64,000 nucleotides of DNA from NCBI GenBank assembly GCA_024276015.1, contig JAJRXZ010000016.1, positions 1-64,000 of the forward strand, given 5' to 3'. This document shows, one piece after another, positions 1 through 64,000 of the stretch; the first letter of the stretch is position 1, and every line of letters begins with the position of its first letter. The notes under the pieces were generated by a model, which saw only the letters and a list, made by a program, of their open reading frames with translations, was not told where the DNA came from and did no database searches. The stretch is from Spirochaetota bacterium (GTDB lineage: Bacteria; Spirochaetota; UBA4802; UBA5550). The translations under genes and the position numbers were made by a program.

Positions 1-1
1 A

Positions 2-157
2 ACAGCAATTGAATTTAAGTCTGCAAGACTTACAGGGAATCTGATAAACCTTAAAAACATGGAGAACAGTTTTCAGGCAGGGCGAAAACTGGCCGATATC
101 TTTGACAAGGAAGGTCTTGTCCACCTTTTCGTACTCTCCGATCGTACCTTCCAATAG
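2..157 (+). pseudogene. Truncated FIST-domain gene, 3' end only
   Basis: An open frame enters from the left edge and stops at 155-157. Its 51 residues include SFQAGRKLADIF and GLVHLFVLSD. This pattern (an aG..la helix followed by L.h.fvlSD) resembles the middle of the N-terminal FIST sensory domain. In FIST proteins the SD is normally followed by GL and some 200 further residues including FIST_C; here the frame diverges right after SD and ends four residues later, so the gene looks cut short. No continuation was seen in the other frames before 231. FIST proteins commonly sit beside histidine kinases, and a hybrid kinase starts 73 nt downstream. The family call rests on a short stretch and could be wrong. 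Confidence 0.5.
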
Positions 158-230
158 AGGGACCTTCAGTTCATTACATAATCAGACAATGACTATAATG
201 ACCATATCAGAAAAATAACCGATAAAAACT

Positions 231-2267
231 ATGAACTTTCACAATCTATTAAAAAGACAATTAAAACGTTATTCAATTAATATAGACGAAATTGACGAAA
301 AATATGCGGATTTTATTCATGCGGTAAATGATGCATACTGGCAATTTGACGATGACAGAAACATGCTTGAGAGAGCGCTTGATCTGAGTTCAGATGAACT
401 TCTTCAGGCAAATTCTGAAATGCGGGCAGTTTTTCAAGCCTTTCCTGATCTTTTCTTCCGATTGGACCCCCACGGGAAAATACTGGATCTCAGAGCAGGA
501 AACACAAAAGATTTAGCCATAAAAAAAGAAAAACTTCTGGGCAGAAGGATTCAGGATGTTTCGGAAGAGATCATTCAGAATAAATTTATCAGCGCTCTCC
601 GGACCGTTCAGAATAATAAAAAGCCTGTAAGTATTGAATATCTGATGAACATAGAAGGAAAAGACTGTTATTATGAGGCAAGGTTCCTTCCTCTCCACAA
701 TGACCAGATATTTGTTATTGTCAGGAACATTACTGAAAAGAAAAAAGCCGAAATTGCATTAAAGGAGAGTGAAGGTAAATACCGCATGTTTCTCGAAGCG
801 TCTCCTGATCCTATTATTGTATTCGATGCAAAGGGATATTGTAAATTCATTAATCAGGCCTTTACAAAAGCTTTCGGATGGTCTTATAAAGAGCTGTTAA
901 ACAAAAAAATAGATTATGTCTGCGGCAACAACCAATTTTTATCCGAAACAATGATTGAAAAAGTTAACATGGAAAATGATTTTACAGGTTTTGAAACAAG
1001 CTGTTCTACAAAAGATGGGAAGAAAATTGACATCAGTTTAACCGCTTCGATCTGGTACGATACTGAACATAATCCTCTTGGCAGCATTATGATCTTAAGA
1101 GATATAACAGATCAAAAAAGACTGGAGCGGCATCTTATACAGACTCATAAAATGGAAGCCATTGGGATACTTGCCGGAGGCATAGCTCACGATTTTAATA
1201 ATCTGCTTACCGGTATGCTTGGCAATATTTCTCTGATCTTTTTCGATATTAATCCCAATCACCCTCTATATGAAAGACTAAAAAATATTGAACAATATAT
1301 TATGCAGGGCGCTGACCTTACCAAGCAGCTTCTGGGACTGGCTAAAGGAGGAAAATATGAGATCAAAACATCAAATATTAATCGTATTATTGAAAAAAGC
1401 TCAAAGATGTTTGCCCGCACAAGAAAGGAGATAAATCTGATAACAAAATTCCAAAAGGATATTTTTAATGTTGACGTTGACCGGAATCAATTGGAACAGG
1501 TCTTTCTGAATCTTTTTGTCAATTCATGGCAGGCAATGCCCGGCGGCGGAGATATCATAATTGAAACAAGGAATATAATTTCCGGCAATGAAAAGGAAAT
1601 TACCAATAATTTAGCGGAGGGAAACAGAGAGTTTGTAAAAATTTCAATTACAGATAACGGTACCGGAATTGACGACAATATAATAGAAAAAATATTTGAT
1701 CCTTTTTTCACCACAAAAGATCTTGGCAGAGGTACCGGACTGGGACTCGCTTCAGCTTACGGAATTATAAAAAATCATGACGGATATATCAAAGTGAGGA
1801 GTAAAAAAAACATTGGCACTACTTTCGACATTTTTCTGCCTGCATCAAAAAAAGATATTATCATGGAAGAGACCGACCGGAAAAGAAGGATATTCAAAGG
1901 TAATGAGACCATTTTAATTATAGATGATGAGGATCTGGTGATAGATGTCACAGTAAAAATGCTGAAAAAATTCGGATACAATATTAAAATTGCTAAAAGC
2001 GGGATGGAAGCTCTTTCTCTGTATGGAAAAAATTCTGATTCTATTGATCTAATAATACTCGATATGATAATGCCCAATATGAGCGGAAAAGACACATACA
2101 AAAAATTAAAAGAGATAGATCCCAATGTAAAAGTATTACTTTCAAGCGGTTACAGTATTGAGGGAGAGGCAGCATCACTATTAGAGATGGGGTGTAAAGG
2201 TTTTATACAGAAACCATATAACTATTCATTATTATCAAAAAAGATCAGAGAAATTCTAAACAGTTAA
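231..2267 (+). CDS. Hybrid histidine kinase, PAS-PAS-HisKA-HATPase-REC
   Basis: A 678-aa soluble sensor kinase with no membrane segment. After a helical N-terminus there are two PAS domains (about 68-175 and 182-297), a HisKA dimerisation helix with the H box GGIAHDFNN (phosphoacceptor His320), a HATPase domain (about 410-545: N box NLFVNSWQAMP, G1 DNGTGID, F box FFTTKD, G2 GTGLGL) and a C-terminal receiver domain (about 555-676) with acidic DD pair, Asp611 in LILDMIMP and the K of QKPY. Phosphate should pass from His320 to Asp611 within or between monomers and then to an HPt or response regulator not seen here. The ATG at 231 has no clear ribosome site. The gene lies just after a FIST remnant that may once have supplied the input protein. 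Confidence 0.9.
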   Translation: MNFHNLLKRQLKRYSINIDEIDEKYADFIHAVNDAYWQFDDDRNMLERALDLSSDELLQANSEMRAVFQAFPDLFFRLDPHGKILDLRAGNTKDLAIKKEKLLGRRIQDVSEEIIQNKFISALRTVQNNKKPVSIEYLMNIEGKDCYYEARFLPLHNDQIFVIVRNITEKKKAEIALKESEGKYRMFLEASPDPIIVFDAKGYCKFINQAFTKAFGWSYKELLNKKIDYVCGNNQFLSETMIEKVNMENDFTGFETSCSTKDGKKIDISLTASIWYDTEHNPLGSIMILRDITDQKRLERHLIQTHKMEAIGILAGGIAHDFNNLLTGMLGNISLIFFDINPNHPLYERLKNIEQYIMQGADLTKQLLGLAKGGKYEIKTSNINRIIEKSSKMFARTRKEINLITKFQKDIFNVDVDRNQLEQVFLNLFVNSWQAMPGGGDIIIETRNIISGNEKEITNNLAEGNREFVKISITDNGTGIDDNIIEKIFDPFFTTKDLGRGTGLGLASAYGIIKNHDGYIKVRSKKNIGTTFDIFLPASKKDIIMEETDRKRRIFKGNETILIIDDEDLVIDVTVKMLKKFGYNIKIAKSGMEALSLYGKNSDSIDLIILDMIMPNMSGKDTYKKLKEIDPNVKVLLSSGYSIEGEAASLLEMGCKGFIQKPYNYSLLSKKIREILNS

Positions 2268-2366
2268 ATTTCATCCCCTCATCTGAAAAAATATCAATGA
2301 CCTCACCATATTTCTTATATCATATAATCAAAAATCAACAAAAATCTAAATTTATTTACTATTTTG

Positions 2367-2395
2367 TTGACTTAAATTATATGTTCTGATATGTT
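2367..2395 (+). promoter_or_regulatory. Putative sigma70 promoter of the first Liv operon
   Basis: TTGACT (2367-2372) is followed after 17 nt by TATGTT (2390-2395), about 50 nt before the ATG of the binding protein. A tandem repeat of ATGTTCTG (2381-2388 and 2391-2398) overlaps the -10 region and could be an operator. The -10 match is only 4 of 6, so this is tentative. Confidence 0.35.
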
Positions 2396-2447
2396 CTGTA
2401 TTCAATACTCAATTTTAACAATTTAAAAAATTACAGGAAGTGCAATT

Positions 2448-3713
2448 ATGAAAAGAAAGATCATTCGGATTTCAATCAAGATTTTTATAATTTTTATTTC
2501 AGCGCTTCTCATTACATGTAAATCTGCTAAAGGCCCCATAGTTATTGGCGCCCCCCTTGCAACAGCATTTTTATATGGATGGGATGCGGAGAGAGGTATT
2601 AAATTGGCTGTTGATGAGATCAACGCTAAAGGAGGAGTTAATGTTGGCGGCAAAAAGAGGCCCTTTAAGGTGGAAGTGATCGATACCAGAGACCTTGAAG
2701 CAGGAGTTCCCGTAAGTGAAGCCCTTCTGGCGCTTGAAAAGCTTATCCTTGAAAAAAAAGCCGACTTTATTGTAGGCGGACCTGTCCGTTCGGAAGCCGC
2801 GCTTGCAGCAATGGATCTTTTAAGCAAGTATAAAAAAGTCAGTATAATAACAACAGGAGTTCTTACTCCCGCCTATCACCGCAAAGTTCAAAAAGAATAT
2901 AATAAGTATAAGTATTGCTTCAGAATAACAAGCGATGTTCTCGTAATGGCCAAAGAATTTATGGCGCTCTTCGGACAGATTAAGAAGGGACACGGATTTA
3001 GCAAAGTATATATAATGGCGCAGGATGTTGCTCATGCAAGGAAAGGGAGCGGTTTAATGAAAAAGCTCCTTACCAAAGGAGGCTGGAAAGTTCTGGATAT
3101 GAAAATTTATCCAACCGGAGCAACGGACTTTTCAGTGGGTCTGAATGATGCAAAAAAGAAAGGTGCAAATGTACTCTTTATATGGATGGATATGCCTGAA
3201 AGTTCAATCCTTTTAAAACAATGGAGCGCGATGAAACTTAAGGCACTGCCTATTGGATTTGTAAATGCGGCGGAACAACCCAGTTTTTGGAAAGCAACAA
3301 AGGGGAAAGGCGAATATCTTCTTGTCAATCTTGTAAACGGAGGGAATGCGCCTTCCAACATAACCCCCTGGACTATGAAATTTGCCAATGCCTACAAGAA
3401 AAAATACGGCCTGGAGCCGGAAGGCTACGGCACTTCTTCAAGTTACATGGCAATTTATGTTCTTAAAGAAGCAATTGAAAAAGCAGGCACGCTTGAATCC
3501 GATGCAGTGATAAAAGCCCTTGAAAAACTGACTATGATGGGAGTCTACGGCAAAATTGATTTTGATGACAAATCTCATCAGGTTATTCCTTCTATGGACC
3601 CGAAAGAAGGAGTTGTCACAGGGATAATTCAGTGGCAAAAAGGGAAGAGAGTTCAGGTTTTCCCTCCAAAGACAGCAGACGGGAAAATACTGCTTCCGCC
3701 TTGGATGAAATAA
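2448..3713 (+). CDS. Liv-type ABC transporter substrate-binding lipoprotein
   Basis: A 421-aa periplasmic binding protein of the Peripla_BP_6 (LivJ/LivK) family. It has a basic N-terminus and a hydrophobic stretch ending in LLITC, a loose lipobox with Cys at about 24. The mature protein then starts with IVIGAPLATAFLYGWDAERG and INAKGGVNVGGKKRPF, typical of this fold. It should capture an amide, branched-chain amino acid or small carboxylate and hand it to the LivHM permease encoded next. The ATG is preceded by AGGAAG at 7 nt. The linked acyl-CoA synthetase suggests a carboxylic acid ligand, but the ligand cannot be read from sequence. A hairpin with a T-run follows the stop codon and could lower expression of the downstream genes. 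Confidence 0.88.
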   Translation: MKRKIIRISIKIFIIFISALLITCKSAKGPIVIGAPLATAFLYGWDAERGIKLAVDEINAKGGVNVGGKKRPFKVEVIDTRDLEAGVPVSEALLALEKLILEKKADFIVGGPVRSEAALAAMDLLSKYKKVSIITTGVLTPAYHRKVQKEYNKYKYCFRITSDVLVMAKEFMALFGQIKKGHGFSKVYIMAQDVAHARKGSGLMKKLLTKGGWKVLDMKIYPTGATDFSVGLNDAKKKGANVLFIWMDMPESSILLKQWSAMKLKALPIGFVNAAEQPSFWKATKGKGEYLLVNLVNGGNAPSNITPWTMKFANAYKKKYGLEPEGYGTSSSYMAIYVLKEAIEKAGTLESDAVIKALEKLTMMGVYGKIDFDDKSHQVIPSMDPKEGVVTGIIQWQKGKRVQVFPPKTADGKILLPPWMK

Positions 3714-3728
3714 GGCTGCGGGTTTTTT
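3696..3728 (+). terminator. Hairpin plus T-run at the end of the binding-protein gene
   Basis: GCCTT (3698-3702) pairs with AAGGC (3712-3716) across a 9-nt loop, with an outer CC/GG pair after a 3-nt bulge. Six T residues follow at 3723-3728. The element overlaps the stop codon of the binding-protein gene and ends 10 nt before the livH start. It would suit partial termination or 3' end stabilisation, giving more binding protein than permease. Confidence 0.45.
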
Positions 3729-3737
3729 GATTTAATT

Positions 3738-4604
3738 GTGGATATACTGATATATGGCATAATCAACAGTATAATCCTTTCTTTAATGTCTCTGGGTTTT
3801 ACTCTTGTTTACAGTATAAGCCGACTGCCGAATTTTGCTCACGGAGCTCTCTATGTTACTTCGGGATATCTAGTTTGGCTTATACTGAACAAGATCGGTT
3901 TACCCTATCCGGTTTCTATTGTTCTTGGGATAGGCTTAACCGGTCTTATAGGGGCAATGATCTACAGGTTTGCCCTTATAAGAATACGAGGCATGGAAAT
4001 TTCAGAGATTATTGCCACATACGCTATCGGTCTGGCAATTATAGAAGGATTAAGATGGGGAGGACTCAGAGGTTCAACCTACAGCCTCCCCCCCTTTATG
4101 GAAGGTTCCTTTTTGATCTCGGGCATAAATGTTGATTACCAGCGTATAATAATATTAATTACAGGTATTGCGGTTTTTATCCTTCTCTATCTCTTTACAC
4201 GATATACCAAAATCGGGCTGGCCTTAAAAGGGATTGCGCAGGACGAAAGAGCTGCAATGATGCTTGGCATCGATTCCGATTTTACTGCAATTATATCTCT
4301 TGCCATAGGCTCAGGCCTTGCGGGATTTGCTGCGGTCTTCCTTATGCCTCTCGGCAATATTGTTGTTGAGACCGGATACAGTGTGCTTATATTCTCTATA
4401 GCTGTAAGCATTATCGGGGGGTTAGGCAGCTGGACCGGTGTTATATTGGCTTCGTTTATTATAGGTTTTGCTCAAATTTTAACGGAAGTTTTCATATCCT
4501 CTCACTACCAGATGGTTGTAGCATTACTGGCAATTATTCTTACGCTTCTAATAAAGCCTTCGGGAATTTTCGGAAAACAGAAAGAATTGGAGGACAGGGT
4601 TTAA
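3738..4604 (+). CDS. livH: Liv-type ABC transporter permease LivH
   Basis: A 288-aa polytopic inner-membrane protein of the BPD_transp_2 family, with about eight hydrophobic segments. Recognisable stretches are LMSLGFTLVYSISRLPNFAHGALY near the N-terminus, the cytoplasmic loop ALKGIAQDERAAMMLGID that contacts the ATPase, and the C-terminal SIIGGLGSWTGVILASFIIG. It forms the translocation path with LivM. The start is GTG at 3738 with no convincing ribosome site, in the shadow of the hairpin ending the upstream gene. Its length is normal for LivH. Confidence 0.9.
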   Translation: MDILIYGIINSIILSLMSLGFTLVYSISRLPNFAHGALYVTSGYLVWLILNKIGLPYPVSIVLGIGLTGLIGAMIYRFALIRIRGMEISEIIATYAIGLAIIEGLRWGGLRGSTYSLPPFMEGSFLISGINVDYQRIIILITGIAVFILLYLFTRYTKIGLALKGIAQDERAAMMLGIDSDFTAIISLAIGSGLAGFAAVFLMPLGNIVVETGYSVLIFSIAVSIIGGLGSWTGVILASFIIGFAQILTEVFISSHYQMVVALLAIILTLLIKPSGIFGKQKELEDRV

Positions 4605-4607
4605 CTT

Positions 4608-5618
4608 ATGGAAAACAAAAGAATAGAACGTATTGACAGGGGGATAAAAGTAAGGACCGAGGGTATCTATTCCATTGTATCTATGAGAGAAATGATGTAT
4701 ATCGCAGGCCCGCGCATCATCTTTCTTGGTATTCTTTTTTTACTGCCGCTGATTTTGGAAGCTGCTCCATACTGGAAAAGAGTTATGAATATAATGTTTA
4801 TATATTCACTCCTTGCTATCTCTTTCGATTTTCTTGCCAATTATACGGGGCTTGTTTGCTTAGGGGGAGCATTCTTTATCGGCATTGGCGGTTATGCAAC
4901 TGCAATTCTAAACTCTGTCCTGCATATTCCCGTGTTATTGTCAATCCCCCTTGCAGCAATAATCGGCGCTGTTGTATGTACACTTCTATTGCTGCCGTGT
5001 CTTCAATTGAGGGGGGTCTATTTTGCAATAATAACATTAATGTTTCCCCTCCTTTTCACAAGAGTAATTGAAGCAACAAACATTCTGGGCGGTACCAACG
5101 GGATTACCGGACTTGAGAGCATACCCGGACACTTTACCGAAAACTATTATATAATGATTGTTGCTCTGATCGCGCTATTCGGACTGCGAAGATTTGTCAA
5201 TCTGGATGCGGGGCTAGTAATGCGCGGCGTAAAAGATAACGAGCAATCCATCAGAGCTTCCGGAATTAATGTTACATGGATGAAAACTCAGGCTGTATTT
5301 ATTTCTTCTCTCATAGGATGCTTCGGGGGAGCTTATCTTGCTCATCTCTATGTCTGGGCAGGGCTTTCTCTCTTTGCGTTGGATTTTTCCATCATACCAA
5401 TAGCTGCTGTTGCAATCGGAGGGGGCGGAACTATATTCGGAGCAATTGCAGGAAGTTTTATTCTGGTCCCCCTTTCGGAATTCCTGAGATTCTTCGGCTC
5501 ATTCAGAATAGTGCTCTACTGTATAATATTAACGGCTTTTATTGTATTTAAAAGCGAGGGCATAATGACTTACATTACCCGCAAATATCATCAGTTTGAA
5601 AGGTGGGTTGATGTATGA
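4608..5618 (+). CDS. livM: Liv-type ABC transporter permease LivM
   Basis: A 336-aa inner-membrane permease, partner of LivH. After a 30-residue cytoplasmic lead come about nine membrane segments. The family-typical loop GVKDNEQSIRASGINV (about residues 205-220) is the ATPase contact region, and VAIGGGGTIFGAIAGSFILV is the conserved C-terminal segment. It starts three nucleotides after livH with GGAGG about 14 nt upstream of ATG 4608, and overlaps livG by four nucleotides (ATGA), so the genes are very probably translationally coupled. Confidence 0.9.
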   Translation: MENKRIERIDRGIKVRTEGIYSIVSMREMMYIAGPRIIFLGILFLLPLILEAAPYWKRVMNIMFIYSLLAISFDFLANYTGLVCLGGAFFIGIGGYATAILNSVLHIPVLLSIPLAAIIGAVVCTLLLLPCLQLRGVYFAIITLMFPLLFTRVIEATNILGGTNGITGLESIPGHFTENYYIMIVALIALFGLRRFVNLDAGLVMRGVKDNEQSIRASGINVTWMKTQAVFISSLIGCFGGAYLAHLYVWAGLSLFALDFSIIPIAAVAIGGGGTIFGAIAGSFILVPLSEFLRFFGSFRIVLYCIILTAFIVFKSEGIMTYITRKYHQFERWVDV

Positions 5619-6373
5619 GCATATTGACAGTAGATGGAATTTCTAAAACATTTAAAGGATTAAAAGCGCTTATTTCAGTCAGTTTTGATGTGAAAGAAGG
5701 CGAAATATACGGCATAATAGGCCCCAATGGCTCCGGGAAGACAACTCTGATAAATTGTATAACCGGCTTTGTAAAATACGATTCGGGCAATGTATTTTTT
5801 AAAGGCAAAAATATCAGCAAATGGCCCCCTCATAAAATTGCAAGAGCAGGCGTGACCAGAACATTTCAGATAATGAGACCCTATTATTCTCTTCCTGCAT
5901 ACAAGAATCTGATCATTCCTCTCTGGGCTCCCAGGGCAAGAAAACTGGGAGGTTGGCGCGGAGGAGGAAAACATGGCGACAGGAACACCGTAGCTGTTGA
6001 CATACTTGAAGAACTTGGCTTTGAAAGAGATTCCAGAGTCCCCTACAAACCTGCTTCTGCCTTGCCAACCGGATATTTAAAGAGACTTGAACTTGCAAGA
6101 TGTATTGCCATGAGACCTGAGATCATACTTTGCGATGAGATTTTTTCAGGATTGAGCGTAAGCGAGATAGCCGGTTTAATGCCATTGATCGAAAAATTAA
6201 AGATCGAAGGGATCACTCTGATCATGGTTGAACACAGGCTCAAAGAGCTTTTTCAGGTTGCCGACAGAGTAATGGCTCTCGCTTTTGGCGAAAAAATTGC
6301 AGAGGGCAAATCTTACGAAGTGATTGAGGACAGCAGAGTAAAAGAAGCCTACCTTGGCAGTGAAGAGGTATAG
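5615..6373 (+). CDS. livG: Liv-type ABC transporter ATP-binding protein LivG
   Basis: A 252-aa ABC ATPase. Walker A GPNGSGKTTL (about 34-43), Q-loop region in VTRTFQIMRPYYSLPAYKN, and Walker B IILCDEIFSGLS are visible, together with the H-loop His in MVEHRLKEL. The usual LSGGQ signature is replaced by the weaker PTGYLKRLELAR, as in many LivG proteins. It pairs with LivF to drive the importer. ATG 5615 overlaps the livM stop and has AAGGTGGG upstream. Walker B reads CDEIFSG rather than the usual LDEP. Confidence 0.9.
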   Translation: MSILTVDGISKTFKGLKALISVSFDVKEGEIYGIIGPNGSGKTTLINCITGFVKYDSGNVFFKGKNISKWPPHKIARAGVTRTFQIMRPYYSLPAYKNLIIPLWAPRARKLGGWRGGGKHGDRNTVAVDILEELGFERDSRVPYKPASALPTGYLKRLELARCIAMRPEIILCDEIFSGLSVSEIAGLMPLIEKLKIEGITLIMVEHRLKELFQVADRVMALAFGEKIAEGKSYEVIEDSRVKEAYLGSEEV

Positions 6374-6376
6374 AAA

Positions 6377-7123
6377 ATGCTTGAAGCTGTGAATTTAATG
6401 GTATTTTACGAAAACATGCTTGCCTTAAATAACATAACCATTAATTGCTCAAAAGGCAAAATTACAGGAGTATTCGGTTCTAACAGCGCAGGCAAAAGTA
6501 CCCTGATGCATACTCTATCCGGGATCATGCTGGACATCAAAAAGAAGGAGGAGATGATCGGCGGAGAAAAGATCTCTATATTTGGAGAAATTATTTACGA
6601 AGGGAACGAGATAAGTATGCTGAAACCTCATGAAAGGGCAAGAGCAGGAATAGTCTTATGCCCTGAAAGAAGAAGAATTTTCCCCGAAAGTACGGTTCTT
6701 GAGAATCTGAAAATCGGTTCTTACCTTACAACTAAAAAAGAAAAAGAGCAGAACCTCGATTATGTATTCAACATATTCCCCCATTTAAAGGCTCATGCAA
6801 ATCGGCAGGGAGGATTTTTAAGCGGAGGCGAACAGCAAATGCTTGCTATAGGCAGAGCTCTTATGGCTAACCCCAAACTTCTGATGCTCGATGAACCTCT
6901 CCTGGGATTAAGCCCCCTTTACCAGAAAATTGTTGTAAATGCGGTCAAAGAAATAAAAGAGACAAGAGGATTAACAATAGTTATTACTGAGCAGTATGCA
7001 CGTCCCGTTATACCCATTATTGATTACGGATATATTATTGAAAACGGAAGCAGTGTGCTGGAAGGTACGGGAGACCAACTGATGGATAATCCCGATGTAA
7101 AATCAGCTTATTTTGGAGTTTGA
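6377..7123 (+). CDS. livF: Liv-type ABC transporter ATP-binding protein LivF
   Basis: A 248-aa ABC ATPase, the second nucleotide-binding subunit of the importer. Walker A is GSNSAGKST, the signature is LSGGEQQML, Walker B is LLMLDEPLLGLSP, and the H-loop residue position carries VITEQYARP, with Q in place of His as is common in LivF. The motif LCPERRRIFPESTVLENL is typical of LivF. It starts three nucleotides after livG with GAGG upstream, and its stop overlaps the following synthetase region by a few bases only if that gene used a TTG start. Confidence 0.92.
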   Translation: MLEAVNLMVFYENMLALNNITINCSKGKITGVFGSNSAGKSTLMHTLSGIMLDIKKKEEMIGGEKISIFGEIIYEGNEISMLKPHERARAGIVLCPERRRIFPESTVLENLKIGSYLTTKKEKEQNLDYVFNIFPHLKAHANRQGGFLSGGEQQMLAIGRALMANPKLLMLDEPLLGLSPLYQKIVVNAVKEIKETRGLTIVITEQYARPVIPIIDYGYIIENGSSVLEGTGDQLMDNPDVKSAYFGV

Positions 7124-7131
7124 AATATACT

Positions 7132-8784
7132 ATGAATCATTACCATAACGAATACACTTTTAGCGGTTTTGAAAGAGCATGCAAAATTTTTCCCCATAAC
7201 ACTGCGCTGATATATCTCGGCGACAGATTTACATATTCTCAGTTGATTGAATTTGTATTAAGATTTGCAAAGGGCCTGATAAACCTGGGAGTCAGACAAA
7301 ATGAAAAAGTTATGCTCTATATACCCAACTGCCCTCAATGGATTATTGCCAATTATGCAATAAATAAGATCGGCGCTGTTGTTGTACCGGTTTCTCCGAT
7401 CTATACAACATATGAAATTGAATATATAATAAAGGATTCGGAAGTTGATACTGTAATATGCTTTGATACTAATTTTGTTTATATGCGGGAAATTCTCTCA
7501 AAAACAAACGTAAAAAGAGTAATAGTTACAAGCATTGCGGATATGATAAAACCGTGGAAAAAAATAATGGGTCATCTTTTTGATAAAATTCCAACCGGTA
7601 AAGTTGAAAAAAGAAAAGAAGTCTATTTTTTCAGAGATATTATTAGAAAGAACAAACCTGAACCTGTTTTTGCAGAGATAGATCCCATGAAAGATCTGGC
7701 TTACATTATGTACACCGGCGGCACTACAGGTTTCCCCAAAGGAGTGGCAGGCAACCACATGGGAGAAGTCTCATACATAAACGACATCACCAATGATGTA
7801 ATTAAAAATCATGTCATTGAAGGGAATGACGTAGTGATCATGGTAAACCCTCTTTTCCATATAATGGCAAAAGGCTATGCAATTGGAACCGGATTGAATC
7901 TTGGCAATACGGTAGTACTTATGCCCATTCCTGAAATTGACCCGATCCTTCATCACATTGACAATTACAGAGTAAGATGGATGCTCGGTGTTCCTGCACT
8001 ATACAGAATGATTCTCGAGAGCGACAGGCTGGAACAGTATGATCTGTCATCTTTAAAATACTGTTATTGCGGCGGTGATGTTCTCCCCAAAGAAGTTTTT
8101 AATACCTGGAAAGAGAAGTTCGGTATTCCCATATATCAGGTCTATGGGTCAACCGAGGTCGGACATGTATCCTACAGTCTGCTTGACCAGGAACCGAGCC
8201 CTAAGACTGTTGGTAAACCCTTAAAATCGAGAGAGTGCCTTATCGTTTCACCCGACAACTTAGACCCTCTGCCAACTGATGAAGTTGGCGAACTTCTTGT
8301 TACCTCGGAATATACCACTAAAAGCTACTGGAACAAACCTGATGAAACTGAACGTTCATTCGTAAACCTTAACGGCAAAATATATTACAGAATGGGCGAT
8401 TTCATGAAAATTAATAAAGATGGCGAACTTGAATTTGTTGAACGAACTGCAGATATTATAAAATATAAAGGATACAGAATTTCCGCATCTGAAATTGAAG
8501 CGGTACTTCAGGATCATCATGCTGTTATAGGAGCATGCGTTGTGGGTATCCCCGATGACAGGGTTGGAGAAAGAATCAAGGCTATTGTTGTAATGAAACA
8601 CGATGTTAAAGGCGTAGGCAGCTCCGATCTGATCAGCTGGTGCAAAGAGAGACTTGCTCCATATAAGATTCCGGGTTATATTGAATTCAGAGACATGCTC
8701 CCAAAATCAAAAGTGGGAAAATTATTAAGACGTGAAATCCGCGATGAAGAGAAAAGGAAAATGGAAAAAAGCCCGGACAAATAA
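7132..8784 (+). CDS. AMP-forming acyl-CoA synthetase, last gene of the first Liv operon
   Basis: A 550-aa ANL-superfamily ligase that should adenylate a carboxylic acid and transfer it to CoA. Core motifs are intact: A3 YTGGTTGFPKG (about 191-201), A5 YGSTEVG, A7 YRMGDF, A8 ERTADIIKYKGYRISASEIEA and A10 PKSKVGKLLRRE with the catalytic lysine. The substrate class (medium/long chain or aromatic acid) cannot be fixed from motifs. A frame-open TTG at 7120 overlaps the livF stop, but ATG 7132 is the better start because GGAG sits 14 nt upstream of it and only 2 nt from the TTG. Co-transcription with the importer suggests the imported compound is an acid activated on entry. Confidence 0.88.
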   Translation: MNHYHNEYTFSGFERACKIFPHNTALIYLGDRFTYSQLIEFVLRFAKGLINLGVRQNEKVMLYIPNCPQWIIANYAINKIGAVVVPVSPIYTTYEIEYIIKDSEVDTVICFDTNFVYMREILSKTNVKRVIVTSIADMIKPWKKIMGHLFDKIPTGKVEKRKEVYFFRDIIRKNKPEPVFAEIDPMKDLAYIMYTGGTTGFPKGVAGNHMGEVSYINDITNDVIKNHVIEGNDVVIMVNPLFHIMAKGYAIGTGLNLGNTVVLMPIPEIDPILHHIDNYRVRWMLGVPALYRMILESDRLEQYDLSSLKYCYCGGDVLPKEVFNTWKEKFGIPIYQVYGSTEVGHVSYSLLDQEPSPKTVGKPLKSRECLIVSPDNLDPLPTDEVGELLVTSEYTTKSYWNKPDETERSFVNLNGKIYYRMGDFMKINKDGELEFVERTADIIKYKGYRISASEIEAVLQDHHAVIGACVVGIPDDRVGERIKAIVVMKHDVKGVGSSDLISWCKERLAPYKIPGYIEFRDMLPKSKVGKLLRREIRDEEKRKMEKSPDK

Positions 8785-8868
8785 TCGGTTAAGCATTCTC
8801 CTCCTATCCGGTATCTTTTATCCATTATTCTCCATTCTCTTGAAAAACAACGAACACCAACGGCAATT

Positions 8869-9240
8869 CTAATCATGCCTCATAATTATCCTGTCATCCT
8901 TTACAACCGAATAGTTTACAAAAGGCCTCATCGGGGCATTATTATCTATAAAAGCAAGTTCGTATATACCTATTGCATTACCGGTTTCAATATATTTTTT
9001 ATAGACCTCGTAGGGAATACCGCAGACCATATCATTATTCTTCTCGTCAAATAGATCCATTATGACGTAGTTTTCAGGTACATTATAGAGTTTCGATTCC
9101 TTAAAGTCTTTCTCAGCGTTATCCCTGAGAAATTTGTTCTTCTCTTCATCACTCCCTGAAATCATATGAGATTTCAATGCGACCTTCCGTATGATCTCAT
9201 CTTCCACAATTGCATAAAGATTAAAAACCTGTTCCTTCAT
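8869..9240 (-). CDS. Uncharacterised 123-aa protein
   Basis: No family was recognised. The protein is soluble and acidic, with no signal peptide or membrane segment. It starts MKEQVFNLYAIVEDEIIRKV and contains repeated short beta/alpha-like patches such as ENYVIMDLFDEKNNDMVCG and AFIDNNAPMRPFVNYSVV. The ATG is preceded by AAGGAGAG at an ideal distance, which supports a real gene. It converges with the acyl-CoA synthetase and stands alone; the next gene on the same strand is a hybrid kinase 200 nt upstream. Confidence 0.7.
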   Translation of the reverse strand: MKEQVFNLYAIVEDEIIRKVALKSHMISGSDEEKNKFLRDNAEKDFKESKLYNVPENYVIMDLFDEKNNDMVCGIPYEVYKKYIETGNAIGIYELAFIDNNAPMRPFVNYSVVKDDRIIMRHD

Positions 9241-9439
9241 AATTCTCTCCTTGATTTATTTATACTATTTTTCTGCACAATAAAATTTAATTAAAATGTG
9301 CTTTTTATTTAATACGATCAAGGATGCAATAGAGACGGTTTTTTTTGATTTTTTTTTACACAAAACAGGGAATTTTAATTGTCGTCAGCAACGAAAAATA
9401 ATAGTCACTTGACAATTTATGATACAATTCCATATATTT

Positions 9440-12229
9440 TCATCCGGAAGATATGATTTTGTATAAGAGCTTCCCCATTTCTTCAAATCTATAAGGTTTT
9501 GCAATAATCCCATTAAAACCATAATCAAGGTAGTTTGCCATAACCGGATCATTGGAATAACCGCTTGAGACAATAGTTTTTATATCAGGAGCAATTTCCT
9601 TAATGTATTTTATTGCTTCTTTACCGCCCATTCCGCCCGGAACTGTCAGATCCATTATTATTGTAGTAAAAGGATCATTTTTGCCCATTGCTTCTTTTAT
9701 AAGCATTATCGCTTCTTCGCCATTTTTAGCGCAATCAACATTAAAGCCCAGCCGTAAGAGCATTTTACTTGCAATCTTTAATACCGAGTCATCATCATCC
9801 ATTATTAATATTTTTCCTTTTATATCAGACTTCATAAAAATCTTTTTATCTGTAAAGGAACCCTTTTCAAAAGATGCCGGTACTAAAATAATAAAATTAG
9901 CTCCTTTACCCGGTTCCGATTCAACAGTAATATATCCATTATGTTTTTTTATAATTGAATAACATATTGACAGTCCAAGTCCGTTGCCATCATTCTTAGT
10001 AGTATAATATGGATCGAATATTTTTTTTAGTTGACTTTGCGGAATACCTTTCCCTTGGTCCCTGAAACTAACCTTAATATACATCCCCTCATTCAGTTGC
10101 ATGTTGTTTCCGGTGTTTTCATTCAAATAATAATTTTCAGCAGATATACGAATTATACCTCCCCGGGGCATTGCCTGTCTTGCATTAATAATTATATTGT
10201 AGATTACCTGAGTAAACTGCCCGGCATCAATATGGGCATTCCAGAGGTCATCGCTGATATTATACTCACAACGAATACCGGAACCGCTTAAAATGAAATC
10301 CGACGATTCTCTTAGGAGTTTCACCATGGAAACACTTCTTCGTATAGGCTTGCTTCCCTTTGAAAATGTTAGGAGCTGCTGAGTTAAATTCTTTGCATGC
10401 AGAGACGCATTCTCTGCGTCCTTTAATAATTCGTAAGACGAATTCTCAGGACCAATGATCTCCCTGGCAAGCGATATGTTGCCGATAAGGGCTGTAAGTA
10501 TATTATTAAAATCATGAGCTATGCCTCCGGCAAAAACTCCAAGCGATTCAATTTTTGAAGTTCTGTGAAGTTCTCTTTCTATTTTTTTTCTTTCGGTAAT
10601 GTCTCTGATAACAAGTACAATTCCGATCGTATTTCCTATAGAATCACGAATAGGAGCAGCAGTAGCAGAAATATCTTTCTGTTTGCCGCTTTCGGTTACA
10701 AGTATAGCATCGTGTTCCAGTTCAATAACTTCTCCGGTTTTTATTACTCTCCATACCGGGTTCTCTATCGGTTCTTTTTTATTTATATCAAAAAGAGATA
10801 TTACTTCATCGATATTATTGCTAAAAACATTCTCCTGCTCTTCTTCAATTATTCTTTCTGCTGCATTGTTAATGAGTATTACATTTCCCTTTTTGTCGGT
10901 TGTTAAAACACCATCGCCAATTGAGCGGAGCGTGATCATGAGGCGTTCTTTTTCGGCCGATAGATTTTCATTTGATTTGATGAGTTGATCATGCATACTG
11001 CACAGTTCTCTGTTGGCCGCTGTAAGTTCTTCAGCCGTTTCCTTTCTCTCCATAATCTCACTATTCAGTTCATTACTGTACTTCTCAAGTTGTTCCATAA
11101 ATATGTTGAAGTATTTTGAAAGCTTTCCAAATTCATCATTGGAATTTATATTCATCCTGACAGTAAAATCACCCTTAGATCCCTGAGAGAATCGTTCAAT
11201 CAATGAATCTATAGGCTTGGTAATTGACGAACTGATCACAAAAGAAAGAGACAGAACAAGAATCAAAGCAATAATACAAATAACAACTATTATACTCAAA
11301 AGCTGATTCAGAGGTTTGTAAAATTCATCGTGATAACTTGAAGATGCTATGATCCAGTCAAATTGGGGCAGGTAATTATATACAACCAATTTTTTTCTGG
11401 CAATCTTTTCATCCGGGTCTTTCCATCTGTATACTATTTTGCCTTTCTTATTTTTACAGATCTCTTTTATAAAATATTTACCATCTGCATCCTTTGCGTA
11501 ATAATAATTTCCGCTTACTTTTGGATGAACGATCACATTTCCTTTAGTATCGATAATAAAGGAATATCCCGATTTGCCGAAATGTAACGGAATAACATTT
11601 GCTTTGATATCCTCTATACTTACAAGATCAAGAAATTCCTTTTTGTAAGACGATGCTGCAATTACCCAATCCCACTGGGGGAAATATGTCAAATACATCG
11701 ATTTTTTTCTCTTTCTTTTTTCTCCGGGATTGGCCCATTCGTATTCAAGGTAACCATACTTCTTTTTTGCTCCGATTTGAACAAAATCCACGTATGAAAC
11801 GTCTCTGCCCTGAATTAAAGGATGAACAACCAGCGGTATCGATTGCGGAGCATTCTTAATATCCCAGACAAAAATATATCCTGTCTTGCCAATCTTTTTT
11901 TTAAGCAACTCTTTCCCTGCATATTCTTTTGCCTTTGCCTCGCTGAGTTTTCCTCCTTTAAAAAGATCATAATAATGCTGAACTATTTTTTTGTTCTGTT
12001 CCGCGATGGCACTGAGATGAACTTTGATGGATGTTCTCGCAACAGTCTCAACCATATTCAAAATTCCGGAGGTTGAATTGTTAAGCTCATGCTCAATATT
12101 TGTTTCAATGGATCTCTTTATCAGATGAAAAATTATAAAAGTGCCCACAGTTACGGCAATTATAAGAATTATTGTAAAGCCAATCTGCAGTTTGGTTCTA
12201 ATTTTCAGGTTATTAATATATTTATTCAT
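9440..12229 (-). CDS. Membrane hybrid histidine kinase with tandem Cache sensor, HAMP, PAS, REC
   Basis: A 929-aa sensor. One membrane segment lies near residues 15-36 and another near 300-330. Between them is a periplasmic double Cache region in which the pattern GKTGYIFVWD...HP then WDWVIAASSY occurs and is echoed by GKSGYSFIID...HP then FDWIIASSSY, so the two Cache units look like tandem relatives binding a small ligand. Then follow HAMP (SSITKPIDSLIERFSQG), a coiled coil, PAS (about 430-550), HisKA (H box GGIAHDFNN, His572), HATPase (DQGKGIP, GNGLGLSICYSI) and a receiver with Asp860 in IIMDLTVPGG. The output partner is not apparent. The ATG has only a distant AGGAAAG upstream. Confidence 0.92.
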   Translation of the reverse strand: MNKYINNLKIRTKLQIGFTIILIIAVTVGTFIIFHLIKRSIETNIEHELNNSTSGILNMVETVARTSIKVHLSAIAEQNKKIVQHYYDLFKGGKLSEAKAKEYAGKELLKKKIGKTGYIFVWDIKNAPQSIPLVVHPLIQGRDVSYVDFVQIGAKKKYGYLEYEWANPGEKRKRKKSMYLTYFPQWDWVIAASSYKKEFLDLVSIEDIKANVIPLHFGKSGYSFIIDTKGNVIVHPKVSGNYYYAKDADGKYFIKEICKNKKGKIVYRWKDPDEKIARKKLVVYNYLPQFDWIIASSSYHDEFYKPLNQLLSIIVVICIIALILVLSLSFVISSSITKPIDSLIERFSQGSKGDFTVRMNINSNDEFGKLSKYFNIFMEQLEKYSNELNSEIMERKETAEELTAANRELCSMHDQLIKSNENLSAEKERLMITLRSIGDGVLTTDKKGNVILINNAAERIIEEEQENVFSNNIDEVISLFDINKKEPIENPVWRVIKTGEVIELEHDAILVTESGKQKDISATAAPIRDSIGNTIGIVLVIRDITERKKIERELHRTSKIESLGVFAGGIAHDFNNILTALIGNISLAREIIGPENSSYELLKDAENASLHAKNLTQQLLTFSKGSKPIRRSVSMVKLLRESSDFILSGSGIRCEYNISDDLWNAHIDAGQFTQVIYNIIINARQAMPRGGIIRISAENYYLNENTGNNMQLNEGMYIKVSFRDQGKGIPQSQLKKIFDPYYTTKNDGNGLGLSICYSIIKKHNGYITVESEPGKGANFIILVPASFEKGSFTDKKIFMKSDIKGKILIMDDDDSVLKIASKMLLRLGFNVDCAKNGEEAIMLIKEAMGKNDPFTTIIMDLTVPGGMGGKEAIKYIKEIAPDIKTIVSSGYSNDPVMANYLDYGFNGIIAKPYRFEEMGKLLYKIISSG

Positions 12230-12559
12230 TTTAACATAAAATGATAATAACTTTCCTAACAGATAATTAATAGAGAATTACAACGACATTCAACTAAAAT
12301 TTTCGCCGCACCAAAAAAACATAAATGACTCGAGATAGGCGAATTTTACCTATTTTTCTATACCGATTATTATTGAAAATTTCTATATTAAATGAATCGG
12401 TATATGATTTACTTAAGATTTTGCCGTTTGATAGGGGCAAAATCGATGTTTTTTGATATAAAATCCGCAAATTTGTTCATTATATTATATAAAATATTGT
12501 ATAAAAAACGCCTAAATAGAGTAAATGAGTTAATTTAAAAGAGAAAAAAAGATGGATCA
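12230..12559. other. 330-nt gap with two inverted repeats
   Basis: This AT-rich stretch lies between the plsC-like stop and the kinase start, both on the minus strand. It holds a perfect 10-bp inverted repeat TATACCGATT (12359-12368) / AATCGGTATA (12395-12404) with a 26-nt spacer, and a perfect 9-bp inverted repeat GATTTTGCC (12417-12425) / GGCAAAATC (12436-12444) followed on the plus strand by TTTTTT at 12449-12454. They could be operators for the kinase gene, or the second could be a terminator for an unseen plus-strand transcript. A 48-codon open frame at 12392-12538 (+) has no ribosome site and is not called. Confidence 0.5.
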
Positions 12560-13114
12560 CTATTTATGACCATTCAGTGGTATTTTATAGCCCGCTTTTT
12601 CATAGATATCTCTAATTTTTAAAAGATCATCTTCCATGACTTCTCCAGGCATCATATATCCCAGCCATTTTGTTCTCTTTTCTTTATTATCGAGATACCA
12701 GAAGACAATGGGAACATTTGCCCCCTTTGCTATATTCCAGAAACCGGTTCTTATTCTTGCAACATTTTTCCTTGTGCCTTCAGGGACCATGGCAAGTATG
12801 AATTTATCACTCTTATTAAATTCTTCAACAATTTTATCCACAAATCCGGTTGATCGGTCCCTTTTCACCGGAACCCCGCCAAGACTTTTCAGAAAAATCG
12901 ACATGGGCCAAAAAAACCATTCAGCCTTTACCAGAAGTTTTGCGTCAATTTTTGCTATTTTCATATATGTAAAGGCAAGAACAGTGTCCATATTTGACAC
13001 ATGGGGAAATCCTACTACAACCTGTTTTTTAAACCAGTATTCAGGAAGTTCATCGTAGGTCCAGCCTAAAATTTTGTAGAGGATCTTTCCTATCAGGCTA
13101 AAAATAGATTTCAT
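12560..13114 (-). CDS. PlsC-like glycerolipid acyltransferase
   Basis: A 184-aa member of the PlsC/LPLAT family. The catalytic HX4D motif is HVSNMD and the glycerol-phosphate-binding motif is VPEGTR; GGVPVKRDRSTG is the intervening conserved block. The protein should transfer an acyl chain to a lysophospholipid or related acceptor at the cytoplasmic membrane. It is shorter than classical PlsC (about 240 aa) and lacks a long N-terminal anchor. ATG 13114 has AAAGGAC upstream; an in-frame TTG at 13129 lies in front of it and is not favoured. The adjacent ferritin-like gene is separated by 121 nt, so operon membership is unclear. Confidence 0.85.
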   Translation of the reverse strand: MKSIFSLIGKILYKILGWTYDELPEYWFKKQVVVGFPHVSNMDTVLAFTYMKIAKIDAKLLVKAEWFFWPMSIFLKSLGGVPVKRDRSTGFVDKIVEEFNKSDKFILAMVPEGTRKNVARIRTGFWNIAKGANVPIVFWYLDNKEKRTKWLGYMMPGEVMEDDLLKIRDIYEKAGYKIPLNGHK

Positions 13115-13235
13115 AAATCGTCCTTTCAAATATCAATTCAAAAGTCCCTCATACCCCGCCTGAACCGGATAAAATATCACATGGTCTCTTTGGCGGCCGA
13201 CCTGTTAATCTTCGGCTGATTCCCTTCGATTTCCT

Positions 13236-13505
13236 TTATTTTGGACCGCAACTCTGTTTACATAGAAGAGCCTTAAGTTCCCTCAGTTCGCTTTTCAGTT
13301 CATTCAATATTTTTCTAAGTTCAGCTTCGTGTCCCTTTTCCTGAAGGGCAAGCGTTTTAAAAAGACTTTTGGAAGATTCACTTAAAGCCTTTTCCGCAGC
13401 GTTTTTATAAAATTGATAGGCTGATATTTCCCGAGGAATGGCCAGCAATACTACCTGAATCATTTCTTCAATTGATTTAATTCTGTTTATGTCATTTTCT
13501 ATCAT
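13236..13505 (-). CDS. 89-aa half-ferritin (rubrerythrin-like two-helix protein)
   Basis: A short alpha-helical protein with a rubrerythrin/ferritin iron-binding pattern: Glu26 in PREISAYQFYKNA and Glu56-x2-His59 in LQEKGHEAEL. A normal ferritin-like subunit repeats this in a four-helix bundle; here only one half is encoded, so a dimer would be needed to build the di-iron site, as known for encapsulated ferritins (EncFtn), whose Glu-30-Glu-3-His spacing matches. The C-terminus carries two cysteines (CKQSCGPK). The ATG has AGAGGT upstream. No encapsulin shell gene is nearby. The iron role is inferred from motif spacing. Confidence 0.7.
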   Translation of the reverse strand: MIENDINRIKSIEEMIQVVLLAIPREISAYQFYKNAAEKALSESSKSLFKTLALQEKGHEAELRKILNELKSELRELKALLCKQSCGPK

Positions 13506-13539
13506 TAATTACCTCTGGGGTTTTTATTCTCAAAAAATA

Positions 13540-14223
13540 TTAAGAAGGCCATGTAATTTTCCCACCATAATAAGCTATAAAAATTGTTACAGGAGCTGCA
13601 AGGAATAGGAGAAAATTATATATAACAGATACCGAATTCATTTGAAAAGAAATATCAGAATAAATAGTTCTTAAGATCACAGCAGATAAACTTAAAAATA
13701 TCAATAACGCGGAGAAAATTAATTTATTCCTGAAAATTTTAGTCATTGTCAAATCGTAATTGATCCACCAGCTAAATAACCCTGAAAATATAGCCGGGAA
13801 AGAAGTTAAACCTGCAAATATGAGAGAATAATAAGCTGTCTTTTCAAAGGAATAGTTTCCCCACAATAAAAAAATTATCTGAGTTAAAGCTCCAAAAATA
13901 AAAAGAGCTACCGGGAAATGGATCATTAATGGGTGAGGATGGAATTTTCTGTAAAAATCTCTGTAAGAATCCTTTTTATCCTCAGAGGCCTCCGAAAATT
14001 CATTCTCAAGTTCTCCTATGATCTCTACCTTTTCAAATACCTCCTCACCGTGAGGCGCCATAGCCATAAAATCCGTCAAATCCTCCCCTGCTTTATGACG
14101 GGACATGTGGATACCTCCGGCCCATAGTTTGCTTTTGGTGACATCGTATATTTTACCTTTGTATAAAATATATGCCGGGTTTCCGTCTTTGCCTGTATTT
14201 AAGTTCAAGTCTTTCTTTTTCAC
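13540..14223 (-). CDS. Cytochrome b5-like heme-binding domain fused to DUF2231-like membrane domain
   Basis: A 227-aa two-part protein. Residues about 12-80 resemble the bacterial cytochrome b5-like heme/steroid-binding domain (YILYKGKIYDVTKSKLWAGGIHMSRHKAGEDLT, shown here only in part as motif pieces, then DFMAMAPHGEEV). From about residue 88 the motif FHPHPLMIHFPVALF begins a four-helix membrane domain like DUF2231. The histidines in MSRHKAG and PHGEEV, plus those in HPHP, are possible heme ligands, so an electron-transfer role in the inner membrane is plausible. Start is GTG 14223 with only a weak ribosome site. It is 34 nt from the half-ferritin gene on the same strand, probably one transcript. 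Confidence 0.75.
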   Translation of the reverse strand: MKKKDLNLNTGKDGNPAYILYKGKIYDVTKSKLWAGGIHMSRHKAGEDLTDFMAMAPHGEEVFEKVEIIGELENEFSEASEDKKDSYRDFYRKFHPHPLMIHFPVALFIFGALTQIIFLLWGNYSFEKTAYYSLIFAGLTSFPAIFSGLFSWWINYDLTMTKIFRNKLIFSALLIFLSLSAVILRTIYSDISFQMNSVSVIYNFLLFLAAPVTIFIAYYGGKITWPS

Positions 14224-14387
14224 AATTTTCTGCCTTAATAACTTTCAATTTGTTGAAATATTGCTTCAATCCCAATAAGATTCAATTAAGTTTCCGTGAT
14301 TTTAATAAAAATATCGTAATATATTAAAATTTATCTGATACATAGTATCAAATATGAATTGGAAAAGATCAAGCATAATTTACAAAA

Positions 14388-15893
14388 TTATATGGTTTCA
14401 GGCTGCCTCCCCCTCCCTATATCATCAAGCGCCCGGGCAAGTTTAATTGTATCCTCCAAGAGAGGTTCAATATCTTCCGGTATCAGAAATCTTATCAGAC
14501 AAAGCATTGTTTCCTCATGACCGGGTTTGAGATGCAGAGACAAGTCTGACCCATCTATTTTCATTCTGGCAAGTTTGCCCTTCCATTGGTCAAGGAAACG
14601 GTACAGCGGCTCAAGCACCTCCGATTTAGACTGCGGTGAATATTTATTCATTTTATTTATTATCTCCGGTTTTGCATAACGTATCGGGAAGAGGCCGTCA
14701 AAAAAGGGATCTCCCGTAGAAAAGCGCCGAACTCCTTCATGAGGATAACCGGGCGGTTCTGTTTTAAGATAAAAGGGCGACTCGTCAAGTTCCACTTCCA
14801 GCGCATAGTCATTATCCGGAGAGAGTTCAAAATCACGGCCCTGCACTTTATCATTTACATAGCCCATGTATAACCTGTACTCAATTCCTTCATGTTTCCA
14901 GCCGTTCATATCCGCAAGTCTGGTCATCTCCTTTTTGCATTTTCCTGCAGACGTGAATCTCATGGCTATCTCCATGTGAAATACACCCCATAGAGTTATC
15001 CCGGCAAAAAACAGTATTATAAACGCAGATATTACAACATCGAGGGTATTCCCTATCTCCTCGCCGCTGTAACCGAGAAAGTACATAACGGAAAAAACCA
15101 ACACTACAATAAGCGTAAATATACCTGCAGCAATAAGAGCTGTTCTTATCCAATTCAGGGAAGGGATCCTGGTTTGTTTTTTCTTCCACTCTTTAAGGGC
15201 TTTCTTCTCTTCTCTAAGGTCCTCCGCTCTTATCATTTTTTCTATTTCAAGCATTGTTTCCCCTTCAAAGCGGACATACCATTCCTGAGTCTTTTCAACA
15301 GGGTGCAGACGAAGCCATACCGGATCGGGAATATATACATCAATCCCGCAGTATCTGCATTTCATTATGCGTTCACTGTAACCCGTAACTTCGAGCGAAC
15401 CGCCGCACCTGATACAGCTCATAGCAACAGGTTTGCCCCCGCTCTCAATGCCGGTTTCACCCTTTTTATCGTTCAGTTCCCTTTCAGAGCAGATACACTG
15501 TACAGCCGAAGGTACAACTTCCTTCAGCCATTCAGGCACAGGGAATATCTCATGCTCAAAACCGCACTTTCGGCACAGCAGTTTCCCGTCAGTCTTAAGA
15601 GAAGCTTCAGGCAGCCCTGTTTTGCAGTTCCAGCATCGCGGTGACAATTTATAATAGCTGTACTTATAAGTTCCGTCGCCTCCCATAACGGTGCCGCCCA
15701 TGCCTTCCGCTTCATTAAAATTTTGGTACTCATTTTCAAATTTATTTAAAAAATCCCCATAGGTCTCCGCTGATATACTGACATTTGCAAAACAGCCTGT
15801 ACAGATAATGTTTCTAAAGGGGCCGTTAATGGGGACCGGGTGTCCGCATTTGCCACATGTGGTTCTTATTTCAAAAACTCCGTATCTCGGCAT
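14388..15893 (-). CDS. Zinc-ribbon membrane protein of unknown function
   Basis: A 501-aa protein with four CxxC-type knuckles in the first 190 residues (CGKCGHP, CTGC, CWNC/CRKCG, CIRCGG/CRYCG), so two to four zinc ribbons. Two adjacent membrane segments follow (about 250-275 and 285-310), and then a soluble C-terminal domain of about 180 residues. No enzyme motif was recognised. ATG 15893 was chosen because GGAG lies six nucleotides upstream; ATG 15905 and TTG 15908 are in frame but have no site. Such proteins often sense or organise at the membrane, but no function can be assigned. Confidence 0.75.
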   Translation of the reverse strand: MPRYGVFEIRTTCGKCGHPVPINGPFRNIICTGCFANVSISAETYGDFLNKFENEYQNFNEAEGMGGTVMGGDGTYKYSYYKLSPRCWNCKTGLPEASLKTDGKLLCRKCGFEHEIFPVPEWLKEVVPSAVQCICSERELNDKKGETGIESGGKPVAMSCIRCGGSLEVTGYSERIMKCRYCGIDVYIPDPVWLRLHPVEKTQEWYVRFEGETMLEIEKMIRAEDLREEKKALKEWKKKQTRIPSLNWIRTALIAAGIFTLIVVLVFSVMYFLGYSGEEIGNTLDVVISAFIILFFAGITLWGVFHMEIAMRFTSAGKCKKEMTRLADMNGWKHEGIEYRLYMGYVNDKVQGRDFELSPDNDYALEVELDESPFYLKTEPPGYPHEGVRRFSTGDPFFDGLFPIRYAKPEIINKMNKYSPQSKSEVLEPLYRFLDQWKGKLARMKIDGSDLSLHLKPGHEETMLCLIRFLIPEDIEPLLEDTIKLARALDDIGRGRQPETI

Positions 15894-15978
15894 TTTATTC
15901 TCCATCAAATCGATTTTCTATGTAAGTGGTTTTGATTTTTTTAAACATTCCTTCCCTCCATGTTTTTTGATATAAATA

Positions 15979-16191
15979 TTATTTACCGTACCAATAATAA
16001 GGTACTGGCATTCCCCTTTTTTCGCCGCAAAGGAAGTGCATTACAGCTTCGTAACAATTAAAATATGTATTGAAATGGGAAATCAGTTCCTGCGAGAGTT
16101 GAGAAGAGTATATTTTAATTATGTCCGATAAATGTAAGGTGCCCTTATCCGTATAGAATATAGAAAGGAAAGTCAAGAATTTTTTGGTCAT
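15979..16191 (-). CDS. Possible small protein, 70 aa
   Basis: Open frame beginning MTKKFLTFLSIFYTDKG and ending MPVPYYWYGK, with no recognised family. GGAG lies almost against the ATG, too close for a good ribosome site. It sits alone between a zinc-ribbon gene and the TlpA-like gene. It could be a real small gene or a chance frame in AT-rich DNA. Confidence 0.28.
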   Translation of the reverse strand: MTKKFLTFLSIFYTDKGTLHLSDIIKIYSSQLSQELISHFNTYFNCYEAVMHFLCGEKRGMPVPYYWYGK

Positions 16192-16330
16192 ACTCCGCTT
16201 TTTTTGGCCGGTTTCTCTGAAGTTATATTCAGCAACTTCAATGAAAATGCATAAATATAATTATTGACAAAAGATATGCAAAATTCAATAAGTTAACGCA
16301 AATAATGTATTAAAGGCCGGCAAACATATA

Positions 16331-16858
16331 ATGAAAAAAAAATACATCTTTCCTGCAGTCTTAACAATCTCAGCAATTATTATTTTAATAATAAACCTGT
16401 ACATAGATGTTAAACTAGACACTCGTATTTCAACAGGCACAAAGGTCCCTGATTTTGAGATCAAAGATATCAATAGCAGCAGATCTTTTTATTCTTCTGA
16501 TTTTAAGGGCAAGGTATTGTTTATTAATTTTTGGGCTACCTGGTGTAAGCCCTGCAGAGATGAATTGCCTTCAATCAACAAATTGAATCAGGCACTGTCT
16601 CAAAAGAACGACTTTGAGATGATAACCATTGCTTATAACGAGGACCCTGCTCAGTCATTAAAATTTTTAAAAAAATTCGGTTTTAACATACCTTTATATT
16701 TCGATCCCTTCGGTAAAACGGCAAACCTATTTGGAGTAACGGGAGTTCCCGAAACTTATATAATAAACAAAGAGGGCATTGTAGAGATGGTTAAAATAGG
16801 CCCGCATCAGTGGAACTCAAAGAAGAATATTGATTTTATATTATCTCTCTTAAAGTAA
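16331..16858 (+). CDS. TlpA/ResA-like membrane-anchored thioredoxin
   Basis: A 175-aa periplasmic thiol-disulfide oxidoreductase. A single N-terminal membrane anchor (about 6-25) is followed by a thioredoxin fold with active site WCKPC (Cys72, Cys75) in FINFWATWCKPCRDELPS, and the cis-proline region GVTGVPETYIIN. This is the TlpA/ResA pattern, which reduces apocytochrome c or other periplasmic disulfides. The gene is alone on the plus strand and converges with the heme operon, which suggests but does not prove a link to cytochrome maturation. Confidence 0.87.
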   Translation: MKKKYIFPAVLTISAIIILIINLYIDVKLDTRISTGTKVPDFEIKDINSSRSFYSSDFKGKVLFINFWATWCKPCRDELPSINKLNQALSQKNDFEMITIAYNEDPAQSLKFLKKFGFNIPLYFDPFGKTANLFGVTGVPETYIINKEGIVEMVKIGPHQWNSKKNIDFILSLLK

Positions 16859-16941
16859 ATATTTAATATGAAAATAGTTTTTCACGAAAAATACCTTTTG
16901 CGAAGGTTTCAGAGATTGAATTCCCCTTATGCCGGCTAAAT

Positions 16942-17079
16942 CTATCTTTCCATGGGACAGGATATTACAAAATCACCGTCAATTACTATATATTCCACGA
17001 TATTTTTGTATCTGCACAGAACCGAATCTGAGACATGGTCTTTAAAATTTTTACAGTTTTTACATTTCTCTAATGTCAT
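16942..17079 (-). CDS. 45-aa four-cysteine protein at the end of the heme operon
   Basis: A short frame starting at ATG 17079 with AAGGGA placed five nucleotides upstream. The protein begins MTLEKCKNCKNFKD, continues with VLCRYK, and ends VISCPMER. Cys6, Cys9, Cys22 and Cys41 form a Cx2C...C...C pattern fit for one zinc or iron-sulfur site. It begins 22 nt after the hemG stop, on the same strand, so it is probably the fourth gene of hemE-hemH-hemG. No family was recognised. The good ribosome site, regular spacing and cysteine pattern argue against a chance frame. Confidence 0.6.
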   Translation of the reverse strand: MTLEKCKNCKNFKDHVSDSVLCRYKNIVEYIVIDGDFVISCPMER

Positions 17080-17101
17080 AAGTTCCCTTCAATAATGTAC
17101 T

Positions 17102-18529
17102 TTAAAAATTAATATTTTCTACAATTTTATCTGCCGTTAACCGGGCATTATGAATGCAGTCCGGTATACCGATCCCTCTGTAAGCGGAACCGGTTAAATA
17201 GAGTCCTCTCTGTTTTGAAGTCTCTTTATCGATTATATTTAATATGTCAGGATGTCCAATATTGTACTGCGGCATATTATCAATCCATCTGAAAATTCTA
17301 TAGAAATGAGGTTCGGCATCAAGCCGAATTATATGCTTCAGTTCTTCTCTCACAATATGAATGATCGTTTCATCATCCTTTTCAATCATGTCCTGATTAT
17401 TCTTGCCGCCGATAAAGCATCTGATCAAAAAATAATCATCGGGGCACCTGAATGGCCATTTCAAAGATGTGAAAGTCGCTGCCATGATTTTTCTTTTTTC
17501 AATTCCCGGGATCAAAAAGCCAAAAGCCTTGGGAAGATCTTTCAGATCCTCTTTCCTGTATGCAATGGTAACCGTACCGGTTTTAATATATGGAATATCT
17601 TTTAAACTCTCTGCAATTGTAGTATTAATGTTTTTAAGAAGTCCGGAAGTAATATATGAAGCCGTAGTGAGAACAAGAACATGGGCATCTATTATTTCAC
17701 CATTTTCAAGCCGGATATCATATTTCCCATCATTCCGAATTTCAATATCAGATACTCCCTTCCCTTTTTCAAGATCTACTCCATCAAGGTTTTTTACAAG
17801 ATTATCAACCAGTTCATTCATACCTTTTTTAAAGGAAACAAAAAAAGTTCTTTCAGGAGAGATCCCGTTCTTCTTTTTCATCATATCATTCATCTTTTTT
17901 CTCAATACAAGAGTGCTCTTTGTTAAACTTCCATAATCTTTTTCCTGCTGTAAAAATCTCGGGAATGTGCTTTGCAAACTCATCTTTTCAGGATCGCCGG
18001 CATGGATCCCGGCAATAAGCGGTTCTGCAATTTTGTCCAGAAGCTCTCTGCCGAATCTTCTCTTAACAAAACCGGCAAGCGTTTCATCGGAATCGTCCCT
18101 TCTCGGCGGTATTAAGAACTCCATGGCCATTCTGAGTTTGCCCTTTAAAGTGAAAAGGCCTGTTGTTGCAAAGGGCAAAAACTTGCTGGGCACCAGAAGC
18201 AGTAATCCATCGGGCAAAGGATGAAGTTTCCCTTTAGAAAAAATATATGTTTCCTTATTTTCATCATTGGTGTTGATCAATCTATCTTCTATGTCAAGTT
18301 CGCGGCATAGCTGAAGAGCCCAGGGTTTGTCTCTGATCATGCAATCGGGGCCTCCTTCTATAACAAAATCTTCGATATACTCGGTTTTTATCTGCCCGCC
18401 GAACCTGTCACTCTTCTCAAGTAATAGAATATCAGCATCGTATCCTTTTTCTTCTATTTTTTTTCTGAGATAATACACAGCGGACAGACCCGAAATTCCT
18501 CCCCCTACAACAACAATTTTTTTCTTCAA
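17102..18529 (-). CDS. hemG: Protoporphyrinogen oxidase, HemY/HemG flavoprotein type
   Basis: A 475-aa FAD enzyme that oxidises protoporphyrinogen IX (or coproporphyrinogen III in some lineages) before iron insertion. The N-terminal dinucleotide-binding motif VVVGGGISGLSAVYYL is intact, followed by LLEKSDRFGGQIKTE, EGGPDCMI, and the C-terminal FAD motif LYLTGSAYRGIGIPDCI. Its length matches the family. Start is TTG 18529, chosen because AGGAG lies six nucleotides upstream; there is no nearby ATG. It follows hemH by 29 nt. The HemY type normally uses oxygen as acceptor, which is notable beside ferredoxin-dependent enzymes, although some homologues use other acceptors. Confidence 0.92.
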   Translation of the reverse strand: MKKKIVVVGGGISGLSAVYYLRKKIEEKGYDADILLLEKSDRFGGQIKTEYIEDFVIEGGPDCMIRDKPWALQLCRELDIEDRLINTNDENKETYIFSKGKLHPLPDGLLLLVPSKFLPFATTGLFTLKGKLRMAMEFLIPPRRDDSDETLAGFVKRRFGRELLDKIAEPLIAGIHAGDPEKMSLQSTFPRFLQQEKDYGSLTKSTLVLRKKMNDMMKKKNGISPERTFFVSFKKGMNELVDNLVKNLDGVDLEKGKGVSDIEIRNDGKYDIRLENGEIIDAHVLVLTTASYITSGLLKNINTTIAESLKDIPYIKTGTVTIAYRKEDLKDLPKAFGFLIPGIEKRKIMAATFTSLKWPFRCPDDYFLIRCFIGGKNNQDMIEKDDETIIHIVREELKHIIRLDAEPHFYRIFRWIDNMPQYNIGHPDILNIIDKETSKQRGLYLTGSAYRGIGIPDCIHNARLTADKIVENINF

Positions 18530-18558
18530 AAGAATCTCCTCTATAATTTCAGTTATAA

Positions 18559-19479
18559 TTATGCTCTATCCCATTGAGAGGTTTTTCTTAAAATCTCATC
18601 CGCCAGCGCCGCTGCCAGCAATTTCGAATCATTCAATGCAGGAGCTCTGACAAATTTTATTCCTCTTGCCTCTGCATATTCCCTGTAAACAATATCCAGG
18701 TCATAAAGTGTTTCAAGGTGATCTGAAATAAAACCTATGGGGACAGTCAGAACATTCTTTATCCCCCTTACTGCAAAGTTATCCAACAGATTACCGAAAT
18801 CCGGTTCAAGCCATTCGCCTCCGCGGCCCTTACTCTGATACGCAATATGATAATTTTTAATATTACATAAAGCAGCAATCCTTTCAACAGCAGATGTCAC
18901 CTCCTTTACATAGGGATCACCCTGGTCAATATAGGACTGAGGCAGACTATGAACAGTGAATACAATCTGAAGATCATCGCATAATTCTTTATCAAACTCC
19001 GATAAAGAGCCGCCGATCAATTCCTTCATTGCAATATGATAGATATCATTGTTCTGCCAGCCCGATACAAATACAGTTTCAATATGAGGGTGCTTCTGAA
19101 GCGCTTTATCAACTTCTTTAAAGTATGCTCCCGTACTTGCCCGCGAATTAAAAGGAGCCAGTGTTACAACTGCAATTCTCAATATCCCCCTGTCAATAAT
19201 ACTCTTTATTGTATCGCCAATATAAGGCTTCCAGTGCAGCATCCCGAAAAAAACAGAATAATTATTGTAAGCGGAATTCAGTTCTTTTTCAACAGCAACT
19301 GCCTGCCTCTCTGTTATTCGAACCAGAGGGGATTTTCCGCCGATAAGCCTGTACTTCTCTACAGTTTTATCAATCTGTTCCCTGGTAAAACTTCGGCCTC
19401 CGGCAATGCTCTTTAGAAAAGGCTCAACAGCTTCCGGAGAATCAGGGGCTCCGTATCCCACCAGTATTACGCCGATCAT
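18559..19479 (-). CDS. hemH: Ferrochelatase
   Basis: A 306-aa enzyme inserting ferrous iron into the porphyrin ring, the last or next-to-last step of heme synthesis. The start IGVILVGYGAPDSPEAVEPFL and the conserved FTVHSLPQSYIDQGDPY (catalytic His) and AYQSKGRGGEWLEPDF blocks are all present, followed by the GFISDHLETLYDLD motif. Length is normal for the bacterial type. ATG 19479 has AGAGGTGAT 12 nt upstream. It sits between hemE and hemG in one operon. Confidence 0.94.
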   Translation of the reverse strand: MIGVILVGYGAPDSPEAVEPFLKSIAGGRSFTREQIDKTVEKYRLIGGKSPLVRITERQAVAVEKELNSAYNNYSVFFGMLHWKPYIGDTIKSIIDRGILRIAVVTLAPFNSRASTGAYFKEVDKALQKHPHIETVFVSGWQNNDIYHIAMKELIGGSLSEFDKELCDDLQIVFTVHSLPQSYIDQGDPYVKEVTSAVERIAALCNIKNYHIAYQSKGRGGEWLEPDFGNLLDNFAVRGIKNVLTVPIGFISDHLETLYDLDIVYREYAEARGIKFVRAPALNDSKLLAAALADEILRKTSQWDRA

Positions 19480-19491
19480 TTTAAAATACTA

Positions 19492-20529
19492 TCACCTCTG
19501 GCTCAATCTGTGAACCGTATCAACCATAAACTTTGCTTTATCCACAGGCGTGTCCGGATTTATTCCGTGTCCCAGATTAAAGATATGTCCCGGTCTGTTT
19601 CCCACTCTGTCAAGAATGTCTTTCACTCTTGATTCGATGAGACCCTCCGGACCGTAAAGGACTACAGATTCCAGATTCCCCTGAACTCCCACATCATAAC
19701 CCAGCCTCTCCCATGCCAGGTCAATATTTATTCTCCAGTCCACTCCGATTATGTGGCCGCCCGCTTCTTTGAGTAATTCAAGTATTGCAGAGGTACCGGT
19801 ACCGAAATGAATTGCAGGAACCTCTTTTGAGAGATTACCGAATAATTTTTTCATATGCGGCATCACATACCGATCATAATCCAAAGAGGAAAGGCAGCCT
19901 ATCCAGCTGTCAAATACCTGCACAGCCTGGGCGCCTGCTTCAATCTGGCTGTTAAGATATTTAATTGTGGTATCCGTTATTTTGTTCATCAGATCGTTAA
20001 AAGACCCGGGAGAATTGTACATCATCTGTTTGGTTAGGAGATAGTTTTTAGATCCTCCCCCCTCAATCATATAGCTTGCAAGAGTAAAAGGCGCGCCGGA
20101 AAAACCGATCAAAGGGACTTTTCCCTCCAACTCTTTGCGGAGCAGCTTAATTGAATCCATTACAAAAGGCACATCTTCACCCGGATCTATTACTCTCAAT
20201 TTCTCAATATCACCGGCAGTTCTTACGGGATTATTCATTATCGGACCCTTTGATTCTACAAATTCAAGATCTATTCCCATGGCTTCTACAGGGATTAAGA
20301 TATCCGAAAACAGTATAGCTGCATCAACATCGATCTCCTCAAAGGGCATCAGTGTCACTTCCACAGCCAATTCCGGAGTTTTACACATTTCCAAAAAGGA
20401 GTACTTTTTTCTCATGTCTCTGTATTTCTTTAAGTATCTTCCCGCCTGCCTCATCATCCATACAGGCGTACAGTCAACTTCCTCTTTTCTGCAGGCTTTA
20501 AGAAACCTGTAATCCTTTGAACTGCTCAC
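19492..20529 (-). CDS. hemE: Uroporphyrinogen decarboxylase
   Basis: A 345-aa cytosolic enzyme converting uroporphyrinogen III to coproporphyrinogen III. The signature CTPVWMMRQAGRYLKKYR (arginine cluster that binds the substrate carboxylates), ILFSDILIPVEAMG (catalytic Asp) and GFSGAPFTLASYMIEG are present, and FNLGHGI near the C-terminus. Start GTG 20529 is supported by GGGAGGA about 10 nt upstream. First gene of a heme operon with hemH 12 nt downstream. Confidence 0.95.
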   Translation of the reverse strand: MSSSKDYRFLKACRKEEVDCTPVWMMRQAGRYLKKYRDMRKKYSFLEMCKTPELAVEVTLMPFEEIDVDAAILFSDILIPVEAMGIDLEFVESKGPIMNNPVRTAGDIEKLRVIDPGEDVPFVMDSIKLLRKELEGKVPLIGFSGAPFTLASYMIEGGGSKNYLLTKQMMYNSPGSFNDLMNKITDTTIKYLNSQIEAGAQAVQVFDSWIGCLSSLDYDRYVMPHMKKLFGNLSKEVPAIHFGTGTSAILELLKEAGGHIIGVDWRINIDLAWERLGYDVGVQGNLESVVLYGPEGLIESRVKDILDRVGNRPGHIFNLGHGINPDTPVDKAKFMVDTVHRLSQR

Positions 20530-20794
20530 AATAGAATAATCCTCCCTTATCTTATATAATTACAAATTGATTTATCCGAGCCATTAAGTATAATAGATAG
20601 CTTAAAGTTCTATCATACAGAATCGAATCGTTCATTATTAAGGATATGAATCTACACAGTTGGTTAAAATAATTTCTGCTTTTGTGATTGTCCAGAAAGA
20701 AACTGTGAGTATTGTTTTTTTTCAGATCTTCGTTAAAATTCTATGTTAATAATCCGAAAAGACCGATTTAAACATGCGGATCATTACGAATGAA

Positions 20795-21205
20795 TTAATA
20801 CTTCTGATAACCATGCTTACTTCTTTCTATGGAGTCTCTGTTATTGATTATAGCGTCAAGCAACAGGGTAATCAACTCAGGCATTAGTATTGTTTTATCA
20901 TTGCCGGTTGCCTGCAGATATGTTCTGATGCCGTTTCGGATTACATCCTTTCCAATTGCATCAACAATAATATCAACACCCTCATCAAGTTTTGCCAGAT
21001 CGAGAAAATCTCTTGTTGTATAGATACCAGACTCTCTGGCAATTTTTATACCCGGTGTATTCGGGTCAACATCGGCAACACCTGCAATTTCAATAAATTT
21101 ATATTTCATCAACTGTTTTAATATTGCAGTGCCGGTTTCACCACCGCCTATGACAGCAATTCTTATTTTGTTTGAATCGGCCATTTTTTTCTCAGAATAA
21201 CTCAT
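20795..21205 (-). CDS. Stand-alone Rossmann (NAD(P)-binding) protein
   Basis: A 136-aa protein consisting almost only of a dinucleotide-binding fold: VIGGGETGTAILKQL (GxGxxG-like), then EIAGVADVDPNTPGIKIA and DIIVDAIGKD. This resembles the NAD-binding domain found at the front of some sensor kinases and of homoserine-dehydrogenase-like enzymes, but no catalytic domain follows, so a sensory or regulatory role is possible. ATG 21205 nearly touches the stop of the upstream gene; an internal ATG at 21184 with GAGA upstream is an alternative start. It is probably co-transcribed with the membrane protein before it. Confidence 0.7.
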   Translation of the reverse strand: MSYSEKKMADSNKIRIAVIGGGETGTAILKQLMKYKFIEIAGVADVDPNTPGIKIARESGIYTTRDFLDLAKLDEGVDIIVDAIGKDVIRNGIRTYLQATGNDKTILMPELITLLLDAIINNRDSIERSKHGYQKY

Positions 21206-21206
21206 C

Positions 21207-21575
21207 TCATCTTATAATTTCATTATATATCTCTTTAGCTTTGGATTCAAGCCCCATATCTATCAATTTTTTATAAGCCTCGTCTCTTCTTTTCTTTATT
21301 TCCTCCGCAACTTTCTTTTTTTCAAGCATTTCCCGTTTTAATTCCTCGGTTTCATTATGCCTATACTCATTCAGGGCTTTTTTGTATTCGGCTTCTGCTG
21401 CTGGATACATACTGAGAGCGGATTTGTAGACAAATGCCGCCTTATCTTCATCGGAAAATGAAACTACCAGATGAACAACAATTGCAAAAAATACAACTGT
21501 TATAACGGCCAATATCTTTGTTAAATTTTTTGATATAAAGGATTTAGTATCGGGATTTTTTAACGATTGACTCAC
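21207..21575 (-). CDS. Small single-span membrane protein with coiled coil
   Basis: A 122-aa protein with one membrane segment at about 19-39 (LTKILAVITVVFFAIVVH) and a highly charged helical C-terminal region rich in K and E (AEYKKALNEYRHNETEELKR), likely a coiled coil. No family was recognised. Start GTG 21575 has GAGAGGT eight nucleotides upstream. The stop codon is adjacent to the start of the Rossmann gene, so the pair is likely translationally coupled and may form a membrane-bound complex. Confidence 0.65.
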   Translation of the reverse strand: MSQSLKNPDTKSFISKNLTKILAVITVVFFAIVVHLVVSFSDEDKAAFVYKSALSMYPAAEAEYKKALNEYRHNETEELKREMLEKKKVAEEIKKRRDEAYKKLIDMGLESKAKEIYNEIIR

Positions 21576-21679
21576 AAAATTTACCTCTCCATAATCATAC
21601 TCATATAATAATTTAAAACATCCTCAATACAATAATTGTCAATTAAATTTCAAAATCATATACATTTTTTAAAGAAGAC

Positions 21680-22474
21680 TTATCTTCTCCCTCTTCTTCC
21701 GGATAATATTTTTTTATGCCCCCTGATGATCCTTCTGTTAAATTTCGGATTTTCCTTTCTCAACTGCATGATCAATTTCTTAGATCTGTAAAACTTTTCT
21801 TTTTTCTTTTGCGGAGAATTATCAAAACGTCTGGTTATCATTCTATATCTTCGGGGATACTTTTTTCGGAAAAGAGCCAGTTCATCGGCATTAGAAGTAA
21901 TCAGAAGGAATATTCCGGGCCTGTTTCTGAAAAGATACTCCAGTTGTTTTCTTAATTGAGATCTTCTAAAATTAACTTTTGCTTTTTTACTATTTAAGTT
22001 TTCTTCTGTAATTACAGGATTCTCATTTACATCAGTATCATTGACTTTCATACCCAGAACTTCACCTGTTGCAGCGTCAATTATTTTTATCTGAACGATC
22101 TTTTTATCAACTTCTCCAAAGATCAGAGCATCTGCGCCGAGAAGTTTTCCGGTTTCGGCCGCTGTTTCATCGTCCACAATACCAAGCATGCCTCTGGACT
22201 GTTCATTCATAACTTCCTTTATCTTTGTAGGATCAATCACTCTTATATTCCCGCAGGCAAGTACTTTAGAGATAACCTTTGCAGTATACTGCCTTGTAAA
22301 AGATGTTTCCTGATCATTACTGTCAGTAAAAGTATATATGGCAAGGCGAGATTTATTCTTTTTTGCACTGATATTACAGATCTGATCTGCAATGGCACCT
22401 ACAATTAAATCGCTCTTGGCAAAGATATTTACACTGCATAATAAGAATAATAGTACAAAGGTAATTTTTTTCAT
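21680..22474 (-). CDS. CsgG/LpoB-like secreted protein with basic tail
   Basis: A 264-aa exported protein with signal peptide KKITFVLLFLLCSVNIFA. Residues about 40-150 match the CsgG/FlgO/LpoB pattern: RLAIYTFTDSNDQ, VISKVLACGNIRVIDPTKI, GKLLGADALIFGEV and QIKIIDAATGEVLG. That fold occurs in outer-membrane secretion channels and activators of peptidoglycan synthases. The last 90 residues are unusual: strongly basic, with FRRSQLRKQLEYLFRNRPG and a final RRIIRGHKKILSGRRGRR, and do not belong to the domain. No lipobox is seen. AGGAGAT precedes the ATG by five nucleotides. Confidence 0.75.
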   Translation of the reverse strand: MKKITFVLLFLLCSVNIFAKSDLIVGAIADQICNISAKKNKSRLAIYTFTDSNDQETSFTRQYTAKVISKVLACGNIRVIDPTKIKEVMNEQSRGMLGIVDDETAAETGKLLGADALIFGEVDKKIVQIKIIDAATGEVLGMKVNDTDVNENPVITEENLNSKKAKVNFRRSQLRKQLEYLFRNRPGIFLLITSNADELALFRKKYPRRYRMITRRFDNSPQKKKEKFYRSKKLIMQLRKENPKFNRRIIRGHKKILSGRRGRR

Positions 22475-22518
22475 AATTATCTCCTATTATTGTAAATATA
22501 CAGGGCTCCCTTTATTAT

Positions 22519-23424
22519 CTAAACCCCTATCCTGGAATTAGCCGTTACAACACGATTGCCGCCGTCCTTTTTAGCTTCATACATAGCAAGGTCGGCTCTT
22601 TTAATAAACACAGCCGGAGATTCATCAGGATTTGCCTGAGCGACCCCAATACTTGTTGTTACCCGCTCTATATCATAATTGCTGCATGGAGAAAAGGGCC
22701 AGCTTAATGCGAATTTTACTCTTATTCTTTCGGCAATCTGCACAGCCTTATCCAGACCGGTCTCAGGAAGAATTATCATAAACTCATCTCCGCCATATCT
22801 GAAAGGCAGATCAGTGGATCTGATTTCAGAACGTATGACACTGCCCATTAGCACTAAAATCTTATCGCCGTCAAGGTGTCCCATTTTGTCATTAACCTGC
22901 TTGAAATTATCCAGATCAAAACATATTAAGCTAAGCTGCCTGTTGTAACGTCTGATCCTGTTTATCTCATCTGATATTTTAATATGAAAATAACGGTGGT
23001 TATACAATTGAGTTAAACTGTCAGTAACCGAAAGCTCTCTTAACTTCGTTTCCATCTTTTTTCTAACGGTCAGATCATGGAAAAAACCGATACTGCCGGT
23101 CTCTATTCCATTATCTTCAATAATCATTGCGGAAAGAAGGATGGGAATAAAATTGCCTGCTTTTGTTTTTAATTCAGTCTCGAAGTCGATAAGCCTCCCC
23201 CGCGGACCGAAATCTTTACTGTACATAATCCTTTTGATCTTTCTGGCTTCTTCAGGCGAATTATATATTCTGATGATTGATTTTTTATCTATTACTTCGT
23301 CAGGGCCGTAACCGAGGAGTTTAACTGCACTATTATTAAATATTGTTATTATTCCTTCCCGATCTACACCGATTACAGCATCGGGGCATATCCGGAGAAA
23401 TTCATTTAGTGTAATATTATACAT
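22519..23424 (-). CDS. PAS-GGDEF diguanylate cyclase
   Basis: A 301-aa soluble enzyme making cyclic di-GMP. A PAS domain (about 1-120, FNNSAVKLLGYGPDEVIDK) is followed by a GGDEF domain (about 130-295) with an intact RYGGDEFMIILPE active site. The product-inhibition I-site RSTD lies five residues before GGDEF, so feedback control is expected. It is the last gene of a minus-strand run, 23 nt after an acyl-CoA synthetase gene, with no clear ribosome site. Co-transcription with the second Liv operon is possible. Confidence 0.93.
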   Translation of the reverse strand: MYNITLNEFLRICPDAVIGVDREGIITIFNNSAVKLLGYGPDEVIDKKSIIRIYNSPEEARKIKRIMYSKDFGPRGRLIDFETELKTKAGNFIPILLSAMIIEDNGIETGSIGFFHDLTVRKKMETKLRELSVTDSLTQLYNHRYFHIKISDEINRIRRYNRQLSLICFDLDNFKQVNDKMGHLDGDKILVLMGSVIRSEIRSTDLPFRYGGDEFMIILPETGLDKAVQIAERIRVKFALSWPFSPCSNYDIERVTTSIGVAQANPDESPAVFIKRADLAMYEAKKDGGNRVVTANSRIGV

Positions 23425-23447
23425 GCATTGAATTGTTATCCCAACAA

Positions 23448-24971
23448 TTAATTTGCCGAACCATAAAGCTCTTTGATCTTTTTTCTGTCCGGATCTCCCT
23501 TATCATCAAGCGGCATATCGTTTACAAATTCAACATATTGAGGTTTTTTATAGCTTGCTATTCTCTGCCCTACAAAACTTATTAATTCCGCAGCATCAAG
23601 CTTTTCATTCTCTTTTAACAAACAGACGGCTTTAATGCCTTCCTTCCATTTCGGGTCGGGTACGCCGAATACAACCGCTTCTTCAACAGCCTCATGTTCA
23701 AGAATAGCCTTTTCAACTTCAGCAGGGTATACGTTCTCTCCTCCGGGTTTAATCAGCTCCTTTTCGGCCTTTCGTCCTTCATACCATAGAAAACCCTCAT
23801 CATCAAACCTTCCAAGATCCCCGGTATGATGCCACCCGTCTCTGAAGGCATATTCGGTATCTTCAGGCAGATTCCAGTAACCTTTAAATATCATGGGGCC
23901 TCGCATTGTGATCTCTCCCACCTTGCCGGCAGGAACAGGTTTATCATAATCATCAACAAGCCTCACTTGCCCCAGCTGGATCATTTTACCCGCAGAACCG
24001 GGTTTTTCATTGTACTTTCCTAATGTAGCAAGACATGAAGTTTCTGTCTGTCCATACATGCAATAAAACGTACCGCCGGTTAGTTTCTGATACCTTTCAA
24101 TATTCTCAGGGCTGTCAAGCCCTATGACTTTCTGAAGTGATGAAATATCGGTCCTATTCTTTTCCTGTTCATCCATAATAGATGACAATATTGGAGAAAA
24201 ATCAAACATGACAGTTACTTTTTTTTCATTAATCAGTTCAAGTGCTTTCACAGCATCGAATTTGCTCATATTGACGTTTAATGCGCCGGCATGAAAAGTA
24301 TTGGTTGCCATAAAAAGACCGCCCACATGAAAAAGCGGCAGTAAATTCAGGTGAACATCCTCTTGCGTAATATTCATGTGATAATTAAAATGAATATTTG
24401 CAAATAACATATTATTATGACTCAGTACAGCTCCCCTGGGTCTGCCGGCAACAGCTGCAGTATGAATGATCACAAAATCATCATCAGAGGCAATATCAGC
24501 ATGTTCAAACCGACCATCGTTATCAAATAACTCCTTTATATCGTTATAACTTCCTTTTTCTTTATCAAGATTATAGTATGCTTTTATTGATGTCAGCTTG
24601 TCTTTTATCTGTTCAACTGTTTTCTGATATTCATCACCGGCAAACAGCATTACCGGTTCACAATCGTTTAAATTAAAAGCCACTTCCTCCGGTGAAAGTC
24701 TCCAGTTTATTGGCAATACGATCAGTCCTATCGCCGCTGCAGCTCCATATAGAAGAAAGTATTCAAATGAGTTTTTACCGATGATTCCAATCCGGTCTCC
24801 CTTTGATAATCCCTTATTCTGTAACCCCTTTGCCATCCGGTCAACAAGGTCTTTGTAATCATAAAAATTTATTGTCCGGTTATCATCAACTTCAAACCAT
24901 GCCGGACTCTCTTTATAAGAAAATGAATTTCGATTGATAAGATCATAAACAGTAAAATCATAGAGACCCAT
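23448..24971 (-). CDS. Acyl-CoA synthetase-like protein with altered catalytic motifs
   Basis: A 507-aa ANL-superfamily protein. The fold motifs are clear (MYGQTETS, YKDLVDRMAKGLQNKG, WHHTGDLGRFDDEG, GRKAEKELIKPGGENVYPAEVE). The phosphate-binding A3 loop reads HTAAVAGRPRGA instead of YTSGTTGxPKG, and the A10 region reads DDKGDPDRKK, with Asp where the adenylation lysine normally lies. It may still be an acyl-CoA synthetase subfamily using another residue, or be an inactive or modified-reaction homologue. The ATG has GGAG eight nucleotides upstream. It follows livF of the second Liv operon. Confidence 0.82.
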   Translation of the reverse strand: MGLYDFTVYDLINRNSFSYKESPAWFEVDDNRTINFYDYKDLVDRMAKGLQNKGLSKGDRIGIIGKNSFEYFLLYGAAAAIGLIVLPINWRLSPEEVAFNLNDCEPVMLFAGDEYQKTVEQIKDKLTSIKAYYNLDKEKGSYNDIKELFDNDGRFEHADIASDDDFVIIHTAAVAGRPRGAVLSHNNMLFANIHFNYHMNITQEDVHLNLLPLFHVGGLFMATNTFHAGALNVNMSKFDAVKALELINEKKVTVMFDFSPILSSIMDEQEKNRTDISSLQKVIGLDSPENIERYQKLTGGTFYCMYGQTETSCLATLGKYNEKPGSAGKMIQLGQVRLVDDYDKPVPAGKVGEITMRGPMIFKGYWNLPEDTEYAFRDGWHHTGDLGRFDDEGFLWYEGRKAEKELIKPGGENVYPAEVEKAILEHEAVEEAVVFGVPDPKWKEGIKAVCLLKENEKLDAAELISFVGQRIASYKKPQYVEFVNDMPLDDKGDPDRKKIKELYGSAN

Positions 24972-25062
24972 ATATAAACTCCAATATGTTAATCAGGTTG
25001 TAAAATTACAGGCAATTTTTTGATATGATGGTATTTCAATTAAAAAGAATTAAGTATTATTT

Positions 25063-25881
25063 CTAAGTAAGCCATCTCTTTTTTCTTTTATAATGTTTCA
25101 CATTACGGAAGTTCTTTCTTTCGCCATGTTCTGAAAAACCAAGGTAAAAATCTTTTATATCTTCGTTATCCTGCAGTTTCTCAGAAGTATCGTCCATTAC
25201 AATGCGCCCGTTCTCCATAACATACGCATAGGGGGCAACATTTAAGGCAAGCTTTGCATTCTGTTCAACAAGAAGCATGGATATCTTTTCTTCTTTATTC
25301 AACTTAGTGATTATGTTAAATATCTCATGGATCAACATCGGCGCCAATCCCATTGAAGGTTCGTCTAACAGTATAAGCTTAGGATCGGTCATCATAGCTC
25401 TGCCTACAACAGTCATCTGCTGTTCACCGCCGCTTATAAATCCGGCAAGAATGTTTCTTTTTTCTTTAAGCCGCGGGAAATAGTGGTATACCATGTCAAG
25501 ACCTTCTTTTACTTTTTTTCCTTTCCTCTTTAAATGAGCCGCAACTTTAAGGTTCTCTTCAACAGTAAGGTGTTCAAAAACCCGTCTTCCCTCGATAACC
25601 TGAACAATTCCCATCTTAGTGATCTTTTCAGCTCTCATTTTGTCGATACGTTCTCCCATAAATTCTATGGAACCGTCAGTTACTTCGCCGTTTTCATGAT
25701 TCAACAAACCGGAAATTGCCTTCAGCGTAGTGCTTTTACCTGCTCCATTAGCTCCGAGAAGAGCAACAATTCCACCCTTCGGTACCTTAATAGATACACC
25801 TTTAAGAACAAGTATCACTTCGTGATATTTAACTTCTATATTATTTATCTTTAAGATATAATCTTCATTTGAATTAGACAA
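25063..25881 (-). CDS. livF: Liv-type ABC transporter ATP-binding protein LivF (second operon)
   Basis: A 272-aa ABC ATPase with Walker A GANGAGKSTT, signature ISGGEQQMT, Walker B LILLDEPSMGLAP and LLVEQNAKLAL, the LivF pattern. The C-terminus carries an extra basic stretch (RKNFRNVKHYKRKKRW) not needed by the family. Start is TTG 25881 with GAGGAAA six nucleotides upstream; no ATG is near. It lies 86 nt after the binding-protein gene, and a strong hairpin occupies that spacer. Confidence 0.9.
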   Translation of the reverse strand: MSNSNEDYILKINNIEVKYHEVILVLKGVSIKVPKGGIVALLGANGAGKSTTLKAISGLLNHENGEVTDGSIEFMGERIDKMRAEKITKMGIVQVIEGRRVFEHLTVEENLKVAAHLKRKGKKVKEGLDMVYHYFPRLKEKRNILAGFISGGEQQMTVVGRAMMTDPKLILLDEPSMGLAPMLIHEIFNIITKLNKEEKISMLLVEQNAKLALNVAPYAYVMENGRIVMDDTSEKLQDNEDIKDFYLGFSEHGERKNFRNVKHYKRKKRWLT

Positions 25882-25910
25882 AACTTTTCCTCACAGCATT
25901 CTTAAGATAT

Positions 25911-25949
25911 TTTACAGTCTCACCAGCTTTATGCTGATGAGACTGTAAA
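25911..25949 (-). terminator. Strong intercistronic hairpin after the binding-protein gene
   Basis: TTTACAGTCTCA (25911-25922) pairs perfectly with TGAGACTGTAAA (25938-25949); the stem continues inward for five more positions with a single mismatch around a TTTAT loop. There is no T-run on the transcribed strand, so it looks like an mRNA-stabilising or attenuating hairpin rather than a full terminator. It separates the binding-protein gene from livF. Confidence 0.6.
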
Positions 25950-25967
25950 TTTATTCAAAAAATCAAA

Positions 25968-27206
25968 TTATTTACCTAACCACTCATTTGCCCATTTCTT
26001 AGGAAATGCTTTTTGCATATCAACAGTATCAAATAAATAAAACTTTCCGCCTCTTAATTGATATACGCTTACACCGGACATTGCTCTGTGATCCTTGGAA
26101 GTAAAAGTTACCGGTGGAATACCGAGCCCAAGCTTAAGATTTTTGAATGTTTCAAAACCTTTCTTGAGGATCCCGGGACCTGTAAGATCACCGGCTTTAT
26201 CAGCTCTTTTTAAAGCTTCAACCATTGCAAGTACGCTTCCCCATCCCTGAATAGTATGTATAGTCCTTTTCTTTTCATTAGGATGTAATTTCTTTGCATA
26301 CTGCTTAACTTTATCCATTAGAGGAACATCCTGACCATAGAATGCCCATGGTGCACAGCCGTAAACGCCCTCGGCAGCTTTTCCGGCCCTGTCATTGAGA
26401 TTCTCATCAAATCCCCAGTTCTTAATTAAATGGTCTGTCTTTAATTTCTGAGCGTATGCCTCTGCCAGAGTAATAGCTACTGTTCTTACAGTATTTGTAT
26501 GAACAACTACGTCGGGACCGTATTTCTTCATAGCGGCAACTTGTGTTTGTGTTTCTTTGGCAGCAAGACTTACATTTTGATCGGGACCGATTTCATATCC
26601 AAGATATTTGGCATGTTTTTTTGCTTCCTTAATAGATGCACTTGAGAAGGGATGTCCAAAATGATAGCTGAACATTACCTTGGGTTTTCCCTTCTTGTTT
26701 TTTGCCTTCCAGTTTTTATTATACCATGAAGTTAAAAGGCCTCGTACCTGAGTTGAATAATCGGGTGCGATAAAAAAGTTGTAAGGAGCTTCCTTGGGAT
26801 CATTAAGTTTAGCAGAATAAGATGCAGATACATAAGGAATCTTATCTTTTGCAACAGTCTTGGTCAAAGCTTCAGTGTCAGCCGAGCCCCAGCCAAGAAT
26901 TGCAATACATCCTTTGGCTTTAAACTTTTCATAGATCTGCTTTGCCTTATCAGCTTTGTAACCGTAATCCTGCAGAAAAAGTTTGATCTTTTTCCCGTTG
27001 ATACCGCCATTGTCATTAACATATGCAATGGCCTCCTGAATACCGAAGGCATAATCCTTGCCCACAGTCGAAGTAGGACCGGAAAGGTCGTTAAGCGAGC
27101 AAATGTTAATTTCGTTTCCGGCACTTTTCTTTTTGCCGCAAGACGTAAGCAGTATACCAGATGTAAGTACTACTGCAAAAAGTATTACATAAAATTTTAC
27201 TCTCAT
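25968..27206 (-). CDS. Liv-type ABC transporter substrate-binding lipoprotein (second operon)
   Basis: A 412-aa periplasmic binding protein of the Peripla_BP_6 family. The N-terminal segment ends in LLTSCGKKK, a lipobox with Cys at about 23. Conserved parts are INICSLNDLSGPTSTVGKDY, AIAYVNDNGGINGKK and AILGWGSADTEALTK. Start ATG 27206 has GGAGGG five nucleotides upstream; an in-frame TTG at 27218 precedes it inside the ribosome site and is rejected. It differs clearly from the first operon's binding protein, so the two importers probably take up different compounds. Confidence 0.9.
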   Translation of the reverse strand: MRVKFYVILFAVVLTSGILLTSCGKKKSAGNEINICSLNDLSGPTSTVGKDYAFGIQEAIAYVNDNGGINGKKIKLFLQDYGYKADKAKQIYEKFKAKGCIAILGWGSADTEALTKTVAKDKIPYVSASYSAKLNDPKEAPYNFFIAPDYSTQVRGLLTSWYNKNWKAKNKKGKPKVMFSYHFGHPFSSASIKEAKKHAKYLGYEIGPDQNVSLAAKETQTQVAAMKKYGPDVVVHTNTVRTVAITLAEAYAQKLKTDHLIKNWGFDENLNDRAGKAAEGVYGCAPWAFYGQDVPLMDKVKQYAKKLHPNEKKRTIHTIQGWGSVLAMVEALKRADKAGDLTGPGILKKGFETFKNLKLGLGIPPVTFTSKDHRAMSGVSVYQLRGGKFYLFDTVDMQKAFPKKWANEWLGK

Positions 27207-27269
27207 TTTTCCCTCCAAAAATTATTTGTAAATCATTATATATTAAACATAATTTACATGCAAGCTAAT

Positions 27270-28418
27270 TTAGTATGAGAAGGGCCATAAATTAAAATAA
27301 TTTTTAATCTGCTGCCATCTGTAAGCCATACCATGCGGTTCAAATATTAAAAAGACACAGATGAGCAACCCAAAGACCGATTCTCTGATATAATTAAAGG
27401 CTGTTGACAAATTTGTCAGTTTTGCAGCCAGATAGTGCCACTGATACTGCTGTAATAGTTCGGGGATATCATAGGACAGATAATCCACACCTGTCTGCAA
27501 TAATTCCATAACAATTACCATAAATATTGATCCGAAAATGACACCGTGAATGGAACCAACGCCGCCGATCAATATTATACCGACAAGCCATAATGAAAGG
27601 AACCATTCAAAATATTCAATATTGAACATGTGAGCATTTATTACAACAAGTACGCCTGCCAATCCAGCTATAAACCCGGCCACAAAAAAAGCAAGTAATT
27701 TATACTTAACTATATTTATTCCCATAACCTCTGCCGAAATATCGTTGTCTCTTATGGCAATCCATGCTCTTCCAACTCTTGAACGGATCAGGTTTGCCAG
27801 AATCACCGTAGAAATTACTACAAAGATTATCATCAGATAATACACATCGCTGATACTGTCAACCAGCCATGGCCCCAGTTTTGTATGATTATAGGGGATT
27901 GAGAAATTGTTCCCTTTTTCAGTAAAGCTGACTGCACACTGCTCAAGAATGAATTTGTACGTTATAAAATGAGCTGCCATTGTTGTAAGAATTAAATAGA
28001 AGCCTTTAACGCGCGCAGAAGGCAAACCGAAAAGAACGCTCCAAAAACCTGACGCAATACAGGCAATCACAATACTAATAGGATATGCAATACCCATATC
28101 GTGAAAAGACTGCGGCCATGGGAAAGCTACAAGCAGTGTGGAACTTATGTAAGCGCCGATTGCAATAAAAGCGCCATGCCCCAGAGTTAACTGTCCGCAA
28201 TAACCTATAAGCAGCTGAACTCCAAGCGCTCCGAGTATTGTATATCCCAGAATATTAAAAATACTTAACCAGTAATCATTTGCAACATTGGGGATAAGGA
28301 TCAGAACAACTGCAAAGAGTGCTATCATCTTACCCTTAATAAAAGTTGTTTGCCACCAGGAATGATCCTGGGAATATTTTTCATGGTATTTCCCGCATGG
28401 AAGAAAAGTTGACGACAT
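27270..28418 (-). CDS. livM: Liv-type ABC transporter permease LivM (second operon)
   Basis: A 382-aa inner-membrane permease with about nine membrane segments. Family blocks are GYCGQLTLGHGAFIAIGAY, the loop AIRDNDISAEVMGINIVKYK and IILIGGVGSIHGVIFGSIF. A soluble 30-residue N-terminus precedes the first span, and the C-terminus is longer than in LivM of the first operon. ATG 28418 has GGGAG about eight nucleotides upstream. Second gene of the permease pair after livH. Confidence 0.9.
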   Translation of the reverse strand: MSSTFLPCGKYHEKYSQDHSWWQTTFIKGKMIALFAVVLILIPNVANDYWLSIFNILGYTILGALGVQLLIGYCGQLTLGHGAFIAIGAYISSTLLVAFPWPQSFHDMGIAYPISIVIACIASGFWSVLFGLPSARVKGFYLILTTMAAHFITYKFILEQCAVSFTEKGNNFSIPYNHTKLGPWLVDSISDVYYLMIIFVVISTVILANLIRSRVGRAWIAIRDNDISAEVMGINIVKYKLLAFFVAGFIAGLAGVLVVINAHMFNIEYFEWFLSLWLVGIILIGGVGSIHGVIFGSIFMVIVMELLQTGVDYLSYDIPELLQQYQWHYLAAKLTNLSTAFNYIRESVFGLLICVFLIFEPHGMAYRWQQIKNYFNLWPFSY

Positions 28419-28469
28419 ATTACAACTCCCTATAATTGATTAATTTTATGATTTCTATCTCCATATATG

Positions 28470-29372
28470 TTATACTCTTTCTATGCGTTCCCAGCCCCAG
28501 AAGCCGTAAGGTTTAAAGAGCAAAAATACTGTCATAAATACAAAAGGCGCAATATCTTTAATGGAAAGAGGCACTCCTATGGTATTTATCAGCCAGCTGT
28601 CAACATAGGTTCCCACAAGACTTTCCATAACACCGATGGTAATACCACCCAGTATGGCACCGGGGACAGAATTCAAGCCGCCCAGAACAACGGCAGGCAG
28701 AACCGTAAGTCCCATATGGGCTATGGATATGTTAACTCCGCTGATATTTCCAAGGAGAGTCCCTCCAACTCCGGCAGCCATAAAAGCAATAGCCCATGCA
28801 ATGGAGTATACAAATCGGGCGCTGATCCCAAGAGATAACGCTGCCATTTCATCATCGGCAGTTGCCTGCATAGAAAGTCCCCATCTGGTGAATTTAAAAA
28901 ATGAAACAAAAATGATCAAGAGGATTACGGCAGCAACAAAACTCCACATAAAAACCTCTTTAAAAAGGATCGGACCGATTGAAATAGGTTCAAGTGAAAA
29001 TACCGGAGGAGTAAACACATAGTTATCAACTCCCCATATCAACTGTACAACTCCCTTAAAAAAGAATGAAAGACCTACAGTAAGCATTATTGTAGAAAGT
29101 ATGGATTCACCGATAAGTTTATCAAGAAAGATCCTTTCGGTAAGCAATCCGAGCAAAAATCCGATTATAAGAGAAATTATGATAGCAAGGAGAAAGGGAA
29201 CACCCATGGAATAGAAGCTCAATGTAACAAAGGCTCCGATCAATGTCATTTCTCCCATTGCAAGGTTGAGCACTCCGGAACATTTATAAATAAGCACCCA
29301 GCCAAGAGCAACAAGAGCGTATATTCCGCCTGTCATAATGCCGCTTACAATAACATTTAAAAAGTTTTCCAT
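28470..29372 (-). CDS. livH: Liv-type ABC transporter permease LivH (second operon)
   Basis: A 300-aa inner-membrane permease. The start VSGIMTGGIYALVALGWVLI and NLAMGEMTLIGAFV are typical of LivH, followed by the cytoplasmic loop MQATADDEMAALSLGI and VVLGGLNSVPGAILGGI. About eight membrane segments. ATG 29372 has GGAGA seven nucleotides upstream. It lies between an acyl-CoA synthetase gene and livM on one transcript. Confidence 0.9.
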   Translation of the reverse strand: MENFLNVIVSGIMTGGIYALVALGWVLIYKCSGVLNLAMGEMTLIGAFVTLSFYSMGVPFLLAIIISLIIGFLLGLLTERIFLDKLIGESILSTIMLTVGLSFFFKGVVQLIWGVDNYVFTPPVFSLEPISIGPILFKEVFMWSFVAAVILLIIFVSFFKFTRWGLSMQATADDEMAALSLGISARFVYSIAWAIAFMAAGVGGTLLGNISGVNISIAHMGLTVLPAVVLGGLNSVPGAILGGITIGVMESLVGTYVDSWLINTIGVPLSIKDIAPFVFMTVFLLFKPYGFWGWERIERV

Positions 29373-29427
29373 TTCATTTCTCCAGATACAATTTGTTTTG
29401 CGATCCGCATATTAAAGTTCTGTCAGA

Positions 29428-31338
29428 TCACTCTTTGCCAACAGTCATTATATGCAAATCAGTCTTAATATGCTGTTCTCTGCCGTCTTCATATTTAATT
29501 GTAGTATCAATATTAACCAGATCGCTATCGGAATAGAGCGCTTTGATTATATCGCTGTACCTTTCCTCAACAAAGGGACGGCGCAATTTATTCGTCCGCG
29601 TTAATTCGTCATCATCGGCTTCAAATGTTTTATAAAGATTCGCAAATTTCCTTATTTTGGCCACATCGGGAAGGTCTTTATTGGCAGTCTCAATCTGCTT
29701 GCGGACAAGCGCCAGAACTTCCGGTTTCTGAGACAGTTCCTGATAGCTTGTATAATTCAATTTATTCTCATCTGCCCATTTGCCTACAACCGAATAATCT
29801 ATGCATATAACAGCAGTTATATAATCTCTTTTGTCGCCGATCACCCACGAATCCTGTATGTAAGGACTGAATTTCAATCTTGTTTCAAGATATTGAGGCG
29901 AAAAGGGTTTTCCGTCTTTCAGCGTAAATACATCTTTGGAGCGATCAAAAACCACCAGATGCCCGTCATCGTCTATAAATCCCTTATCTCCCGAATATAG
30001 CCATCCGTCTCTTAATGCCTTTGCCGTTGCTTCGGGATTCTTATGATAGCCAAGAAATACCGAGGGACTCCTTGTTAAGATTTCACCCTCTTCGGATATT
30101 TTTATTTCAGTATCGGGGATAGGCAATCCAACCGTATCAAATTTAATATCGCCGTTCCTGTGTACAACAGAAATACCAGCGACTTCCGTCTGCCCGTAGA
30201 TCTGTTTCAGATTTACGCCCATTGCATGGAAAAATCTGAAATGATCCGGGCCCATTGCAGCGCCGCCGGTATATGCGCTTCTGATATTTGAAAGCCCGAG
30301 ATGATCCTTCAGCTTCTTCTGAACAGTATAATATGCAATAAACTGAAAAAATCTCCACAGGAACGGTACAGGCTCCTTGTCAAATTTCATATTTGCAACT
30401 TTATATCCTACATACTGCGAAAACTCATACATTTTTCTCTTTATCCAGGTGGCATCAAGGTATTTTACCTGAACCGAACGGGTCATCTGCTCATACATCC
30501 TCGGAGCAGAAAACATAACATGAGGCCCTATTTCACGGATATTTTCTAATATCGTATCCTGCCCTTCGGGGAAATTTATAGTGAATCCCACCTGAAGCCC
30601 GCATGAGATAGACATCATCTGTTCGCCTATCCAGGCAAAGGGTAAAAAGGAAACATAATCGTCGGATTCATAACATGGGTCAACAGTCATCAGGTGTTTC
30701 CCCATTGTGAGCATATTGTTATGAGACAGAAGCGCCCCCTTTGGCAGCGACGTTGTTCCTGAAGTGTAAAAAAGGAGAACCACATCGTCGCCGTGCCCCG
30801 ACTTTATCCTCTCGTCAAAAATATTGGGATCTTTTTTTTCATACTCTCTGCCCAGCTCTTTAAGCTTATCCATGCTTAAAAGAAAATCCTGCTTGTAATT
30901 TCTCATGCCTTTGGGGTCATCCCAGATTATTTTTTTAAGACTGGGACACTGGTCATATATTGCGAGAGCTTTATCAACTTCTTCCTGGCCTTCGCCAAAA
31001 ATAAATTTCGTATCAGAATGTTCTATTATATACTTTACTTCTTCATTCAGACTGTCTTGAAAAAGCCAGACTCCCACACCACCGGCGCATAGAGCTGCCA
31101 TTTCCGCCCAGAGACCCTCGGGACGGTTAGTGCCTATCATTGCAACCTTGTCACCCTTCTCAAGCCCCAGACTGATCAAACCGAGAGCAAGATATTTTAC
31201 ATTTTCATAGTAATCGTTCCATGTTATAGGCCGCCATATGCCATATTCCTTTTCACGCATGGCAACTTTATCTTTTCCGAAAGTATTTACCTGTTTTAAA
31301 AATAACTTTGGTATTGTAAGGTCTTTTGTAATTTCCAT
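29428..31338 (-). CDS. Long-chain acyl-CoA synthetase (AMP-forming)
   Basis: A 636-aa ANL ligase of the long FadD15-like group. A3 is FYTSGTTSLPKGALLSH, A5 is YGQTEVAG, A7 is YSGDKGFIDDDGHLV, and A8 is DRSKDVFTLKDGKPFSPQYLE, the form found in long-chain synthetases. The C-terminal domain ends TRTNKLRRPFVEERY with a lysine in the A10 position. It should activate fatty acids to acyl-CoA at the membrane surface. It lies between livG and livH, so it is embedded in the importer operon. Confidence 0.9.
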   Translation of the reverse strand: MEITKDLTIPKLFLKQVNTFGKDKVAMREKEYGIWRPITWNDYYENVKYLALGLISLGLEKGDKVAMIGTNRPEGLWAEMAALCAGGVGVWLFQDSLNEEVKYIIEHSDTKFIFGEGQEEVDKALAIYDQCPSLKKIIWDDPKGMRNYKQDFLLSMDKLKELGREYEKKDPNIFDERIKSGHGDDVVLLFYTSGTTSLPKGALLSHNNMLTMGKHLMTVDPCYESDDYVSFLPFAWIGEQMMSISCGLQVGFTINFPEGQDTILENIREIGPHVMFSAPRMYEQMTRSVQVKYLDATWIKRKMYEFSQYVGYKVANMKFDKEPVPFLWRFFQFIAYYTVQKKLKDHLGLSNIRSAYTGGAAMGPDHFRFFHAMGVNLKQIYGQTEVAGISVVHRNGDIKFDTVGLPIPDTEIKISEEGEILTRSPSVFLGYHKNPEATAKALRDGWLYSGDKGFIDDDGHLVVFDRSKDVFTLKDGKPFSPQYLETRLKFSPYIQDSWVIGDKRDYITAVICIDYSVVGKWADENKLNYTSYQELSQKPEVLALVRKQIETANKDLPDVAKIRKFANLYKTFEADDDELTRTNKLRRPFVEERYSDIIKALYSDSDLVNIDTTIKYEDGREQHIKTDLHIMTVGKE

Positions 31339-31349
31339 AGTTTTCCGAT

Positions 31350-32177
31350 TTATCTCCTGGTGGAATATAGATCTTCTTCACCTAAGTAAGCATTTACAAC
31401 GTCCTGATTTTTCTGAACTGCTTCAGGTGTATCATCTGTAATTGTATTACCAAAATTTAATACTAAAACCCTGTCAGACAGGTCCATTACAACTCCCATA
31501 TCATGCTCAACGAGAAGACATGTGACTTTCCAGCGTTCTTCTTCATTAATATCGAGAATAAATCTGGCCATATCCTCAACTTCCTCAAGATTAAGACCCG
31601 CAAGCGGCTCGTCAAGAATCAGCAATTCGGGCTCCATAGCAAGCGCCCTTCCGAGCTCAACTCTTTTTTGAAGTCCGTAAGGAAGCATACCGGTAGGCTT
31701 ATGTCTTATATGCTCTATTTCAAGAAGATCTATTATCTCTTCTTCAATAAATTTCCTGTGTTCAATCTCTTCCTTTTTTGTTTTTCCGAGATAACAGGAA
31801 CCGCTGAATATTCCGGATCTATAATGTATATGCCTTCCAAGCCGTATATTATCAAGCACACTCAGACCTCCGAAAACCTCAACTTTTTGGAAAGTTCTGG
31901 ATATTCCAAGCTCGGATCGCTTATAAGGCTTAAGGTGATTTATCTTCTCACCTTTATAAAAGACTTCCCCTCTTTGGGGACGATACAGGCCGTTGATAAT
32001 ATTCATCATAACTGTTTTTCCGGCGCCGTTAGGCCCTATAACAGAATGAATTTCACCCTTTCTGATTTCAAGATTAACGCCGGAAAGAGCGCACACTTTT
32101 CCGAAAAACATGTGCACATCTTCTAATTTCAAAAGGACATCGCCTTCTTTAAGTTCTGTTTTCTTTGAAACGACCAA
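31350..32177 (-). CDS. livG: Liv-type ABC transporter ATP-binding protein LivG (second operon)
   Basis: A 275-aa ABC ATPase. Walker A GPNGAGKTVM, Q-loop region ISRTFQKVEVFGGLSVLDN, signature PYGLQKRVELGRAL and Walker B LLILDEPLAGLNLEE are clear, followed by LVEHDMGVVMDLSDRV. First gene of the second Liv operon. Start TTG 32177 is preferred because a perfect GGAGG lies six nucleotides upstream; the ATG at 32195 is in frame but has no ribosome site. The order livG - acyl-CoA synthetase - livH - livM - binding protein - livF - synthetase is a rearranged version of the first operon. Confidence 0.88.
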   Translation of the reverse strand: MVVSKKTELKEGDVLLKLEDVHMFFGKVCALSGVNLEIRKGEIHSVIGPNGAGKTVMMNIINGLYRPQRGEVFYKGEKINHLKPYKRSELGISRTFQKVEVFGGLSVLDNIRLGRHIHYRSGIFSGSCYLGKTKKEEIEHRKFIEEEIIDLLEIEHIRHKPTGMLPYGLQKRVELGRALAMEPELLILDEPLAGLNLEEVEDMARFILDINEEERWKVTCLLVEHDMGVVMDLSDRVLVLNFGNTITDDTPEAVQKNQDVVNAYLGEEDLYSTRR

Positions 32178-32610
32178 GACAGGCCTCCACTTCATTTAAA
32201 CATTTTTCAGGGCCTAAAAAAGGCCAATTCTGTTTTATATAAAATAGTAATTTTAACAGTAACTTTGTAATAACAAGAATACAAATTTTTAAACTAATAC
32301 TTTTACACTCAATTTACAATTCTATCTATAAGTACCCGCTAAAGTTTGCTCTTACTAAATAATAATATTGATATTGTTATGCTATAGTGCTGATTATGAC
32401 CAGTAACATGTATTCGAACAGTTTTAATTTGTACAGCTGGTTTTTTCTATTTATATTCATTTTATAATTGCTATATTATATATGTCAAGAAACATTTTTA
32501 CTATTTTAAAGATCAGGAATAAAATTTATACATATAATAAACTTTATGTAATCTTTAAAATGCACTTTGTGTTAATCTTTGGTATTTGTCAATATTTATT
32601 TTAAAAAAAA

Positions 32611-32659
32611 TTTACTATTAGTTAATATTTAATGACGAAAAATATTAACTAATAGTAAA
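32611..32659. repeat. Perfect 20-bp inverted repeat
   Basis: TTTACTATTAGTTAATATTT (32611-32630) is followed by a 9-nt spacer and its exact reverse complement (32640-32659). It stands alone about 165 nt upstream of the tiny ORFs and about 430 nt from livG. It lacks a T-run. Likely uses are a regulator-binding site, a cruciform, or a transcription boundary between the divergent units. Confidence 0.75.
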
Positions 32660-32714
32660 GAGGCCGCTTCAATCCGGATCTGCCTTGAATAAATTTTATT
32701 CAATTATTAATAAT

Positions 32715-32752
32715 ATTTCAATTGACACCAGCATTGAAATAGTGACTATTTT
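32715..32752 (+). promoter_or_regulatory. Promoter overlapped by an inverted repeat, upstream of tiny ORFs
   Basis: A consensus TTGACA lies at 32722-32727. ACTATT (17-nt spacer) or TATTTT (19-nt spacer, 32747-32752) could serve as -10. The -35 box sits inside the perfect inverted repeat ATTTCAAT (32715-32722) / ATTGAAAT (32733-32740), a natural place for a repressor or activator. The first tiny ORF starts about 75 nt downstream. Confidence 0.45.
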
Positions 32753-32824
32753 AAGCAGAGTTTGCAGTTTTGAGATATTGAGATTGAAACCGCCGCAAAA
32801 TAATTTTTTTTGGAGAGGTTTATT

Positions 32825-32986
32825 ATGGAAATTCAAAATATTTCCGGCCCCGATATAATTCCTCAGGGCTTTTCGCCAACAGAAGAACCCGAAAATGAAC
32901 TGTCTAATGAAGCTCTTAAAGTGAACCCCGATGCCAGGCAGTACAGCGAAGAAAATAAGGGTAATTCCATTGACACTTACGCATGA
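32825..32986 (+). CDS. Tiny acidic protein, 53 aa
   Basis: ATG 32825 follows a strong ribosome site, TGGAGAGG, about eight nucleotides upstream. The protein begins MEIQNISGPDIIPQGFSP, is rich in Glu, Asn and Pro, lacks hydrophobic segments, and ends GNSIDTYA. The MEI-...-IDTYA form recalls small uncharacterised proteins of flagellated Gram-negative bacteria, but I cannot name a family with confidence. It probably lacks a stable fold. Its stop overlaps the start of the next tiny frame (ATGA). Confidence 0.55.
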   Translation: MEIQNISGPDIIPQGFSPTEEPENELSNEALKVNPDARQYSEENKGNSIDTYA

Positions 32987-33078
32987 TCTCCTTCAATAAT
33001 GCCGTAATCAGAAGTTTAGAGATTATGGGTGAAGATGTAATAGACAGACTCATGGAGAAGCAGATCAAAACATTGTAA
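32983..33078 (+). CDS. Tiny protein, 31 aa, overlapping the previous gene
   Basis: The ATG at 32983 overlaps the upstream stop as ATGA, a coupling arrangement. The product is a single amphipathic-helix-like peptide, MISFNNAVIRSLEIMGED then VIDRLMEKQIKTL. It ends eight nucleotides before the convergent lipoprotein stop. It may be a second small subunit, or the pair may be one ancestral gene split by a frameshift; the overlap favours two genes. Confidence 0.4.
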   Translation: MISFNNAVIRSLEIMGEDVIDRLMEKQIKTL

Positions 33079-33086
33079 AAGAGGAC

Positions 33087-33557
33087 TTATTTTCGGGAAA
33101 TATTGTAAATCACGTCCTTAATGTAATCCCTTCTTATTTCAAAATAATATATATTATTTTCTCTGCACTCCTCCTGTGGTTTAATAAAATGTCCATATTC
33201 ATTGATAAGATTTAAAAGTTCTGCCCTTGTATTCATTTTCATATTTACATTGTTGGATATTATATATTTCTGCAGAGTAACGAAAGCTCTTTTTTTCGAT
33301 TTATCTTTAACATCTTCAATCCCGGACCGGCATTCCTCTTCTGTTGAAATTATTATTACTCTGAAAAGGTTGTCACCTATAAATCCTTCTTTTAAGTATT
33401 CCCTTTTTATAGTGGAATTGCCGCCATTTTGAGAACTACTTTCTTCATTAGTTCTCTCCTTTGTCATGTCTTTCTTTGCGCAGGCCGGCAGCAGCAAAAA
33501 TATTGTGCATGCGGTCAAACAGTAAAGATAGATCCCATATTTTCTATGTTTTTTCAT
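33087..33557 (-). CDS. Small lipoprotein of unknown function
   Basis: A 156-aa predicted lipoprotein. The signal region ends in FLLLPACAKK with the lipid cysteine at about 26. A Ser/Asn-rich linker (TNEESSSQNGGNST) follows and then a mixed alpha/beta domain of about 100 residues (LKEGFIGDNLFRVIIISTEE, LLNLINEYGHFIKP). No family was recognised. AAAGGA touches the ATG at 33557. It is a single gene, convergent with the tiny ORF pair and divergent from the kor operon. Confidence 0.7.
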   Translation of the reverse strand: MKKHRKYGIYLYCLTACTIFLLLPACAKKDMTKERTNEESSSQNGGNSTIKREYLKEGFIGDNLFRVIIISTEEECRSGIEDVKDKSKKRAFVTLQKYIISNNVNMKMNTRAELLNLINEYGHFIKPQEECRENNIYYFEIRRDYIKDVIYNISRK

Positions 33558-33737
33558 TCCTTTCCATCCAAAATAGACAAAATAGATAATTAATAATAAT
33601 TATAGAGACATTCTGTAAAATCAAGACAATTTTTTTGCTTTAACGCTTATTTATTATTTAATATGGAAGAGATGAATTTTGCCCAAAAAGTAATGGCACT
33701 CATTAATAGAAAGTTATAAATTGTCCGAAAAAATAAT

Positions 33738-33750
33738 AATTGCTGCAATT
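33738..33750. promoter_or_regulatory. Short palindrome in front of the kor operon
   Basis: AATTGC-T-GCAATT is a perfect 13-nt palindrome 38 nt before the first kor start. It overlaps a possible -10 (TGCAAT, 33744-33749) placed 17 nt after TTGTCC (33721-33726). It could be an operator. The evidence is positional only. Confidence 0.28.
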
Positions 33751-33788
33751 GAGACCGGCAATTTATACATTTCATGGAGAAAAATGAG

Positions 33789-34094
33789 ATGGGTAAACCC
33801 ATAAAACCTTCGGCAGACCGCTTAATTAAATCGGGCCTGATTTCCAGACCGAGTGCTCCTCAAAAAAGCCCAAGGCATACTGATAAGCTTATCTTCTTTC
33901 CTGACTGGTGTAAAAAGTGCGGATTATGTACTGCAGTATGCCCTACAGGGGCGCTGAAACAGAATGGGCATGATAATCCTGTTCTGCCTGATCAGGACAA
34001 ATGCAGATTATGCTCATTATGCTGGAGGATCTGCCCCGATTTTGCCATTGTAAAAAATCCCGAATTTGAGGATAAAGAAAATGACGCTCAATAG
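33789..34094 (+). CDS. korD: 2-oxoacid:ferredoxin oxidoreductase, ferredoxin subunit (KorD)
   Basis: A 101-aa protein with two 4Fe-4S clusters: CKKCGLCTAVCPTGA and CRLCSLCWRICPDFA. It passes electrons from the thiamine-diphosphate subunit to soluble ferredoxin. The leader of about 35 residues before the first cluster is longer than in minimal KorD. ATG 33789 has GGAG nine nucleotides upstream; the in-frame ATG at 33774 has none. First gene of a four-gene operon and overlaps korA by 14 nt. Confidence 0.88.
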   Translation: MGKPIKPSADRLIKSGLISRPSAPQKSPRHTDKLIFFPDWCKKCGLCTAVCPTGALKQNGHDNPVLPDQDKCRLCSLCWRICPDFAIVKNPEFEDKENDAQ

Positions 34095-35250
34095 AAAATC
34101 TCCCCGCGGAAATCCGTTGCTTTTTATTCAGGGAAATGAGGCGTGCGTCTATGGAGCGATACATGCCGGATGCAATTTTTTTGCCGGATATCCCATTACT
34201 CCCTCAACCGAGATCACAGAGGGGATGTCCGTTAATCTTCCCGGAATCGGCGGAACCTTTATGCAGATGGAAGATGAGATCGCATCCATTGCAGCAATTA
34301 TCGGGGCATCTGCGGCAGGAGCGGTTTCAATGACAGCTACTTCCGGCCCCGGTTTTTCCCTTATGCAGGAAAATATAGGTTACGCATATATGGTACAACT
34401 GCCCATAGTTATTATTAACGTACAGCGAGGCGGGCCGTCAACAGGTCTCCCCACCATGCTTTCCCAGGCAGATACGATGCAGGCCAGATGGGGAACCCAC
34501 GGAGATTATACGGCAATAGTATTAACCGCATCCTCCGTTCAGGAAGCCTATAACGTTACAATAAGAGCTTTTCAGATTGCAGATAGATTCAGCACTCCTG
34601 TAATTGTTCTCCTTGACGAGCTTATCGGCCACATGAGAGAAAAAGTGGAATTGACTATGATCAATAATAAAAATCCTGTCAGAAGAAAACTTCCTGAAGT
34701 GCCGCCGGAATGGTATTTCCCATACAAAAACACTCTTGATATGGTATCCCACCCTGCCCCCTTCGGCGAAGGTTTCAGATACAATATAACGGGGCTGATT
34801 CACGACAAAGCCGGTTTCCCCAGCTCCGTAGAACATGAAGTCATCAACAGGATGGAATTTTTAAGAAATAAGATAATGCAGCACTGTCAGGAGATATGGG
34901 ATTACAGAGAATTTTATACTGAAGACGCAAAATATTTAATAATTGCATACGGCAGTGCGGCTCGTGCCGCAAGAGGAGCCATCGAAACCTTAAGAAATAT
35001 GAGAATAAAAGGCGGCCTGATTGAACTTAAAACAGTATGGCCCTTCCCTTATCTTCCAATATCTAAGATCGCAGAAAAAGCAAAATCCAAGATCATTTTT
35101 GTTGCTGAGAACAATATGGGCCAGCTTGTACATCCTGTAAATGAAATATTTTCAAATTCGGTTAAAGTCTTTAATATAAACAGGTTTGACGGACACGCCA
35201 TCGATCCTTATGAAATTGTAGATATGGTCAAGGAGAATATATATGCATGA
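34081..35250 (+). CDS. korA: 2-oxoglutarate:ferredoxin oxidoreductase, alpha subunit (KorA)
   Basis: A 389-aa subunit holding the pyruvate-ferredoxin-oxidoreductase N-domain and the transketolase C-domain. Marker motifs are FFAGYPITPSTEITE, TSGPGFSLMQEN, GGPSTGLPT and ARWGTHGDY, the last two being typical of 2-oxoglutarate-type KorA. With KorB it oxidises 2-oxoglutarate to succinyl-CoA. Start ATG 34081 has GAGGA about eight nucleotides upstream; a TTG at 34066 is rejected. Overlaps korD and korB, so coupled translation is likely. Exact substrate is inferred from sequence likeness. Confidence 0.88.
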   Translation: MTLNRKSPRGNPLLFIQGNEACVYGAIHAGCNFFAGYPITPSTEITEGMSVNLPGIGGTFMQMEDEIASIAAIIGASAAGAVSMTATSGPGFSLMQENIGYAYMVQLPIVIINVQRGGPSTGLPTMLSQADTMQARWGTHGDYTAIVLTASSVQEAYNVTIRAFQIADRFSTPVIVLLDELIGHMREKVELTMINNKNPVRRKLPEVPPEWYFPYKNTLDMVSHPAPFGEGFRYNITGLIHDKAGFPSSVEHEVINRMEFLRNKIMQHCQEIWDYREFYTEDAKYLIIAYGSAARAARGAIETLRNMRIKGGLIELKTVWPFPYLPISKIAEKAKSKIIFVAENNMGQLVHPVNEIFSNSVKVFNINRFDGHAIDPYEIVDMVKENIYA

Positions 35251-36088
35251 ACTTTCCGATGTATACTCATACCTGAGATGGAAAAAAAGATTTCCCGCAG
35301 TGTGGTGCCCCGGCTGCGGTATCGGTTCAATAATGGGAGCCATAATCAGGGCTATTATAGATCTTGAAATTCCCAAGGATGATATAGCTTTCATTTCCGG
35401 GATAGGCTGTACCGGCAGAATGCCTGTATATCTTGACTTCAATACTATGCATACCACTCACGGGCGGGCGCTTCCCTTTGCCACCGGAATAAAAATGCAC
35501 CGCCCTGAAATGAAAGTAATTGTGGTTTCAGGCGACGGCGATTCTCTTGCCATTGGAGGCAATCACTTTATCCATGCGGCAAGAAGAAATATAGATATAA
35601 CGATGATTCTGGTGAACAACAGTATCTACGGAATGACCGGAGGACAGGTAGCCCCCACAACTCCTATCGGCAAAGTGACTCATACAATGCCCTACGGCAA
35701 TTACGAACCTCCCTTCAATCCGGTCGAGCTGGCAGTATCTGCCGGCGGATCATTTGCAGCAAGGGGAACAGTATTTTCAATTTTGCAGACAACCGGTTAT
35801 ATAAAAAAAGCCATTAAGCACCCGGGATTTGCACTGGTAGAAATTATCAGCCAGTGCCCCGTTCAATATGGCAGGATGAATAATCTCGGCAGCGCAAGAG
35901 ATATGCTTCTTATGCAGAAAAAAAATTCAGTGCCTATTAAAAAGGCAAAGGAAATGTCTGAAGAAGATCTTGATGGAAAAATAATCACAGGTATTTTTAA
36001 AGAAGAGATCAAAACAGAATATTCAAGCGCTTACAGGAATTTTGCAAAGGAGATCAGGGATGGCACGGGAAGAGAGGACTCGCCATGA
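35243..36088 (+). CDS. korB: 2-oxoglutarate:ferredoxin oxidoreductase, beta subunit (KorB)
   Basis: A 281-aa thiamine-diphosphate-binding subunit. WCPGCGIGSIMGA and GIGCTGRMP are at the N-terminus; the cofactor motif GDGDSLAIGGNHFIHAARRN ends in NNSIYGMTGGQ. It forms the catalytic core with KorA. ATG 35243 has AGGAGA seven nucleotides upstream and overlaps the korA stop by eight nucleotides; its stop overlaps korC by four (ATGA). Confidence 0.92.
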   Translation: MHELSDVYSYLRWKKRFPAVWCPGCGIGSIMGAIIRAIIDLEIPKDDIAFISGIGCTGRMPVYLDFNTMHTTHGRALPFATGIKMHRPEMKVIVVSGDGDSLAIGGNHFIHAARRNIDITMILVNNSIYGMTGGQVAPTTPIGKVTHTMPYGNYEPPFNPVELAVSAGGSFAARGTVFSILQTTGYIKKAIKHPGFALVEIISQCPVQYGRMNNLGSARDMLLMQKKNSVPIKKAKEMSEEDLDGKIITGIFKEEIKTEYSSAYRNFAKEIRDGTGREDSP

Positions 36089-36693
36089 AAAACGGCACTA
36101 AAGCAACCGCAAAGAAAGGTACCGGTAAAATTAACAGAGTGACGATCAGAATTTCCGGTTCCGGAGGACAGGGAATAATTTCAACAGGTATGCTTCTTGG
36201 CGAAGCAATAGCTATCGGCGATGAAAGGAATGTTTCCCAGAGCCAGTCATACGGACCCGAAGCAAGAGGAGGAGCCACATGCGCGGATATAATTGTAAGC
36301 GACGGAGAGATATTTTTCCCGGAATGTAATCTGCTCGATATCCTTGTGGCCTTCACCTATGAAGCATATGAGAAGTATGCATCACTGACCAGAGAAAAGG
36401 GGATCATTATTGCGGACCAAAGCGCGGTGGATGTATTGTCCGGGACAGCAGAAACGATAAAAGTACCCTTTATAGAGACTGCGAGAGAAAAATTTAGCAA
36501 GAGTATTGTAGCTAATATGATCGCTCTCGGTTTTTTGTCCGGCTATACAGGCATAGTTACGGGAGGATCCCTCCTTGATGTTGTCAACGATCATTATGCA
36601 GGGTCAAAACACAGAGACGCTAATATCAGAGCAATAAATGAAGGATTTAAACTTGCCAGAGAGTATGCAGGCTCGGCAAAGGTATTTATCTGA
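36085..36693 (+). CDS. korC: 2-oxoglutarate:ferredoxin oxidoreductase, gamma subunit (KorC)
   Basis: A 202-aa gamma subunit of the POR/KOR family with the markers ISGSGGQGIISTGMLLGEA and SQSQSYGPEARGGAT, plus ANMIALGFLSGYTGIV. A basic N-terminal extension of about 17 residues precedes the domain. Last gene of korDABC, coupled to korB through ATGA. No terminator hairpin was seen after it. Confidence 0.9.
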   Translation: MKNGTKATAKKGTGKINRVTIRISGSGGQGIISTGMLLGEAIAIGDERNVSQSQSYGPEARGGATCADIIVSDGEIFFPECNLLDILVAFTYEAYEKYASLTREKGIIIADQSAVDVLSGTAETIKVPFIETAREKFSKSIVANMIALGFLSGYTGIVTGGSLLDVVNDHYAGSKHRDANIRAINEGFKLAREYAGSAKVFI

Positions 36694-36745
36694 AATATCC
36701 CTTTTATTAATTTAATTTTTGCCGTATCTTTTCTTCAAAATTAAA

Positions 36746-36775
36746 TTGACTTTTTAATTAAATTCTATTTATGAT
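36746..36775 (+). promoter_or_regulatory. Putative sigma70 promoter of the lipoprotein-OmpA pair
   Basis: TTGACT (36746-36751) and TATGAT (36770-36775) are separated by 18 nt; each matches the consensus at five of six positions. The site lies about 90 nt before ATG 36863 in AT-rich DNA. Confidence 0.5.
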
Positions 36776-36862
36776 CAATAAATTTGCATAACCAAAAATT
36801 ATTATTATTTTAAAGAAAAGAATTTCACCATATTCATTAATATTAAAGTAAGGAAGGATAAC

Positions 36863-37597
36863 ATGAAATACAATGTTATATTAAAAGTTTTGATATTTTC
36901 CATGCTTACAGGTTGTTTTGCAAGTATGCCGGTAATTAACAACGCTTATATAGAGAGCAAAAGCGATGCGGAGAAAACCGCTCTTAATAAGATAAAGAGT
37001 GAAATAATATCAATAAACAAAGAGATCAGAGAGATTGAAAAATCGAATGATATTGCCAAACAGAAACTGGAAGTAGTAAAAAAAAGACTTAAAGTTTATA
37101 ATGCCACAGTTCCGCTGCTGGAAGAATTAAAAAAACTATATATTCTTCTCGGTAATAGTGAAAAACTTCAGGAAACCGGAAACGAGTTAAAGAAAGCAGC
37201 AGATGATATTAAGAAAAACAGGCTTTACCTTGATTATTATGAAAAATTTCTTGAATACCAGGATTCGTTGCTCGAAGAGAAACACGCCTTAATGTCAATA
37301 AAGATCGCTCAGGGAGAACTTGAGAAAGCATATATTCTTTCTCCAAAAGATGAAGATTTTCTTTCCACTCTGCCTGCAAAAGAGAAAAAGTCTCTCTTGA
37401 AATCCCCAAAATATAAGGATAAAAGCTGCGCAGTAATGAGCAAAAATATCAATGTGGATGTTTGCAGCATACTGGAACACTATAACAAAAGAAAAGAAAA
37501 ATATAACAAAAAGCAGAAAGAGAAGGATAAATCCTATTCTCAACTTAAAAAAATTAAAGAACGCCTTGAAAAATCCGGCGGGATGCCGGTTTTTTAA
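36863..37597 (+). CDS. Coiled-coil lipoprotein
   Basis: A 244-aa predicted lipoprotein with lipobox SMLTGCFAS (Cys at about 18). Nearly all of the rest is charged helix rich in Lys and Glu with heptad-like leucines (IKSEIISINKEIREIEKSND), so a long coiled coil is expected. A central section (SCAVMSKNINVDVCSIL) holds two cysteines and may form a loop. No family was recognised. AAGGAAGGA lies just upstream of the ATG. The gene ends 15 nt before an OmpA-family gene, and the two products may work together in the periplasm. Confidence 0.75.
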   Translation: MKYNVILKVLIFSMLTGCFASMPVINNAYIESKSDAEKTALNKIKSEIISINKEIREIEKSNDIAKQKLEVVKKRLKVYNATVPLLEELKKLYILLGNSEKLQETGNELKKAADDIKKNRLYLDYYEKFLEYQDSLLEEKHALMSIKIAQGELEKAYILSPKDEDFLSTLPAKEKKSLLKSPKYKDKSCAVMSKNINVDVCSILEHYNKRKEKYNKKQKEKDKSYSQLKKIKERLEKSGGMPVF

Positions 37598-37612
37598 CAC
37601 TGGAGCGCTGTA

Positions 37613-38704
37613 ATGAAAAAAATAATAAAAAAAGCAACTATTCTTCTTTGCTGTTTTATATTATTCTTCCTGATCAAAAACAATGCCGATGCGGACCTCT
37701 TCTACTCTGCCTCTCAGTATAATAAATTAAATAATGAAAAAATTGCCGTTGAACTTGAACTGAATGAAATGTTCAAGAAAAAAGTCAATCTTGAAAACGA
37801 ACTTCAGCAGCTTAAAGAGCAGTATGAAAACGATAGATTTAACCTTACTAAAAATATTGAAAACCTTAACAGAGAGATCGGAAATCTTAATAAACTGATT
37901 GAAAAGATTAAAAAAGAGAAAGCCGAAGAAAGATCAAGACTCGGCAACAGGATCAAAGAACTCTTAAGCACAATTGATCTTCTTAAGAGAAAAAGCAGCA
38001 ACAGGGAAAAAGACCTTCTTAACAGAAATAAAGAACTTCAGCTCTCATACGAGAAGGAACTGGATGACTTAAAGGAAATACTTGATGAAGAACGCAGAAA
38101 GCATATAAAAGAAATTAATGACCTGCGGAAGGACTATGAAAGTAAAATTTCCAAATTGATGGATAGGATCAAAAATCTTAACCGTGAACTGTCTCACCTT
38201 AAAAGACTTACAGAATCTCAAAAACGCGAGCTTAACAGGATGGCGCAGCAAACAAACGAACTGGAGAACCAGCTGCAGGATGAAATAAAAAAAGGCCAGA
38301 TCAGATTAAAGAAATTTCACGACAGGCTGATAATAAATATTGACGACAAAATATCATTTAATTCCGGTTCGGCAAAACTTAAAAAGGAGATTTTACCGGC
38401 GCTGAGAAAGATATCAGAAATATTGCTGAAATATCCTGAAAATAATATTGTTATTGAAGGCCATACGGATAATGTGCCCATCAGATCAAAAATAGGATTC
38501 AGGGATAACTGGCATCTATCAACAGAACGCGCTCTCTCGGTTTTAAACTATCTGCTTAAAACAAAAAAGCTGAACCCCCGAAGATTTTCCGCAGCAGGGT
38601 ATGGAGAATATCATCCTATAGTACCGAACAATTCCAGAAAAAACAGAGCTCTGAACCGGAGAGTCGATATAGTTGTATTGCCAAGGCTAAAAGTTAAAAA
38701 ATAA
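37613..38704 (+). CDS. OmpA-family protein with long coiled coil
   Basis: A 363-aa exported protein. A signal peptide (about 1-26) is followed by about 210 residues of coiled coil and then a C-terminal OmpA domain that binds peptidoglycan: ISFNSGSAKLKKEILPAL, VIEGHTDNVPIRSK, LSTERALSVLNYLL and RKNRALNRRVDIVV. The layout resembles envelope proteins tethering the cell wall. GGAGC precedes the ATG by seven nucleotides. A bidirectional terminator hairpin follows. Confidence 0.88.
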   Translation: MKKIIKKATILLCCFILFFLIKNNADADLFYSASQYNKLNNEKIAVELELNEMFKKKVNLENELQQLKEQYENDRFNLTKNIENLNREIGNLNKLIEKIKKEKAEERSRLGNRIKELLSTIDLLKRKSSNREKDLLNRNKELQLSYEKELDDLKEILDEERRKHIKEINDLRKDYESKISKLMDRIKNLNRELSHLKRLTESQKRELNRMAQQTNELENQLQDEIKKGQIRLKKFHDRLIINIDDKISFNSGSAKLKKEILPALRKISEILLKYPENNIVIEGHTDNVPIRSKIGFRDNWHLSTERALSVLNYLLKTKKLNPRRFSAAGYGEYHPIVPNNSRKNRALNRRVDIVVLPRLKVKK

Positions 38705-38708
38705 TAAA

Positions 38709-38750
38709 ATAGAAAAAACTCCGTTACTCAAGCAGCAGAGTTTTTTCTAT
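38709..38750. terminator. Bidirectional rho-independent terminator
   Basis: ATAGAAAAAACTC (38709-38721) is the exact complement of GAGTTTTTTCTAT (38738-38750); the loop is 16 nt. The A/T-rich arms give a U-tract in either direction. It lies between the OmpA gene (plus) and the vWA gene (minus) and overlaps the last codons of the latter. Confidence 0.8.
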
Positions 38751-40133
38751 TTCGTCTCCATCCGATATTTTAAAATTTCTTACCCACTTCATACCTCTGC
38801 CGTACCAATCGTTTACTCTGATGTCATATCTGCCCGGGCCAAGTATAATTTTATGGATCTTTGCTCCGGTCGATTTTTTAAAAAGAGCTCGGCTTCCTGA
38901 TCTGTATACCGATACTACTGTAAAGAGAACAGTTCCGTCTTTTCTCCTGCCGGATATAATAATTATACCTCTCCTGAATAATAATCTCTTTTCATTCAGA
39001 CCGTAATCGATTCTTATCCCCTTTAAGAATTTAATCTGATTTGTATCAATGTCCTTTACTTTAATATCATAAATACCCGGATCAAGCTTAATGCTCTCCG
39101 CTTTAACTTCTATTCGTTCTTTTTTAAGTACGAGTCTCTTCGTTCCTGACTCATAAATTTCAACTTCCGTATCAATTACTTCACCCTTTCTGTTTAGAGA
39201 TATAAGATTGAGCAGAGCTTTTCCGAAAAAAACATTTCTTTTTAAAACCCTATTTTTTATTATTTTGATATTATCCAGAGTTAAATACCGGCCTGTCTTT
39301 ACGTCAATAATCTTTACTTTATAATTACCGGGATCAAGTTTAAAGGCTGCGGTAAAACCTTCTGCCTTCTGCACTACGCTATTATTTCTCAATGCTTCAG
39401 CTTTAATAACAATTCTGTTATCATTAATGTCTGTGCCGGTTAGAATCAAATTATTAATTAAGGGTTTTTCTTTTTTTTCAACTGCAATGGATTCCTCAGA
39501 TATAAGCCTGTTCAGTTCGGTCTTAAGCTGTTTTTCTTCATCAGCTCTGACAACAACACCGCCGTAAGGTTTTACTATGCAGTTTAAAGGCTCAATTAAG
39601 GTTTCGGGGATCCCCAGACCCACAATATGGATCTTTGAAATTATACCGGCTTCTTTCAGCTTCAGTGATACTTCACAGGGATTCTTCCCGCAAGTTTCAT
39701 ATCCGTCAGTAATGATGATTATTATTTTTTTTCCTTTAATTTTTTTATCAAAATCGTGCGGCGCTTTTCTCAGCGAATAAGCAATGGGCGTATTGCCTAT
39801 AGGAACAACCTTCTTAACTACCCTCTTTATTTCTTCTGCAAAGTTATTCTTGATAGGTACTTCAAGCACAGAATTCCTGCATAGTTTATTTTTATGTCCG
39901 AATACTCTCAATCCTACATAGAGGTCTTTTCTTAATTTCAATTCATCAACCAGTCTGTTTAATGTATTTCTGGCAATTGTAATTTTACTTATTCCATTAA
40001 TTCTGTTTCTCATACTTCGGGAGGCATCAAGGATAAGCTCAATCTGCGTGATTTTTTTTTCCGCGGATAATTGATACAGCGGTACAAATATGATCATTAT
40101 CAGAATTATTGAAATCTTGATACAGGGTTTCAT
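38724..40133 (-). CDS. Secreted vWA-domain protein with three beta-repeat modules
   Basis: A 469-aa exported protein. The signal peptide ends near LYQLSA, and the vWA domain starts at once: MIDAS motif DASRS (36-40), the threonine of GNTPIAYS and the aspartate of IIIITDGYETCG. Then come three similar units of about 85 residues marked by LDPGNYKVKIIDVKTG, LDPGIYDIKVKDIDT and LGPGRYDIRVNDWYGR, which look like PEGA or carboxypeptidase-regulatory-type beta modules. The role is probably binding to a surface or protein partner. Start ATG 40133 gives a clean signal peptide; a longer open frame runs upstream to 40295 but overlaps a rhomboid remnant and is not used. Confidence 0.82.
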   Translation of the reverse strand: MKPCIKISIILIMIIFVPLYQLSAEKKITQIELILDASRSMRNRINGISKITIARNTLNRLVDELKLRKDLYVGLRVFGHKNKLCRNSVLEVPIKNNFAEEIKRVVKKVVPIGNTPIAYSLRKAPHDFDKKIKGKKIIIIITDGYETCGKNPCEVSLKLKEAGIISKIHIVGLGIPETLIEPLNCIVKPYGGVVVRADEEKQLKTELNRLISEESIAVEKKEKPLINNLILTGTDINDNRIVIKAEALRNNSVVQKAEGFTAAFKLDPGNYKVKIIDVKTGRYLTLDNIKIIKNRVLKRNVFFGKALLNLISLNRKGEVIDTEVEIYESGTKRLVLKKERIEVKAESIKLDPGIYDIKVKDIDTNQIKFLKGIRIDYGLNEKRLLFRRGIIIISGRRKDGTVLFTVVSVYRSGSRALFKKSTGAKIHKIILGPGRYDIRVNDWYGRGMKWVRNFKISDGDEIEKTLLLE

Positions 40134-40201
40134 CTCTCTAATTTTTATTATCCTCTCTAATAATATCCTACTGACAAAAATTTGCAAAAATGATATCCGC
40201 T

Positions 40202-40471
40202 TCATGCCTTGATTTTCGCGAGCAAGGCCCCGGACGAAAAACCGCACAGATGGCTCTCCCATGAGACAATGTAATTGCCCGGCAGAATTCTCCATACCGC
40301 TCCGCCGTACAAAAGAAAAACCATCAGCGATACTATAATTGTTCCGGCTTCTTTTCTGAATATGCCTGTAAAGATCAGGTATCCCATCATGCCGTAGATA
40401 ATACCGCTTGCTCCTATATGGATCGCATCGGATCTTCCGAGCAGAAAAGGCGAAATAACAATACCGAACTT
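40202..40471 (-). pseudogene. 5'-truncated rhomboid protease remnant
   Basis: A frame of 89 codons contains IGASGIIYGMMGYLIFTGIF, with the catalytic Ser of GASG, and WESHLCGFSSGALLAKI, with the catalytic His; both belong to rhomboid intramembrane proteases. The frame is open from an in-frame stop (40472-40474) but has no start codon before the serine motif, and the first membrane helices are missing. Its stop touches the open frame leading into the vWA gene. It is the C-terminal half of a deleted gene rather than a working protease. Confidence 0.72.
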
Positions 40472-40608
40472 TTACTCTTACTCTATAACAGGTTTATTAA
40501 TTTTCAACAATTTTATTGATCAAAAGAGAAGGAATTATCATTATTTTCTTGAAAATCTTATGCAGCTCTATTTTTGTAATATCATATACAATGGAGACCG
40601 TTTAAAAC

Positions 40609-40761
40609 ATGAAGAATAAAAGGATTAATTTTAACAAAACAATTACTATCGAATTCTACGTGGATCTGAATAAAAGACTTCATATGATTTATAACACTAC
40701 CAATATGATGTTTACCGACTTCCGGGGAAAAATTGAAGATGCGGAAAAATTTGCCGTGTAA
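40609..40761 (+). CDS. Possible small protein, 50 aa
   Basis: ATG 40609 with GGAGA 11 nt upstream; product begins MKNKRINFNKTITIEFYVDL and ends EDAEKFAV. After the TAA stop the same frame stays open and reads YEEFQKKFPLRF, so it may be an interrupted longer gene. It lies between the rhomboid remnant and the TerB-like gene in a region that looks eroded. No family recognised. Confidence 0.25.
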   Translation: MKNKRINFNKTITIEFYVDLNKRLHMIYNTTNMMFTDFRGKIEDAEKFAV

Positions 40762-40795
40762 TATGAAGAATTCCAAAAAAAATTTCCTCTGAGGT

Positions 40796-41140
40796 TTAAG
40801 AAATATCAATATCCCATTCATCACTTAAAATAGAAAGGATTTCGGCTTCCTCCTCATTAATTTCCGCATCGGCAACGGCAACTTCCAGAGCATATTTTAC
40901 TATATCATTCTTATGCTCGCTCGACTTAACCTTCTTAATAAGGTTTCTTATATCGTCGAGAGTTTTTATTTCTCTGTCAACATCATTAAAAATTATACTA
41001 AAATCGTCGAACCCTTTTTCTTCTGCGATCCTGTTGATTTTCTCAAGCTCGTTCTCAGTCAACCTGCGGTCTGATACGGCAATGAATTTTATTATTGAGA
41101 TCAGTGCCATCTTTTCATCTCTGCTGAAGGACTTTATCAT
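40796..41140 (-). CDS. TerB-like small helical protein
   Basis: A 114-aa all-helical protein. The pattern ALISIIKFIAVSDRRLTENEL and later EVAVADAEINEEEAEILSIL, an acidic repeated helix with AD..I...E, is that of the TerB/DjlA N-terminal domain, which binds metal ions or partners in tellurite- and stress-linked systems. ATG 41140 has GGAG six nucleotides upstream; the GTG at 41152 lies inside that site. It is alone on its strand with no ter genes nearby, so no specific role can be given. Confidence 0.72.
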   Translation of the reverse strand: MIKSFSRDEKMALISIIKFIAVSDRRLTENELEKINRIAEEKGFDDFSIIFNDVDREIKTLDDIRNLIKKVKSSEHKNDIVKYALEVAVADAEINEEEAEILSILSDEWDIDIS

Positions 41141-41259
41141 AATTTTCTCCACATTATTATCAATTTACAGGTATTATAAAATCTAATTGACATGGAAATT
41201 GTCAACCATATTACTTAAAATATAATTCATATATTCCCGAATATATTTCAACGGGCAAA

Positions 41260-42678
41260 ATGAGCAAATCAGGAATAAAGAGAAAGACAATAATAATCTG
41301 GTTAGTAACAACCCTGTTATATATCAGCTGCCTGAATAGAGAAAGCAGCGGCAGGGAAAAGGGGCCTCTCTTTTTGCAGGTCCATTTTACTAATCCTCTG
41401 TCCGATATCTCAGCAGCACAATTAAAAAGAATATTGTCCGGGCAGATAGATAATTTTAAGGATATTGGCGGCCCCAAGAGAAGAATACGGATCTATACGG
41501 ATAGACTTATTCATAACAGAGTAAAAAATAATTACCCTGCTTTAAAATCAACTAAAGCCGACTTCAGAAAGAATACAGTCTTGTCATCCAAAAAATCCTT
41601 TTTAGGAATCAGCGATATTAACGGGTTGATGCCTCACTTTAAAGTTTTATATATCGAGAATACTCTTCCCTGGGGGAAGATCAACAGCGATTATTCATTA
41701 TCTGCGCCGGGAAAATATTCATTTAAGATTTCCGGAGTTGTCAGATGGATCCCCGAAAATGAAATCACTGTAATCCAGACAGGAGTGACTGCAATGACCC
41801 GCGCTTTTATAAGAAGCGTTGAAAAAAAGGGAGATATTCTTTACCCCATCAAATATACCAGGAGAATTACTTCTCAGGCTGACATTGCCGCAACATCAAA
41901 CGAAGTTTCATTTCTTGACCCATGCAGATATCCTCATAAAAGCTCTTTGACCTTCTGTTCTCCGAAAAAATATTTTGATATTCTCCTTAAATCCGGTTTT
42001 GATATTATTGAATTAACAGGCAATCATAACAATGACTATGGGTATAAATACAACAGAGATACAATCTATCTATTAAAAAGAGAGGGGCTTCTCTATTATG
42101 GGGGCGGATTGAATATTGTTGACGCAGAAAAAGTACTTTATACTAAGATTAAGAATGCTAAAATAGCATTCATCGGGTTTAACCAGTGGGGCCCCGCATA
42201 CGCTTGGGCAACGGACACTAAACCCGGAGCCGCCAGATTATCTAAAACTAAATACATCAATTCAATAAAAGAAGCTGTAAAAAATGCGGATATAGTTTTT
42301 GTTTCAGTACAATGGGGAAATGAAAACAATCCCGTCCCTCATAGAATACAGAAGGAGTATTTCAGGCTGGCTGCAAAACTGGGCGCAACCATAATGGTAT
42401 CCTCGTCAGCGCACAGAGCAATGGGCATAGAATTTTTTAATAAGAGGTTTATTTCATACGGGCTTGGGAATTTTCTATTTGACCAGATGCAGTCGGTTTA
42501 TCACAGAAGAGGGGTCATCGCAAGGCATCACTTTTATAATAAAAGGCATATCCAGACCGAACTTCTGCCCTATATGATCTATAACTACTCACAGCCGAGA
42601 CTGCTGAATGGAAAAGAGGCGGAAAGATCAATGAATTACATTTTTAGATACAGCCTTGGAGAAGTTTTCGGAAAATAA
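41260..42678 (+). CDS. CapA-like metallophosphatase with N-terminal PstS-like segment
   Basis: A 472-aa probable lipoprotein (YISCLNRE, Cys about 27). Residues about 40-180 include LSDISAAQLKRILSGQIDNF and KDIGGPKRRIRIY, the form seen in phosphate-type periplasmic binding proteins. The second half (from about 215) is the CapA / poly-gamma-glutamate-synthesis fold: ELTGNHNNDYGYK, FIGFNQWGPAYAW, VFVSVQWGNENN and SSSAHRAMGIEF, with the metal-binding NHNND and final His. No capB, capC or other polyglutamate genes are near, so a cell-wall or phosphate role is as likely as capsule. Confidence 0.8.
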   Translation: MSKSGIKRKTIIIWLVTTLLYISCLNRESSGREKGPLFLQVHFTNPLSDISAAQLKRILSGQIDNFKDIGGPKRRIRIYTDRLIHNRVKNNYPALKSTKADFRKNTVLSSKKSFLGISDINGLMPHFKVLYIENTLPWGKINSDYSLSAPGKYSFKISGVVRWIPENEITVIQTGVTAMTRAFIRSVEKKGDILYPIKYTRRITSQADIAATSNEVSFLDPCRYPHKSSLTFCSPKKYFDILLKSGFDIIELTGNHNNDYGYKYNRDTIYLLKREGLLYYGGGLNIVDAEKVLYTKIKNAKIAFIGFNQWGPAYAWATDTKPGAARLSKTKYINSIKEAVKNADIVFVSVQWGNENNPVPHRIQKEYFRLAAKLGATIMVSSSAHRAMGIEFFNKRFISYGLGNFLFDQMQSVYHRRGVIARHHFYNKRHIQTELLPYMIYNYSQPRLLNGKEAERSMNYIFRYSLGEVFGK

Positions 42679-42749
42679 CCATATCAAAAAGCATCGGTTT
42701 TGTCCCTTGGCAAAGGGTAAAATCCCGATCGGATCATATATGGAAATTT

Positions 42750-43940
42750 TCAATGATGATCGGTATAGCTTTCGATCTTAATTTCCGTAATTGGGCCCAT
42801 AATGCCGAATTGATTCACTATCCTTGCCTTAAGGGAGTTTATGCCCGGCTTCAGCTTCAGACGAAACGATCCCGCACTCATTTTCCATCCGCTGTTATTA
42901 ACGTTTACAAGAAATGCTTTAAAGTTGGGCGTATAACTGCCGTCTCTGTCAGAGCTCAGAATAATTTCAGCATAACTTCTGTTATTATATACATTTCTTC
43001 TGATCTCGACAGATGCACGGTTAACAGGATGAAACATCATCTCCTTCCCATCAATTGCCTTCCTTTTTCTGAAAGCCCATTTCTTATCATGCCTGTTTAT
43101 TCTGTCTTTTATTATATAAATAAGATCCCAAATATCCCTGCCGTCTCCTCTTTTATGCGAAAAAAAATTATTTCTTCCGGGCATTGCAATTTCATAGGTA
43201 TAGCCAAGCCAGTTTTTGTCTACAGGCATTGTTTTCCATAACTTATTATCGCTCCTTTTCACAGGCAGATCGCTGTATGAGTAATCTATTCTGCTCTCAC
43301 CGGCCCCGAAAACATATATAACATCTTTTCCTCCGTTTTTGATCCATTCATTTCTTGCTTCATAAAGAGACAGAGGAATCCCCTTTTTTTCAAGATGTAT
43401 ATTCCAGGTGGGATCAATAAAAACCCATTTATTATACTGATTTGACCAGACATCATTGAGGGCATGTTCTCTGCCGTCAGGTTTTCTCACAAAAAAATAT
43501 CTTGAAGTCCACCCAAGGCTGATTGCGCACTGCATATATACTGCAGAAAAATTTGTACAGAGAAAGGGCCGCCCCTTCCGGGCTCTTCTTAGAATTACAA
43601 GGGCATTTCTCAAATTCTGTGTTCGAGACACAAAATCGTACTTTATATTGTAAAAGACCCAGTTTTTAAGGAGAATCATCCTCTCAAATTCATCACTGCC
43701 GGACGATATATACCCGCTGTAATCAAATTCGGAAATTAAGGTTTTTAACTGAGGCGTATTATAGGATTCATGATAAAACCTTATGGGGCTGATCTGAAGA
43801 TCATAGGCATAAAGAGCGGTACAGAATAAACATAAAAGTATAAAATTACCGGCAGCGTATCCTGCGGCTCTGTTTTTCCCGCCGGTTATTTTCAGAAAAT
43901 CTTTACAATTCATAAATTTATAGTAAAACTTATTGCCCAT
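42750..43940 (-). CDS. Secreted transglutaminase-like protease/cross-linker
   Basis: A 396-aa exported protein with a hydrophobic stretch ending in CTALYAYD (about 32-46). The transglutaminase-like core holds the triad: Cys in GRPFLCTNFSAVYMQ, His in DGREHALNDVW and Asp in VFIDPTWN. The C-terminal 100 residues form a beta-rich domain (VEIRRNVYNNRSYAEIILSS). Such proteins act on peptidoglycan-linked or surface peptides. It overlaps the M48 protease gene by 11 nt with no good ribosome site; the internal ATG at 43913 is an alternative start. Confidence 0.85.
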   Translation of the reverse strand: MGNKFYYKFMNCKDFLKITGGKNRAAGYAAGNFILLCLFCTALYAYDLQISPIRFYHESYNTPQLKTLISEFDYSGYISSGSDEFERMILLKNWVFYNIKYDFVSRTQNLRNALVILRRARKGRPFLCTNFSAVYMQCAISLGWTSRYFFVRKPDGREHALNDVWSNQYNKWVFIDPTWNIHLEKKGIPLSLYEARNEWIKNGGKDVIYVFGAGESRIDYSYSDLPVKRSDNKLWKTMPVDKNWLGYTYEIAMPGRNNFFSHKRGDGRDIWDLIYIIKDRINRHDKKWAFRKRKAIDGKEMMFHPVNRASVEIRRNVYNNRSYAEIILSSDRDGSYTPNFKAFLVNVNNSGWKMSAGSFRLKLKPGINSLKARIVNQFGIMGPITEIKIESYTDHH

Positions 43941-45186
43941 TGCCGGAAGCAGGAACCTTTATGCCGCCTTTTTTTTTATAACTTTCCGCTATTCTGATCC
44001 TTTCGAGAACATCCGGATGCGTATGGTAAAACCATGAATAAACAGGGTTAGGCAGCAAAAATGATTTATTTATCTTTGCCAGTTTTATTTTCATCTCGAT
44101 GAATGTTTGAGGATCATTTGTCATTTCAATGGAATATCTGTCTGCCTGTTCTTCAATTTTCCTGGAGATGGAATTTTCCACAGGTTTTGTAAAAAAAACA
44201 AAAATGACGATCAGCAAAAACAGCTGAGGATGATTTTCCGCACGGGCCAGCTCTTTAATGCTTTTATCGGTTATTTTTTCTGAAAAAATATTAAAGAGGG
44301 GTATTGCTATTAGTACTCCAAGAGTTCCCAGCAGTATTCCGATAAGCATATGCTCTTTCTTATAATGCAGTATTTCATGGGCAACAATAGATAGAATCTC
44401 TTTATGGCTAAATTTATCCAGTAAAGTATCATACAAAAATATCTTTCTTTCAGCGCCTGTACCCGCCAAGTATGCATTTGCAGCAGAGTTGTATTTACTC
44501 TTATGGATAATATATATATCCTCTATATTAATATTTGATCTTGCCGTTAATTTGAATATCTCCTCTTTTAATACAGGATCAGATATCTTTTTTGTTTCAA
44601 AAAAGAGAGGCGTAATAAATCTCGGATAAATTATAGATATCAGAATGCTCAAAACAAAGAATATAACAGGAATATATAAGAAATATTTCCTGGTCTTTAA
44701 TACTACAGATGAAATAATAGCAAAAGATAATGATATAATAAAAATCGAGATCAATGAGGAGCTAAAAAATCTTAAAAGCCATGTAAAAAAACTTATCTCT
44801 GAGAATTGGAAAAGCCAGTCTCTGTAATAGCCTGTATAAATACTGAAGGGGAATCTTAAAATCAAAAAGAAAACAAATATTGACAGAAAAGACAGCAGTA
44901 ACACTAAAAAATCGGATCTGATCTTTGATCTTAAAAAATTAATATAAACATAGTATTTTTTTTTAATTGCCATATAGAGCAATACCATAATTGAAAATAT
45001 CCTGTATATAGTTGAAGGGATCATTCCATGAAGAAAGTAGGCTTTTCCTACGGCAATATCCGAACCGGTAAAATAATGGAGGGCCGCTTTTAACAGATCC
45101 TCATTACTGTTGCCCAGAATTCCCAATAATGAAAGAGTAATTATAATTACAATATACAACAGGGCTGTGATCTTAAGTTTTTTCAT
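43930..45186 (-). CDS. M48 family membrane zinc protease (Ste24/HtpX-like)
   Basis: A 418-aa integral membrane metalloprotease. Six or seven membrane segments surround the zinc motif VAHEILHYKKEH (HExxH, around residue 285) and the third ligand in EEQADRYSIE. The architecture and length are closer to CAAX protease Ste24 than to HtpX. It should cleave membrane or lipoprotein substrates. The start overlaps the HEAT-repeat gene's stop by 14 nt, so the three genes 46216 to 42750 form one transcript. Confidence 0.9.
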   Translation of the reverse strand: MKKLKITALLYIVIIITLSLLGILGNSNEDLLKAALHYFTGSDIAVGKAYFLHGMIPSTIYRIFSIMVLLYMAIKKKYYVYINFLRSKIRSDFLVLLLSFLSIFVFFLILRFPFSIYTGYYRDWLFQFSEISFFTWLLRFFSSSLISIFIISLSFAIISSVVLKTRKYFLYIPVIFFVLSILISIIYPRFITPLFFETKKISDPVLKEEIFKLTARSNINIEDIYIIHKSKYNSAANAYLAGTGAERKIFLYDTLLDKFSHKEILSIVAHEILHYKKEHMLIGILLGTLGVLIAIPLFNIFSEKITDKSIKELARAENHPQLFLLIVIFVFFTKPVENSISRKIEEQADRYSIEMTNDPQTFIEMKIKLAKINKSFLLPNPVYSWFYHTHPDVLERIRIAESYKKKGGIKVPASGNGQ

Positions 45187-46216
45187 TCTTTAAAATTTTC
45201 TTCTTTTCAAGCCTGCTCCGCAGCGTCATGTAAGACTTATCAGCCTGCTCTTTTACATTGGAATTCTTATCGTTTTTTGCCTTTTCAATCACTTCCAATG
45301 CTTTAATTGAATTTATCTTCTCAAGCGCCAAAAGAGCTTCAATCCTTACATCATAATATTTATCATCAAGTACTTTTTCTAAAATATCGATAGTTTCCGG
45401 ATCTCTGAAAAGTCCCATGGATCTGGTTGATTCAATTCTAACGCTTTTATATTCATCAAAGCAGGTTTTACATATAAGCGGCAAACCTTCATAGATCTCC
45501 TTCCTGCCGATCTCTTGCGCCATTTTCTGTCTTTTCATAGTATCTTCACTCATCCGCTTTACAAGCTGCATAAAAGTCCTGTTCCCCAGAGCTTCTCTTG
45601 CCATGTCACTGTCGATCGTCTCCAGCGATTCTTTTGCCGCTTTTCTCACAGCAGGATGTTTATCTATCAATGCGCCAGTTAGAAGGTCAACGACAAGATC
45701 AGTTCCTATCTGCCCAAGCGCATGCACTGCCGCTGTTCTTATCTGAAAATTATCACTGTTAAGCGAATCTATAAGCCGCTTCACAACAATACCGGCTGTA
45801 TAATTTCCCAAAGCTTTCAATGCTTCCAGTCTCACAGTCACTTTCCTGTCATTTGATGCTATAAAGAGAATATTAACCGCATCTATATTATCGTTTTCCG
45901 AATTTTCAGCAAGCGCTCTTATGATCTTTATTTTTTCTTTTAGTTTACCCTGAACAATGATAGAATGAAATTTTTCAAGAGAGCCCTTATAGCCCTTCTC
46001 AAAAAGATCTATTGCTGCGGTTAAACTCACATCCTTGTCAGGATCATCAATTAATATTTTCAGCCTGTCATAGAGTTCTTCATCGGGAAGTTTTTTTAAC
46101 AGCGTTGTAAATGCATTCAGCCTTGTTGATGGATTCTTATGATTTAACAGGTTCAGCAAAGAATCAATATCATTTTCATTTTCAGGTTCTTTTGAGTTGG
46201 ACGAAAAAAATCCCAT
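45173..46216 (-). CDS. HEAT-repeat protein
   Basis: A 347-aa helical-repeat protein built of about nine HEAT/PBS-lyase-type units, e.g. VRLEALKALGNYTAGIV, IRTAAVHALGQIG, VRKAAKESLETID, VRIEALLALEKIN. Such repeats form a curved protein-binding surface with no enzyme activity of their own. No signal peptide is seen. First gene of the operon leading to an M48 protease and a transglutaminase, so it may act as a cytoplasmic scaffold for them. Confidence 0.85.
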   Translation of the reverse strand: MGFFSSNSKEPENENDIDSLLNLLNHKNPSTRLNAFTTLLKKLPDEELYDRLKILIDDPDKDVSLTAAIDLFEKGYKGSLEKFHSIIVQGKLKEKIKIIRALAENSENDNIDAVNILFIASNDRKVTVRLEALKALGNYTAGIVVKRLIDSLNSDNFQIRTAAVHALGQIGTDLVVDLLTGALIDKHPAVRKAAKESLETIDSDMAREALGNRTFMQLVKRMSEDTMKRQKMAQEIGRKEIYEGLPLICKTCFDEYKSVRIESTRSMGLFRDPETIDILEKVLDDKYYDVRIEALLALEKINSIKALEVIEKAKNDKNSNVKEQADKSYMTLRSRLEKKKILKNEKT

Positions 46217-46333
46217 AATAGTTATAGTATTTCTCTGTTAATCGGTTAATTATTAATATTAAATATTTCATATTAATAATAATCACAGAAAAAGTTTAAT
46301 TCAAAAAATAATTAAAGCATTTGGATATTTTTA

Positions 46334-47722
46334 TTAGAAATCGAGAGTTTTAACACAACGGGGAAAAGGAATAACATCGCGAATGTTCTGCATGCCGGTA
46401 ACGAACTGAACCAGTCTTTCAAAACCGAGGCCGAAACCGGAATGAGGCACTGAACCGAAACGACGCAGATCAAGATACCACCAGTAATCGCTGCTTCTTA
46501 ATCCCGCTTCATCAATGCGGTTCTGCAATTTTTCATAATCGGTCTCTCTTTCGCTTCCTCCGATTATCTCGCCAAGCCTGGGGACAAGTACATCCATTGC
46601 CCGTACCGTTTTATTATCATTATTCGCCTTCATATAGAAAGCTTTTATCTCCCGCGGATAATCTGTAATAATAACAGGCTTCTTAAAAAGTTTTTCTGTC
46701 AGATATTTTTCATGTTCGCTTTGAAGATCGAGCCCCCACTTTACGGGAAACTCAAAATTATTTTTCGATCTTTTAAGTCTCTCCACAGCTTCGGTATAAT
46801 CGATCCTGATAAATTCACTGTTAATAATATGGTCAAGATTTTTTAACAAACCGGCGCAAATCCTTTTGTCAAAAAATTCCATATCATCTTTGCATTTCTC
46901 AAGCACACTGGCAAAGATATATTTCAAAAACTCCTCGGCAACGTCCATATTAAGATCAATATCGCAAAAAGCCATCTCCGGTTCAACCATCCAGAATTCG
47001 GCAAGATGCCTGGCAGTATTTGAATTTTCAGCCCTGAAAGTCGGGCCGAATGTATATATATTTTTCAGGGCGCATGCATATATTTCACCTTCCAGTTGAC
47101 CGCTCACTGTTAAAAAAGATCTTTTGCCGAAAAAGTCTTTAGTATAATCGATCTCACCATCCAGAACCGGCGCTTCGTTCAATTTAAACGTTGTTACCTG
47201 AAACATCTCTCCGGCGCCTTCACAATCGCTCCCGCTGATTATGGGAGTATGCACATATAAAAACCCTCTGCTCTGAAAGAAATTATGAATTTCAAAACTC
47301 ATGGCATTTCTGACCCTGGCAATGGCCCCGAATGTGTTAGTTCTGGGTCTGAGATGCGCAATCGTCCGCAAAAACTCAAAGGAGTGCCTTTTCTTTTGAA
47401 GAGGATATTTATCTACAGGGGCATCTCCGTGAATTTGGATCTTATCTGCCAGCAGTTCAACATTCTGCCCCTGCCCCGGAGATGGAACAAGTCTCCCCCG
47501 GATAGTAACACCGGAACCGTTATTCAACTGCTGAATAATGGACTCATAATTTTCAATTTTTTTATCTACTACAGTCTGCAGATTATTTATTGTGGAACCG
47601 TCATTTATTTCAATAAATGTGATCTCCTTCGATTCTCTTCTGGTTCTGATCCATCCTTCAACGGTAATTTCCGAGTTATTGCCGTCCAAGGAAAGTATCT
47701 CTTTTATTCTTAATTTAACCAT
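46334..47722 (-). CDS. asnS: Asparaginyl-tRNA synthetase
   Basis: A 462-aa class IIb synthetase joining asparagine to tRNA-Asn. The N-terminal OB-fold is [21 protein letters not shown], motif 2 is [20 protein letters not shown] (FRAE) and motif 3 is [15 protein letters not shown]. The [15 protein letters not shown] block marks asparagine rather than aspartate. Length is normal. ATG 47722 has GAGGAAAG four nucleotides upstream. No neighbour shares its pathway. Confidence 0.96.
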
Positions 47723-47756
47723 AATCTTTCCTCGTAATAGAATATCTGTTTTATTA

Positions 47757-47926
47757 TCAATCCCGTATCAATTTTTCACTGCAAATTTTGCAGTAGTTTG
47801 CATCAACATCATGATAATCGTGTCCGCAGGAGCTGCATATTACCGTAATTTTATTGTCGCTGATGATAAACTGTTTGATCAGTTCCTTGATAAGCGTTAT
47901 AATTGTATTTTCTCTTTCAAATTCAT
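47757..47926 (-). pseudogene. Small zinc-ribbon protein with an apparent one-base frameshift
   Basis: Reading leftward, an open frame encodes LIKELIKQFIISDNK followed by ICSSCGHDYHDVDANYCKIC, a neat CxxC-x11-CxxC zinc ribbon, and ends KLIRD at 47757. This frame has no start codon downstream of its in-frame stop. An ATG at 47926 begins a different frame (MNLKEK) that would join it if the A4 run at 47908-47911 had one more A. It may be a decayed gene, a sequencing error, or a slippage-decoded gene. The full product would be about 56 aa. It sits between the hydrolase and asnS on the same strand. Confidence 0.5.
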
Positions 47927-47973
47927 ATAATATTAAATTATTTCATAGTTATAATACAACAAGAGTACAATTA

Positions 47974-48603
47974 TCAAAAATCCATATATATTCTCTTCTG
48001 CTCTGCCACAGTTGATCTGGTATGTCTTCCGTAATTGTGTCCCGGCCATATAACAGTGGGATCGGGCAGCGAAAGAATTTTATTCTTTATTGAATTCATA
48101 ATTTCACGGTAAGACCCGCCCGGCAGGTCCGTTCTTCCCATTCCTTCGGTAAAAAGAGTATCTCCTGTAAAAATATTCCCATTTACATAAAGACAGATAC
48201 TTCCTTCAGAGTGGCCCGGAGTATGAATAACTCTGATTCTCAAAGAACCCACTTTAATGATATCACCGTGTCTAAGATACGCAGAGGGGCCGGGAGAACT
48301 GCTGCCTCCGGACACCCCGGAAAGGAACCTGTTTTTAATGCTTTTCAGGCTCTTTGCGTCCTTTTCATGGATCAACAACTGAGCTCCGGTTTTTTCAATT
48401 ACATAATTGTTGCCGGAAGTATGATCAAAATGCCCATGCGTATTGACTACATATCCGACCCGTAAATCATATTTATTTATATATTTAAAAATTTTATCGA
48501 AATCCCCGGCAGGGTCAACCAGGAGGGCTGCCCCTCCTTTTCTGTCTGCAATAATATAACAGAACACCGCCATTCCTGTTACCTGAACCTGTTCAATAAT
48601 CAT
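47974..48603 (-). CDS. Metallo-beta-lactamase fold hydrolase (glyoxalase II-like)
   Basis: A 209-aa hydrolase. The zinc-binding signature THGHFDHTSG is intact, with further ligands in HTPGHSEGSICLY, GDTLFTEGMGRTDL and PGHNYGRHT. This is the short glyoxalase-II-like group acting on thioesters such as hydroxyacyl-glutathione analogues; the long C-terminal substrate-binding domain of true GloB is absent. ATG 48603 has AAGGATG eight nucleotides upstream. No glyoxalase I gene is near. Confidence 0.9.
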   Translation of the reverse strand: MIIEQVQVTGMAVFCYIIADRKGGAALLVDPAGDFDKIFKYINKYDLRVGYVVNTHGHFDHTSGNNYVIEKTGAQLLIHEKDAKSLKSIKNRFLSGVSGGSSSPGPSAYLRHGDIIKVGSLRIRVIHTPGHSEGSICLYVNGNIFTGDTLFTEGMGRTDLPGGSYREIMNSIKNKILSLPDPTVIWPGHNYGRHTRSTVAEQKRIYMDF

Positions 48604-48736
48604 CTAAATTCATCCTTTTAATCGGTAATATTTAATATCGCTAACTATCGATATACTATTGATCTTATCAAGAATTTTTTTATACAGGATACATATTAAG
48701 ATAATTATTTATCCCGCATATATGACTTAAGAATTA

Positions 48737-50002
48737 TTAAAGACGCTGAATAAGATAAAGATAAGCCGGTATTCTCACACAATTCTTAATCTTTTTAAAT
48801 TTCATCTGCAATTCAACAACAGATCTCTCATTTTGAAGAGGCGACAGGTAGAGTGCCCCTTTGCTGTAAAAGCTGTCATTTTTAAGACTCAGCTTCAAAA
48901 TTGAATCATAGTGCTCTTCAGGCATGCTGCTGCCAATAAGAAAATTGGAAGTTACTTCAATATTCTCATACTTTTTATTAACGGATATCATTTTTTGAAA
49001 TGACTCTTCTACTGACTTTGCATCTACGGATTTTCCCAATCTTTTCAGAGTGTCAGGATGAGCGGACTCAAGTCCGATGTTAATATATGTGTAAAAGGGC
49101 AGTTTATTCAGCTCTTTAAAGAGTGAATCAGCACTTCCAAGAAATGAATTTACGCTTCCAAAAAAAAATAAATTAGAGCCATACATAAGAGAATTTTTCA
49201 GACCCAAAATTTCAAAGGTGCTCATAGCAGAAAATGTCAGGACATCCCTGCCGGCAAATAAGGCATCGTGTTCTCCGAGAAATACCGAATTGTAATTAAT
49301 AAGGTCATTACCGTAAAATTCCTTTAAATTGCCGATCTGATCTGTAATTTCATTACTGCTTAACGCTGTAAATCTGTTCCCGCTCTTTATCATACAGAAA
49401 CCGCAATTATAGATACAGCCCCTTGATATGTTTACCGGTATTACGTCATAATCAACATGCCTTGTATCAGGAGGCAAAACCGTAACTCTTCCTCCTATAA
49501 TTTTGTGAAGCCTTTTTGACCTGCTTTCCAGAGCGGAATGACTATTTTTTCGTATTAATCTAATGAAACCTCTGCTTTCATTAGATAGTGTTGATAATTT
49601 TTTTAATTTAATTGTATAAAAGAGATCACTCAGCGAATCTATAGCTTCTTTTACATAGTTATTTTCAAAAGGGTCATAAGCAAAAATTGAATTTGATTCA
49701 TAAGAGAAACAGGGCAAATAATATTCGCCGATAAAACTCTCTATGCCTGTATATATTCCCGGGGTATAATATATCCAGTCATTTCCGGCAGTTCTCTTTA
49801 ACCATTCATCGGCTGGCCACTTTTTATTTTTTCCCTGCAAATACTTTATTTCACCATTCAGGTTAAACTGATAAAGATGATCATCAGTTTCTATTTCCGA
49901 ATAAGCGCCATATCTTACAGGATAACTTACTTTTCCGTATTTTTTGGCACCGATGATATTTAATCTTACATCAAAATCGTTTAACTTTTTCAATTGTATC
50001 AA
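48737..50002 (-). CDS. Radical SAM protein of unknown specificity
   Basis: A 421-aa protein whose core (about 170-400) holds the cluster motif GCIYNCGFCMIKSG (CxxxCxxC), which binds a 4Fe-4S cluster and S-adenosylmethionine, followed by FLGEHDALFAG, TYINIGLESAHPDTLKRLG and TSNFLIGSSMPEEHYD, typical of the Elp3-like radical SAM TIM barrel. The N-terminal 160 residues are unfamiliar. Start is TTG 50002 with a weak AGAAGA site; a second TTG nine nucleotides on is possible. The reaction cannot be inferred and the gene has no operon partner. Confidence 0.82.
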   Translation of the reverse strand: MIQLKKLNDFDVRLNIIGAKKYGKVSYPVRYGAYSEIETDDHLYQFNLNGEIKYLQGKNKKWPADEWLKRTAGNDWIYYTPGIYTGIESFIGEYYLPCFSYESNSIFAYDPFENNYVKEAIDSLSDLFYTIKLKKLSTLSNESRGFIRLIRKNSHSALESRSKRLHKIIGGRVTVLPPDTRHVDYDVIPVNISRGCIYNCGFCMIKSGNRFTALSSNEITDQIGNLKEFYGNDLINYNSVFLGEHDALFAGRDVLTFSAMSTFEILGLKNSLMYGSNLFFFGSVNSFLGSADSLFKELNKLPFYTYINIGLESAHPDTLKRLGKSVDAKSVEESFQKMISVNKKYENIEVTSNFLIGSSMPEEHYDSILKLSLKNDSFYSKGALYLSPLQNERSVVELQMKFKKIKNCVRIPAYLYLIQRL

Positions 50003-50066
50003 TATCTTCTGGAAATTAAGAAATTTAACAATTTCTAAAAAATTTACAGATATTACAAAATAATGT

Positions 50067-50134
50067 CGTTCATTACACTCTACGTAGCGTTCATTACACT
50101 AACTGTTGACAAATAATAAAAATTATGTTATATA
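50067..50134 (+). promoter_or_regulatory. Near-consensus promoter with tandem upstream repeats
   Basis: TTGACA (50106-50111) and TATATA (50129-50134) have a perfect 17-nt spacer. Just upstream the 13-mer CGTTCATTACACT occurs twice (50067-50079 and 50088-50100), starting 21 nt apart, i.e. two helical turns, as expected for paired sites of an activator. No plus-strand gene follows within four kilobases, so the product would be a non-coding RNA. Confidence 0.6.
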
Positions 50135-50139
50135 TGCAA

Positions 50140-50350
50140 CAAACTTAAGGTGTACATAGAAAATAGTTTAAGTAACAGTAAGATAAAAAAAATTTCTTCG
50201 GGATCAAACGTTTTTTAAAGTTATATAATGAGGGGATTTGTATTTGTGGGATTACAGTTGCCGGTATTTTTTAAATCCCCTCTCTCCCGTAGAAGGAAGA
50301 TAACTTTTTCTGGGAGAGAGGGTTCCAGGGGGATGAGGGCATTTTTTTTA
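50140..50350 (+). ncRNA. Candidate small RNA with mutually exclusive hairpins, or a dispersed repeat
   Basis: Downstream of the promoter, GAGGGGATTT (50230-50239) can pair with AAATCCCCTC (50273-50282), while CCCTCTCTCCC (50278-50288) can pair with GGGAGAGAGGG (50312-50322); the two stems share bases and exclude each other. TTTTTTTT follows at 50342-50349. This is the layout of an attenuator-like RNA. The G/C-rich arms also resemble dispersed REP-type repeats common in bacterial genomes, so a mobile repeat is an equal alternative. Confidence 0.45.
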
Positions 50351-50649
50351 CTGCACTTCCTAAAGTAATATAATATCTATTTGTGAAGTTATAATTATAT
50401 CTAAATTAATAATAAATATAATAACCTAATATCTGTCAACAATTACCCGCTATTTTTTTTAAAATCTGCTTTTTTTTTACAAAATTCAATCAAAATAATT
50501 ATCATTGATTCTAATTTACAAATTTACAGAAAGCATGATTTCCTGTAAAGTAAATATTTCACAATAAAAGCTATTTTATATTAAATTAATGTTAAATTTT
50601 GAAAAACTTGACATTATCGAAAAAAAACGAATACTCCCTGTCTGTTTCA

Positions 50650-51579
50650 TCAATGAAATTTATCAGTCAGCAGCGGATCAATTGAGTTCAGATCTTTACG
50701 ACTCAGTTTATCCCTGAAATTAGTGCTTTCATCTTCGATTATTTTATCAAGGTATTTCATCTGTTTTTCTATTGCATCAAGATAAAGATTTCTGTCAATA
50801 CCGTGCCTTACTCTGAAATGTTCCCGAGCAAATTTGTATGTCTCCATATATCTGCTGACAAGCATCTTTTCCACACTTCTATAAAAATCAGCAGTCTTTT
50901 TTAGTATGTCAAATTCCGTATTGAACCCTGCAATTCCGGCTTCCCTATATTCATAATAAAGGAACAGGAGTTTTTCAAGGTATGCTCTGTTTGACATCTG
51001 TCCCAGCAAATCGGAAGTCCCAAGAATCGCTCCCGAAACTTTTTCATCACTATTTACAAAGTCTATTAAATCAAAATCAACGTCCAGCTTTGTTGAAAGT
51101 ATATATTTTTTGATGGATCCTATATCGGAAACATTTATATCAAAATGATAATTCTGTTCTTCTAAAAAAATGATACTTCGCTCTACATGGTTCCGAGTGA
51201 ATTTGGCTCCTGTTCCCCTGTTATCCCAGCTTCTCTGAATATATCCGACATCATGGAAAAGAGAAGCGGTCAGCAATCGGATTACATTAACTTGATTGAG
51301 TTTTCTGTTATTAGTCAGATTGTACCCGTCTATTAGCCTTGCTGCAGCAACAAAAACCTCCATTGTATGTTCCAGATCATGATAATCGGTATTGCATTTG
51401 TTAAATCCGGGGAATTTGCCGTTGAAAAGATCGATAATTTTATGATAACATTTTGTTAAATATGGAAAAGTATCACGGGGATAATAATTGCAGTAAATGC
51501 TTTCAACGGCAGTAATTATCTCTTTATGATCATTGATATCCAAAAGCTGTGATAATTGTACGGAATCGTAGTTGTCCAT
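50650..51579 (-). CDS. HD-domain phosphohydrolase-like protein
   Basis: A 309-aa soluble protein with an HD-type metal site: HDLEHTMEVFVAAARL gives the first His, and SLFHDVGYIQRS gives the HD pair. The arrangement is that of cyclic nucleotide phosphodiesterases and related HD hydrolases rather than HD-GYP, since no GYP motif is present. ATG 51579 is preferred; an in-frame TTG at 51612 would add MPEGEDNRGSV, which is mostly the purine-rich ribosome site. No partner gene is in the same operon. Confidence 0.8.
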   Translation of the reverse strand: MDNYDSVQLSQLLDINDHKEIITAVESIYCNYYPRDTFPYLTKCYHKIIDLFNGKFPGFNKCNTDYHDLEHTMEVFVAAARLIDGYNLTNNRKLNQVNVIRLLTASLFHDVGYIQRSWDNRGTGAKFTRNHVERSIIFLEEQNYHFDINVSDIGSIKKYILSTKLDVDFDLIDFVNSDEKVSGAILGTSDLLGQMSNRAYLEKLLFLYYEYREAGIAGFNTEFDILKKTADFYRSVEKMLVSRYMETYKFAREHFRVRHGIDRNLYLDAIEKQMKYLDKIIEDESTNFRDKLSRKDLNSIDPLLTDKFH

Positions 51580-51685
51580 AACGGAACCCCGGTTATCCTC
51601 CCCCTCCGGCAAAATGAGTTGTAATAATTATTCGAATAAATATTACTGCAAAATATACTAAACAGCAAATAAAAAAGTGCAATTT

Positions 51686-52231
51686 TTAATTATTTTTTGA
51701 TATCTCCATACCGCGCTTTACCGCCTTCAGATTATCCGGAATTGTTTTTCTATGATGCTCCGGTATTACTTCTTCAATAATATTTTCAATATCTTCATAT
51801 TTTAAAAAATCTATCCGGCCGATCAATGTGCCCAGTGTCACCATATTAGCCAATTTTGCATTACCGATGGCAACAGCTTCGTCATTGCAGTTGACTTTTA
51901 CAATATCTATATCATTCCGTTCTATGGCATCAGGAGGGATAAGATTTGAATTATATATTAAAACTCCGGCGCTTTTAAGAACAGGCTGATAAAAATCGAG
52001 TCCGATACGGTCCATTGCTATCAGAGCGCAGGGCATATTGGTAATTGGCGAACCTATATCCTCGTCCGACACAACAACAGTAACATTAGTTCTTCCGCCT
52101 CTCTTCTCTACTCCATAAGAAGGAAGATAGGTAATATTAAGCCCCTTCCTGATTGAAGCAACAGCAACAAGCTGGCTTATCATTTGAATTCCCTGACCGC
52201 CGAAACCGGTCATGATCATATCGTAATACAT
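51686..52231 (-). CDS. vorC: 2-oxoacid:ferredoxin oxidoreductase, gamma subunit (VorC)
   Basis: A 181-aa gamma subunit: IMTGFGGQGIQMISQLVA, LPSYGVEKRGGRTNV and ANMVTLGTLIGRI are the family markers. Last gene of a four-gene run D-B-A-C on the minus strand, 10 nt after the beta subunit. Assignment to branched-chain (VOR) type follows the alpha subunit. Confidence 0.88.
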   Translation of the reverse strand: MYYDMIMTGFGGQGIQMISQLVAVASIRKGLNITYLPSYGVEKRGGRTNVTVVVSDEDIGSPITNMPCALIAMDRIGLDFYQPVLKSAGVLIYNSNLIPPDAIERNDIDIVKVNCNDEAVAIGNAKLANMVTLGTLIGRIDFLKYEDIENIIEEVIPEHHRKTIPDNLKAVKRGMEISKNN

Positions 52232-52241
52232 CTTTCAATCC

Positions 52242-52997
52242 TTATAGAAAATCTTTTCCGGTTCTCTCTTTAAATGTTCCCAGAGGGAAATAAGGTATCA
52301 TTTCATTTTCCACTACATCAAGGGCTTCCGTTGGCGATACGCGCCAGTTTGTGCTGCACGTTGAAAGCATTTCTACAATAGAAAAACCCATATCATTCAT
52401 CTGCATTTCAAAGGCTTTTTTGATCGTTCTAGAAGCTCTGTTCACATGCTTAGGTGTATGGAGCGCAACTCTTGCGGAATAGGCGACTCCTTCCAGTGTG
52501 GCAAGCATCTCCGCCATCCTTATGGGGTATCCCTCGTTTTTGAAATCCCTGCCGTATGGCGATGTTGTTGTTTGCTGTCCCAGGAGAGTTGTGGGAGCCA
52601 TCTGCCCTCCTGTCATTCCGTAAACGGAATTATTTATAAAAAATACAGTTATATTTTCTCCTCTGTTGGCAGCATGAATAATTTCAGATGTTCCAATTGC
52701 CGCCATATCACCGTCGCCCTGATAAGCAAAGATTATCTTTTCCGGCCTTGCCCTTTTCATACCTGTTGCGCAGGCCGGAGCGCGTCCGTGAGGCGCTTCC
52801 AGTACATCAATAGGAAAATATTTATATAAAAATACACAGCATCCCACTCCGGGGATCCCAATAGTATTTCCTGTAATATTCAACTCGTCAAGAGCTTCGG
52901 CTACAAGTCTGTGCGCTATGCCATGGGTGCATCCGGGACAGAAATGGGTCTGCACCCGGTTTAAACTCTTCGGATATGCAAATACTCTATTCATCAT
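52242..52997 (-). CDS. vorA: 2-oxoacid:ferredoxin oxidoreductase, beta subunit (VorA)
   Basis: A 251-aa thiamine-diphosphate subunit. HFCPGCTHGIAHRLV and GIPGVGCC lead to the cofactor motif QGDGDMAAIGTSEIIHAANR and NNSVYGMTGGQMAPTT. With VorB it decarboxylates a 2-oxoacid and makes the acyl-CoA. GAGGTG lies just upstream of the double ATG start. The gap to vorB is six nucleotides. Confidence 0.9.
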   Translation of the reverse strand: MMNRVFAYPKSLNRVQTHFCPGCTHGIAHRLVAEALDELNITGNTIGIPGVGCCVFLYKYFPIDVLEAPHGRAPACATGMKRARPEKIIFAYQGDGDMAAIGTSEIIHAANRGENITVFFINNSVYGMTGGQMAPTTLLGQQTTTSPYGRDFKNEGYPIRMAEMLATLEGVAYSARVALHTPKHVNRASRTIKKAFEMQMNDMGFSIVEMLSTCSTNWRVSPTEALDVVENEMIPYFPLGTFKERTGKDFL

Positions 52998-53003
52998 TAC
53001 ACC

Positions 53004-54059
53004 TCATTTTTTGAGAGCCTTCAGAATCTCTTCGGCAATCTCATTTGGATAGGGGATCCCGCCTCCGGGCCTTCCGTAGAATGAAACTTCGGCATCTTTG
53101 CATAGGGAAACCTTCACGTCGTTAAGCATCTGGCCGGTGTTCATTTCAACTACAAGGATCTTCTTAATTTTATCCGAATAATCATGCAATTCGCTTTGAG
53201 GGAAAGGGAACAATGTTACAGGACGAAAGAGACCTGCCTTTACTCCATCCTCCCTCAAATATCTGATAGCTGTTTTCGATATTCTTGAGGGCGTTCCAAA
53301 GGCAACTACCATAATTTCCGCATCGTCCAGCATAAAACTTTCGGCTATGGTTTCTTTTTCCTCAATTTCTCTGTATTTTTTCTGGAGATCCCTGTTGTGG
53401 GTTTCCTGCTCTCCGGGGCCGAGAAAGAGAGATTTAAGAATTTGAGGGCTTCTGCCTTGGGCTCCTGTCAATGACCAGGGCTTCTCAAATACTTCCACAG
53501 TATGATCAGGCTCAAGTCTGCATGCTTCCTGAAATTGGCCGATCATAGCATCTGCAATTATCATTGAAGGATTGCGGTACTTATCGGAAAGCTCAAAGGC
53601 CTTAATTGTAAGATCAAACATTTCCTGAACCGAAGCAGGAGCCAATACTATATTTCTGTAATCGCCATGCCCGCCGCCATGTACGGCCTGACTGTAATCT
53701 CCCTGAGTGGGATCGATCCCTCCGAGACCGGGTCCGCACCTCATAATATTAACGATTACTCCCGGAATTTCCGATCCTGCCATATATGAGATTCCTTCCT
53801 GCATAAGAGATATCCCGGGACCGGAAGAAGATGTCATCGCCCTTACGCCGGAAGCTGAAGCACCCATCACCATGTTTATAGATGCGATCTCACTTTCGGC
53901 AGGAACAAAGGTACCACCCACTTTGGGAAGATTCATCGCCAGATATTCCGGTATATCATTCTGAGGAGTAATGGGATATCCGAAATAAAATCTGCAGCCG
54001 GCCTGTATGGCTCCTTCGGCAAGAGCAATATTGCCTTTGGTCAATTTTTTTTCACTCAT
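53004..54059 (-). CDS. vorB: 3-methyl-2-oxobutanoate:ferredoxin oxidoreductase, alpha subunit (VorB)
   Basis: A 351-aa alpha subunit. FYFGYPITPQNDIPEYLA, MTSSSGPGISLMQEG and especially GPGLGGIDPTQGDY with GGGHGDYRNIVLAP are the VorB form, unlike the GPSTGLPT/WGTHGDY form of the kor operon. It would oxidise branched-chain 2-oxoacids from valine, leucine or isoleucine to acyl-CoA, although the substrate remains an inference. Overlaps vorD by four nucleotides (ATGA). Confidence 0.88.
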   Translation of the reverse strand: MSEKKLTKGNIALAEGAIQAGCRFYFGYPITPQNDIPEYLAMNLPKVGGTFVPAESEIASINMVMGASASGVRAMTSSSGPGISLMQEGISYMAGSEIPGVIVNIMRCGPGLGGIDPTQGDYSQAVHGGGHGDYRNIVLAPASVQEMFDLTIKAFELSDKYRNPSMIIADAMIGQFQEACRLEPDHTVEVFEKPWSLTGAQGRSPQILKSLFLGPGEQETHNRDLQKKYREIEEKETIAESFMLDDAEIMVVAFGTPSRISKTAIRYLREDGVKAGLFRPVTLFPFPQSELHDYSDKIKKILVVEMNTGQMLNDVKVSLCKDAEVSFYGRPGGGIPYPNEIAEEILKALKK

Positions 54060-54265
54060 TTATAAACCTCTATGGCGGTATCGGGACACATTAAAGCACA
54101 TGTCTTACAGCCGGTACACTCCTCGGGCCCTTCTTCACTAAATAGGGCCGGGAAATAACCAAGCCGGTTATGTTCTTTTGATTCGGCGATAAGGTCTCTG
54201 GGACAAAACTTTATACAAAAATAACAGGCTTTGCATTTTTCTTCGTCAATAATTATATGTGCCAT
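54056..54265 (-). CDS. vorD: 2-oxoacid:ferredoxin oxidoreductase, ferredoxin subunit (VorD)
   Basis: A 69-aa dicluster ferredoxin: CKACYFCIKFCPRDLI and CTGCKTCALMCPDTAI. ATG 54265 begins MAHIIIDEEKCKAC directly and has AGGAAA about ten nucleotides upstream; a longer open frame to 54340 adds an unlikely leader and is not used. First gene of vorDBAC and divergent from an HTH-cupin regulator. Confidence 0.9.
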   Translation of the reverse strand: MAHIIIDEEKCKACYFCIKFCPRDLIAESKEHNRLGYFPALFSEEGPEECTGCKTCALMCPDTAIEVYK

Positions 54266-54304
54266 GTTAGAAAATTTCCTGATTTTTCTTAATAAATTAA
54301 TTAT

Positions 54305-54330
54305 AAAAAACAATAAAGTTGTTGTTTTTT
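54305..54330. promoter_or_regulatory. Inverted repeat between vorD and the HTH-cupin gene
   Basis: AAAAAACAA (54305-54313) and TTGTTTTTT (54322-54330) form a 9-bp inverted repeat with an 8-nt spacer, 40 nt from the vorD start and 150 nt from the regulator start. It is a candidate binding site for the adjacent regulator. Low complexity makes chance pairing possible. Confidence 0.3.
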
Positions 54331-54479
54331 CATCATACATTTAAAATATTTAGTCATAATAACAGTTTTAAAAGTTACTTAAATTAAGTCAACCAAAACA
54401 ATTGGAATATGATCATTTATTTAAAAATAAGAGTCCCAATATTCTGATCTGCAATAATAAATCCCTTCCTGGAGGTACT

Positions 54480-55046
54480 ATGAATAAAGATGTTAAAGTC
54501 GGCAAAAAAATAAAAGAAGTGAGAGAAGCAATGGGTCTCAGCCTTAAAGACCTGGCCGATAAAACCGGTTTTTCTACCGCTTTTCTCTCCCAGATTGAAA
54601 ACCATCTGATCTCACCGCCTCTGGGAGCAATAATAAATATTGCCGGTTCGCTTGATGTTGAGATCGGAACTCTCTTTGACCAGAAAGGGGAAGCTCCCTT
54701 TACGCTGGTTAGAAAGGATCAGAGACAGACCACTTCAAGGGTTGCTTCAAAAGAGGGCGTAAGATACGGCTACTCTTACGAATCCCTTGCACCGGATAAG
54801 ATCAACAGAAATATGGAGCCCTTTCTTGTAACTCTGGAACCCACATCCAAAAAGGGAGTTCCCTATAAACACGAAGGCGAAGAATTTATATTCGTCCTTG
54901 AAGGCAGAGTGGAAGTACAGCTTGGTGAATTTATCGATATCCTCGAACCCGGTGACAGCATTTACTACGATTCTACTTTTCCTCACAGAGTTTCATGCGC
55001 AGACGGAGAAAAAATTGCAAAGATCCTTGCCGTTATATACGCGTGA
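54480..55046 (+). CDS. XRE-type HTH regulator with cupin domain
   Basis: A 188-aa regulator. Residues about 7-62 are an XRE helix-turn-helix (IKEVREAMGLSLKDLADKTG then STAFLSQIEN); residues about 110-186 are a cupin (KHEGEEFIFVLEGRVEVQL then LEPGDSIYYDSTFPHRV) that should bind a small ligand. ATG 54480 has a perfect GGAGG four nucleotides before the TACT spacer; an in-frame ATG at 54402 has none. It is divergent from vorDBAC and likely controls it in response to a metabolite. Confidence 0.9.
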   Translation: MNKDVKVGKKIKEVREAMGLSLKDLADKTGFSTAFLSQIENHLISPPLGAIINIAGSLDVEIGTLFDQKGEAPFTLVRKDQRQTTSRVASKEGVRYGYSYESLAPDKINRNMEPFLVTLEPTSKKGVPYKHEGEEFIFVLEGRVEVQLGEFIDILEPGDSIYYDSTFPHRVSCADGEKIAKILAVIYA

Positions 55047-55058
55047 AAAAGCAACCGG

Positions 55059-58000
55059 TTAATCCCGGGGGAAAGGGAGAGACAGCTGATCAAAATCATC
55101 GTTTCTTTCAATTTTCTCTCTTTTATCTATTTCGTAAAGGTCTCTCTCTATGCTGTTCAGAAAAGCGCTTCTGGGATTTCTTAAAATCCTTCCCCTATAA
55201 TTTCTTTTTTCCGCATGTGTCAGATAAAGACTCTCCTCCGTTCGCGTAATCCCAACATAAAGAAGGCGCTTCTCCTCTGCCAGCGCGTCATTGTCCGGAC
55301 TGCCGAAAAGGCTAAAGGGGATTATCCCTTGCTCACAGCCCGGGATAAAAACAGTATTAAACTGGAGCCCCTTTGAAGCATGCAGCGTCATCAATGAAAC
55401 CGCCTCCGCATTCGTATCAAAATCATCAACCCCTCTGCGGAGAGCGACTGCTCTTAAAAAATCATTATAATTGTTTTCAAATCTGCCGGCAAAGGAAGTG
55501 ATCTTTTCCAGTTCTCTCTCTTCAACTTCCTGCCATTCCATTATCTTTTTTATTATATCAGAAACATTTACGCGGCTCTGTATCATTTCATAAAGCGACC
55601 TTTCCCTGCCGCCGGCATTTCCGGGGTCATTCATCTTCAACACTGATCTAAAAAGTTTCAATACCGAAGAAAAAGGCTCTTTCTCACAAAAGTGTTTAGT
55701 ATCAATTACCTGATAAGCAATTCCATGATTTTTAAAGGCTTCTATGAAAGGCTGAAACATAAATGCGGAACGGCAAAGAACCGCAAAATCTGAAAAGCCC
55801 TTTGATGAATTTTCCCAATTGCCGTCGCTGACACCGCTGTCAATTGAAAAGCTTCTCACGCCTCCCAGCATCTTTTCTATTCTTTCGGCAATCCAGTCCG
55901 CTTCGCTTCTGTCAGTTTCCATTTGATGAATATGTATCCTCATCGTGCCCTCATTGCCGTTGAGCAGATCTTCTCTGTCTAAAATACAGCTTCCTGCCTT
56001 TAGAACGATCTGCGGGCACCTGTAGCTTTTATTAAGATTTATTACTGTTGTTCCGGGATAATCATGAAGAACCATCTGAAAGAATTCATTCTTTGATCCT
56101 CTGAAACTGTAAATGGACTGATCCGGGTCCCCGATGAGAAAGAGCTCCGAGTCATTTGCGGTAATTGCTCTGAGCAGATCGTATTGAACCCGGTTTATGT
56201 CCTGAAATTCATCAACAAAGATCCATTGATATCTCCCCCTATACTCTTTCGAAATAGGGCCCTTATTCTCAAGCAGTTCAAGAGGCAGTAAGACCAAGTC
56301 GTCAAGGTCAAAGGAATTATTTTTTATTAATTCTCTGTTATAAATATCAATTAGTTCCGGTCGGATATCTCCGGTGAAAACTCTCTGTTTATATAATCGT
56401 ATCTCCCTTAATATCTTTCCCTTTTTTCTTTTATCATCTGTTATATTTTCAATTATATGCATTCTTTCATCGTCGCCGATAATAGTAAAATCTTTATCCC
56501 TGCCCAGTTCACTGAAATATTTTCCGATCATTGACAGACCGAAGGAATGATAAGTTGTTACATTTACGCCGGCTTCTCCTGCGCGCAGTTTGATCCTATG
56601 CGAGATCTCTTCCGCCGCATGATTCGAAAAGGTAATTGCCAGTATATCCGAAGGATTTACATTTTTCTTTTCAATGAGATATGAGATCCTTTCGGTTAGA
56701 ACTCTCGTTTTCCCGGATCCCGGGCCTGCAATTATAACACAATTGCCTTTGTCAAACCGAACAGCTCTTTTCTGTTCCTGAGAGAGAATTATTCCGGCTC
56801 TATTTTCCTTATCCGCCTCTTTATGCTCTTCCGTAAACTCATTACCGTTATATGAAGCATATATATCTTTAAATTTCTCAATATCAAACCTGACCGAAAA
56901 ATTCTTCCCCTCTGAAATACCGGTACCGGCCCTATTGTATCTGCTGCCGAAGAGGCTCCCGCCGTATAAATCGATCTCCTCCTCACTGAAAACTCTTATC
57001 TTCCCGAATTCACCGTCATACCCCTCTTCTACTATCACTTCGTTGTTCCGTAATCTTCTAACAGCCTCTGCCAGCAGTTCACTGCCTGCAGCCTCAATTT
57101 CATCTATACCAGCATCAAGCATAACGTAAAATTCAGGGCCAAGATTCTCAATGATTCCAAAATACTCTTTAACGACTCTTTTGGATTTACTGCTTTTTAC
57201 CCGAAATATCTCGCTTATTACGTCGGGCAGTTGGGTTATTGAATAAAAATCTCTTTTATCCGGCGCTGAATCGATATCTCCCCTATCGGCAAGCCTGGCA
57301 ACTCTGTGCATAACTCCTTTAGTAACCGCCTTCCCGCACACAGTACAGATCCCTTTGCGGGATATGGTTTCAAGAGGGTCCCAGCGAATATTGCATTTTC
57401 TGTGTCCGTCATAAAAATATTTTCCCTCCTGCGGATGGAATTCAATAGTGCCTATAAATCCCGAATCCCCCTTGAGCGAATTAAGTATATCCTTATAGGA
57501 TAAACCGGAATTAAAGATATTTGCTTCTCTTCCGATTTTTTCCGGAGAATGAGCATCGGAGTTTGACACAAGTTTATACCTGTCCAGAAATGAACATACC
57601 CTGTTCATAGGCGGATCAGAGGACAACCCCGTTTCCAGAGCAAAGATATTACCGCTCAGATCTTCATAGCATTCTTCTATGCTGTCAAAACCGGATTTTG
57701 AGCCCAGTACGGAAAACCATGGCGTCCATATATGAGCCGGTATCAAAAAAGAATTATCGGACGTTTCAAGATGGTACTGTAAAAGGATCTTTGAATCAAG
57801 TCCCAGAATTGGTCTCCCGTCCGATTCAATACTGCCCACTCTCCGAAGTTTATTCTGTAATTTTTTAACGGCTTCAAAATGCGGAAACACGCATAAATTG
57901 TGTACCTTTCGGACTCTTCCGTCTTTCTTATAAATATTGCTGATCTCAGAGGATAAAATGAAATAGGGTTTCCTGAAATTTTCCTTATGCAGCAATTCTT

Positions 58001-58226
58001 TTGTTTCCTCAAGTCTGTACTCATCCTTAAGGGAATAAAGTCCGTTCTCCTGTAATTCCAGTTCCTCCTCAAGTTCTTTGAGCCATCCGGGATGAACCGC
58101 ATCGCCTGTTCCTATAACGTCAATTCCTTTAATAACAGCCCAGTAATCAAGGTACCGCGGTATTAAATTTTTGCTTGTAGCAATTGAAAAGTGCGAATGA
58201 ATATGAAAATCAGCAATGAATTTCAC
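55059..58226 (-). CDS. EndoQ (PHP nuclease) fused to UvrD-like helicase
   Basis: A 1055-aa two-part protein. The first 430 residues match endonuclease Q: PHP metal motifs DFHIHSHFS (6-14), GTGDAVHP (39-46) and SNSDAH, then GHRKCNIRW and the zinc motif CTVCGK (Cys294/Cys297) with MHRVARLADR. EndoQ cuts DNA 5' of deaminated bases. From about residue 480 an SF1A helicase follows: LSQEQKRAV, Walker A GPGSGKT (Lys506), ITFSNHAAEEI, VDEFQD (Asp672), GDPDQSIYSFRG, LNKSYRC and TLHASKGLQF. Start GTG 58226 has GAGG five nucleotides upstream. It is monocistronic, with a two-component gene upstream. Confidence 0.85.
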   Translation of the reverse strand: MKFIADFHIHSHFSIATSKNLIPRYLDYWAVIKGIDVIGTGDAVHPGWLKELEEELELQENGLYSLKDEYRLEETKELLHKENFRKPYFILSSEISNIYKKDGRVRKVHNLCVFPHFEAVKKLQNKLRRVGSIESDGRPILGLDSKILLQYHLETSDNSFLIPAHIWTPWFSVLGSKSGFDSIEECYEDLSGNIFALETGLSSDPPMNRVCSFLDRYKLVSNSDAHSPEKIGREANIFNSGLSYKDILNSLKGDSGFIGTIEFHPQEGKYFYDGHRKCNIRWDPLETISRKGICTVCGKAVTKGVMHRVARLADRGDIDSAPDKRDFYSITQLPDVISEIFRVKSSKSKRVVKEYFGIIENLGPEFYVMLDAGIDEIEAAGSELLAEAVRRLRNNEVIVEEGYDGEFGKIRVFSEEEIDLYGGSLFGSRYNRAGTGISEGKNFSVRFDIEKFKDIYASYNGNEFTEEHKEADKENRAGIILSQEQKRAVRFDKGNCVIIAGPGSGKTRVLTERISYLIEKKNVNPSDILAITFSNHAAEEISHRIKLRAGEAGVNVTTYHSFGLSMIGKYFSELGRDKDFTIIGDDERMHIIENITDDKRKKGKILREIRLYKQRVFTGDIRPELIDIYNRELIKNNSFDLDDLVLLPLELLENKGPISKEYRGRYQWIFVDEFQDINRVQYDLLRAITANDSELFLIGDPDQSIYSFRGSKNEFFQMVLHDYPGTTVINLNKSYRCPQIVLKAGSCILDREDLLNGNEGTMRIHIHQMETDRSEADWIAERIEKMLGGVRSFSIDSGVSDGNWENSSKGFSDFAVLCRSAFMFQPFIEAFKNHGIAYQVIDTKHFCEKEPFSSVLKLFRSVLKMNDPGNAGGRERSLYEMIQSRVNVSDIIKKIMEWQEVEERELEKITSFAGRFENNYNDFLRAVALRRGVDDFDTNAEAVSLMTLHASKGLQFNTVFIPGCEQGIIPFSLFGSPDNDALAEEKRLLYVGITRTEESLYLTHAEKRNYRGRILRNPRSAFLNSIERDLYEIDKREKIERNDDFDQLSLPFPRD

Positions 58227-58276
58227 AAAAGCCTCAAAATAAATTTCTGTCTGTCCGATACTACAGAATGATCGAT

Positions 58277-59299
58277 TTAAAACATAAATTTATTGTTTCT
58301 AAATATTGATGCGCATGCCTCAACAACATCGCTGCTGAAGGTTTTACCTTTTTCAGATTCAATTTCTTTCAGCGCGGTTTCAAGGCCCAATGCGGCTCTG
58401 TAGGGCCTGTGCGATGCCATTGCTTCAACAACATCGGCAACAGCTATGATCTTTGCCTCAATTAATATGTCTTTTTCTGTCAGACCAAGAGGATAACCGC
58501 TGCCGTTGATCTTTTCATGATGCTGGAGAACGATTTTCGCCACAGGCCATGGGAATTCAATCTTTTTTAAGATATCGTAACCGGCCTGGCAGTGGTTTTT
58601 AACAAGCTCAAATTCGATACCGGACAATTTCGCAGGTTTGGCAAGTATTTCCGAAGGGATGGATATCTTCCCGATATCGTGAATAGTGCCTGCCACATAT
58701 ATCCCTTCAATTTTTTCACTGTCGATCTTCATCTCGCCTGCAATTGCTCTGGCAAGATTGGCAACTCTTTTCTGGTGGCCTGCAGTATATGGATCTTTAA
58801 ACTCCAGAGAGGACACGATCGCTTCGACAATCCCGTTCAGTGCTTTTTTTAACTGCATCGTGCGCCTTTCCACGATCTTTTCCAGATGTTCCCTGTATTC
58901 CCGATTCTTTTTTATTAAAGATGCCTTTTCAATCGCTTTATTTACCGCATGTTCAAGAATTGCCATATCGTAAATCGGCTTCAATACATAATCCCATGCG
59001 CCCAGCCTTACGGCTTCAATGGCGTCTTCAAGAACTCCCGTGCCGGAAACAACAATGATGGGCGTTTCCGAAGATTCCTTCTTTACAGTATTAAGAACAT
59101 CCAGTCCGTCAACCTCGGGCATTCTCAAATCGCACAGGATCACATCGGGCTTCTCTCTTCTGAAAACTTCTATACCGCTTCTGCCGTTTTCAGCATGCAG
59201 AACTTTATACCCGCAATCCTCAAAATAAGCGGATATTGTGTTTCTGATCTGCTCTTCATCATCAATAGTCAGCAATGTCCTGCTATCCTTCTCAGTCAT
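58277..59299 (-). CDS. Response regulator with HD-GYP phosphodiesterase
   Basis: A 340-aa REC-HD-GYP protein. The receiver has the acidic pair TIDDEE, Asp57 in VILCDLRMPEVDG and Lys in VLKPIYD. The HD-GYP domain has the metal site GTIHDIGKISIP and the GYP motif HHEKINGSGYPLGL, then EAKIIAVADVVEAM. It should hydrolyse cyclic di-GMP when phosphorylated. Start ATG 59299 has AAGGA about ten nucleotides upstream; an in-frame ATG at 59341 would add 14 residues. It lies 63 nt downstream of a kinase gene, its likely partner. Confidence 0.9.
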   Translation of the reverse strand: MTEKDSRTLLTIDDEEQIRNTISAYFEDCGYKVLHAENGRSGIEVFRREKPDVILCDLRMPEVDGLDVLNTVKKESSETPIIVVSGTGVLEDAIEAVRLGAWDYVLKPIYDMAILEHAVNKAIEKASLIKKNREYREHLEKIVERRTMQLKKALNGIVEAIVSSLEFKDPYTAGHQKRVANLARAIAGEMKIDSEKIEGIYVAGTIHDIGKISIPSEILAKPAKLSGIEFELVKNHCQAGYDILKKIEFPWPVAKIVLQHHEKINGSGYPLGLTEKDILIEAKIIAVADVVEAMASHRPYRAALGLETALKEIESEKGKTFSSDVVEACASIFRNNKFMF

Positions 59300-59362
59300 A
59301 TTTAATTCCTTAGTGAGAATATAAGATTTTATTAACTGCAAATTACACTGAAACGATCTATT

Positions 59363-61888
59363 TTATATATTTGGCTCATTCTTGGGCAGTCTTATAATAA
59401 ACTTTGTGCCTTCCCCCGGAACAGATTCAATTTTAATTGTACCTTTATGTTTATTTTTTATTATCATATATGATACTGATAAGCCGAGCCCTCTGCCCAT
59501 GCCGGCAGATTTTGTTGTAAAAAAAGGCTCATAGGATCTTTTTCTTGTTTTTTCGTCCATCCCGATACCATTATCTTCAATCTCTATTTTTGCAAAATTT
59601 GTCTCGGATTCCGTCCTTATTATAATTTCAGGCAGCTCATTAATATATTTTTTTTCATATATCGATTCCGCTGCATTGCGGATCAAATTTATTATTACCT
59701 GTTCAATTTCGGATTTAAAACAGACTATATCTTCAAGACTTTTGTCAAAGAACGTTTTAAACTCAATATCTTTTATTCTGTACTTCTTTTTCAGAATATA
59801 ATCATTTTTAGCAAGGCTGACCATATTTTCAATAAGTTTATTGATATTAACTCTATTTTTCTTTACTTCGCTTCTGCTGCTGAAAGTCAATAAGTCGGTT
59901 ACAATTTCCGAGGCCCTGATCCCCGATTCTCTTATCCCATTGAGGAAATCAATGATCTTTCTTTCCTCCAGGTAAGAGCACATACTGCCAAAATCCAGGT
60001 TATATTTTTCTGCTGCTGTAATATTGCCGGGTAATTCCGGCGAAAGTCTCCTCAGTATATTTTGGGCTCCCTGCAGTATAATTGCCAGAGGATTATTTAT
60101 CTCATGAGCCATGCCTGCAGCAAGGCTTCCGATAGTCATTATCTTTTCTCTTTCAATCATCATCTCTTCGGACCGCTTTCGTTCTGTGATATCATGCACA
60201 ACCGAGGCAATTCCGATTATAGCATTACTTTCATCAACCAGCGAAGTATGATACCATTCGCATATTATGTTGCGCTCCTCCTTTGTAATATTGTCCGTTA
60301 TTGTTCTGACCCCGTGTCTGCGGCTTAAGAGATCAAGCCAGAGACTGCCGAATTCTTTCTTCTGATTATCAGGTATAATTATTTTATCGGCCCTTTTGCC
60401 AAGGACCTCTTCCCTGCTGTAACCGAAGATCCTTTCTGCCGATCTGTTCCATTCGGTTACTTCAAATTTCAGATTCCATTCAATAACTCCAAGCGGCGTT
60501 TGTTCCAGATGAAGCTGAAGACGCTGTTTCGATCTTCTTAAATCGTCCTCTGTCTTCTTAAGATCACTTATATCCCTGATAATTGTTGACAGATATTCCA
60601 CTTCACCGTTGGACGATTTGTGGGATAAAATAACCTGAGAAACGGGTATTCTAAAACCTTTACTGTGTATTATTTCGGATTCTCCCCGCCAGGAACCGTC
60701 CTTAATTGCTTCCGGTATGCCTTCAAATATAATTTTATTAAAAATATGTTCAGGATAGATATCTTTAATCGATTTGCCTGCAATATCATCAACATCTTCC
60801 CGGCCTAAAAGAATTACGCCTGCCCTATTGATATATGTTAACCGCAAGTCGGGATCAAAAGTTGCGATCATATCGGGAGTGGATTCAAGGATCGCGATCA
60901 GCCTTGTCTTCTCTTCTTCAGACTTGCTGCGTTCTATCTCAGCGCCTGTTCTTTCTGCAAAGACATGGAGAATCGATTCAACAAACTTCAAGTCCCTTAC
61001 AGGATCCCTGAAAAGAGCCGCCATAACGGCAACTATATCCCCCCGGGTACTATATATGGGAACGCCCACATAGCCTTCAACGGCAATCTCTTTAAGCTTC
61101 CGGTCTTCACTGAAAATATTTGCCGCATTCTCTTTATATGAACAGTGGATGCCTTTCAGAAGATTGCCGCACGGCGTTTTATCAGGCTTAAATTTAAAAT
61201 TCTCTTTTTTCTCATTATCAAGAATAACCGACAGCGTTTCAATATAGGTTTCATCATTAATGATCTTGATCATCCCGATAAAAGTAAAATCCGACTTAAG
61301 GATCTTCGTTAACTGAAGCACTATGGAATCAAAAAATTTTTCGCCAATATTTGAGGATAATCCTATTACAATATCGGTTACTGCAGTTTCAACTCTGCTC
61401 CGTTTGGTTATTTCATAACCGGCAAAAAAGATATATTTCTCGTTATTTATCTCAACTAATTTTGCCGAAATTGAAATATACCGGACTTTACCGCTCTTTG
61501 AGAATAATTCCAGCTTATAATCCTCGACATACCCTTCTCTGAGCAATAATTCCTTTAAAAGGTCTCTCTGCCTTGTATCTTTGTAGACATTCAGATCATA
61601 AACGGATCTTCCGATTACCTCAGACTTTCTAAATTCAAATAATTCCAGCGCATTCTCATTCGCCTCTATGAGCTCTCCCTCTTCAAATCTGCTGATCACG
61701 GTAATTAAAGAATTTATAAAAAAAGCATTTTTCCTTTCAGCATCCGCGGCTCTAACTTTTTCGTATAATGTACTATGGAACCGGTCCTTCAGTCTATCAT
61801 ACTTTTCCCGAAGCTCCTGTAACTCCCTTAACAAATTCTTCTTATCGATAATATCTTCACTTACTTCAGTAATGTTATCATCACTCAT
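59363..61888 (-). CDS. Multi-PAS/GAF histidine kinase
   Basis: An 841-aa soluble kinase. Coiled-coil start, PAS (about 55-175), a GAF-like domain (about 180-330; SSNIGEKFFDSIVLQLTKIL, VGVPIYSTRGDIVAVMAAL), two more PAS domains (about 340-580), then HisKA with the H box AAGMAHEINNPLA (His595) and HATPase with NLIRNAAESI, DNGIGMD, FFTTKSAG and GRGLGLSVSYMI. HEINNP is typical of NtrB-like kinases. No receiver is attached, so phosphate should go to the REC-HD-GYP protein 63 nt downstream. Confidence 0.9.
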   Translation of the reverse strand: MSDDNITEVSEDIIDKKNLLRELQELREKYDRLKDRFHSTLYEKVRAADAERKNAFFINSLITVISRFEEGELIEANENALELFEFRKSEVIGRSVYDLNVYKDTRQRDLLKELLLREGYVEDYKLELFSKSGKVRYISISAKLVEINNEKYIFFAGYEITKRSRVETAVTDIVIGLSSNIGEKFFDSIVLQLTKILKSDFTFIGMIKIINDETYIETLSVILDNEKKENFKFKPDKTPCGNLLKGIHCSYKENAANIFSEDRKLKEIAVEGYVGVPIYSTRGDIVAVMAALFRDPVRDLKFVESILHVFAERTGAEIERSKSEEEKTRLIAILESTPDMIATFDPDLRLTYINRAGVILLGREDVDDIAGKSIKDIYPEHIFNKIIFEGIPEAIKDGSWRGESEIIHSKGFRIPVSQVILSHKSSNGEVEYLSTIIRDISDLKKTEDDLRRSKQRLQLHLEQTPLGVIEWNLKFEVTEWNRSAERIFGYSREEVLGKRADKIIIPDNQKKEFGSLWLDLLSRRHGVRTITDNITKEERNIICEWYHTSLVDESNAIIGIASVVHDITERKRSEEMMIEREKIMTIGSLAAGMAHEINNPLAIILQGAQNILRRLSPELPGNITAAEKYNLDFGSMCSYLEERKIIDFLNGIRESGIRASEIVTDLLTFSSRSEVKKNRVNINKLIENMVSLAKNDYILKKKYRIKDIEFKTFFDKSLEDIVCFKSEIEQVIINLIRNAAESIYEKKYINELPEIIIRTESETNFAKIEIEDNGIGMDEKTRKRSYEPFFTTKSAGMGRGLGLSVSYMIIKNKHKGTIKIESVPGEGTKFIIRLPKNEPNI

Positions 61889-61994
61889 AGGATCACCCGA
61901 CTATTTTGATCTTTAAATATCCAAACATAAAGATAACCATAACATCCTGCTCAGTCAATTAATTATAAATATGCGGCGCAGGTTGGGGAGAAGA

Positions 61995-63452
61995 TCAAAA
62001 GGTCAATATAAATGTCGAGCCTTCTTTACTGTTTTTTCTGGCCTCGATCCTGCCGCTATGCAGTTCCATTATCTTCCTGCAGATGGCAAGGCCTATGCCT
62101 GATCCTTTATATTTACTCTTCGGATTCAATCTTTTAAATAAATCAAATATTCGATCCGACTGATACGATTCAAAACCGATCCCGTTATCTTCAACAAATA
62201 TCTTTACCGTGCCGTCGTCGTGTTTGCTGCCGTAGATCCTGATCACAGGATATCTGTCGTCGCTTCTGAATTTAATTGAATTGCTTATAATATTCATAAA
62301 AAGCCTGTGAATGTGCGTAGGGATGCCGCTGATATGAGGCAGATCGGATATTTCAACTTTCGCCGACGTTTCGCTTATTAATGACCCCAGATCACTTATT
62401 ACATCTTTCAAGATCTTTTTCAGGTCTATTTTGATCAGAGATTTTGAGTCCCAGGGAATTTTTGACAGTATTAATAATTCTCCGATCATAGACTGCATTC
62501 TTTTAATGGATTCTTCAATCCTGCCGAAATATTCCCCGCCTTTGCCAGTAACAAACAGGTCGGATTCGTTCTTCAATAACTCCAAAAAGGAATGCACAGT
62601 ATTTAAAGGTTCCTGCAGATCGTGAGAAACAGCAATTGTAAACTGTTCAAGGTCTTTTTTAGATTTATCAAATTCACGTATCAGATCTTTCAAAGCCATT
62701 CCGGCCCGCATATCGTCGGTTATTTCAGTAATGATCCCTAAAAATTCTTTTCCTCTGCCCCGCAAATCCCTGAGGGAAGCCCAATATATATTCACCTGAA
62801 GTATTGAACCGTCTTTTTTAACTGTTTCAAATACTTTGCTCTTCTTCTCGCCAATATCAGACCCGAGAAAATTACAATACTCCTTTAATAGGCTTTTATC
62901 ATCTTCATTATACAAGAAATCGAAAAAGGAATTACCTGCAATTTCGTCCGAACCGGAGCAGTACATTTCATTAAAAGTTCTGTTTACATAAATAATATCA
63001 CCTTTATGGTCAATCCTGACAATCCCGTAAGGGATCAGATCGAGAAGTTTGATGTACTTATCTTCCATAAGAGAATATTTTTTTTCATCATCTTTCGGAA
63101 GATGCGGATTACTAAAATCAATCTGATAATAGACGCTGCTGTCAATAATTATTTGATTGCCTCTAAGGGATATGCTGACAGGCTTGCCGCATCTCCCCTG
63201 TATATGGAAATTTTTTGCCTTCCTGACTTCACTAAATGACTCTGCCAGTTCATTAAAGGTGACCTTTCCTCTCTTTTCCCACAATATCAGGTCAGTGACG
63301 TTCCTCTTTTTCAGTTCACTTTTTGAAAAACCTAAAATTTTACATGCGCTGTCATTTGCATAGATTATTTTTCCATCAGCGCCGGCAAAAATAATAATGC
63401 CCATCTCTATATTATCCAGAACCACTCTGTAGATCTTTTCAATATTCTTCAT
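61995..63452 (-). CDS. PAS-PAS histidine kinase
   Basis: A 485-aa soluble kinase. Two PAS domains (about 8-125 and 135-255) precede a phytochrome-type HisKA with VSHDLQEPLNTVHSFLELL (His277) and HATPase with MNIISNSIKFRSDD, DNGIGF and GSGIGLAICRKIMELHSG. The HDLQEPL motif is of the phytochrome/PAS-bacterial kinase group. ATG 63452 is chosen because it starts right before the first PAS domain; the longer frame from 63497 has no ribosome site. 106 nt separates it from the next kinase gene. Confidence 0.88.
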   Translation of the reverse strand: MKNIEKIYRVVLDNIEMGIIIFAGADGKIIYANDSACKILGFSKSELKKRNVTDLILWEKRGKVTFNELAESFSEVRKAKNFHIQGRCGKPVSISLRGNQIIIDSSVYYQIDFSNPHLPKDDEKKYSLMEDKYIKLLDLIPYGIVRIDHKGDIIYVNRTFNEMYCSGSDEIAGNSFFDFLYNEDDKSLLKEYCNFLGSDIGEKKSKVFETVKKDGSILQVNIYWASLRDLRGRGKEFLGIITEITDDMRAGMALKDLIREFDKSKKDLEQFTIAVSHDLQEPLNTVHSFLELLKNESDLFVTGKGGEYFGRIEESIKRMQSMIGELLILSKIPWDSKSLIKIDLKKILKDVISDLGSLISETSAKVEISDLPHISGIPTHIHRLFMNIISNSIKFRSDDRYPVIRIYGSKHDDGTVKIFVEDNGIGFESYQSDRIFDLFKRLNPKSKYKGSGIGLAICRKIMELHSGRIEARKNSKEGSTFILTF

Positions 63453-63792
63453 ATTATATCTTTTATTATCATTATTGACATAAAAAACCGGCACCATGCA
63501 AAAATAATTCCATTAAACGGAAAAATCTTTTTCCCGCATATAACCAAAAGTACCTTCAAAGAATAGTAATGTGATTGAACCGGAAAATTAATGAATTATA
63601 TGATATCTGTACTAAATAGTGCGATTTATGTCTGTAAAATTACTTATAGAAAATTATACCTAAAAATGATCATCATTCAATAGGTAAAAATATTATTTTT
63701 GCCTCACGAATTCAGCCAGAGGCTCTGGTTATTTGAGTGGGGATTGTTAAGGTAAGTTTATAGAGAGATAATTTATCATAGTTCTGTTTTTT
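63453..63792. other. 340-nt gap with two palindromes
   Basis: Between the LuxR-type gene and the PAS-PAS kinase. It holds an almost perfect 21-nt palindrome (63683-63703, one G-T pair) and CCAGAG-G-CTCTGG (63716-63728). Both lie just after the LuxR-type stop and may form its terminator or serve as operators. No open frame was seen. Confidence 0.45.
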
Positions 63793-64000
63793 CTAATTTG
63801 AGTTAAAGATCACCCATTCTATAGCATATTTCAGCAGATGATATGAATCATCAAGATTCAGTTTTTCTTTAATATTTCTTCTATATGATTCAACAGTATG
63901 AACACTAATGTCCAGTCTTTTGGCAATTTCAGTGATCTTATACCCCTTGCCTGTCAAAAGAAAAACTTCAAATTCTCTGTTACTAAGCATCTGGACCGTA
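63793..64000 (-). CDS. LuxR-type HTH protein, C-terminal part
   Basis: The frame runs off the right edge. The visible 68 residues are a GerE/LuxR HTH: LSNREFEVFLLTGKGYKI, EIAKRLDISVHTVESYRR and NIKEKLNLDDSYHLLKYAIE. This is the DNA-binding end of a NarL/FixJ response regulator or a PAS-LuxR protein. It precedes the two kinase genes on the same strand and may be part of the same regulatory unit. An internal ATG at 63990 lies before the motif but the true start is outside the window. Confidence 0.85.
   Translation of the reverse strand, partial: TVQMLSNREFEVFLLTGKGYKITEIAKRLDISVHTVESYRRNIKEKLNLDDSYHLLKYAIEWVIFNSN

Follow-up and report, generated by a model that had tools for sequence, protein, structure and literature searches.

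Endonuclease Q (EndoQ) is treated in the literature as a mainly archaeal enzyme, and the steps downstream of its cut are drawn there as models only; in the 2015 model for archaeal EndoQ, a helicase removes the damaged piece after the cuts by EndoQ and endonuclease V (EndoV) (PMC4357722, Fig. 10). In archaea, a PIP box at the C-terminus of EndoQ binds PCNA (KD 55 nM), and PCNA in turn stimulates the enzyme (PMC4858679). Bacterial homologues appear with their lengths in Fig. 9A of the 2015 paper (PMC4357722), and one passing sentence of a 2016 paper, which names B. subtilis and Desulfovibrio, states that they have a beta-clamp motif (PMC4858679). EndoQ-type cleavage has been reported for the stand-alone EndoQs of Bacillus pumilus and B. 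subtilis, which are described as stand-alone enzymes and are in this respect set apart from the protein presented here.

Nicking and unwinding are linked in other systems as well. With PcrA and the RepD nickase, and with UvrD after MutH and MutL, the nickase gives the entry point from which a 3'->5' helicase displaces a strand, and it is in this way of working that we compare them with the present protein; there, however, the partners are separate proteins, and the nicks are set by sequence or mismatch rather than by a deaminated base. In Gabija (GajA–GajB) and RecB/AddA a nuclease is joined to or paired with a UvrD-like helicase, as in our case, but the nucleases have other folds, the roles are in defense or at double-strand breaks, and there is no lesion-recognition pocket.

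We here report a gene in which an EndoQ nuclease is followed, in the same polypeptide, by a complete helicase of the UvrD/PcrA type. It lies in a 64-kb stretch of spirochaete DNA, which we call the window (features are collected in Table 1). The EndoQ-UvrD fusion is real, conserved, and widespread; its interest lies in the joining of the two enzymes and in the paired clamp motifs that come with it. A preliminary description of this DNA had proposed the joining of the two enzymes, and the single ORF bears it out, with the PHP motifs, the GHRKC...CxxCG zinc site, and the SF1A motifs all found where expected in the sequence. The GTG start is backed by relatives, which share the N-terminus MKFIADFHIHS. 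Full-text search found no description of an EndoQ-UvrD fusion (subscription papers were mostly outside this search, and an earlier mention is possible), and the literature searched contained no assay of any protein of this architecture.

Table 1. Features of the EndoQ-UvrD gene and protein; coordinates are positions in the window
Feature	Residues	Coordinates	Strand	Details and basis
EndoQ-UvrD fusion gene		55059..58226	(-)	1055 aa, GTG start, one open ORF
EndoQ nuclease module (PHP + zinc-binding + C-terminal domains)	1-414	56985..58226	(-)	phmmer, Foldseek, invariant residues
Zinc site H275-x2-C278...C294-x2-C297	275-297	57336..57404	(-)	each residue 47/47
Linker	415-480	56787..56984	(-)	short helices, partly low-confidence; AlphaFold
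Degenerate junction clamp motif GGSLF	422-426	56949..56963	(-)	Gln absent in the window protein
SF1A UvrD/PcrA-type helicase module	481-1024	55155..56786	(-)	Pfam, PDB profile, Foldseek, motifs
Helicase motif GPGSGKT	501-507
Helicase motif VDEFQD	671-676
Helicase motif GDPDQSIYSFRG	699-710
Helicase motif LMTLHASKGLQF	945-956
Helicase motif VGITR	991-995
C-terminal candidate beta-clamp-binding motif QLSLPF	1047-1052	55071..55088	(-)	Q1047 invariant (47/47) in the 47-row alignment of fused proteins

The likeness of the nuclease half to EndoQ is not confined to the PHP fold, whose motifs the preliminary description had pointed to, but runs over the full length. Residues 5-414 match PfuEndoQ 5zb8 (phmmer, E 5e-45), a profile of 47 fused proteins matches PfuEndoQ over profile positions 5-418, and the AlphaFold2 model superposes on 5zb8 with a Foldseek target TM of 0.89 (2.4 Å, 422 columns). 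Every EndoQ metal ligand checked is present: H8, H10, D42, E94, H109, H165, D224, and H226 are each invariant in the 47 fused proteins (47/47), as are the pocket positions G200 and S202. We took residue roles from a review of PfuEndoQ structures, according to which E76, H84, and H139 are essential zinc ligands whose replacement by alanine abolishes cleavage, while H139, G169, and S171 keep T and A out of the pocket (PMC8307549). These residues correspond to E94, H109, H165, G200, and S202 of the window protein. D224 aligns with a residue that is Asp in 5zb8 and Asn in 7k30-type crystal chains. The fusion has its nuclease fold, catalytic ligands, and T/A-excluding residues in common with the archaeal enzymes (PfuEndoQ, TkoEndoQ, and MacEndoQ), which differ in being without a helicase. 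From these intact residues we infer that the EndoQ half would cleave 5' of dU, dI, and abasic sites.

The zinc site is where the fused proteins depart from this pattern. The GHRKC block singled out in the preliminary description is present, but it is one half of a changed site, in which the first ligand is His (H275) in place of the Cys (C249) of PfuEndoQ, so that the four-cysteine site of PfuEndoQ is His-Cys3 in all 47 fused proteins. Since this swap is of a kind still able to bind zinc, we treat it as a difference of the subfamily and not as a ground for exclusion from EndoQ. The EndoQ-type NCBIfam model TIGR00375 covers residues 5-410 with a significant match (5.7e-37), but its score of 128 bits stays under the curated cut-off, which is 327; the module has thus diverged from the modeled EndoQs and falls outside their narrow group.

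The second half is an SF1A helicase by every measure applied. Pfam places UvrD-helicase at residues 481-723 (4.5e-65) and UvrD_C at 910-1006 (5.5e-32), the best NCBIfam model of the protein is PcrA, and a PDB profile search with the 47 fused proteins returns PcrA 1pjr (E 5e-156, profile positions 467-1078), while Foldseek matches the fold to UvrD and UvrD–DNA complexes with a target TM of up to 0.75. The Q motif, Walker A and B, and motifs III-VI are all intact, and Q485, K506, T507, D672, E673, Q675, Q703, R709, R736, H949, and R995 are invariant in the 47-protein alignment. All motifs and the domain fold are common to the UvrD/PcrA/Rep helicases, and this half would be expected to unwind DNA in an ATP-dependent manner and with 3'->5' polarity. 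It differs from these helicases in being shorter, in having a nuclease at its N-terminal side, and in carrying a putative clamp-binding peptide in place of the Tudor-like, RNA-polymerase-binding C-terminus of canonical UvrD/PcrA, the window protein ending in QLSLPFPRD. The longer C-terminus typical of UvrD/PcrA, which we take to be Tudor-like from what is known of those proteins, is found in nearly all of 29 ordinary UvrD controls, the host's own among them. The fused helicase subfamily is also marked by a conserved GG..SFS.DSG segment (window protein residues 788-812, ∼55791-55865, minus strand), to which we know of no obvious counterpart in ordinary UvrD.

A nuclease joined to a UvrD-like helicase recalls Gabija, and an anti-phage system might be built in this way, to destroy phage DNA that contains uracil or is modified in some other manner. 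PADLOC GajB models match the helicase half at 2e-85, and a possible antiviral role has been raised in a review for Bacillus EndoQ (PMC8307549). Yet the PcrA model outscores GajB (345 vs 286 bits), the protein has no OLD/TOPRIM nuclease domain, and the GajA OLD-family nuclease partner that defines Gabija is absent from both the protein and the adjacent genes examined, among which there are no defense genes either. The fused gene moreover has zero copies in 72,556 plasmid and 50,697 phage records, and its clamp motif is conserved; taken together, this makes a defense role highly improbable.

The protein ends in ...DDFDQLSLPFPRD, which contains a candidate beta-clamp-binding motif. Bacterial beta-clamp partners carry QLxLF, with hexameric QLxLxF-type forms allowed and the Gln important (PMC11139829). 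Here a peptide of this type lies in an accessible tail (residues 1037-1055) of low model confidence (pLDDT < 50) that is predicted to be disordered, as is found for clamp clients. Within the last 20 residues, all 76 complete fused proteins have the motif in relaxed form and 68/76 in strict form, compared with 2/29 and 0/29, respectively, of the ordinary UvrDs of the window's phylum. QxxLF stands three residues or fewer from the C-terminus in 71/76 fused proteins, as against 22/597 neighboring ORFs, many of these 22 being themselves unfused EndoQs. Archaeal EndoQ likewise has its clamp-binding peptide at the C-terminus, there a PIP box for PCNA, whereas that of the fusion would serve the bacterial clamp. 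With the C-terminal motif, which the preliminary description does not mention, we read the protein no longer as a free enzyme of two domains but as one that would be tethered to the beta clamp by this peptide, although short motifs of this sort can be kept for other partners.

A second copy of the motif is found at the junction of the two halves, where we scored it in 75 fused proteins, always the same number of residues from the DGxxG anchor, the last EndoQ motif. QxxLF is present there in about half of the relatives (Q 40/75, L 46/75, F 43/75), and about half keep both the junction and the C-terminal motif. Because the window protein has GGSLF at its junction, lacking the Gln, and a Gln-to-Gly change in a clamp motif is reported to lower affinity greatly (PMC11139829), its C-terminal copy is probably the working one. 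The junction motif lies in the linker, which has pLDDT < 50 at residues 423-428, 431-442, and 463-478. The AlphaFold2 model as a whole, made with the 47 fused sequences, has a mean pLDDT of 86 and a pTM of 0.72, with the relative placement of the two halves not established.

How common the fusion is had been left open in the preliminary description. Scanning 84,980 species yielded at least 590 stretches that code for a relative of the window's EndoQ, and in 58 of the best 80 of these loci it is fused to a helicase in one ORF. The fused loci fall in more than 10 phyla, among them Thermodesulfobacteriota, Myxococcota, Bacteroidota, Chloroflexota, Nitrospinota, Elusimicrobiota, and Calditrichota, and further Spirochaetota, Binatota, Fibrobacterota, Cloacimonadota, Latescibacterota, and Bacillota; many of the sources are metagenome assemblies, and isolates occur too (Geobacter argillaceus and Propionispora sp. 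2/2-37). EndoQ had been described as occurring chiefly in archaea, which does not hold for the fused branch, a distinct and widespread bacterial subfamily. In the window's phylum, 45/296 sampled genomes have an EndoQ-half match; in the window's own family and order, most of the genomes positive for EndoQ have it in the fused form. Across the phylum, the identity of fused proteins ranges from 46 to 67% for the EndoQ half and from 28 to 48% for the helicase half. The genome that contains the window is a draft of 92 contigs, in which two unrelated genes might be joined by chance or by an assembly artefact, but we dismiss this as practically impossible, because many independent genomes, some of them isolates or assembled into one contig, carry the one-ORF fusion within a single contig, both in those other phyla and in the window's own family and order. 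A mobile-element origin was likewise rejected, the plasmid and phage records being without copies. In another genus of the window's family, a 57-aa frame holds 36 residues of an EndoQ N-terminus at 69% identity (G020:C26:222298-222405); this fragment is probably the remnant of a decayed copy.

A quick tree puts the fused-type EndoQs together in a single group (SH-aLRT 95), far from the majority of the phylum's stand-alone EndoQs. The unfused relatives are mostly nested within the fused clade, with the stand-alone EndoQs of Nitrospirota sitting as one cluster inside it. The arrangement suggests that the fusion is old and that fissions came later, on a root that rests on long branches. In the helicase tree, the fused and split helicase halves lie on one side of a branch from the ordinary UvrDs of the window's phylum, with a support of 94 for the UvrD group and of 48 for the node joining all fused and split rows.

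Of the 19 unfused EndoQs of the fused-type clade, 14 end in QxxLF or nearly so, and in three split pairs (L127, L135, and L092) the EndoQ and the adjacent helicase both carry a clamp motif, the helicase frame of L127 starting 4 bp downstream of EndoQ. We left L126 and L128, which are possibly frameshifts, out of this evidence. That the motif stays with each separated piece supports clamp tethering as a purpose common to fused and split forms. The same pairs could be taken to mean that the halves were fused merely for joint delivery to the clamp and serve separate reactions, namely deamination repair in the case of EndoQ and mismatch repair or fork clearance in that of the helicase. Such loose association fits separate proteins that each have a motif of their own, and most Nitrospirota EndoQs, which are without an adjacent helicase; the genes of the three split pairs nevertheless remain neighbors, and the fused helicases keep to their side of the branch from ordinary UvrD, so that we consider this reading improbable. 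The split pairs also constitute natural trans controls for the fusion.

The host genome encodes a beta clamp. It also has a separate canonical UvrD/PcrA of 732 aa with the usual C-terminus (Tudor-like as we read its sequence), and the fused helicase is therefore an additional, dedicated paralogue. A uracil-DNA glycosylase is likewise encoded, so that the fused enzyme is not the sole route of uracil repair in this organism; we rejected the idea that EndoQ-UvrD replaces this glycosylase, since PF03167 is found in 289/296 genomes of the phylum, including the host. EndoV is not detectable in the host genome. Across the window's order, EndoQ-UvrD is present in 17/46 sampled genomes, EndoV in 14/46, and both in 0/46 (naive Fisher p 5e-4). 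This pattern might point to a replacement of EndoV by EndoQ-UvrD, but presence follows whole families, and in another family of the phylum three genomes (G003, G016, and G061) have both. Genome G127 has only an EndoV-like remnant, a sub-threshold 36-aa frame with a stop.

The window neighbors of the gene are an HD-domain response regulator, an XRE-cupin regulator, and 2-oxoacid:ferredoxin oxidoreductase genes; those examined show no functional link to the fused gene, whose surroundings likewise revealed no conserved operon with repair genes. The 64-kb window is without RNA elements or tRNAs. It holds two sets of 2-oxoacid:ferredoxin oxidoreductase genes of alpha and beta type (34066-36088 and 51686-54340), the second of which adds gamma- and delta-type subunits and faces the XRE-cupin regulator at 54402-55046 (subunit names were assigned by sequence reading). 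Eight loci of Desulfobacterales type (L091, L108, L128, L133, L146, L148, L151, and L153) have a small opposite-strand gene pair upstream, of ∼205-265 and 175 aa, one of them weakly RdgC-like (E 0.0025, below cut-off). In five or six of these eight, genes read from their sequences as dnaN-like and gyrB-like follow, and this proximity in some Desulfobacterales may be counted as a weak hint.

The explanation we favor, and consider likely, is that the protein is a clamp-tethered nucleotide-incision-repair enzyme that nicks 5' of a deaminated base and then unwinds the lesion strand. The EndoQ half would locate a deaminated base (uracil or hypoxanthine) or an abasic site, flip it out, and cut the phosphodiester 5' of the lesion, leaving a 3'-OH and a lesion-bearing 5'-phosphate end. 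The UvrD-type half would load at this nick and peel away the lesion-carrying end, for which a 3'->5' helicase of the SF1A type has to travel on the intact strand. The same holds for UvrD when it starts from a 5' nick during mismatch repair, and for PcrA working with a rolling-circle nickase. The QLSLPF peptide would meanwhile keep the enzyme on the beta sliding clamp, as the PIP box keeps archaeal EndoQ on PCNA, which would direct nicking and unwinding to replicated DNA and allow a polymerase sitting on the same ring to take over the 3'-OH. The repair would be completed by separate proteins, namely a flap nuclease or exonuclease, a polymerase, and a ligase. The preliminary description had spoken of a one-polypeptide excision pathway, which overstates the case: no domain for flap cutting, gap filling, or ligation is visible, and the protein would accordingly cover the first two steps of the pathway.

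The order of events might instead be reversed, with the UvrD motor, together with the clamp or the fork, opening the duplex and EndoQ then cutting deaminated bases in the single strands; the nick would be the end product, and displacing the strand would be left to a polymerase. Deamination is fastest in single-stranded DNA, and the architecture and the clamp motif fit this order equally well. EndoQ does cleave U and Hx in single strands (PMC11354406). On the other hand, nicks and 3' tails are the usual loading sites of SF1A helicases, and EndoQ would itself provide them; a fork, moreover, would be broken by a cut in its single-stranded DNA. We regard helicase action before incision as rather unlikely. 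Incision followed by unwinding could, in those fused proteins that keep both clamp motifs, be coupled to replication in a more specific way. We suggest tentatively that the two motifs may fill both pockets of one beta-clamp ring, on which the nick, the peeling, and the hand-over to the polymerase would all take place, and the orientation of the clamp would set the strand, as for MutL in mismatch repair.

The fusion points to an as yet undescribed, one-protein start of the repair of deaminated DNA. With EndoQ on PCNA in archaea and apparently on the bacterial clamp in bacteria, the same design would be found in two domains of life, and the covalent link of EndoQ to a helicase, and apparently to the clamp, means that what follows the nick can be tested directly with a single purified protein. 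If our reading is true, these bacteria would have, side by side with uracil-DNA glycosylase, a repair route that needs no glycosylase.
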